A DNA stretch of 26,785 bases from a virus: the IMG/VR virus record IMGVR_UViG_3300017746_000118, positions 1-26,785 of that record; one strand, given 5' to 3'. This document shows positions 1-26,785 of the stretch, in pieces. The stretch's first letter is position 1, and the number at the start of each line of letters is the position of its first letter. A program made the position numbers and the translations under genes. The notes under the pieces were generated by a model. The model had not been told where the DNA came from and searched no databases. It worked only from the letters and a program-made list of their open reading frames with translations.

Positions 1-254
1 GCGCCACTATCTTCATCAATCCTTTCTTCAAAGAAGATTGCTAAATCCTCTAGGTCTTTCACAATGATCGCATAAGGCTGGTTGATTTTCATAGTTATAG
101 TGTTCAAGTCTATCTTGCCACCAGGTAGTTGCTGAAAGTGGTCTTTGATGTGTATTAACACTTTCTTTAGAACTAGAAATGTAGAGAACCCTTCCTGTTC
201 AATGTTCTCTTCTCGTGGTACAAACCACTTCTTATTTAATGAATATTTATCCAT
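1..254 (-). CDS. Partial hypothetical early protein, cut by the left edge
   Basis: An open frame reads from an ATG at 254 to the window edge without a stop, giving 84 codons. The product begins MDKYSLNKKWFVP and contains the segment FSTFLVLKKVLIHIKDHF and an acidic stretch near EDLAIFFEERIDEDSG. It looks soluble and mixed-charge. I do not recognise a family. It is the last visible gene of the leftward operon and lies 53 bases after a 44-codon membrane gene. The plus-strand frame at 145-339 is its shadow. I am fairly sure it is coding because the frame is open to the edge and matches the strand and style of its neighbours. Confidence 0.65.
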   Translation of the reverse strand, partial: MDKYSLNKKWFVPREENIEQEGFSTFLVLKKVLIHIKDHFQQLPGGKIDLNTITMKINQPYAIIVKDLEDLAIFFEERIDEDSG

Positions 255-307
255 TTGTATTGGTTTTTGTATTGCCTACTCTGTAAGGTTTTCGGCTACC
301 CCTATTG

Positions 308-442
308 TTATTCTCCTAATGCTTTACCACATAATATGAACAGCATACCTACATAAGTAGCCATCTGTATATCCTTAAATATTGCATGAACTAAAACTGT
401 GACTACATATATTGAAGCCCACCACCATTTAATCTTTATCAT
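308..442 (-). CDS. Tiny membrane protein, 44 aa
   Basis: The ATG at 442 lies inside the end of the upstream gene (overlap 429-442), the usual arrangement in this operon. The product starts MIKIKWWWASIYVVTV, then has a hydrophobic segment, a short polar stretch (FKDIQ) and a second hydrophobic segment (residues about 27-38, MATYVGMLFILCG). It therefore looks like a one- or two-pass inner-membrane peptide. No family is recognised. Tiny membrane proteins are common in phage early operons, where some act on host functions or on lysis, but nothing here shows which. The support is the overlap, the strand and the membrane-like composition. Confidence 0.5.
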   Translation of the reverse strand: MIKIKWWWASIYVVTVLVHAIFKDIQMATYVGMLFILCGKALGE

Positions 443-647
443 TTGCTATAAGTAATTTAGTTTTCAATGCTAACTCCATCTTTCTTAACCCACCTTGTAG
501 TTCTTTGGCGTATGCTACATATCTATAGAACTCAACCTCATTGTTTCTACTGAGTTCAATTAAAGCCAACACAGAGTTCATCTCAGCTGCTGCTATACTG
601 ATTTGTGTTAAGTCACACTCTCTTTCTAAGTCTACGTTATATTTCAT
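429..647 (-). CDS. Hypothetical early protein, 72 aa
   Basis: This is a 72-residue, mostly helical, charged protein. It has ISIAAAEMNSVLALIELSRNNEVEFYRYVAYAKELQ in the middle and a basic C-terminal half (LRKMELALKTKLL). The pattern suggests two amphipathic helices that could form a small helical bundle, but no catalytic motif or known domain is visible. Its start overlaps the end of the upstream 37-aa gene by 11 bases and its end overlaps the next gene by 14, so it is embedded in the leftward operon. The longer plus-strand frame at 541-957 is hydrophobic and stop-poor in the way an antisense shadow is, and I rejected it. Confidence 0.65.
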   Translation of the reverse strand: MKYNVDLERECDLTQISIAAAEMNSVLALIELSRNNEVEFYRYVAYAKELQGGLRKMELALKTKLLIANDKD

Positions 648-750
648 TGTTCTTATGCTTTACTTTACGGTAATACTTCTTCTTATTCCTATACACTTGC
701 TTCTTACAAGCGTCTTGAATTTGTTGTTGAGTAACGCGAACCGTCTCCAT
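637..750 (-). CDS. Tiny basic protein, 37 aa
   Basis: The ATG at 750 overlaps the stop of the upstream gene as TAATG, and the stop lies 11 bases inside the next gene. The product is short and strongly basic: METVRVTQQQIQDACKKQ is followed by a Lys/Tyr/Arg-rich stretch (residues 18-33) with one Cys. This could be a nucleic-acid-binding peptide, but nothing shows it. It fills what would otherwise be a 100-base gap exactly, which is the best evidence that it is a real gene. Confidence 0.5.
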   Translation of the reverse strand: METVRVTQQQIQDACKKQVYRNKKKYYRKVKHKNNEI

Positions 751-941
751 TATAAGTCTTTTAATTTGTCTTTTAACTGTTCAACCTCCATGATGATGAA
801 CCCCTCAGTCATTATAGGATTGTTACCACCCTTGATGATGTCTCTAATCCCTTTACATTGTTCTTCCTGGTACATCTTTAGTGCTTCACTAATCATGTGC
901 ATCTCAAAGCCATTCAAGGCTCTTTTTTTCTTACTAGGCAT
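750..941 (-). CDS. Hypothetical early protein, about 63 aa
   Basis: I chose the ATG at 941 (MPSKKKRALNGFEMHMISEALK) because the A-rich leader AACAAATTAAT just before it is typical of Bacteroidota starts. The same frame is open to another ATG at 995, which would add 18 residues (MQLQMHVDDGAKIQKQIN). The protein has a basic N-terminus, a helical centre (ISEALKMYQEEQCKGIRDII) and a C-terminal helix rich in Glu, Lys and Leu (MEVEQLKDKLKDL), which may pair as a short coiled coil. No family is recognised. Its stop overlaps the start of the next gene (TAATG), so the two are probably translated together. Confidence 0.55.
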   Translation of the reverse strand: MPSKKKRALNGFEMHMISEALKMYQEEQCKGIRDIIKGGNNPIMTEGFIIMEVEQLKDKLKDL

Positions 942-995
942 ATTAATTTGTTTTTGAATTTTAGCACCATCATCCACATGCATTTGCAACTGCAT

Positions 996-1318
996 ACTTC
1001 AAATGGTCTAGCCGACAACTCCTAAGTGTACATTTAACTTCCTGCCCTCTCGAATGTCATATCAAGGGTACACTTGGCAAGGTTATACATTGTTCGGATG
1101 CCGTACAATGCTTTCCCAAACTGCACACCTATAGTCGGTGTAACAGAATATGTCTTTTAAACACTTGCCTTTCTTTTGTCTTATCAGCGTTCTCTCAAAT
1201 CGTATAAGCATTTCTGCTTTCCTACTGCGTCAACAAGGTCATAGGTTTGACCTATATTACTACAAGAAACGAGTCTTTCATCTCGTCCCTATCCTTCTTC
1301 ACCTCCTGTTGTAATTTC
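996..1318 (-). other. Structured gap in the early operon
   Basis: About 320 bases with no convincing long gene. Two adjacent hairpins are visible. The first pairs AAGTGTAC (1024-1031) with GTACACTT (1068-1075) across a 36-base loop, with a further G-T and a C-G pair outside. The second folds 1088-1110 as CATTGT, a T-T mismatch, then CGG/CCG around ATG, closed by ACAATG. There is also a 15-base palindrome, ATAGGT-TTG-ACCTAT, at 1241-1255. A 42-codon frame (1083-1211) overlaps this stretch, and other short frames without start codons look coding-like. It may be a structured RNA, decayed genes or both. Confidence 0.35.
1083..1211 (-). CDS. Possible tiny protein, 42 aa
   Basis: An ATG at 1211 opens 42 codons ending at TAA: MLIRFERTLIRQKKGKCLKD, then a Cys-, Tyr- and Trp-containing stretch ending in RHPNNV. 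The product is basic with three cysteines (positions 17, 23 and 29). It has no overlap with a neighbour to support it, and another frame over the same bases also looks protein-like (its last 18 codons begin MYNLAKCTLDM) but lacks a good start. I therefore hold this loosely. It could also be a chance frame in a structured or decayed segment. Confidence 0.3.
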   Translation of the reverse strand: MLIRFERTLIRQKKGKCLKDIFCYTDYRCAVWESIVRHPNNV

Positions 1319-1414
1319 TTAATGTGTTGCTATCATCGTGACAACAGTCACTACCATTCCTAATGCTATTGATAGCACTATGATGTTCTCTAACTTAAAT
1401 GTTCTGTTTTTCAT
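1319..1414 (-). CDS. Tiny single-pass membrane protein, 31 aa
   Basis: The start at 1414 overlaps the stop of the upstream membrane gene as ATGA (1411-1414), which suggests coupled translation. The product is MKNRTFKLEN followed by one hydrophobic segment (residues 11-30, IIVLSIALGMVVTVVTMIAT) and a final His. A basic N-terminus followed by a single membrane span suits a small inner-membrane protein. With the 62-aa membrane gene just upstream it forms a two-gene membrane unit, and a shared role is an inference from that pairing. No family is recognised. Confidence 0.5.
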   Translation of the reverse strand: MKNRTFKLENIIVLSIALGMVVTVVTMIATH

Positions 1415-1599
1415 TTGTTTGGATTTATATAGATTGCTAATAGACTGAACATCGTAACAACGAATGTGCTAAACACACCCACCAAAATTAGTCCAACCAT
1501 GTTGATTCTCATGTAAAGCGAGTAAAGAACTACACCTACTGTATACACAATAAGCGTAGTAATCATCGCTACTATCAGTATTTTAATATCTTCTCTCAT
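1411..1599 (-). CDS. Small two-pass membrane protein, 62 aa
   Basis: There are two clear hydrophobic segments: residues about 7-30 (ILIVAMITTLIVYTVGVVLYSLY) and about 33-57 (MVGLILVGVFSTFVVTMFSLLAIYI), separated by MRIN. A charged N-terminus (MREDIK) and polar C-terminus (NPNK) flank them. This is a two-pass membrane protein of holin-like size, but the lysis genes are not visible and the early-operon position argues against calling it a holin. The start overlaps the upstream stop as ATGA and its own stop overlaps the next start in the same way, so three genes in a row are probably translationally coupled. Confidence 0.65.
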   Translation of the reverse strand: MREDIKILIVAMITTLIVYTVGVVLYSLYMRINMVGLILVGVFSTFVVTMFSLLAIYINPNK

Positions 1600-1772
1600 T
1601 CTTCAGGGAGCATTGTTTCAAGCATCTCTTCCATAGCGCTTAATTGGTCAAGCATACAGTGCAACTCTACACTTTCAGCGTCCTCTATCAATAAGTTATC
1701 AAGATTAAACTCAAAGTTTTCAATACACCTTTTTGCTTTTTCTATATCTGCTTTTAATTCTGTATAAGTCAT
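1596..1772 (-). CDS. Small acidic helical protein, 58 aa
   Basis: The frame starts at ATG 1772, one base after the stop of the upstream gene (TAA-G-ATG), and ends overlapping the next start (ATGA). The product is acidic and helical: MTYTELKADIEKAKRCIENF in the first half and, near the end, LDQLSAMEEMLETMLPEE. Heptad-like spacing of Leu, Ile and Met suggests a short coiled coil or helical hairpin. No catalytic motif is visible and I do not recognise it. Acidic miniproteins made early by phages are often inhibitors of host enzymes, but nothing here specifies a target. Confidence 0.6.
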   Translation of the reverse strand: MTYTELKADIEKAKRCIENFEFNLDNLLIEDAESVELHCMLDQLSAMEEMLETMLPEE

Positions 1773-1773
1773 C

Positions 1774-1956
1774 TTAATACCAGTGTTTGTAATTAATTCT
1801 TTTCCACTTCTCCTCTACTATAACACCATTGACAAACCTTGCCCATAGTTCTTTGTTACCATCTCTACGGATCGGTCTGTAATCATTTGGCTTAGCATTG
1901 ACTATCTTTGTCGTGGTCTTTTGTACCTTACCTTTTGTTGTGTATGCTAAACTCAT
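1774..1956 (-). CDS. Hypothetical early protein with a KTTTKIV motif, 60 aa
   Basis: The product begins MSLAYTTKGKVQKTTTKIVN, then a compact part with Trp and Arg residues (RPIRRDGNKELWARF, then VEEKWKRINYKHWY at the end). KTTTKIV at residues 13-19 also occurs in the next gene upstream and, as KTTTKVV, in the 131-aa protein two genes upstream. The DNA for the motif differs at synonymous positions, so the peptide seems to be what is conserved. The start overlaps the upstream stop as ATGA. The family is unknown. The C-terminal half looks like a small beta-rich domain, but that is only an impression. Confidence 0.6.
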   Translation of the reverse strand: MSLAYTTKGKVQKTTTKIVNAKPNDYRPIRRDGNKELWARFVNGVIVEEKWKRINYKHWY

Positions 1957-2198
1957 ATCCTTGATGTTATTAGTCCTACCTTTGTTTTCTTTGTCTGTAA
2001 TGGTACGAAGTTACCCTGGCTATCTTTCCAGGCATAAGCCGTTCTTTCTGAAGGCATACCCCCTACATGTTCTCTAACTATAGCCGAGTTACCTCCCTCG
2101 ATTACCTTTTCAACTTTCCATTGGATACCCATAGCACCCTTTAGGTCTGTTACGTCTACAATCTTGGTTGTAGTTTTTGAAGCGTTTGCTTTTTTCAT
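1953..2198 (-). CDS. Hypothetical early protein with a KTTTKIV motif, 81 aa
   Basis: The basic N-terminus MKKANASKTTTKIVDVTDLK carries the shared motif at residues 8-14. The remainder (IQWKVEKVIEGGNSAIV, then RTAYAWKDSQGNFVPLQTK) alternates polar and hydrophobic residues and looks like a small beta-sheet domain. Its ATG at 2198 follows a leader that ends CCTAACCAATATATAATCAA. A very similar leader end precedes the 131-aa gene upstream, so the leader and the N-terminal motif may have been duplicated together. No enzyme motif is visible. Its stop overlaps the next gene as ATGA. Confidence 0.65.
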   Translation of the reverse strand: MKKANASKTTTKIVDVTDLKGAMGIQWKVEKVIEGGNSAIVREHVGGMPSERTAYAWKDSQGNFVPLQTKKTKVGLITSRI

Positions 2199-2286
2199 TT
2201 GATTATATATTGGTTAGGGGCAATAGGGAGACTTGAACTCCTGCTTATCCTATTTACCTAATGCCCTTTTCGTACGTGCCCTGTGA
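2199..2286 (-). promoter_or_regulatory. Leader with a tRNA-like hairpin before the 81-aa gene
   Basis: On the minus strand, bases from about 2267 to 2217 can fold so that one continuous 3' strand, CTCC-CTATT-GCCC, pairs with GGGC, AATAG and GGAG, which are separated by two 8-base bulges. The inner GGAG-TTCAAGT-CTCC is a textbook T-arm shape (loop TTCRANY). D and anticodon arms are missing, so this is not a working tRNA. The motif CTAACCAATA follows directly before the start codon. It may be a translation-control leader or a tRNA remnant. Confidence 0.4.
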
Positions 2287-2682
2287 TTATTTCACTTGGT
2301 ACATTTTCTTAATCATCATCAATACTTCATATACTGAAAATGTCTCCTTACCTACCCTGTGTGCAGACCTGTGTTCGAGCAACGCAGCAGGCTTGATGTC
2401 TGTCTTTTTGAAACCTTTGATGTTGTCAAAGACTGGCTTCCCTACCTTGATTGCTTGTTTCATACACCACGATATAGACTTGACCTCTGCCTTGCTTACA
2501 TTGTTTGCATCGAATATAGATTGCATCATCTGTTTACCTGTGATACCTTCCTTTAGATACCTTACTACTTCAGTTTTTTCATTAGACTTCTTAACTGTTA
2601 CTACCTTAGTTGTAGTTTTTTTCTGTCCATTGGACACCTTTGCGACCTTAGTCGTCTTTGTTGGGGCTTTCTTTGTAGCCAT
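2287..2682 (-). CDS. Hypothetical early DNA-binding-like protein, 131 aa
   Basis: This is the first sizeable gene of the leftward operon. Residues 1-40 are a Lys/Thr-rich tail (MATKKAPTKTTKVAKVSNGQ then KKTTTKVVTVKKSN) resembling the basic tails of histone-like proteins. The rest is a folded helical part with KTEVVRYLKEGITGKQMMQSIF, KAEVKSISWCMKQAIKVGK and a C-terminal FSVYEVLMMIKKMYQ. The helices could form a small helix-turn-helix or bundle, which would suit a DNA-binding role, but I see no diagnostic family signature. The ATG at 2682 follows an AT-rich leader containing CTAACCAATA. The plus-strand frames at 2261-2734 and 2359-2556 are its shadows. Confidence 0.7.
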   Translation of the reverse strand: MATKKAPTKTTKVAKVSNGQKKTTTKVVTVKKSNEKTEVVRYLKEGITGKQMMQSIFDANNVSKAEVKSISWCMKQAIKVGKPVFDNIKGFKKTDIKPAALLEHRSAHRVGKETFSVYEVLMMIKKMYQVK

Positions 2683-3350
2683 AATTGATATATATTTATT
2701 GGTTAGAGATGACGTGCAGACCTGCCCTGCTTAGATGCCTACCTTGTTATAGGTTACATTCGCCACCTTGTTTTTTCGAAAGTAATGTACTCTTTTCTCC
2801 TTGCCTTGTGTTACTATTGTTCGCACTGCAATTCAATTCAATTCCGCAACCTTATCAGATTACACGTTCTCACGCTGACTATCAATCTATTAGATGTCTT
2901 TAGTATAGATGTTACGCCTTGTTATCTACTTTGTCATAAACAAAGCATACAAGTTTTTAAATGCGTTTTTCTATTCGGGTTTTTTATTAATGTTACCCTA
3001 GAGTGTACTACCTTTCAAACGTACCCTTTCGCTTTTTTACTGCTTGACGAATTGCACCCTATTATGTGTATTGTATGCCGTTTTCATTGCATATACTAGG
3101 TTTGTGGACGTTCCGCCCTTACATCATTCGTACTACCAAGCTCTATTTAGCGTAGGTATACTATGTCCCCGTTAGCCACCCTATTACTAGGTGTCGGTTC
3201 TCAAATTGTGGATTGGACGTTCTTCTTTTGTTAGCTTGCTTAACACAATGCTTACTAATCATTAAGGGTTACTGCATAGTTATTCACCCCGTACACTTAG
3301 TCCGTTCCTCTATCTGAGGCATTTTTGATATTTTTTCTTTCGTTATTTCA
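2683..3350 (-). promoter_or_regulatory. Long gene-poor leader of the leftward transcript
   Basis: About 670 bases separate the leftward promoter at 3356-3387 from the first sizeable gene. Almost every minus-strand ATG runs into a stop within a few codons. The exceptions are a 33-codon frame at 3161-3262 and a 16-codon one starting near 3087. The word CCTTGT recurs on the plus strand at about 2743, 2766, 2803 and 2918. GCAG-GGCAGGT-CTGC can form a hairpin near 2723-2737. The plus-strand frame at 2785-3099 is open for 104 codons but is hydrophobic and Cys-rich, so I do not treat it as a gene. The region may be an untranslated regulatory RNA. Confidence 0.4.
3161..3262 (-). CDS. Possible tiny protein in the leader, 33 aa
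   Basis: An ATG at 3262 opens 33 codons: MISKHCVKQANKRRTSNPQF followed by ENRHLVIGWLTGT and a stop. The product is basic with one cysteine. It would be the first gene on the leftward transcript, about 90 bases after the predicted start of transcription, where a leader peptide could sit. Nothing else supports it: there is no overlap with a neighbour and no known family. The surrounding leader is otherwise full of stops. Confidence 0.25.
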   Translation of the reverse strand: MISKHCVKQANKRRTSNPQFENRHLVIGWLTGT

Positions 3351-3355
3351 TATAT

Positions 3356-3387
3356 CAAATATACGCACATTGTATGGATATACCAAA
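3356..3387 (-). promoter_or_regulatory. Strong leftward promoter of Bacteroidota type
   Basis: On the minus strand this reads TTTG (3387-3384), a 20-base spacer, then TATATTTG (3363-3356). It matches the known Bacteroidota housekeeping consensus (-33 TTTG or TTG, 19-20 bases, -7 TAnnTTTG) better than any other site in the window. Transcription would begin near 3350 and run left into the early operon. Confidence 0.75.
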
Positions 3388-3471
3388 CTTTTTAGCAATT
3401 ATTTTCATTTTTTTAGTAATAAAGAATGATTCTAAATAAGGGCTTATAATTGTTAATATTTGTTAATTTCC

Positions 3472-3570
3472 TTTGAATTGTCAAATATTTTTGTATGTAC
3501 TTTCGGTTTTGTTTTGTTATGAAATTTTAACAGTATATATTTTGAATTGTCAGAAATTTTTTGTATAGAC
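3472..3570 (+). repeat. Paired direct repeat of about 29 bases in the control region
   Basis: Two near-identical copies lie at about 3472-3500 and 3541-3570, 69 bases apart. Each begins TTTGAATTGTCA, continues with an A/T run that includes TTTTTTGTAT or TTTTTGTAT, and ends in AC. The first copy contains the dyad TTTGA-ATTG-TCAAA and a -7-like box TATTTTTG (3486-3493), though no good -33 element sits at the right distance. The repeats could be promoter copies or binding sites for a phage regulator or replication protein. Confidence 0.6.
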
Positions 3571-3572
3571 AG

Positions 3573-3715
3573 TTAGTGTGCAAATGACACTAAGGAAATA
3601 TTAGTCAGTGTATTAATGACACTAAGTAAAACACTATGCACGCATAATATATGTACGCATAATAGGTCACAATGACACTATGAACTAAAGATAGTTAGTG
3701 TATAAATGACACTAA
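3573..3715. repeat. Array of TTAGTGT/ACACTAA dyad sites
   Basis: Two perfect copies (3573-3593 and 3695-3715) have the form TTAGTGT, seven bases ending AATG, then ACACTAA. A third (3605-3625) has one changed base in its left arm (TCAGTGT). A fourth (3661-3681) keeps mainly the right half (AATGACACTAT). Between them lies a direct repeat of ACGCATAATA (3640-3649 and 3655-3664). The arms form an inverted repeat with 14-base centre spacing, which suits a dimeric regulator, and the array could equally be iterons of an origin. It lies between the leftward and rightward operons. Confidence 0.7.
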
Positions 3716-4078
3716 GGTTCTGAGATTGACTTTCGGTTGAGATTTGGGCAGGGGATATCAACGGCTGTAAAAGACCTCAAAATCTACATATACTTTTTTC
3801 ACACGATTCCCATAGAGGCACATTAGAGACGATTTAAGGGGTTTTAATACATGGGAGGGTACAAAGAGTCACACCGTTACCGTTAACGCTCTCATACGCA
3901 GTTTTCCAAACAGCTCCATGATCCGTTGAACTACATTCATTTTTCTAGCTAATCCTATTAGTGATAAACATATATAGGGCGTTTTTTACAACTTTCTAGA
4001 TTCTATGGGGGTTAGAGCTGTGTCGTAAGTGGTAACAAGTTGTTCTATAAAAGTGCTAACAAAGTCATATTTTTTTAG
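3716..4078. other. Gene-free stretch before the rightward genes
   Basis: About 360 bases in which I see no convincing gene. The best frame is 23 codons on the minus strand (3869-3940, MNVVQRIMELFGKLRMRALT and so on). AGATTT near 3741 and AAATCT near 3780 could close a long stem, and CCGTTACCGTTAACG occurs near 3884. With the dyads to its left and the RepL-like gene to its right it is a plausible part of a replication origin, but nothing proves this. Confidence 0.3.
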
Positions 4079-4086
4079 TATATTTG
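4079..4086 (+). promoter_or_regulatory. -7 box TATATTTG at the HNH gene
   Basis: An exact TATATTTG lies three bases before the ATG at 4090. No TTG element sits 19-20 bases upstream. If used, transcription would begin at about the start codon, giving a leaderless or nearly leaderless message. Confidence 0.4.
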
Positions 4087-4089
4087 CGT

Positions 4090-4395
4090 ATGCTATCTAA
4101 AAAAGGCGTAGATTTAAGTGTATGTGCTTATTGTAAGACCAAGCTAGATGAATACAGCAGAACTGTAGACCATCTGTTCCCTAAGTCAAGGGGCGGCAAG
4201 TTAAGCAACTCCAATAAAGTACCATGCTGTGGCGACTGTAATAAAATGAAAGGCAACATGAGTGTTGTTGAATTCGCTAGGGCTATCAATGGACTAATCT
4301 ACTATGAGCATACCAAACACAAAGAGAGCATATCGCATCTCAAAAAGGTTAAGTTAAACATAGAAAAATTAATTAATGACAGGAGAAAAAAATAG
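4090..4395 (+). CDS. HNH endonuclease
   Basis: A small single-domain HNH nuclease that would cut DNA using one metal ion. From the ATG at 4090 the product is 101 aa. It shows the first zinc-binding pair CAYC (residues 12-15), the VDHLFPKSRGG segment with the catalytic Asp-His (27-28), the SNSNK segment with the central Asn, and a second zinc pair in CCGDCNKMKG that also carries the last conserved Asn-Lys. All elements are intact. A TTG two codons earlier is a possible alternative start, but it lies in the -7 box. Its end overlaps the RepL-like gene by 20 bases. HNH proteins near terminases often help packaging, and homing or anti-host roles are also possible. Confidence 0.85.
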   Translation: MLSKKGVDLSVCAYCKTKLDEYSRTVDHLFPKSRGGKLSNSNKVPCCGDCNKMKGNMSVVEFARAINGLIYYEHTKHKESISHLKKVKLNIEKLINDRRKK

Positions 4396-4936
4396 CATAG
4401 TCTATGACTTGCTGCTAATGGAGGCGGATAGGTTCGTGTCCAAGAAAAGAGATGACAAGGTTATATACCACAAAGACAAGCATGGAGATTTCGTGCCGAT
4501 AGCTCAGGGGTATTCTGATGAAACAGATATAATACTTAGTCAGCTGCTTAAAAAGAAAAGAACCAGGTATATGCTTACCTTTATGGAGTCGGTGGACATG
4601 CTTGATTCAGTTAAGCCATCGTCAAACAGAATGGTAAGATTTTTTACAAAACAAATGTCATACGGCAACATAGTTAAAAACTATAGCCTTAGAGATATAC
4701 AACAATGTACCGACATGAATATGCGGTACGTAATGGCATCTATAAAGGAACTATGCGGGATTGACGCAATAAGATACCACGAACACAAGAACAGAAGAAC
4801 GTACATGGTTAATCCTATATACTTTTACAAGGGTACCATAAAAAAGATGTTTTTCTCCGTAAGGGAGTACGACAAGCTTCCGAAGAGAGATGAAAATCTT
4901 AACGTTATAAAAACAAACAAATATGAACTTGATTAA
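4376..4936 (+). CDS. RepL-like winged-helix replication protein (probable)
   Basis: A 186-aa basic protein. The central part (residues about 95-160) reads as a winged helix: YGNIVKNYSLRDIQQCTDMN, then MRYVMASIKELCGIDAI, then YHEHKNRRTYMVNPIYFYKG. The ending MVNPxxxxKG after the wing is typical of the RepL/RepA-type plasmid replication initiators, which also occur in phages including some crAss-like ones. That is family knowledge recalled without a search. The N-terminal third (residues 1-60) is polar with no recognised domain. It overlaps both the HNH gene and the phosphoesterase gene, and it lies next to the repeat array, which would suit an initiator binding the array. A transcription regulator is the main alternative. 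Confidence 0.5.
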   Translation: MTGEKNSIVYDLLLMEADRFVSKKRDDKVIYHKDKHGDFVPIAQGYSDETDIILSQLLKKKRTRYMLTFMESVDMLDSVKPSSNRMVRFFTKQMSYGNIVKNYSLRDIQQCTDMNMRYVMASIKELCGIDAIRYHEHKNRRTYMVNPIYFYKGTIKKMFFSVREYDKLPKRDENLNVIKTNKYELD

Positions 4937-5795
4937 ACACGGTGGCAATGTTCACGAATTAATTTTAGATGCAGGTCAAAAAAGGGTAGCCATGCTATCA
5001 GACATACACTGGGACAACCCTAAATGTGATTGGGCCCTACTAAAAAAACACTTAAACTACTGCAAAACCCATAGCATACCTGTTATGGTTAACGGAGACT
5101 TTTTCTGCTTGATGCAAGGTAAAGGAGATAGACGTGCAAATAAAAGCGATATACGCCCAGAACATAATAACGCTAAATACCTAGACTCTATTATAGAAAC
5201 GGCAGTAGCGTTCTTCAAACCCTATGCCGACATATTGACCGTACTTGGGTACGGGAATCATGAAACGGCTATCATCAAGTGGCAGGAGACTGACATCTTG
5301 CAGAGGTTTGTTGATATATTGAATTACGAATGTAAGTCAAATGTACAAACAGGCGGCTACGGTGGCTGGCTCATAGTCAAAAGAGAATGGAATAAAAAAT
5401 TATTTCCTTTTAAAGTAAAATACTTTCATGGATCAGGTGGTGGAGGTGTTGTAACCAAGGGGGCTCTTAACTTGACTAGGGCGTTAGAAATGTACGAGGG
5501 TTGCGATGTCTTTACTATGGGTCATATACACGAAAACTCTGCGAGAAATGATGTAAGAGAGGATTTAGACCAAAGCCCTAAAATAGGATATAGGGTTCAG
5601 CATAAATACATTCATTCTATGATTACGGGTACATACAAAGAAGAGTATGGAGATGGGTCAAAAGGGTGGCATGTAGAAAGAGGGGCTCCTGTAAAGCCTG
5701 TAGGCGGAAGAATAATGACGCTTGGAATAGAAAGAGGGAGGACTAATGGAGAAGACGTTATAAAGAAGTGGGTAGACTCTCAAAGATTGATATAA
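4923..5795 (+). CDS. Calcineurin-like metallophosphoesterase
   Basis: A 290-aa two-metal phosphoesterase. The metal ligands are all present in order: SDIHWDNP (D27, H29), VNGDFF (D59), YGNHE (N112, H113), KYFHG (H169) and MGHIHE (H201, H203). This is the calcineurin-like/Mre11-like fold. Members hydrolyse phosphodiesters or phosphomonoesters, and several phage versions act on DNA ends or on nucleotides, but the substrate cannot be read here. There is no signal peptide and no capping domain beyond a short insert after H169 (SGGGGVVTKG). The start overlaps the RepL-like gene by 14 bases, so a role in phage DNA metabolism is the natural inference. Confidence 0.85.
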   Translation: MNLIKHGGNVHELILDAGQKRVAMLSDIHWDNPKCDWALLKKHLNYCKTHSIPVMVNGDFFCLMQGKGDRRANKSDIRPEHNNAKYLDSIIETAVAFFKPYADILTVLGYGNHETAIIKWQETDILQRFVDILNYECKSNVQTGGYGGWLIVKREWNKKLFPFKVKYFHGSGGGGVVTKGALNLTRALEMYEGCDVFTMGHIHENSARNDVREDLDQSPKIGYRVQHKYIHSMITGTYKEEYGDGSKGWHVERGAPVKPVGGRIMTLGIERGRTNGEDVIKKWVDSQRLI

Positions 5796-5805
5796 GAAAA
5801 ACGTT

Positions 5806-5813
5806 TATATTTG
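5806..5813 (+). promoter_or_regulatory. -7 box TATATTTG before the lysine-rich gene
   Basis: An exact TATATTTG with a TTG 16 bases upstream (5787-5789), slightly short of the usual spacing. The ATG follows four bases later at 5818, so transcription and translation would start together. It probably opens the unit carrying the basic proteins and TerL. Confidence 0.5.
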
Positions 5814-5817
5814 TATC

Positions 5818-6333
5818 ATGTTAAGTCCAGCAAAAGGTGGTAGAAAGAAAAGATGGGAAGTCGTTCAAAACGAAGATGGATCTCGTGTAAAAAAGAGAGT
5901 CAACAGAAGAGGCGATGTTATTATTAAAAAGATAACACCCATTCCTAAAGAAAAAACCCCTAAAGAAAAAGCCCCTAAAGAAGAAACCCCTAAAGAAGAA
6001 AAAAAATACAGTAAGGAAGAGACTAAGGCTGCTATGTCAAGAGCTCAATTTCTTGTAGATAAAATAGATGGGGTTCCTGAAGGCTCTACATCTAGAGAAA
6101 GAAAAAAGTTTTACGGAAGCAAAAAAAGAGCTCAAAGAAAATCAAATAGAGAAGTAATTAGAGCTGAAAAAGAAGAAGAGAAAAATAATGAACCGCCCAA
6201 AAACAAAAGAAATAAAAAGATAAAACTTAAACCGTTTAAGGGCAGATACAAAAGAGGCGGAAGAGGAGGAAGAAGTAAGAATCCATCTCCAGGCTGTCAT
6301 CCTGGACAAGGCGGAAGATGTTTTGATGATTAA
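5818..6333 (+). CDS. Lysine/arginine-rich repeat protein, 171 aa
   Basis: A very basic protein of low complexity. Residues 1-40 hold a short ordered-looking part (KKRWEVVQNEDGSRVKKRVN). Residues 43-62 are four five-residue repeats of the type PKEKT, PKEKA, PKEET and PKEEK, encoded by a 15-base tandem repeat at 5944-6003. A charged stretch with ETKAAMSRAQFLVDKIDGVP follows. The C-terminus is Gly/Arg-rich (GGRGGRSKNPSPGCHPGQGG) and ends RCFDD with two cysteines. I do not recognise it. The composition suggests nucleic-acid binding or packaging with the genome, perhaps a virion DNA-associated protein, but this rests only on charge. Confidence 0.65.
   Translation: MLSPAKGGRKKRWEVVQNEDGSRVKKRVNRRGDVIIKKITPIPKEKTPKEKAPKEETPKEEKKYSKEETKAAMSRAQFLVDKIDGVPEGSTSRERKKFYGSKKRAQRKSNREVIRAEKEEEKNNEPPKNKRNKKIKLKPFKGRYKRGGRGGRSKNPSPGCHPGQGGRCFDD
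5944..6003 (+). repeat. Four tandem 15-base units encoding PKEKT-type repeats
   Basis: Units start at 5944, 5959, 5974 and 5989. Each begins CCTAAAGAA and encodes Pro-Lys-Glu-(Lys/Glu)-(Thr/Ala/Lys). The length is a multiple of three, so copy number could change without breaking the frame. Confidence 0.8.
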
Positions 6334-6354
6334 AAAATAAAATAAATAGAAACA

Positions 6355-6519
6355 ATGGCATACGGAAAAATGAAACCAGGTAACAACAAAATGAACAATT
6401 TAAAAATGTCACCTAAGAAAAAAAGCTCTAAAAAAATGAGCAAAAAAGAAAAGTTCATGGCAATCCTTGAGGCTGCTAAAGAAAAAGCTAAAGCTGCTAA
6501 AGCTAAAAAGAAGAAGTAA
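6355..6519 (+). CDS. Small Lys/Ala-rich protein, 54 aa
   Basis: The ATG at 6355 opens 54 codons. The product has a Gly/Asn/Met-rich start (MAYGKMKPGNNKMNNLKMSP), a lysine run, and a C-terminal Ala/Lys helix ending in KAKAAKAKKKK that resembles histone H1-type tails. It is highly basic and probably disordered until bound to nucleic acid. It ends overlapping the next gene as TAATG. It may be a DNA-condensing or virion DNA-associated peptide by composition only, and no family is recognised. The tight packing between two coding genes and the A-rich start region support its being real. Confidence 0.6.
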   Translation: MAYGKMKPGNNKMNNLKMSPKKKSSKKMSKKEKFMAILEAAKEKAKAAKAKKKK

Positions 6520-6629
6520 TGAAAAAAAGAGGAAAAGCAATGATGGCTATTCTTGTCGGAAAAGATATGGCAGGAAAATCAAAGAAATGTAAAAAGTGTA
6601 AGGGCAAGTGCTCATGCGATAAATATTAA
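6519..6629 (+). CDS. Tiny cysteine-rich protein, possible zinc binder, 36 aa
   Basis: It starts at the ATG overlapping the previous stop and ends three bases before the terminase gene. The sequence is MKKRGKAMMAILVGKDMAGK followed by SKKCKKCKGKCSCDKY. The four cysteines sit as CxxCxxxCxC within ten residues (24, 27, 31 and 33), a spacing able to bind one zinc or to form disulfides. The N-terminal part is basic with a short hydrophobic patch. I know no family for it. Its place directly before TerL might point to a packaging accessory, but it is far too small to be a typical small terminase. Confidence 0.55.
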   Translation: MKKRGKAMMAILVGKDMAGKSKKCKKCKGKCSCDKY

Positions 6630-6632
6630 AAT

Positions 6633-8696
6633 ATGATTCATACCAACAAAGACGTTATGATTAAAGGGCATATACCCACGGAGGCGTGGAAGCCATCACA
6701 CGAAGAATTTCAGTATCCAAAATCATTTGTAGACTGGATAGATAGTATTAACTCTGGGTGGCAGAATAAAAAAGAATTTAAGCCCTTTAGTCTTTACTGC
6801 GACCAAGCCGAAGATTGGCTAAAAGACAAATCTAGCATCATGGATTTTGACAACGAAGAAGATCAGTATGATTGGCTCGTTGAGGAGATTCAGAGATGTA
6901 AAGACAACACCCTATACTTTTGTAACAAGTATGGATTTATAAAAGAAGACAAGTCTCAAGGAGGTATGTTAAAATACTCAGCTTGGGAAGCTCAGAAGGT
7001 TTTATTATTTCTATTTGATTGTGGGTATTCTTTTATGATAGGCAAAGCTCGTCAGATTGGTTTTACAACGACTATGTGCCTTGCAGGAATGAAGCGAGTA
7101 AACCTAAACAAATCATACTTTATAAAATTTGTTACGCACTCAGAGTCAAAAGGTATAGAGATATTTCGGGATAAAGTTAAATGGACATATACAAAGATTC
7201 CAGAACATATAGCTCAGGAGGTAAAGAACTGGACAGACAAGGTTATGTCATTTGACAAAAAAGGTCAAAAGAAGGGTCGTGACGAAGGGGGAGCATCAAG
7301 ATTCCAGGTAGATAGCCCACAGGTAGACGCAATAAATGGTGGTTCTCCATCTGCAGTATTTGTAGATGAGATAGGTCTGTTTGATATATTCGGTGAGATG
7401 ATGCGTGAGGGTAGACCTGCATTATTTAAGTACAATCCAGATACAGGAAAGATGACCATGCAGCAGCAGTTTATGGCCTGGGGAACTGGAGGTGAGATGG
7501 ATAAAGGTGGGTCTGTATTTGAATCTGAGTTTAAAATGTGCCTAAAACAATGGAAAGAAGGTAATTATGAGTACGGGATTATACCATTATTTTTTAACGC
7601 TTATGCTAGGAGAGGAGTAACAGACGCACATATAAACAACGAAAGAAAAGCATACCTGGCTTTAGAGGGGACAAAAAAAGGAGAAATAGCAAAGGTTCAG
7701 TTTCATCAACACTATCCAATAACAGTAGATGATATGTTCTTGCGTAAATCAAGAACTTTAGTTCCTATAAGTCTATGCAATCAAAGACTAAACGATATAT
7801 ACGGTAAAGACGTTCCAATTGAGTATGGATATTTTGAACCCATACTAGATCAATCTCAACCAACTCCAGACCTTATAACTACTCATAGAATAGTTGGTGC
7901 AGAATGGATACCTACAAAAGGTAGAGAGGATATAAGTACGTCAGCTGTAATTATTCATCACCCTCCAAATGGAGAAGTGTGGAAGAATAGATGGTATCAA
8001 GGGACTGACCCGATTAACTCAGAAACAGGACATTCTAAAATGTGTAGTGCTATATGGGATTCATATACGAACTCTGTATCTTCTGTTGTTTTTCATAGGG
8101 ACAGAAAGTTTAAACAAACATATCTACAAGTGTTACTTCAAAGTCTTTATTACGACCAACAAAAAAGAGGTGGTGTTAAAGAGCTTATAGAGAATAATAT
8201 TGGAGACATGCATCTTGACTTTCAAGAAATACATGGTTTTAGAAATAAATTTACCGCTATGGCTCAGTTGCCAGAGTATTTGCAAATAAGGTCTGGAAAA
8301 TGGTTTGGTATATCTAATAAAGCCAATACAGGCCCAAGAATAATAGCAAAGACAGAAGAGATGCTAGAGACATACGCTGAAAGCATAGATATTCCTTGGA
8401 TATGGGAGCAATTAAAGACTTTTGTTGAAAAAGATTTAAAAAGCTCTACAAGTCACAGGCAAACTAGATATCAAGCGGCAGACACCAGATATGACTATGA
8501 TGATGCTATATTTGCAGTAACATTTGCATATATAAATGCACAAGCACACGCTAGATACGAACCTGAAAACGTTAAAACAACAAAGGGAAGTAATAAGGTA
8601 ACAACTAGATATATACAATCTAAAGAGACTAATTACAGAATGAAACTTGCAAGGGTTGATGCGGAGACAGGAAAAGTTCTAAAAATTATCAATTAG
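6633..8696 (+). CDS. terL: Terminase large subunit (ATPase and nuclease)
   Basis: This is the packaging motor: it pumps DNA into the prohead through the portal using ATP and cuts the concatemer. The 687-aa length fits a full TerL. The Walker A region is the variant KARQIGFTT (residues 138-146), common in this family in place of GKT. Walker B is AVFVDE (241-246), with the catalytic Glu at 246. The C-terminal RNase-H-like nuclease shows YQGTDP with its first acidic residue and, near the end, YDYDDAIFA carrying later acidic residues. No intein or frameshift is visible. The portal lies about 8 kb downstream, beyond the fibre genes, which is unusual because the two are often adjacent. No small terminase is recognised. 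Confidence 0.93.
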   Translation: MIHTNKDVMIKGHIPTEAWKPSHEEFQYPKSFVDWIDSINSGWQNKKEFKPFSLYCDQAEDWLKDKSSIMDFDNEEDQYDWLVEEIQRCKDNTLYFCNKYGFIKEDKSQGGMLKYSAWEAQKVLLFLFDCGYSFMIGKARQIGFTTTMCLAGMKRVNLNKSYFIKFVTHSESKGIEIFRDKVKWTYTKIPEHIAQEVKNWTDKVMSFDKKGQKKGRDEGGASRFQVDSPQVDAINGGSPSAVFVDEIGLFDIFGEMMREGRPALFKYNPDTGKMTMQQQFMAWGTGGEMDKGGSVFESEFKMCLKQWKEGNYEYGIIPLFFNAYARRGVTDAHINNERKAYLALEGTKKGEIAKVQFHQHYPITVDDMFLRKSRTLVPISLCNQRLNDIYGKDVPIEYGYFEPILDQSQPTPDLITTHRIVGAEWIPTKGREDISTSAVIIHHPPNGEVWKNRWYQGTDPINSETGHSKMCSAIWDSYTNSVSSVVFHRDRKFKQTYLQVLLQSLYYDQQKRGGVKELIENNIGDMHLDFQEIHGFRNKFTAMAQLPEYLQIRSGKWFGISNKANTGPRIIAKTEEMLETYAESIDIPWIWEQLKTFVEKDLKSSTSHRQTRYQAADTRYDYDDAIFAVTFAYINAQAHARYEPENVKTTKGSNKVTTRYIQSKETNYRMKLARVDAETGKVLKIIN

Positions 8697-8705
8697 AATA
8701 TTGTA

Positions 8706-8713
8706 TATATTTG
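8706..8713 (+). promoter_or_regulatory. -7 box TATATTTG before the fibre genes
   Basis: An exact TATATTTG in the gap after terL, 26 bases before the first fibre ATG at 8740, leaving a short leader of about 20 bases. No clear -33 element is present. It probably drives the whole fibre cassette. Confidence 0.5.
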
Positions 8714-8739
8714 TAATGTAAAATTTTTAAAAAAAAGAC

Positions 8740-9687
8740 ATGCCTTTATACGTAGGAGATAACGAAATATTTGGTGGAGACGTATCAAATCCACAAGACA
8801 CTAAAGTAAACGATTTAGATTTAAAATTTAAAACCAATGGATTTAGTGGATCAAATTCAGTTGGAGTTGGTAAGGGCCAATTAATTGAGGCAACCAAAGC
8901 AACCACTGCTGTAGGTGATTTAGCTCACGGAGGAAACCAAGGAACTGGAAATACAGTTGTTGGAGCAAGAGCTCTTCAGGGAGATGATACTCCTGGCGCT
9001 GGAGTTGGAAGTTGGAACACAGCTGTGGGGCTTCAAGCTGGATCTGGAATAGGTGGTAGTGAGAACACTATTGTAGGAGCAGAAGCTATGGCAGCAGGTT
9101 CTTTTGGTGCAGCTTTAGCACCAGGGCCAAAAAATACAATCATAGGAAGAAAAGCTGGATATTTACTAACCAGTGGTCAAAAAAATGTCTTTGTTGGATG
9201 GTTGGCAGGAACTGGTGGTAACACTGTCACTGGAAGCATGAAAACAGGAAGCAATAATATTTTTATTGGTACAAACGGACTAGATGTTACTGACCCTATA
9301 GACAATCACATTCTTCTTGGTGATGGAAATACTACAGATTTATTCTGTTCTGCTACAACAATTCAATTTTTGTCTGACGAGAGAGATAAAAAAGAAATAA
9401 GAGGGGTAACGGCAGGACTAGATTTAGTTAATGACCTAAGACCCGTTGAGTTTATTTGGGACGCTAGAGACAAGGATCTTGAAAGAAATGGATCAAAAGA
9501 CTGCGGCTTTATAGCTCAAGAGCTAAAGGCTGTTCAAGAAAAATATGGACTATCTGAAGAGTTAAAACTTGTAAACGAAACTGCATTTGAAGATAAGATA
9601 ACAGCAGCTCCAGGAAGACTTCTTCCAATCTTAGTCAAAGCAATTCAAGAACTATCTGCAGAAATAGCAGAGCTTAAATCTAAATAA
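8740..9687 (+). CDS. Fibre protein 1 with Peptidase_S74 chaperone domain
   Basis: A 315-aa trimeric fibre-type protein. Residues 1-50 differ from the paralogs and may anchor it to the virion. Residues about 60-200 are YadA-head-like repeats (NTVVGARAL, NTAVGLQAG, NTIIGRKAG, NNIFIG), which build a trimeric beta-roll. At residue 211 the Peptidase_S74 intramolecular chaperone begins (FLSDERDKKEI). Ser212 and Lys217 match the known Ser-Lys dyad that releases the chaperone by self-cleavage before the Ser. VEFIWDARD, DCGFIAQEL and GRLLPILVKAIQEL are typical of the domain. It ends in a short coiled coil. It is the first of four tandem copies and probably binds the host surface. Confidence 0.85.
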   Translation: MPLYVGDNEIFGGDVSNPQDTKVNDLDLKFKTNGFSGSNSVGVGKGQLIEATKATTAVGDLAHGGNQGTGNTVVGARALQGDDTPGAGVGSWNTAVGLQAGSGIGGSENTIVGAEAMAAGSFGAALAPGPKNTIIGRKAGYLLTSGQKNVFVGWLAGTGGNTVTGSMKTGSNNIFIGTNGLDVTDPIDNHILLGDGNTTDLFCSATTIQFLSDERDKKEIRGVTAGLDLVNDLRPVEFIWDARDKDLERNGSKDCGFIAQELKAVQEKYGLSEELKLVNETAFEDKITAAPGRLLPILVKAIQELSAEIAELKSK

Positions 9688-9688
9688 A

Positions 9689-11194
9689 ATGAGTACAATA
9701 AATGTAAACAATTTAAACCCTAACGGAGACCCAGTAATAACAGTAGGCTCTGAAGCAGATGCAACTGAAGGTGCAAGATTTGGAATAATTCCTGCTCCTA
9801 GTGGAGCTGCTTTAGACGATTCAAGTTTGGTCTTTGGACATGATGCGTTAACATCTGCTGGCACTGGAAAGGGGAATGTAGCTATTGGTAGTGAATCTCA
9901 AAAAAACACTACAGATGGTAGATACAATATATCTGTCGGTAATAGTGCTTTGGAAAATTGCAACAGCGGAGAAGGAAATATTGCAATAGGAGATGGAGCG
10001 ATGAAGGGGGCGGTAAGTCCTTTAGAGGGAAATGATCAAAATGTTGCTATAGGTTCTAATTCATTAAAAAGCATTGATGCTTATGGAGCATTAAACGTGG
10101 CAATAGGTAGCGAATCAGGAGGTTCAATTACTGCTGGAACAACTAATGTTTGTATAGGTGCAAAATCAGGAAGACAGCTAACAACTGGAGACAGAAACAT
10201 ACTTATAGGCAACTACGCAGGTTCAAACGGAGACACTCCTGTAAATGGAATACAAACGGGTAGTGATAATATTGTTTTGCAAACAGGGTCTGGAACTGAT
10301 GCATCTGCTATAGATAGTAGCAAGAATGTAATTATAGGATCATCCGTATCTGGACTAAATTCAACTGGCAATGTTTCTTTAGGTTCAAACGTTGTAATAG
10401 GTCACGATGCAGGTTCTGAAGCGTCTGGTGTTGGAAGAGTTGTGATGATTGGAGCAGATGCTGGGAAAAATGCTGTTCAAGCCGTAGATGGTGTATGTAT
10501 TGGACCGCTTGCTGGTAAGGATGCTACATTTCTTGGTAGCTCTATTGCTATAGGTACTAATGCGGGTCTAGTAATAGACAGCCCTGACATGGTAGGTATT
10601 GGAGATAGATCATTGCAAGCTGCGACAGGAAGTAAGGTTACAGCTTTAGGCTCTAAGGCTGGATCAAGGCTTACAACAGGTAGTTTTAACCTTTTACTTG
10701 GAAATTACGCTGGCTCAGCTGGAGACAGTGATGCAGGAGCTCTATTGACAGGAAGCAATAATATTGTTTTAGCGGCTGGAGATTTAGATTGGCAAGATAT
10801 AATGTCAGATGTAAGCAACACCGTAGTTATAGGTAGCTCAACTCAAACTCAAATATATGCAGGTGTAAATACTATTACTGCTTTATCTGACAAGAGAGAC
10901 AAGAAAGATGTTAAAGAAATATCTGCAGGTTTAGACTTTATTAAGGACTTAAAGCCTGTTGATTTTATCTGGGATGAAAGAAAAGAAAGCGGCAAGAAAG
11001 ATATAAAGGACTGTGGATTCTTAGCCCAGGACTTAAAAGAAGCTGAAGACAAGCATGGTGTTGCCGATCACTTAAGATTAGTTGACGACAAGAACCCAGA
11101 AAAACTTTTAGCTACATACGGAAGACTTCTTCCTGTTATGGTTAAAGCCATGCAAGAAATGAGTGAAAAAATTGAATTATTAGAAAAAAAATAA
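9689..11194 (+). CDS. Fibre protein 2 with Peptidase_S74 domain and internal duplication
   Basis: The longest of the four paralogs (501 aa). A short N-terminal segment (MSTINVNNLNPNG) resembles that of copy 4. A long run of YadA-head-like units (NVAIGSES, NISVGNSAL, NIAIGDGAM and so on) follows. Two blocks, residues about 160-218 (GRQLTTGDRNILIGNYAGSN onward) and 324-383 (AGSRLTTGSFNLLLGNYAGS onward), are clearly duplicates, which explains the extra length. The S74 chaperone starts at LSDKRDKKDV with the dyad Ser400 and Lys405 intact, followed by FIWDERKES, DCGFLAQDL and GRLLPVMVKAMQEM. The C-terminus SEKIELLEKK is a short coiled coil like that of copy 4. It starts one base after the stop of copy 1. 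Confidence 0.85.
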   Translation: MSTINVNNLNPNGDPVITVGSEADATEGARFGIIPAPSGAALDDSSLVFGHDALTSAGTGKGNVAIGSESQKNTTDGRYNISVGNSALENCNSGEGNIAIGDGAMKGAVSPLEGNDQNVAIGSNSLKSIDAYGALNVAIGSESGGSITAGTTNVCIGAKSGRQLTTGDRNILIGNYAGSNGDTPVNGIQTGSDNIVLQTGSGTDASAIDSSKNVIIGSSVSGLNSTGNVSLGSNVVIGHDAGSEASGVGRVVMIGADAGKNAVQAVDGVCIGPLAGKDATFLGSSIAIGTNAGLVIDSPDMVGIGDRSLQAATGSKVTALGSKAGSRLTTGSFNLLLGNYAGSAGDSDAGALLTGSNNIVLAAGDLDWQDIMSDVSNTVVIGSSTQTQIYAGVNTITALSDKRDKKDVKEISAGLDFIKDLKPVDFIWDERKESGKKDIKDCGFLAQDLKEAEDKHGVADHLRLVDDKNPEKLLATYGRLLPVMVKAMQEMSEKIELLEKK

Positions 11195-11197
11195 ATT

Positions 11198-12130
11198 ATG
11201 CCTTTAGAAGTAAATGAAATAAGTAGTGAATCATCAGGAGACGTTTCGATAACAGATCCATTAAAAGTTGACCAAATATTCCCAAGAACTGTAGATAAGG
11301 TTCTTGTTGGAGGAGTAGGAATCAAAGGGGATGAAGCTACTAGGTTTGTTAATATTGGCGCAAATGATAACGGTGCAAACATAGTTGGTGCTGTTATAAT
11401 TGGAGCTAATGCTGGAAGCGCAACTATAGAAAACTCAGGGTCAGGTATAGCTATTGGAGATAACAACCTTCCAAACGCAGATAACCTTGCTAGCAACATT
11501 ACTATAGGTTTTAACTGCATGACTTCAGCAGCAAACACATCTACTAATGGAGGAGCAAGAAACAATGTTTGTATAGGGGTTGGAGTTGGAGCAAATTTAG
11601 GAGACCCTGTTATACCAGGTGGAGGCTCAAACAATACATTAATAGGAAGGTTTGCTGGAACAACATTAACCACTGGATACAATAATATATGTATAGGTAA
11701 TCAGGCAGAGCCAGCTAACGCATTTGACATAAACACCATAACTCTAGGTAATAGTTCAATATTCAGCCTAAGATGCGCTGTTCAAACAATTACATCTTTA
11801 TCTGATGAAAGAGATAAAAAGGATATTAAAGAGTTACCTGTTGGTCTTGATTTTGTAAACGGACTAAAGCCAGTAACTTTTGAATGGGATGAAAGAGCAG
11901 AGGGCGGTAAGAAAGGTATCACAGATATTGGATTTACAGCTCAAGATTTAAAGAAGTCTCAAGAAGAAACAGATATTGCTGAAACTTTAGGATTAGTTTC
12001 AGAATCAAACCCCGATAGACTAGAAGCTTCTTATGGTAGACTCTTGCCAATCATGGTTAAGGCAATGCAAGAACTATCTGCAGAAATAGCAGAGCTAAAA
12101 ACAGAGATAGAACAATTAAAAAAAAAATAA
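11198..12130 (+). CDS. Fibre protein 3 with Peptidase_S74 chaperone domain
   Basis: A 310-aa paralog with the same plan: a variable N-terminus (MPLEVNEISSESSGDVSITD), YadA-head-like repeats (VIIGANAGS, GIAIGDNN, NITIGFN, NVCIGVG, NTLIGRFAG) and the S74 domain from about residue 200. The dyad is Ser202 and Lys207 in LSDERDKKDI. The chaperone carries FEWDERAEG, DIGFTAQDL and GRLLPIMVKAMQEL and ends in a coiled coil (AEIAELKTEIEQLKKK). DNA at 11390-11418 is identical to copy 4, and DNA at 12068-12096 is identical to copy 1, so it is a mosaic. Cleavage would free a mature trimeric fibre and discard about 110 residues. Confidence 0.85.
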   Translation: MPLEVNEISSESSGDVSITDPLKVDQIFPRTVDKVLVGGVGIKGDEATRFVNIGANDNGANIVGAVIIGANAGSATIENSGSGIAIGDNNLPNADNLASNITIGFNCMTSAANTSTNGGARNNVCIGVGVGANLGDPVIPGGGSNNTLIGRFAGTTLTTGYNNICIGNQAEPANAFDINTITLGNSSIFSLRCAVQTITSLSDERDKKDIKELPVGLDFVNGLKPVTFEWDERAEGGKKGITDIGFTAQDLKKSQEETDIAETLGLVSESNPDRLEASYGRLLPIMVKAMQELSAEIAELKTEIEQLKKK

Positions 12131-12136
12131 AATAAG

Positions 12137-13006
12137 ATGAGCGAAATTAATGTAGATATTGTAAATCCACAGGCCGCAGAAAAAGTAAACGTCAATGGTC
12201 TAAAAATAAAAGGATCAACAGAGGCAAGCTCATTTGGTTCCGTAAATATTGGACCTTATGACTCTGGAGTTGATATTTTTGGCGCTGTTATAATTGGAGC
12301 TAATGCTGGAAGTGTAACTCAAACGGTTAATGCTTCTGGTATGGCTATTGGTTCAGAATGTCTAAGCAACGCTCTTGATTTAGCAAGCAATATTGCAATT
12401 GGAACGGGGTGTATGAAGTTCACAACAAATAGCACTCCCATTACAAAGGCAAGCAACAACATTGCAATAGGTATTTCTGCGGGAAGGAACCTAGAGTCAG
12501 CAGGAGCTCCAACAGCGTCAAACAACACAATAATAGGAAGATTTGCTGGTACAGAAATGACAACAGGATTTAATAATATTGTAATAGGAAATGAAGCTGA
12601 AGCAAATACTCCAACATCTGCAAACTCAATAACATTAGGTGACAATCAAATATCTTCACTTAGATGTAATGTAAATACAATCACATCTCTATCAGACGCT
12701 AGAGATAAAAAAGGAGTTAAAACATTAGGTGTTGGTATTGATTTTATTAAAGGATTAAAACCTGTAGAGTTTATTTGGGATGAAAGAGGTGAAAAAGGTA
12801 AAAAAGACATTAAAGATTTTGGCTTTATAGCTCAAGACTTAAAAAAATCTCAAGAAGAAACTGATATCGCTGACACTTTAAATTTGGTTTCAGAATCAAA
12901 CCCTGACAAGTTAGAGGCTTCTTATGGTAGGCTTTTACCAATTATAGTTAAAGCAATGCAGGAAATAAGTGAAAAAATTGAATTAATAGAATCTAAACTA
13001 AAATAA
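12137..13006 (+). CDS. Fibre protein 4 with Peptidase_S74 chaperone domain
   Basis: The shortest paralog, 289 aa. The N-terminus MSEINVDIVNPQ parallels that of copy 2. The middle (FGAVIIGANAGS, GMAIGSEC, NIAIGTG, NNIAIGISAG, NTIIGRFAG) is closest to copy 3. The S74 domain begins LSDARDKKGV with Ser186 and Lys191 of the dyad present, then FIWDERGEK, DFGFIAQDL and GRLLPIIVKAMQEI. It ends SEKIELIESKLK, like copy 2. In copies 2-4 the chaperone contains a shared motif, LVxxxNPxxLxAxYGRLLP, that holds the domain's core. It is the last of the cassette and is followed two bases later by a small beta-rich protein. Confidence 0.85.
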   Translation: MSEINVDIVNPQAAEKVNVNGLKIKGSTEASSFGSVNIGPYDSGVDIFGAVIIGANAGSVTQTVNASGMAIGSECLSNALDLASNIAIGTGCMKFTTNSTPITKASNNIAIGISAGRNLESAGAPTASNNTIIGRFAGTEMTTGFNNIVIGNEAEANTPTSANSITLGDNQISSLRCNVNTITSLSDARDKKGVKTLGVGIDFIKGLKPVEFIWDERGEKGKKDIKDFGFIAQDLKKSQEETDIADTLNLVSESNPDKLEASYGRLLPIIVKAMQEISEKIELIESKLK

Positions 13007-13007
13007 A

Positions 13008-13268
13008 ATGTCGTATATACAGAAATCATTTTTTAAACCTCAAGTAAACTCAAACAGCAATGAGAATAATATGTTCTTTGACATTAGATATCTCCTTCAA
13101 GCAATTGAGGGTGCATCAATGTATGTAAATGGGTTTAGAATAACTAGCTGTCTAGAGGGTAATATACTTTTACCTGAAAACTCAACTGTAGAATATACTG
13201 GGCCGTTAACTCTATGCTCTGGAGCTACACTAACAATTCCAAGCGGAACAACTTTAACAATAATATAA
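13008..13268 (+). CDS. Small beta-rich structural protein (probable), 86 aa
   Basis: The N-terminal half is polar (SFFKPQVNSNSNENNMFF) with one helix (DIRYLLQAIEGASMYVNG). The C-terminal half is a ladder of short strands, GNILLPENSTVEYTGPLTLC then SGATLTIPSGTTLTII, of the type seen in beta-helix or triple-stranded spike tips. Two cysteines are present. It directly follows the four fibres, so it may be a small spike, a fibre cap or a fibre-attachment protein. No family is recognised, and the role rests on context and on the strand pattern. Confidence 0.6.
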   Translation: MSYIQKSFFKPQVNSNSNENNMFFDIRYLLQAIEGASMYVNGFRITSCLEGNILLPENSTVEYTGPLTLCSGATLTIPSGTTLTII

Positions 13269-13275
13269 ATAAAAA

Positions 13276-13518
13276 ATGGCAGAAAAAGAAAAAGAGTCGG
13301 TAGACTTTAAAAAACATACTGAAATTAAAGAATACGAAAAGAAAGCAAAAGCAAGGGTTAGAGGGTCTGCTAAACATGAAAATAGATTTTCATTAAACAG
13401 TAAGTTTATAGAAGATAACGATAAAATTTTTGATGTTTTGTCTAAACTTTCAGATCATGTTTCTAACTTAGAAGAAAGAGTTGCTACTTTAGAGTTGGCG
13501 CCTCCAAAAGAAAAGTAG
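13276..13518 (+). CDS. Small charged coiled-coil protein, 80 aa
   Basis: A highly charged N-terminal part (MAEKEKESVDFKKHTEIKEY, then KKAKARVRGSAKHENRFSL) is followed by a C-terminal heptad region (KIFDVLSKLSDHVSNLEERV, then ATLELAPPKEK) that should form a coiled coil. It follows the beta-rich protein by seven bases and closes the rightward fibre unit. Its last 35 bases overlap the end of the convergent minus-strand gene, so the two units run tail to tail with no room for a terminator. It may be a linker or a small structural component. No family is recognised. Confidence 0.6.
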   Translation: MAEKEKESVDFKKHTEIKEYEKKAKARVRGSAKHENRFSLNSKFIEDNDKIFDVLSKLSDHVSNLEERVATLELAPPKEK

Positions 13519-13867
13519 ACCATTCTATTTGAAATTGAGATAGTATAACTTTTGATTTATCAAATCTTAGTTTTTTATTCTCCCAAACACAACCGTGTTG
13601 GTTTTCTTTAACTAACTCGTACTGTTCTTCTATAGAATAGAAATGCTTCATTTCTTTTTTATTCATTTTTTTGTACGACATTCTGGTATATCCATGTCCA
13701 TCTTCAAATGAATTTTTATTAGAATTATACCAATAAAGATGATACTCTGTAATGTATCTAGTGGATTCAAATATTGGAGTTATATAAGACTTAGCAATAA
13801 AATGTTGAGTTTCGTCTCCTATTACTTGTGAAAGTTTATTACTAGAGTATGACGAAGATGTACTCAA
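13484..13867 (-). CDS. Hypothetical protein of the minus-strand island, 127 aa
   Basis: The frame starts at a TTG (13867), since the only nearby ATG is followed at once by a stop. The first internal Met is at residue 62. The N-terminal third is Ser-rich (MSTSSSYSSNKLSQVIGDET). The rest is rich in aromatic and charged residues (EYHLYWYNSNKNSFEDGHGY, MNKKEMKHFYSIEEQYEL, CVWENKKLRFDKSKV). It looks like a small soluble mixed alpha/beta domain of unknown function. It lies two bases after the nuclease gene stop, so it is probably co-transcribed with it. Its end overlaps a plus-strand gene. Confidence 0.55.
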   Translation of the reverse strand: MSTSSSYSSNKLSQVIGDETQHFIAKSYITPIFESTRYITEYHLYWYNSNKNSFEDGHGYTRMSYKKMNKKEMKHFYSIEEQYELVKENQHGCVWENKKLRFDKSKVILSQFQIEWSTFLLEAPTLK

Positions 13868-13868
13868 T

Positions 13869-14624
13869 TTACATTATTGTATTTTCCAATTCTTTCATAA
13901 TAAAATCTACTTCTGTTCCTAAATCCCAAACAGGGATGGTAACATAATTTTCGTTCTTATCATTGTTTAACCAACAAATATAACAATTTCCTACGTTTAT
14001 TTTGGTGTTTCTTTCTATTATGTGTTTGTATATACCTAGCTGAAGGCTAAATTTTGTCATTTCACAGTCATCTAAATGATCTAATCCATTTATTAGCTTA
14101 TTGCCATAAGGATTATGGTCTTTTATTTCTTTATTAGTCTTATAGTCCCATATTTGATATTCATTGGCAGTTTCATTGTAGAAAAGTTTATCTACCATGC
14201 CACATATACCTAAGATATAATCCCCAACAACGAGTTCTGCTTTAGCAAGTATTAATTTTCCTTTAGTGTCGTTAAAAAAATTATCTACAAAGCTTAAAAG
14301 ATTAGGATCTACCTCAGACAACTGAGGGTCTTCGTATAGTTTGCTTTGAAATATATATTCAGCGTAAGCATGTACGTGTGTTCCTTTAAATGCAGCGGAA
14401 TCCCTTTTATCTTCCCAGTCTTTTAACACTTGAATTACGGGTATGTTATGTTTTTTAGCATACCTAGTTGCTATGAGTTCTGACTCAAATGGTTTTTGAT
14501 ACTGTCCAACAATAGAAGTAACCGAAGTACACTCTTTCTCTCTGTAAAAATAAGTGTGAGAGCGTTCTCTAAATATTATATCTCTAAACTTGTCTAGTTC
14601 TTTTAATATAGATGAATCAATCAT
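13869..14624 (-). CDS. PD-(D/E)XK nuclease (Cas4/RecB-like)
   Basis: A 251-aa nuclease of the restriction-endonuclease-like fold. The motifs run in order: a helix with GTHVHAYAEYIF (His of the RecB/Cas4 type, residue about 82), AELVVGDYILGICGMVDKLF (Glu and the metal-binding Asp), YQIWDYKTNKE (the Asp-x-Lys core) and LQLGIYKHIIE (the trailing Gln-x-x-x-Tyr motif). All catalytic residues are present. I see no cysteine cluster, so it is probably not an iron-sulfur Cas4. Such enzymes act as 5'-3' exonucleases in phage recombination or replication. It sits on the opposite strand inside the structural region, overlapping the upstream gene by four bases. Confidence 0.85.
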   Translation of the reverse strand: MIDSSILKELDKFRDIIFRERSHTYFYREKECTSVTSIVGQYQKPFESELIATRYAKKHNIPVIQVLKDWEDKRDSAAFKGTHVHAYAEYIFQSKLYEDPQLSEVDPNLLSFVDNFFNDTKGKLILAKAELVVGDYILGICGMVDKLFYNETANEYQIWDYKTNKEIKDHNPYGNKLINGLDHLDDCEMTKFSLQLGIYKHIIERNTKINVGNCYICWLNNDKNENYVTIPVWDLGTEVDFIMKELENTIM

Positions 14625-14917
14625 ATTAAATCAACCTCCTCTACCTCTTTCATTAAATCTTCTAATGCTTTTTCCATCATTTCATCCTCATCGGATAAAG
14701 GTCTAAATCTATTAGAAAGAAAATATTGAAACTTAGATCCTTCAGATATATTTACCTCGGCAAGCTTATACCCAAGCGTCATTCTTTGTCTTGCTAGGTT
14801 CTTTGCGTCAACAACTGTGTAGATTTCATTTTTCTTAATCCACTCTCCAATAAAACCATTTGGTTTAGCATTATCATTAACACACACAACTCTAAAACTG
14901 TCCATAATTCCATACAT
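14621..14917 (-). CDS. Hypothetical protein, 98 aa, first gene of the minus-strand island
   Basis: I place the start at ATG 14917 (MYGIMDSFRVVCVNDNAKPN), with 14905 as an alternative. The open frame continues upstream to 15163 but reads a Phe-rich translation of a poly-purine tract, which is non-coding. The protein has a beta-rich first half (FRVVCVNDNAKPNGFIGEWI then KKNEIYTVVDAKNLARQRMT) that looks like a small barrel domain, then SKFQYFLSNRFRPLSDED and an acidic C-terminal helix (EKALEDLMKEVEEVDLI). No family is certain. It precedes the PD-(D/E)XK nuclease with a four-base overlap, so it may be its partner. Confidence 0.6.
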   Translation of the reverse strand: MYGIMDSFRVVCVNDNAKPNGFIGEWIKKNEIYTVVDAKNLARQRMTLGYKLAEVNISEGSKFQYFLSNRFRPLSDEDEMMEKALEDLMKEVEEVDLI

Positions 14918-14924
14918 AAATTTT

Positions 14925-14978
14925 AAAAAACCCCCAAGTATAATTGTATGGTTGGACTGGATAGAGAATACAAGGGGG
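14925..14978 (-). terminator. Terminator-like hairpin in the leader of the minus-strand island
   Basis: Read on the minus strand, CCCCC-TT-GTAT (14978-14968) pairs with ATAC-TT-GGGGG (14941-14931), with an unpaired TT/TT step and a 26-base loop. Six T residues (14930-14925) follow immediately. It lies between the predicted promoter (15028-15035) and the start codon at 14917, so it could act as an attenuator or translation-control hairpin and not as an end-of-gene terminator. Confidence 0.55.
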
Positions 14979-15027
14979 TTTAAAGTAAAATAAAAAAGCC
15001 AACGACCAACCAACTCTAATGTTGAAA

Positions 15028-15035
15028 CAAATATA
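15028..15035 (-). promoter_or_regulatory. Minus-strand -7 box TATATTTG
   Basis: The plus strand reads CAAATATA, the exact complement of TATATTTG. It would start a leftward message near 15022, giving a leader of about 100 bases that contains the G/C hairpin and T tract, then the three-gene island. No clear -33 element is visible because the upstream DNA is the purine tract. Confidence 0.5.
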
Positions 15036-15046
15036 GTACATTTTTT

Positions 15047-15138
15047 AAAAAAAACAAAAGAAAAGAAGAAAAAAGAAAAAGAAAGAAAAGAACCAAAAGA
15101 AAGAAAAAGAAAAAAGAAGAAAAGAAAAGAAAAAAAAG
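15047..15138 (+). repeat. Long poly-purine tract
   Basis: About 92 bases are almost purely A and G on the plus strand, broken only by one C (15055) and a CC (15093-15094). It lies between the divergent promoters of the minus-strand island and the 15283 gene. It could exclude nucleoid proteins, bend or open the DNA, or form a triplex. The Phe-rich minus-strand frame through it is not a gene. Confidence 0.8.
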
Positions 15139-15201
15139 TTTTCTCTAAAAAAGTTATTAACAAAGTGTATTTTCCTTAAAATTTTGCATTTAAAAAACAT
15201 C

Positions 15202-15209
15202 TATATTTG
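15202..15209 (+). promoter_or_regulatory. -7 box TATATTTG for the 15283 gene
   Basis: An exact TATATTTG followed by TAACG, with TTTG at 15183-15186 as a possible -33 element at a short spacing of 15. Transcription would begin near 15214, leaving a leader of about 70 bases. Confidence 0.55.
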
Positions 15210-15216
15210 TAACGCT

Positions 15217-15244
15217 ATGCACTGTGCATGGTTTAATATAAACC
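15217..15244 (+). promoter_or_regulatory. Twin hairpins in the 5' leader of the 15283 gene
   Basis: Two perfect inverted repeats lie side by side: ATGCAC-T-GTGCAT (15217-15229) and GGTTTA-ATA-TAAACC (15230-15244). The first begins about at the predicted transcript start, so the message would begin with a hairpin. Such 5' stems can stabilise abundant messages. As DNA they could also be operator sites. Confidence 0.55.
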
Positions 15245-15282
15245 AACACCGACTCAATGTCCGTGTATAATACATTTTAAAA

Positions 15283-16089
15283 ATGGCTTTTAATTATCAA
15301 TTTCCTAGAATCGGTAGCGTAGATACTGTTACTGTTCTAAACACACCTGGAGCAGGTGATGCAGTAATGTCTGCAGGTACAATTACTATTAAAGATGAGG
15401 CTGGAGCTGATTCTTTAGTTATTCGAGCATGTGATTTAATCGCATTTGACCAAACTGATTTCACAGCTGGTACTGCTCATTCTGTAGACGTTGACCTTAC
15501 AGGTATTACAGTAGTTAACAATAGAGTTTATTCTCTTACTGTTTCTGCTCCAAACGTAAAGAATTTCTTTGGCGGTGGTCGTGAGACTGGTGCGATTTAT
15601 CAAACTCGTACTTACAATATCTCTTCAGATATAACAGCTACTGTTGCTGAAATTCAGGCTTCATTTGTTGCTGCTATTGCTGCTGATCCAGGAGCTTACT
15701 TTACTGCTTCTGCTGAAGCTGGAGATGTAGTTCGAATTACTGCTTTATCTGCTGATGCTGGAGCATTAGAAATTACTGCGCCTGCTGGAGCTACTCTTGC
15801 AGACAATGCTGCATTTGTTGCACCTGTTGGAACTGAGGCTGAAGTTTTAGCTTACGGAATTAGCGCTGCTGTTGCTGATGCTGCTGGTTATGACAGATTT
15901 ATTGTTAAACACAGAAAATTTACTCGAAGTAACGCGATTAGCGGTCTTCAAGCTGTTCTTCCTGCTATCTCTTTAGTATATCTAAAGCAAGACGATGCAG
16001 GTACGGGAACTGCTGTAACAGTTATTACTAAATTCCTTAATGGAAGTCACACTCCTGTTGCTGACTACCTAGGGTGTCCAGCACTGTAA
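15283..16089 (+). CDS. Unidentified abundant virion protein (probable), 268 aa
   Basis: A protein rich in Ala, Val, Thr and Asp with few Lys and almost no Cys, typical of a beta-sandwich virion protein. It begins MAFNYQFPRIGSVDTVTVLN, has GTITIKDEAGADSLVIRACD, and later has a two-layer alpha/beta stretch (TYNISSDITATVAEIQASFV then AAIAADPGAYFTASAEAGDV). It has its own promoter, a structured leader and a strong terminator, so it is a single-gene unit. It uses CGT/CGA for Arg and many GCT, GTT and TCT codons, like the capsid gene and unlike the AGA-rich neighbours, which suggests high expression. Candidates are a head decoration or auxiliary capsid protein or a tube protein. I do not recognise the family. 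Confidence 0.7.
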   Translation: MAFNYQFPRIGSVDTVTVLNTPGAGDAVMSAGTITIKDEAGADSLVIRACDLIAFDQTDFTAGTAHSVDVDLTGITVVNNRVYSLTVSAPNVKNFFGGGRETGAIYQTRTYNISSDITATVAEIQASFVAAIAADPGAYFTASAEAGDVVRITALSADAGALEITAPAGATLADNAAFVAPVGTEAEVLAYGISAAVADAAGYDRFIVKHRKFTRSNAISGLQAVLPAISLVYLKQDDAGTGTAVTVITKFLNGSHTPVADYLGCPAL

Positions 16090-16101
16090 TTAATTTTTAA
16101 T

Positions 16102-16109
16102 TATATTTG
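16102..16109 (+). promoter_or_regulatory. -7 box TATATTTG just before a terminator hairpin
   Basis: An exact TATATTTG two bases before the terminator stem. If active, its transcript would start inside the stem and read into the portal operon. No -33 element is visible, so it may be fortuitous. Confidence 0.35.
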
Positions 16110-16110
16110 T

Positions 16111-16144
16111 AGGGTAGGGGTAAAATCCTCTACCCTATTTTTTT
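16111..16144 (+). terminator. Intrinsic terminator after the 15283 gene
   Basis: AGGGTAGGGG (16111-16120) pairs along its whole length with CCTCTACCCT (16127-16136), with one G-T pair, around the loop TAAAAT. After one A come seven Ts. It should end the single-gene 15283 transcript. Confidence 0.85.
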
Positions 16145-16153
16145 ATTAATTTT

Positions 16154-16714
16154 ATGGCAAGAAAAGAAGTTGACATTGTTCTTTTCGGTTTAGACAGGGA
16201 TGGAGACTTAAGGATAGAGTACCCAGAACTAGCTGAAATAGAAGAGTTTAAAGCGTTAAAGGTAAAAGAAGTAAGACTTTGTTGGTTTTTAGGTAATAGA
16301 ACAAGCCCAATATACAAACTAGACAAAGCAAAAAGACTTATAAAGGCTTTAGAATTAGTATACGGAAAGAGTTATAGCTCTAGGAAAGACCTACAAGGTG
16401 TGTTAAATGGCGAAATGCCAGATCATCTTGTAAATGGTATAAGAAAAATGGAGCTTTTTAATCCTGAGTACAGGCTGAGAGCAAAGCTTATGAGTCAATA
16501 CATGTTTGAAGTGCTTAATGATATGATTATTGTAGACAATACTACGCTTGCAACAATGGACATTGATGAGAAAAAGAAATATACCGACCTGGTTGTTAAG
16601 ATTCATTCTGAACTTCCTGATATGGTTAAAACGCTAGAGACTTCTTATGGTGCTAAAACTGTTGAGAAAAAGACCAAGAAAGAGGTTCTTGTAAAAATTA
16701 ATGACATACTATGA
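16154..16714 (+). CDS. Hypothetical protein preceding the portal, 186 aa
   Basis: A soluble, mostly helical protein. The start is MARKEVDIVLFGLDRDGDLR (a calcium-loop-like DRDGD at residues 15-19 may be chance). It continues with EYPELAEIEEFKALKVKEVR, a tryptophan-containing WFLGNRTSPIYKL, a helical middle (RLIKALELVYGKSYSSRKDL) and a Lys-rich end (EKKTKKEVLVKINDIL). It is read from just after the terminator and its stop overlaps the portal start as ATGA, so the two are translationally coupled. It might be a small terminase or portal-assembly partner by position. No helix-turn-helix or family signature is clear. Confidence 0.65.
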   Translation: MARKEVDIVLFGLDRDGDLRIEYPELAEIEEFKALKVKEVRLCWFLGNRTSPIYKLDKAKRLIKALELVYGKSYSSRKDLQGVLNGEMPDHLVNGIRKMELFNPEYRLRAKLMSQYMFEVLNDMIIVDNTTLATMDIDEKKKYTDLVVKIHSELPDMVKTLETSYGAKTVEKKTKKEVLVKINDIL

Positions 16715-18915
16715 GTTACATGTTCAGCACGAATAGGATAAGACCTAACAAGCTAAAATCAAAAAAAGACAAGAAATACCATAGTGACTATGCTAAGTTC
16801 TGTTTGTCTACCATGGATAATTATATATACAGAAGGTATATAAACAGGTGTCTGGTTAATTGGTCTTTCTTTAAAGGTGGTGATGGTCAATGGATATTTG
16901 ACGAAGATGTGGAGTCTTTCTTTTTGGATGAGTCTGGAGATGTTAGGAACAGACTTAAATGGACGAAAAACGTAATTAAGCCAATGGTTCAGCAATATGT
17001 AGGAAATGCCATACGAATGGACTACACGGCAAAAGCATCTTGTATATCTGACTTTGTTATAAATAAAAGAGAAGAAGATTTAGCTAAAATAAAAAGGGCA
17101 GAAATTATTGCTCAGGAGTTTCCAGAGTTTGAAGATCAGATAAAAAATGAAAACCCAATAGGAGATAACCCTTTAGAGACTGAAGAAATCTTTCAGAATA
17201 TGTTTGTTGGGGATTATGAAGAATCAATAAACAACTTGTTAAACTTTATTGCTGAAGATGTTGATTTAGAGTCTATTAAGGTTCAGCTTTCAAGGAACCT
17301 TGCGTTATGCGGAATGGGTATATACAAAGGTTTTGAGAATAATGATATATACGATGCAGAGTGTATAAATCCTTTGTTTTTTGGATGGGACATGTCTGCT
17401 CAAAAGCCAGACCTTTCAGATGCTGAATATATGTTTGAGTGGTACTATATGGATAGCCCTAGTATCTTTGAAAGATATCAAAACCTTTCCAAGAAAGAGA
17501 GAGAAGCTATAGAAAACTATTCAAATGTAAACAGTCAAAACTCCATGCACAAGTTTGTAAACAATGTATATACTGTGCCTGGTTCTAAAATACCCGTTTA
17601 TGAGGTGTATTGGAAAGATGTAGAAAAGAGAGAATATGGGTGGGTAGAAGATGAATATGGGTATCCATTCTATACAATGATTAATGATCCTGACTCTGAC
17701 TACACAGATAAAGACCTAATAAAGCCTCCAACCGACAAGCATCAAGAAGATATGGGGGACAAGAAAAAGCATAAAATATATGTAGACATAATGAGGTTCT
17801 GCATATTTATACCTCAAGAGGAAATAGGTCAAGAAATGGGAGACGTAGTTTTGGATTTTGGTGTTATGCCATATCAAGAAAAAAACTTGTACGATCCTGC
17901 AAATGTTAAATTTCCTTACAAGTGCTACACATGGGTTTACGATAGAGGAGAGGTTTTGACACCTTTAGATGATGTTATAGACCCTCAAAGATTTTTAAAC
18001 AGAACAATATCTGTTGTTGAATCTCAAATGGCTAACATGAGAGGAACTGGTACTGTTATATCAAAATCAGCAGTAGATGATAGAGATGCTGAATCTGATG
18101 TTGTTAGAAACATAAACTCTTCAAAACCTATATTTGTAGACACTGATAGAGTAGGCTCTGTTCAAAATGCTATAGGAACGTATGGAACAAATATAGGAGG
18201 TGGAACACTTCAAATGTTTCAAGTCATACAGTCTGTTCAGCAATCTATACAAGACGTAACTGGTGTTAACGAAGCAATGACAGGAACTCAAGGGGGTGGA
18301 GATGTATTAGTTGGTGTTGTTGAAGCTCAAATACAAAGAGGTTCTTTAGTTCAAGAGCCGTTTTATTGGGCATTAACATCTATACTAAAACAAGCTTATG
18401 AGCACATGTCAACAGTAGGAAAGGCTGTTTATTTTGACAACCCCAGAAGGCTAGCAATGATGGTTGGAGATAAAGGATTAGAAACAATAACAATAACGGA
18501 AGATGACTTACTTCAAGACTATAGAGTTTTTGTTGACAGGTCAGAGTCAAAAGGACAGGCAGAAAAAGCTGCAGATCAATTGTTATTTACTTTGTTACAG
18601 GCTGGATTAATAGATGCGCCTACTTTCTCCAATCTACTTGGCAGAGCAACACCAGAAAGAGTGGCTAAATCATTAAGAGAATTCCAAGCTGATAAATTAA
18701 TGGCAGAGCAAAAAGCTGCTCAGGCTCAAAATCAAGGAGTTTCAGCAGGGCAACAGCAAGAAGCTCAAGCTATGCAACAAATGCAACAAACTCAAGAAGA
18801 GCAAGAAATGGCTCAAGCTGAAATGATGGACACGCAGCATGAGCAAAAAATGCAAGAAATAGCACTAAAAGAACAATCTAAACTAGAAAGAGAAGAGATA
18901 AAAAATAGACAATAG
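16711..18915 (+). CDS. Portal protein (P22-like)
   Basis: The dodecameric ring at one capsid vertex through which DNA enters and leaves. At 734 aa it is the size of P22-type portals. It starts with charged helices (RRYINRCLVNWSFFKGGDGQ), then WTKNVIKPMVQQYVGNAIRM, a conserved early portal region. Further on are VYEVYWKDVEKREYGWVEDE (the clip/wing region) and VIDPQRFLNRTISVVESQMA, typical of the stem-helix region, then TGVNEAMTGTQGGGDVLVGV. The last 60 residues are Gln/Glu-rich helix (AEQKAAQAQNQGVSAGQQQE), probably the barrel or a disordered tail. The scaffold and capsid genes follow directly. It overlaps the preceding gene by four bases. Confidence 0.88.
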   Translation: MSYMFSTNRIRPNKLKSKKDKKYHSDYAKFCLSTMDNYIYRRYINRCLVNWSFFKGGDGQWIFDEDVESFFLDESGDVRNRLKWTKNVIKPMVQQYVGNAIRMDYTAKASCISDFVINKREEDLAKIKRAEIIAQEFPEFEDQIKNENPIGDNPLETEEIFQNMFVGDYEESINNLLNFIAEDVDLESIKVQLSRNLALCGMGIYKGFENNDIYDAECINPLFFGWDMSAQKPDLSDAEYMFEWYYMDSPSIFERYQNLSKKEREAIENYSNVNSQNSMHKFVNNVYTVPGSKIPVYEVYWKDVEKREYGWVEDEYGYPFYTMINDPDSDYTDKDLIKPPTDKHQEDMGDKKKHKIYVDIMRFCIFIPQEEIGQEMGDVVLDFGVMPYQEKNLYDPANVKFPYKCYTWVYDRGEVLTPLDDVIDPQRFLNRTISVVESQMANMRGTGTVISKSAVDDRDAESDVVRNINSSKPIFVDTDRVGSVQNAIGTYGTNIGGGTLQMFQVIQSVQQSIQDVTGVNEAMTGTQGGGDVLVGVVEAQIQRGSLVQEPFYWALTSILKQAYEHMSTVGKAVYFDNPRRLAMMVGDKGLETITITEDDLLQDYRVFVDRSESKGQAEKAADQLLFTLLQAGLIDAPTFSNLLGRATPERVAKSLREFQADKLMAEQKAAQAQNQGVSAGQQQEAQAMQQMQQTQEEQEMAQAEMMDTQHEQKMQEIALKEQSKLEREEIKNRQ

Positions 18916-18917
18916 TT

Positions 18918-18933
18918 TAATTTTGTAATTTTG
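18918..18933 (+). promoter_or_regulatory. Twin TAATTTTG boxes before the scaffold gene
   Basis: Two consecutive TAATTTTG octamers (18918-18925 and 18926-18933) fit TAnnTTTG. They lie in the 36-base gap between portal and scaffold and could boost expression of the scaffold and capsid genes. No -33 element is evident. Confidence 0.3.
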
Positions 18934-18951
18934 AATAAATAAATAAGTAAT

Positions 18952-20148
18952 ATGAGTGAAGAATTCGAAAAAGAAGTCGAGTTAGCATCAGAAGGACTTG
19001 AAAACCAAGAAGCACAATCTGCTACTCCAATGGAGGATGTTACAGCAGAAATGCAAGACCAAGTTAGACAACTTGAGTCATTGGCTAAGATGGACCCAGA
19101 ATTTGCAAACTCTGCTGAGTATAAAGACCTAATGAGTTCTCTTGAGGGCCAAGAAGAGCAGGTAGGCGGTGAAGAAGAAGTAGAAAAAGAAGTAGAAGTA
19201 GAAGAAGAAGAAGTAGAAGAAGTAGAAGAAGAAGTAGAAGAAGATGACACTTTTGGTTTATCTAAAACAAAAAAGAAGTCAAAAGAATTTTCTGTGGACT
19301 TTGATGTTCCAGGTGAAATGATTGATATGATTTCATCTAAATTTGGAATTAAAGACCCTTCTAAATTTTTTAATTCTGTAGATACTTGGAGAAATCAAGC
19401 TCAAGAGGGAGCTTCAGCATCTAAAGAGTATGATGCTTTATCTTCTGACCTTCAAGCCATGCCTCATGAAATAAAAGCAGCCATACAAATGTGGGCTAAT
19501 GGAGATGATTATTCTGAAGCTTTTAATTCAAACGAAAGACTGGACTTCTCTGAATCCTTTAGGGATCAAGACGCAGAGAACCTTGTTCAGCATTATCTAG
19601 AAGATGAATACAATGAATTAGTTGACGATTATAATCGTGAAAAAATTGATGATTCAGAATTCGAAGATAAGGTAAATCTTTTAGCGAGAACAACTAAAAG
19701 AATGTTTAATCAAGATGTGGAAGCACAAGAAAGAGAACGTGAGAAATTCGTTGAAGAACAGCAAATGGAATACCAAATGCAAAAAGACAGCGCACTTCTT
19801 TCCGTTGAAAATCTTGGTAAGGCTTATCCCAACTTCAGTCGCTCTGAAATGACAAAAATTAAGAGAGTCTTGGTTGATGGAAATATTGATAACATATTTG
19901 TTGATAAAGATGGGAAATACAAAGAAGACGCAGCAGAGTTGCTTGCTTACGCTATGTATGGTAAAAAACTCCTATCTGCCGCAGAAAAGAAAGCTGAAAG
20001 AAAAGGTGAAAGTAAGGCTAATTTAAGAACTGTAGACTCCAGTCCTAAAAACATGAAGCGTCAAAAATCTTCTGACCAACAGAGAGGTAAGAATTTAGAT
20101 GCTGTTGGACACTTGAGCTCTGCGTTTAAAAAAGACCCTTACGCTTAG
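18952..20148 (+). CDS. Scaffolding protein (probable)
   Basis: A 398-aa acidic helical protein lying directly before the capsid gene, where phage scaffolds usually sit. Residues 1-95 are very acidic with Gln/Glu and end in a Glu/Val run. Residues 105-200 hold a Lys-rich link and a folded part (FSVDFDVPGEMIDMISSKFG, KDPSKFFNSVDTWRNQAQEG). A long coiled coil follows around residues 250-285 (REREKFVEEQQMEYQMQKDS). The C-terminus is Lys/Arg-rich (KAERKGESKAN, NMKRQKSSDQQRGKNL), like the capsid-binding tails of P22-type scaffolds. It would guide capsid shells and then leave the prohead. No protease domain is visible. Confidence 0.75.
   Translation: MSEEFEKEVELASEGLENQEAQSATPMEDVTAEMQDQVRQLESLAKMDPEFANSAEYKDLMSSLEGQEEQVGGEEEVEKEVEVEEEEVEEVEEEVEEDDTFGLSKTKKKSKEFSVDFDVPGEMIDMISSKFGIKDPSKFFNSVDTWRNQAQEGASASKEYDALSSDLQAMPHEIKAAIQMWANGDDYSEAFNSNERLDFSESFRDQDAENLVQHYLEDEYNELVDDYNREKIDDSEFEDKVNLLARTTKRMFNQDVEAQEREREKFVEEQQMEYQMQKDSALLSVENLGKAYPNFSRSEMTKIKRVLVDGNIDNIFVDKDGKYKEDAAELLAYAMYGKKLLSAAEKKAERKGESKANLRTVDSSPKNMKRQKSSDQQRGKNLDAVGHLSSAFKKDPYA
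19168..19245 (+). repeat. GAA/GTA triplet repeat encoding a Glu/Val run
   Basis: About 78 bases consist almost only of GAA and GTA codons in the scaffold gene, giving an acidic run of Glu and Val. A triplet tract like this can lengthen or shorten by slippage without breaking the frame. Confidence 0.8.
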
Positions 20149-20180
20149 TAGTAAATTTTTAAACACAAAAAAAGACAAAT

Positions 20181-21416
20181 ATGTCATTGTATAATCCACC
20201 TAATGCTGGTTTTTCAAACCAGAATATAAACTCAGTAGGTTCTGAGTACGCAGCTACATACGGACACGATATTTCGTTGTTGGTACAAAAGCTGACTAAC
20301 CGAGCAATCTTTGATGCTGCACCTCAGCAGTTCATGGACCTCAAATTAATGAACATGGTTCCTGCAGAGCAAGTGAACTCTGATGAATTTTTCTATCAAG
20401 AAATGGGATATCAGCGTGAGCCTTTAACTGCTACTGTTATTTCAGCTGGAGTTACTGCTCCTGCACAGCAGACAATCACTGTTTCATCTGTAGCAAACAT
20501 CTCAACTAACACAATCATCTCTTACCCTGATGGGTCTAAAGGTAATGTTGTTGATATTCTTTCTGCTACATCTCAAATTGTTGTTGCTCCTTACTCTGGT
20601 GATTCTTTGCCAGCAGTTGCTGTAAACGATGTATTGGCTAACGTTTCAACTGTTGATTATGATGGTTCTGAAGGTTTTGCTCAGTATTTCCGTGCTTCAG
20701 TTATTGAGCGTAACAACTATGTTCAGTTGTTTAACAAAGCTATCCGTTACTCAGAAGTTGAGCTTCACAAGTTGAAAAACTTAGGAACTACTGACAACTT
20801 CCTAGAAATGGAAAGAAATGCAATGTTCAACCAACACCGAATTGACTTATCAAATGCTTTTTGGGCAGGTCAAAAAGGACAGGTTGTAACTGCAAACGGA
20901 ACAGTTGCTAAAACTACAGGTGGTGTTTACACTGCTATGGTTGATGCAGGCGCTCCTAACACAACTGCAACTACAGCTACTTTAGTTGATGCATTTGAGG
21001 ATATGGTTCTTTCTTCTGAATATGGAGATTACGGATCAGCTCGTATGGCGTTCATGACTCCAACTGTACACAGACAATTGTCTTTAGCGTACAAAGAAGA
21101 GTTAACTCGTTACGCTCCAAATGATGAAATCGCATTGTTGAACTTGAAAGAAGTTAACCTTGGTTCTTCTAGAATTGTACTTGTACCATTCAAGAGATTT
21201 GAGGATTCAGCTTCATTCCCAGCATCTTGGGCTAACAAGATCACAATCCTTGATATGAAAAACATCAAGAGAACTCAACTATGGGGTGAGCGTTCAGGAG
21301 ATACTTTAGCTTTAGCTGATGGTATTCCAAAGCGTTATGCTGATGTCTATGTTGGCTGCAACATGGGTATTAAGTTCCATAACCCACTAGCTTGTGCTTG
21401 GTTAGACTTAATCTAA
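20181..21416 (+). CDS. Major capsid protein
   Basis: A 411-aa HK97-fold-type capsid protein, called from position (after portal and scaffold), size, composition and codon use. It starts with a helical N-arm (YAATYGHDISLLVQKLTNRA). It continues with FFYQEMGYQREPLTATVISA and an inserted beta domain at about residues 85-160 (TITVSSVANISTNTIISYPD onward), then the spine-helix region RASVIERNNYVQLFNKAIRY. The C-terminal part has MAFMTPTVHRQLSLAYKEEL and VYVGCNMGIKFHNPLACAWL, as in other phage capsid proteins. CGT/CGA for Arg and GCT for Ala dominate, which suits very high expression. A strong terminator follows. No protease cleavage site is evident. Confidence 0.85.
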   Translation: MSLYNPPNAGFSNQNINSVGSEYAATYGHDISLLVQKLTNRAIFDAAPQQFMDLKLMNMVPAEQVNSDEFFYQEMGYQREPLTATVISAGVTAPAQQTITVSSVANISTNTIISYPDGSKGNVVDILSATSQIVVAPYSGDSLPAVAVNDVLANVSTVDYDGSEGFAQYFRASVIERNNYVQLFNKAIRYSEVELHKLKNLGTTDNFLEMERNAMFNQHRIDLSNAFWAGQKGQVVTANGTVAKTTGGVYTAMVDAGAPNTTATTATLVDAFEDMVLSSEYGDYGSARMAFMTPTVHRQLSLAYKEELTRYAPNDEIALLNLKEVNLGSSRIVLVPFKRFEDSASFPASWANKITILDMKNIKRTQLWGERSGDTLALADGIPKRYADVYVGCNMGIKFHNPLACAWLDLI

Positions 21417-21441
21417 TTAACTCAATAGTTAAAAACATAAG

Positions 21442-21464
21442 GGGGAGGTTCGCCTCCCCTTTTT
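21442..21464 (+). terminator. Intrinsic terminator after the capsid gene
   Basis: GGGGAGG (21442-21448), the stable loop TTCG, CCTCCCC (21453-21459), then TTTTT. This is a textbook rho-independent terminator, placed to cap capsid transcripts while letting some read-through reach the connector genes. Confidence 0.92.
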
Positions 21465-21477
21465 AATAAAAAACAAA

Positions 21478-22248
21478 ATGCCAGTAAAAAAAACAAACAA
21501 AAAAGAAGACGCTACTCCTCAAGAAACAAAAATTGAGGCGACTAGCGCACCAGAGGCTACAAAAGAAGAAAGTATGCCTGTATCATTAGTTCAGAAGCTA
21601 ATGCATGAAATGGAAGAAAAACTTTCAAACAAGTTTAAGAATCAAATTGATAAACTAAAGCTTCACAAAGCAAAAGAAGAGTTAGATGAAGATTTAGAAT
21701 ACGTTGAGGGTCTTGAGGATGATTGGTTAGAAAAACCAATAACATTCTTTGCTTTTTCCATGAGATACTCTATACACAGCGACAGAAGAAAAGGTCAAGA
21801 AGTTTTACCTCCATTTGGAGACCCAATTAAGTTTAAACCATTAATTAGACATAAAAGACCAGGAAGAGGCAAAGAAGTAGAGGTTGTTTCTGTGTCATCT
21901 GTAAGCGTACAGTCTAAACAAGTTGTTGAGTATTTAAGAGGTCATAGCCTCTTTGGTATTTATTTTTATGAAAACATGGAAAATGCTATGAATGTAGATT
22001 CTTCGTGGGCTCATAAAATGGTAGAAGCTCAAAGGTCTTTAGCTAGACTTTCTGATATGCAGATTGTGGCTAGAGCAAAACAAGAAGGAATATCTGTTAG
22101 TCAGAGTCCTGAAAAAATGAGAAGAGAGCTTTCTGAAATATTAGCCAAAAAAGCTCAAGATCAACATGAAAGAATTCTTAATCAAAGATTAAAATCTGCC
22201 GTGATTGATGAAAAAGGAAGAAGTGTAACCGAAGGAAAAATAGCATAA
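21478..22248 (+). CDS. Hypothetical protein after the capsid gene, 256 aa
   Basis: The N-terminal 35 residues are a disordered Lys/Glu/Thr-rich tail (MPVKKTNKKEDATPQETKIE). Next comes a coiled-coil stretch (LVQKLMHEMEEKLSNKFKNQ then IDKLKLHKAKEELDEDL) and a folded region (FFAFSMRYSIHSDRRKGQEV, PFGDPIKFKPLIRHKRPGRG) with basic patches, beta-like VEVVSVSSVSVQSKQVVEYL and helices (SLARLSDMQIVARAKQEGIS). It ends in a basic helical tail. It sits between the capsid gene and the first adaptor gene, so a head-completion or capsid-associated role fits. It ends as TAATG with the next gene. No family is recognised. Confidence 0.65.
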   Translation: MPVKKTNKKEDATPQETKIEATSAPEATKEESMPVSLVQKLMHEMEEKLSNKFKNQIDKLKLHKAKEELDEDLEYVEGLEDDWLEKPITFFAFSMRYSIHSDRRKGQEVLPPFGDPIKFKPLIRHKRPGRGKEVEVVSVSSVSVQSKQVVEYLRGHSLFGIYFYENMENAMNVDSSWAHKMVEAQRSLARLSDMQIVARAKQEGISVSQSPEKMRRELSEILAKKAQDQHERILNQRLKSAVIDEKGRSVTEGKIA

Positions 22249-23006
22249 TGAGTTTTACTGCCCAATCTTTAAGAGACCAATTAGCATTTGCATTAGATGC
22301 GGAAAATTCAGATCACTATAGAGATGATTTGGATTATATACCATCTATAAACGCTGCGATGAAATGGCTTACAGCCGTTGTTAATTCTGCTTTTGGTGAA
22401 AATAAGATTGGGGAGGAGTTTTTTCGTGAATTATCGTACTCAGGGGTGTTTCGTACAAGTAACACCTCTAGAGTATCTTTAGATGTTTTTCCTACTGAGG
22501 TATGGACAGTATTAGCTGTAATGGCTTTACCAACAACAGAGTCTAATGGAGGCACACCTCCTGCAACCCCAGACAACACCAGAAGCTATCATTTGAGTGA
22601 CTTAATACATGTGTCTTCATTAAACGCATGTAAAAGAGTTAGTATTGAATCTTGGACTGACGGCCTGTTTAACCCTACGGAAGCAGGATACGAAGGAGAC
22701 CAAATATGTGATGAGTTAAAACTTTATTCATATCTACAGCCTATAAACTACAGAAGTGTTTCTAGGGGTGAAACTTCTCAGGAAATAGAAATAAGACCTA
22801 CCGTAAAAAATGGAAAAGTTACAGTTTTTTGGGCTAAGAAACCAGACGAGATAACTTCATTATCTCAGCAAATAGATTTCCCAAACAGTGTATTTCAGTT
22901 GCTTTTTGATAAGGCTCTAAACTACATAGCCTACAAGCAAGGAGACCAAACAACCATATACGGAGTTACAAATAACGATATACAACAACTATTAACAGTA
23001 TTATAA
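22248..23006 (+). CDS. Head-tail adaptor/ring-like protein 1
   Basis: A 252-aa protein with the architecture of podovirus connector proteins (P22 gp4/T7 gp11-like). The N-terminal helices (YIPSINAAMKWLTAVVNSAF) precede a beta-rich domain (SGVFRTSNTSRVSLDVFPTE, VWTVLAVMALP, then SQEIEIRPTVKNGKVTVFWA). The C-terminal helices read PNSVFQLLFDKALNYIAYKQ, GDQTTIYGVTNNDIQQLL. This helix-sheet-helix layout with a terminal helical pair is common to adaptor proteins that extend the portal ring. The following two genes have similar layout and the same spacing. The call rests on recalled pattern and context, not on a search. Confidence 0.55.
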   Translation: MSFTAQSLRDQLAFALDAENSDHYRDDLDYIPSINAAMKWLTAVVNSAFGENKIGEEFFRELSYSGVFRTSNTSRVSLDVFPTEVWTVLAVMALPTTESNGGTPPATPDNTRSYHLSDLIHVSSLNACKRVSIESWTDGLFNPTEAGYEGDQICDELKLYSYLQPINYRSVSRGETSQEIEIRPTVKNGKVTVFWAKKPDEITSLSQQIDFPNSVFQLLFDKALNYIAYKQGDQTTIYGVTNNDIQQLLTVL

Positions 23007-23007
23007 A

Positions 23008-23721
23008 ATGACATACAGATACGTTGCATACGACATACAAAAGAATTTATACGCATCATTTGACGATGCTGATTTTACTATAAATCAAGTTTTATTTTGG
23101 GTATCTGTATTTGCAAACAAACTTAGAGTTCAGCATCAATTAGCAACGAATTCTGATTTATTTACCTCTACCTTTTCTTCAGTAGCGGTAAAAGAAGACA
23201 CAAAAGGAAGAAAGTATATAGACCTACCCGTTCAAGTAATGGACTTGCCTAACAATGGAGGTATTATATATATAACTTACAATGAAGAGACTTGCGATTG
23301 TGCAGGTCCTGCGTTTGCACAGGTTTGGTTTCAAGGCACAAGCGTTGGAGCTGTTCAACAATTATACATGGATGAGTACACTAAGCCTTCCGCTAAGAAT
23401 CCATACTTTTACAGAGTAGGTCACAGGGCAGACAGTACAGATGTAAATAGGCTTTACCTGTTAGGTGTTGAGTGTGCCCCTGTTAAAACTGTAGAGTTAG
23501 CAGTTAAATCAAGCATAGATCCTAGACAGATTTGCGATTTAGACGCAGATATACCTCTTCCAGACGAACTCATACAAGACCTTATAACAGGTGTCCTTCA
23601 GTTAGGTAAATTCATAATGATGGTTCCTGAAGAAACAACAAACGATGGAGCCGATGAAACTGAACCTCCAACGCCAAACTACGTAGGAAGACCTAAGCTA
23701 CCTCAAACCGCTAAAAAATAA
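23008..23721 (+). CDS. Head-tail adaptor/ring-like protein 2
   Basis: A 237-aa protein starting one base after the previous stop. The N-terminal helix part (YDIQKNLYASFDDADFTINQ then VLFWVSVFANKLRVQHQLAT) is followed by a beta domain (RKYIDLPVQVMDLPNNGGII and YITYNEETCDCAGPAFAQVW) and a C-terminal helix pair (PLPDELIQDLITGVLQLGKF), after which it ends in a disordered Glu/Pro-rich tail (EETTNDGADETEPPTPN). The helix-strand-helix plan matches ring proteins in the connectors of crAss-like and other podoviruses. Cys-Asp-Cys near residue 95 is unusual for a virion protein. The exact ring cannot be assigned. Confidence 0.5.
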   Translation: MTYRYVAYDIQKNLYASFDDADFTINQVLFWVSVFANKLRVQHQLATNSDLFTSTFSSVAVKEDTKGRKYIDLPVQVMDLPNNGGIIYITYNEETCDCAGPAFAQVWFQGTSVGAVQQLYMDEYTKPSAKNPYFYRVGHRADSTDVNRLYLLGVECAPVKTVELAVKSSIDPRQICDLDADIPLPDELIQDLITGVLQLGKFIMMVPEETTNDGADETEPPTPNYVGRPKLPQTAKK

Positions 23722-23726
23722 AAATA

Positions 23727-24497
23727 ATGAATGCTAACGACTTTGTATCAATAGACCACATATTAGCAGACGTTACAGCTACTGTTAACGATGCTGAATA
23801 TAAAAAAGGATTTTCTAAAGGATGGTATGTGTCTAGAATACAAGACGCTATGCAAGAGCTTTCTTTTGATACTTTTTGGCTAAAAATACAACAAGATATA
23901 GAAATTCCAGAGTCATGTCAAATACCCATGCCTAAAAACGTATTTAACATAAGAGAGATATATCTTTATAGCGGCACTATATGCGAGCCAGAAAGCAGTC
24001 AGGTTGTTTACTGGAAAAGACTTTTTAATAACACATCTAGCGGAGGAGGATACACCGCCAAAGTGAAAGATGATGGAAGTAATCCTGGAGACTTGTTTCA
24101 GCCAAATCAGAGAATATACAATAGAAACGTTGGTGGATTTTATGGTCCAAAATACTATTACAACGTTATGAATGGATTGCTAATGTTAAGTGAAACATGT
24201 AAGGGGTATGCCAATATAAGAGTTGTATACAACGGAATGGGCGTAGAGAACGGAGACATGCCTGTGATACCCAGATTTTTTGAAAGAGCTGTGGTTGATT
24301 ATGTGGAAGAGAGATTTTACAATGCAATGAAATCTAGAGACCCAAGAACATTTAGAAGCTTATGGAGCGACTCTTTTAGTAGATTAAACGATTTAAGAAA
24401 CGGAAGCTGGAACAAGGCAAGGAAAAGAATTAAAGCTATGGATTCTCAAGAAAAAGAATCTATGGAAGAGTATATAAGTTCAATGTATCATAAGTAA
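23727..24497 (+). CDS. Head-tail adaptor/ring-like protein 3
   Basis: A 256-aa protein. The N-terminal helices (YKKGFSKGWYVSRIQDAMQE then LSFDTFWLKIQQDIEIPESC) are followed by MPKNVFNIREIYLYSGTICE, then a glycine/asparagine-rich loop, beta segments (FYGPKYYYNVMNGLLMLSET, ANIRVVYNGMGVENGDMPVI) and the C-terminal helices PRFFERAVVDYVEERFYNAM. The order helix, beta sandwich, helix is again that of portal-proximal adaptors such as those in T7 gp11 and P22 gp4 families. It overlaps the next gene by one base (TAATG). The role as a connector or tail-nozzle subunit is inferred. Confidence 0.5.
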   Translation: MNANDFVSIDHILADVTATVNDAEYKKGFSKGWYVSRIQDAMQELSFDTFWLKIQQDIEIPESCQIPMPKNVFNIREIYLYSGTICEPESSQVVYWKRLFNNTSSGGGYTAKVKDDGSNPGDLFQPNQRIYNRNVGGFYGPKYYYNVMNGLLMLSETCKGYANIRVVYNGMGVENGDMPVIPRFFERAVVDYVEERFYNAMKSRDPRTFRSLWSDSFSRLNDLRNGSWNKARKRIKAMDSQEKESMEEYISSMYHK

Positions 24498-24889
24498 TGG
24501 CTATAGCTAAAAAGAAAAATCAAGCGCTTTGGAATAGAATTAAATCTAGAATCAAGGCAGGAAGCAAAGGAGGTAGGCCAGGACAGTGGTCCGCTCGTAA
24601 GGCTCAGTTAGCTGTTCTTGCTTACAAAAAAGCAGGAGGAGGATATTCTGGAAAGAAGTCTTCAAAGAATAGCTTAAAGAAATGGACTAAGCAAAAATGG
24701 AGAACCCCTAGCGGCAAAAAGTCTAAAGATACAGGAGAGGTTTATGCACCTTCCAAAACTATAAGCAAACTAAAGAGTACGGCATCAGGGAGAAAGAAGC
24801 TTGCCTCTGCTAACAAAAAGAAAAGGGCTGCAACGCGAAAAGGAAAGCAGCACGCTAGTCACGGATTACATAAAGGTAAAAAAAGATAA
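24497..24889 (+). CDS. Small highly basic protein, DUF5872-like (tentative)
   Basis: A 130-aa protein with about a third Lys/Arg. It has Trp and Gly/Lys motifs: WSARKAQLAVLAYKKAGGGY, then SLKKWTKQKWRTPSGKKSKD and TGEVYAPSKTISKLKSTASG, ending in a Lys-rich tail (KKKRAATRKGKQHASHGLHK). The run KKWTKQKWRTPSGKKSKDTG resembles, as I recall it, a small domain of unknown function found in phages and large eukaryotic viruses (DUF5872). It would bind nucleic acid by charge. It is read with the connector genes and may travel in the virion with the DNA or act as a linker. The function is unknown. Confidence 0.55.
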   Translation: MAIAKKKNQALWNRIKSRIKAGSKGGRPGQWSARKAQLAVLAYKKAGGGYSGKKSSKNSLKKWTKQKWRTPSGKKSKDTGEVYAPSKTISKLKSTASGRKKLASANKKKRAATRKGKQHASHGLHKGKKR

Positions 24890-24890
24890 T

Positions 24891-25190
24891 ATGGCAACTC
24901 GAGTAGATAAAAGTAAAATGGCTTGTAATAAGCCTAGAAGTTCAACAAGACCAGGCAAAAAAAGAATGGTTAAAGCCTGTGAGGGTGGCAGGGAAAAAAT
25001 AATTCACTTTGGTGCGAAAGGGTATGGACATAACTATTCATCTGCAGCTAGAAAATCATTCAAAGCTAGACACAAGTGTAGCACTAGAACTTCTAAGCTT
25101 ACAGCGTCTTATTGGGCTTGTAAGAACCTTTGGGCAGGTAAAGGTGGCTCTAAAAAGAGTTCGCCTAAAAGCAGAAGAGGTAAATACTAA
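24891..25190 (+). CDS. Small basic Cys/Trp-containing protein, 99 aa
   Basis: A basic protein with a recognisable core: GREKIIHFGAKGYGHNYSSA, RKSFKARHKCSTRTSKLTAS and YWACKNLWAGKGGSKKSS. The pattern KSFxARHKCxxxxxKLTAxYWACKxLW recurs in small proteins of many tailed phages of aquatic bacteria, as I recall, with no settled function. Four cysteines (11, 30, 62 and 76) and the aromatic pairs suggest a small zinc- or disulfide-stabilised fold. It starts one base after the previous stop and overlaps the next gene as TAATG. It may be virion-associated, as it lies in the connector/tail operon. Confidence 0.65.
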   Translation: MATRVDKSKMACNKPRSSTRPGKKRMVKACEGGREKIIHFGAKGYGHNYSSAARKSFKARHKCSTRTSKLTASYWACKNLWAGKGGSKKSSPKSRRGKY

Positions 25191-25354
25191 TGAAGGATAG
25201 AGGGGTAGGAGATACTTTAGAGCGAATACTCAAAGCGACAACAATAGATAAAATCGCTAAATTTGCTTTAGGTGATGATTGCGGTTGTGAAGATAGGAGA
25301 GATTACCTAAACAAAAAACTACCATACAAAAAGAAAGATGAGAAAAAGCCATAA
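25190..25354 (+). CDS. Small conserved phage protein with a DCGC motif, 54 aa
   Basis: The ATG at 25190 overlaps the preceding stop. The sequence MKDRGVGDTLERILKATTID leads into a helix, then KIAKFALGDDCGCEDRRDYL and NKKLPYKKKDEKKP. The combination GDT...KAT...I...ALGxDCGCxxRxxxLNxxLPY is a signature I recall from tiny proteins in tailed phages of marine and environmental bacteria. The CxC could bind metal or form a disulfide. Its place just before the muzzle/tail-like gene, and its overlap with that gene's start, suggest a role in tail or connector assembly. The function is unknown. Confidence 0.65.
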   Translation: MKDRGVGDTLERILKATTIDKIAKFALGDDCGCEDRRDYLNKKLPYKKKDEKKP

Positions 25355-26785
25355 GCAAGACGCTAAGACATATCAAAAAGGAATAAACTCAGATCAAAAC
25401 AAAGAGTTCTTAGGAGGTTCAAAAGATGGAGACCATGTTGATGCATTAAACATGCGTAGTGTTTCTATGGATGGGGATAACTTTGCAAAGAAAAAGATAA
25501 AAGGAGAGTCTTCTGTATATCCACTTGTAGATAATAGATGCTTAACCGTTCCTTCTATAACTTTAGACGATTCATACGACTGTATGATGGCTCAAGAAAT
25601 AAATGGTTACATAGTTGAGATTTGGGCATCTAAAACACCATCAATAAACAACAAGTATCCATTTATGAGAGTGAATGGCAAGATTGTTTTATATAGCGAA
25701 AACTTTCCTATAGATGTAGAGCATCCGCTTCAATATGACAAAAACGAAAACTGTCCTGGAGGCGAGATATACATAACAAACAACAACACTCCTCCAATGG
25801 TATTTTCATTGAAGGACATTATGCTTAACGGTGGATTAGATTATGGAAGCGAAGTGGCGGCTTGTACTCCTAAATACTTTTTAGATTTTAATATAGAAAA
25901 CTTTACTGTTCCTCCTTCTGCAATACTTTACAAACCAGCATTTATATCTCAGGTAACAGGAACAACAGGTTATGATTTTGTAGCGGGTACTTTAGGGCTG
26001 TGTGTCGGTAGTTATTCATATTCATACAGACTTGTAGATGAGTCAGGAGAAAGAACAGGATTCTCTCCTATAACAGAGCTTATACCTGTTGTCAGAAACA
26101 ACAGCAATCAGTTTGATCCTCAGTTTCCGCATTCAAGAACCTTTTCAAGTCAGCCTGACATTACTTCTTCAACGATATATGGAAACCATTTAAAAATAAG
26201 ATACGACAATCCAAACGGATTTACATTTTTAGAATTAAGAAGAGATTCTTGGAACTCTGGAAGCGTGATAGGAGCACCTCCTGTTTCTGAAATAATAGCT
26301 AGTATTCCTATAGGTGAAAACATGTCTGTAATAGATGTTCTTGATAGGGCTGAGGCTGGATTCTCTGGATCTGAAATACTAGACCTAGAAGAGCAAACAA
26401 ACACATATTCTTCTATTAGAAGAGCAAAGTCAATAAGGTATTTTAATGAAAGGTTGTACCTTATGAATGTAGGATACGATTCTAAAAATATAGACAACGA
26501 TGTGACGTTTTACGGAAGTAGTAATTTTGTGTTTCCTACTATAGAAAACATGGGAAGACCTGGACATAAACATGTATATAACTCTGCTATGTACAAGTCT
26601 AACATGAGGGGTGAAAAAACAGGTTTTGGAGTTGTTATTTTTGACTCTGATAATAATGCTTCTTTCGTAAAACAAATAACAGGAGCTGAAAATTTTGAGT
26701 TCCCAAACAGAAGGGATGAGACCAGTACAGATACAAACAATACATCATACAAGGGTGTTGTAAGATGTGCTAATTCAGGAACAGA
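25338..26785 (+). CDS. Tail-tube or muzzle-like protein (crAss-like stabilisation protein family), partial
   Basis: A long gene starting inside the previous one and running off the right edge after 482 codons. The N-terminus (KSHKQDAKTYQKGINSDQNK, then EFLGGSKDGDHVDALNMRSV) has the form seen in crAss-like stabilisation or muzzle proteins: a short basic lead, then an 'xG.N.D..... L..GxxxDALN' pattern. Repeated beta domains follow: YSYRLVDESGERTGFSPITE, HLKIRYDNPNGFTFLELRRD and SIRRAKSIRYFNERLYLMNV, which read like immunoglobulin- or propeller-type tail repeats. No membrane segment or enzyme motif is visible. The role as a tail-nozzle component is inferred from that resemblance and from the preceding adaptor genes. 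Confidence 0.65.
   Translation, partial: MRKSHKQDAKTYQKGINSDQNKEFLGGSKDGDHVDALNMRSVSMDGDNFAKKKIKGESSVYPLVDNRCLTVPSITLDDSYDCMMAQEINGYIVEIWASKTPSINNKYPFMRVNGKIVLYSENFPIDVEHPLQYDKNENCPGGEIYITNNNTPPMVFSLKDIMLNGGLDYGSEVAACTPKYFLDFNIENFTVPPSAILYKPAFISQVTGTTGYDFVAGTLGLCVGSYSYSYRLVDESGERTGFSPITELIPVVRNNSNQFDPQFPHSRTFSSQPDITSSTIYGNHLKIRYDNPNGFTFLELRRDSWNSGSVIGAPPVSEIIASIPIGENMSVIDVLDRAEAGFSGSEILDLEEQTNTYSSIRRAKSIRYFNERLYLMNVGYDSKNIDNDVTFYGSSNFVFPTIENMGRPGHKHVYNSAMYKSNMRGEKTGFGVVIFDSDNNASFVKQITGAENFEFPNRRDETSTDTNNTSYKGVVRCANSGT

Follow-up and report, generated by a model that had tools for sequence, protein, structure and literature searches.

Peptidase_S74 fibre genes and a putative adapter gene in a variable slot downstream of the terminase gene of uncultured phages

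The window, that is, the whole stretch of DNA analysed here, is a piece of 26785 bases from the genome of an uncultured phage (IMG/VR record IMGVR_UViG_3300017746_000118). Directly after the TerL gene (6633-8696, plus strand; phrog_5989 terminase large subunit, E 2.6e-6), four genes with a Peptidase_S74 (S74) domain follow each other head to tail on the plus strand, all with an ATG start and with a spacing of 0-6 nt. These are S74 fibre a (8740-9687; 315 aa), fibre b (9689-11194; 501 aa), fibre c (11198-12130; 310 aa) and fibre d (12137-13006; 289 aa). Each product matched Pfam Peptidase_S74 at E 5e-10 to 2e-12, with 40-48 bits against the curated cut-off of 22. The residues of the catalytic dyad were checked, and both Ser and Lys were found in every copy (Ser212/Lys217 in a, Ser400/Lys405 in b, Ser202/Lys207 in c and Ser186/Lys191 in d). 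The original prediction of four adjacent S74 genes at 8740-13006, each with its dyad, was thus borne out by the open reading frames and by Pfam matches above cut-off. Among 33 aligned relatives, the S74 match was detected in all 33 with the domain at the C-terminus, and the Ser/Lys dyad, spaced by 5, was invariant; the motif S[DE].RDK was present in all 66 distinct complete homologues. No S74 domain besides these four was found elsewhere in the window record. The neighbourhood had been described as lying between terL and portal. The cassette does follow TerL directly, but the portal gene, which is P22-like (Pfam E 3e-26), starts 3.7 kb beyond it, and between fibre d and portal lie a gene for a protein of 86 residues (g86), an 80-aa gene, a minus-strand block and two further genes.

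The fold was predicted for copy d, modelled from an alignment with moderate confidence (pLDDT 71). The model consists of a YadA-like body and an S74-like C-terminal domain. It resembled YadA (1p9h; Z 11.5, 3.7 A, 152 aligned residues) and BoaA (3s6l; Z 10.6), and its residues 185-289 resembled the endosialidase chaperone 3gw6 (Z 8.2, 3.2 A, 104 aligned residues) as well as the S74 chaperones 7dc3 (Z 7.7), 4uw8 (Z 7.3) and 3gud (Z 7.1). The YadA-head-like repeats proposed for these genes are therefore supported by the fold of the copy d model and not by a Pfam YadA match, as the Pfam YadA models gave no match at E <= 0.5 among 33 members. Hydrophobic-glycine sites recur at 17-residue spacing in the YadA-like part. 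As for the full chaperone claimed for every copy, the copy d model has the S74 fold, and copies a, b and c are judged by homology. Sequence searches of the PDB with single fibres or with g86 gave nothing useful. By analogy with 3gw6-type proteins, the product of each S74 gene is most likely a short homotrimeric fibre. The chain would begin with a joint of about 30-40 residues, continue as a YadA-head-like beta-roll and end in the S74 chaperone, which would trimerise the chain and then most likely cut itself off before the dyad serine. The predicted mature parts are residues 1-211 of a, 1-399 of b, 1-201 of c and 1-185 of d, giving putative mature fibres of 185-399 residues.

Relatives were collected by searching viral contigs with portal and TerL, which yielded 59 and 80 loci, partly overlapping (given below as L numbers). 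In nearly all loci the region from the TerL stop codon to a convergent minus-strand gene is variable, and we refer to this region as the slot. TerL, its left border, is 54-99% identical in the relatives; the convergent gene (13484-13867, minus strand) forms the right border and abuts TerL (gap -17 to +6 nt) in most relatives with an empty slot. The whole cassette (8699-13511, plus strand; 4813 nt) is absent as a unit from L004 and L064: their alignment with the window ends at 8698 (97%) and resumes at 13512 (84% and 95%, respectively), about 7 nt separating the two parts. The TerL of these two phages is 98-99% identical to that of the window in protein and 97% in DNA, yet the cassette is missing. 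These two against the window, and likewise L098 against L104, differ in slot state at 94-100% identity of the TerL 3' ends, and the same holds for many other pairs whose TerL ends are 93-100% identical. The 80-aa gene (13276-13518, plus strand) lies at the right slot edge, and stands alone in L001, L002, L050 and L069, which have no S74 genes. No inverted repeats able to flip the cassette were found. An assembly artefact was ruled out, because independent contigs carry the same gene order (a-b-c in L065, b-c-g86 in L003). As the cassette is optional, its fibres are accessory, and the locus is probably an exchangeable accessory fibre cassette in a hypervariable slot, whose genes are acquired or lost together. 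The minus-strand block (13484-15163, minus strand) consists of three genes, one of them exonuclease-like (phrog_298), and is kept between the fibre slot and portal in most relatives, opposing the direction of the virion genes.

The number of S74 genes per closed slot was 0 in 69, 1 in 19, 2 in 12, 3 in 11 and 4 in 4 of 115 distinct contigs, a set that includes some contigs found via the adapter search. The expectation that phages usually have one such gene fails in this group, in which relatives carry anything from none to four, and tandem arrays of 2-4 S74 genes are present in other phage backgrounds too. In near-full-length records (up to 68 kb), no S74 domain was detected outside the slot except for one weak one in two records. 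This weak domain (28 bits) is located at the C-terminus of a small protein in the record of L017 (L144:13395-14270, minus strand), and a similar match was found in the record of L016. Relatives of this protein are encoded about 12 kb downstream of portal (cf. L142:15930-16592 and L143:16199-16861); the gene looks like that of a tail or internal virion protein, an odd site for S74.

Comparison with orthologues indicated a modular pattern of conservation. For the N-terminal 40 residues, the middle and the S74 part, identity was 98, 78 and 97% between fibre a and its orthologue in L065 (others in L068 and L005), 95, 54 and 93% between b and L003, and 95, 68 and 100% between c and L003. The middle of b is mosaic: in the b orthologue of L065, the 5' third is 97-100% identical to L003 and the 3' part 88-99% identical to the window. 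The reverse swap was also observed, L020/L021 and L086/L089 being identical within each pair in the N-terminal part and the middle but not in the S74 part. Pairwise dN/dS was 0.38-0.50 for the middles and 0-0.11 for the S74 part; no claim of positive selection on the middles is made, since these values are below 1 and recombination confounds them. The beta-roll would be the variable part of the fibre and is probably surface- or receptor-binding. Two readings of the cassette had been offered at the outset, a set of fibres of differing specificity or several appendages on the capsid. The former fits best with the conserved ends, the diverged mosaic middles and the gain and loss of the whole set; capsid appendages have no support from gene position alone, and none of the features found discriminates between capsid and tail.

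The four copies might also be redundant products of a recent tandem amplification of one fibre gene, as they are adjacent, on the same strand and 0-6 nt apart, and the S74 parts of c and d share 72% identity, with 74% DNA identity over 300 nt. This origin is highly improbable. Among themselves the window copies are 46-72% identical in the S74 parts, 32-53% in the middles and 28-42% in the N-termini, and all pairs other than c-d fall at 46-65% in the S74 part. In the tree, b, c and d share a clade (97/94 support) and a lies in a different one; b and c have orthologues of their own, as does a, and all four copies are intact. The expansion at this site that had been envisaged is thus not a recent event, the copies belonging to different, partly older clades, and b, c and d may have arisen by an earlier duplication in this lineage.

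Absent from the original description of the cassette was g86 (13008-13268, plus strand; 86 aa), which follows fibre d and gave no match in Pfam or PHROG. Among the 98 closed slots found through TerL or portal, g86 homologues of 86-104 aa were present in all 29 with S74 and in none of the 69 without S74 (Fisher p 1.6e-25, and 1.6e-17 when reduced to 65 clusters). The S74 genes are placed before, after or on both sides of the adapter gene. These observations indicate that g86 and the S74 genes form an obligate partnership. A model of g86 was of middling quality (pLDDT 76, pTM 0.40), and Foldseek matched it to no known fold.

Two parts can be recognized in g86, a candidate docking peptide at residues 1 to about 35, with the consensus M..xQ(K/R)S...NE..IVEDI..L, and a C-terminal connector at about 37-86. 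The docking peptide also starts 13 distinct longer slot proteins (147-504 aa), which make up almost all other kinds of fibre that occupy the slot. An HMM built from the N-termini of the short adapters only detected these 13 proteins at E <= 2.3e-8; among about 4000 ORFs, the next match was no better than E 1.8. They include a protein with a TNF/BclA-like domain (L108) and YadA-like proteins lacking S74 (L078, L111). The short adapter is missing from the S74-less slots with such a docking-peptide fusion (10 contigs). Neither docking peptide nor connector was found elsewhere in whole-record searches of empty-slot genomes up to 66 kb. The slot of L014 holds two long genes, neither with a docking peptide. 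Beside a 504-aa docking-peptide fibre, the slot of L088 contains a 221-aa ORF (L088:8709-9374) that is glycosyltransferase-like (YCINLDRRPDRW motif).

From this arrangement, the following model is suggested. The N-terminal peptide of g86 would dock in a site on the virion, and the C-terminal connector of a g86 trimer would form the socket into which the S74 fibres fit with their N-terminal joints; other fibre types would reach the same virion site by carrying the docking peptide directly. That g86 docks on the virion and that self-cleaving S74 fibres of several kinds plug into a socket at its C-terminal end is, in our judgement from the sequences, the probable arrangement. With a single adapter gene for four kinds of fibre, mixed virions are probable, or the fibres may compete for sites. 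Since the N-termini of a-d differ (28-42% identity), they need not all use the same socket.

The connector was also detected in other phages. Its consensus over the last ~50 residues is xIxANGFxIVGxIxEDITLPxxxxxxYTGPLxMxxGxTLTIPxGTTLTIV, and it occurs on at least five unrelated N-terminal anchors (MDILNFISWIK..., MLNNLSNF..., MARTPQLNFE..., MATLVPSGTQF... and MNVEKKY...). An S74 gene lies within 57 nt of the connector gene in 35 of 39 pieces, and two of the four exceptions are cut at the contig end. In the cassette of L181, no docking peptide could be recognised along with the connector, and the connector of L209 stands with no S74 gene in the 8 kb of sequence covered. In all 11 cyanomyoviruses examined (L221-L230 and L217 among them), a giant fibre of about 2900-3800 aa, annotated as tail fibre and encoded near the neck genes gp13/gp14, ends exactly with a diverged connector. 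The next gene (in one or two cases the second next) starts with MSxL/I-x-V, like the S74 fibres, and its body is not S74. The profile of the N-terminal joint gave a best E of 0.0016 and mostly E > 0.1 against these cyanophage genes, this likeness being judged by eye. The small genes after the giant fibres combine a similar N-terminal start with many kinds of body (glycine-rich, LamG-like). The connector at the end of the giant fibre and the MSxL/I-x-V start next door indicate that unrelated phages encode the terminus of a proximal fibre or adapter right beside the beginning of distal fibres. With close to an even chance, the connector and the 'MSxINVDxIxPxxG' fibre start may constitute a general plug-and-socket joint for exchanging receptor-binding fibres between the virion anchors of unrelated phages. 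Its users might include, equally tentatively, the uncultured P22-portal group, larger-genome groups with MDILNF- or MLNNL-type anchors, and T4-like cyanophages. In the open-access papers searched, the connector was not found described.

The S74 proteins could instead attach to the virion by themselves, g86 being an unrelated small fibre that is co-inherited. The N-terminus of each S74 protein, conserved at 95-98% in close orthologues, is a possible direct anchor, and g86 is comparable in size to a small head fibre, for instance crAss001 gp21 (97 aa; PMC10172136). We regard self-attachment as unlikely, because the co-occurrence of g86 and S74 is perfect in 98 slots, the connector half accompanies S74 genes even where the anchor half is unrelated, and slot fibres without an adapter bear the docking peptide themselves. 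A second question is where on the virion such fibres would stand. They may be head fibres that decorate the capsid for loose adhesion to cells or particles, rather than serving receptor choice at the tail. The crAss001 head fibre gp21 is trimeric, of a size similar to g86, and encoded beside the portal gene, and its N-terminal residues 1-38 bind a hexon pocket (PMC10172136); in addition, the cassette is dispensable, 59 of the 98 slots found through TerL or portal having no docking-peptide or S74 gene. Against this stand three points: the crAss001 tail fibre gp22 docks likewise, through residues 1-26 (PMC10172136), no sequence match of g86 to gp21 or gp22 was noted, and the connector of cyanophages ends giant fibres annotated as tail fibre near gp13/gp14. 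A location on the head is accordingly a possibility of some substance, short of being the probable one.

The gp21/gp22 system of PhiCrAss001, a phage with a P22-like portal, resembles that of g86 in that short docking N-termini carry trimeric fibres; it differs in that no S74 partners or S74 connector are described (PMC10172136). When crAss001 gp21 was translated and read beside g86 by eye, no obvious similarity was seen. Fibres a-d share the dyad, the C-terminal place and the predicted fold with Peptidase_S74/endosialidase-type proteins (PF13884; 3gw6, 3gud; the T5 L-shaped fibre 4uw8; MyRF ICA 7dc3), and are unlike these in being very short, four in tandem per genome, and without a virion anchor of known type of their own. 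Sets of co-encoded receptor-binding proteins, joined through N-terminal parts as the cassette fibres would be and likewise swapped or lost by recombination, are found in the branched spikes of Ackermannviridae (CBA120 TSP1-4; PMC11414711) and in Alcyoneusvirus RaK2 (PMC10253068). Those spikes join through their own N-terminal domains, whereas in the cassette, as read from the genes, the N-terminal parts of the fibres are only 30-40 residues, a separate small adapter appears to supply the anchor, and the set is optional. As in the slot, S74/YadA and C1q-like fibre genes vary between near-identical phages in marine phage metaviromic islands (PMC3909814); for the slot, the present analysis defines both borders, the shared docking peptide and the partner gene. 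No account of a separately encoded adapter whose anchor can be swapped and whose connector is specific to S74 was found in the open-access literature; otherwise the system is akin to known modular receptor-binding systems.

No cultured relatives of the portal or of the candidate major capsid protein were found in the collection examined, nor did a portal profile scan of bacterial genomes give a relative. The leaders of the S74 genes (window 8719-8739, 9668-9688, 11177-11197 and 12116-12136) are A-rich and have no Shine-Dalgarno sequence. Such leaders are common in Bacteroidota and their phages, and the leader type hints at a Bacteroidota host.

Known S74 fibres form part of single fibres or spikes. 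Those of the slot appear to be exchangeable tips relying on a tiny adapter gene, unnamed in the family libraries searched, and the slot appears to be a host-recognition site in an abundant uncultured group of freshwater and marine phages. If the joint is real, the adapter pair would mark which fibre fits which phage, the swapping of fibres between unrelated phages would become traceable in metagenomes, and a defined protein pair would be at hand for laboratory testing.
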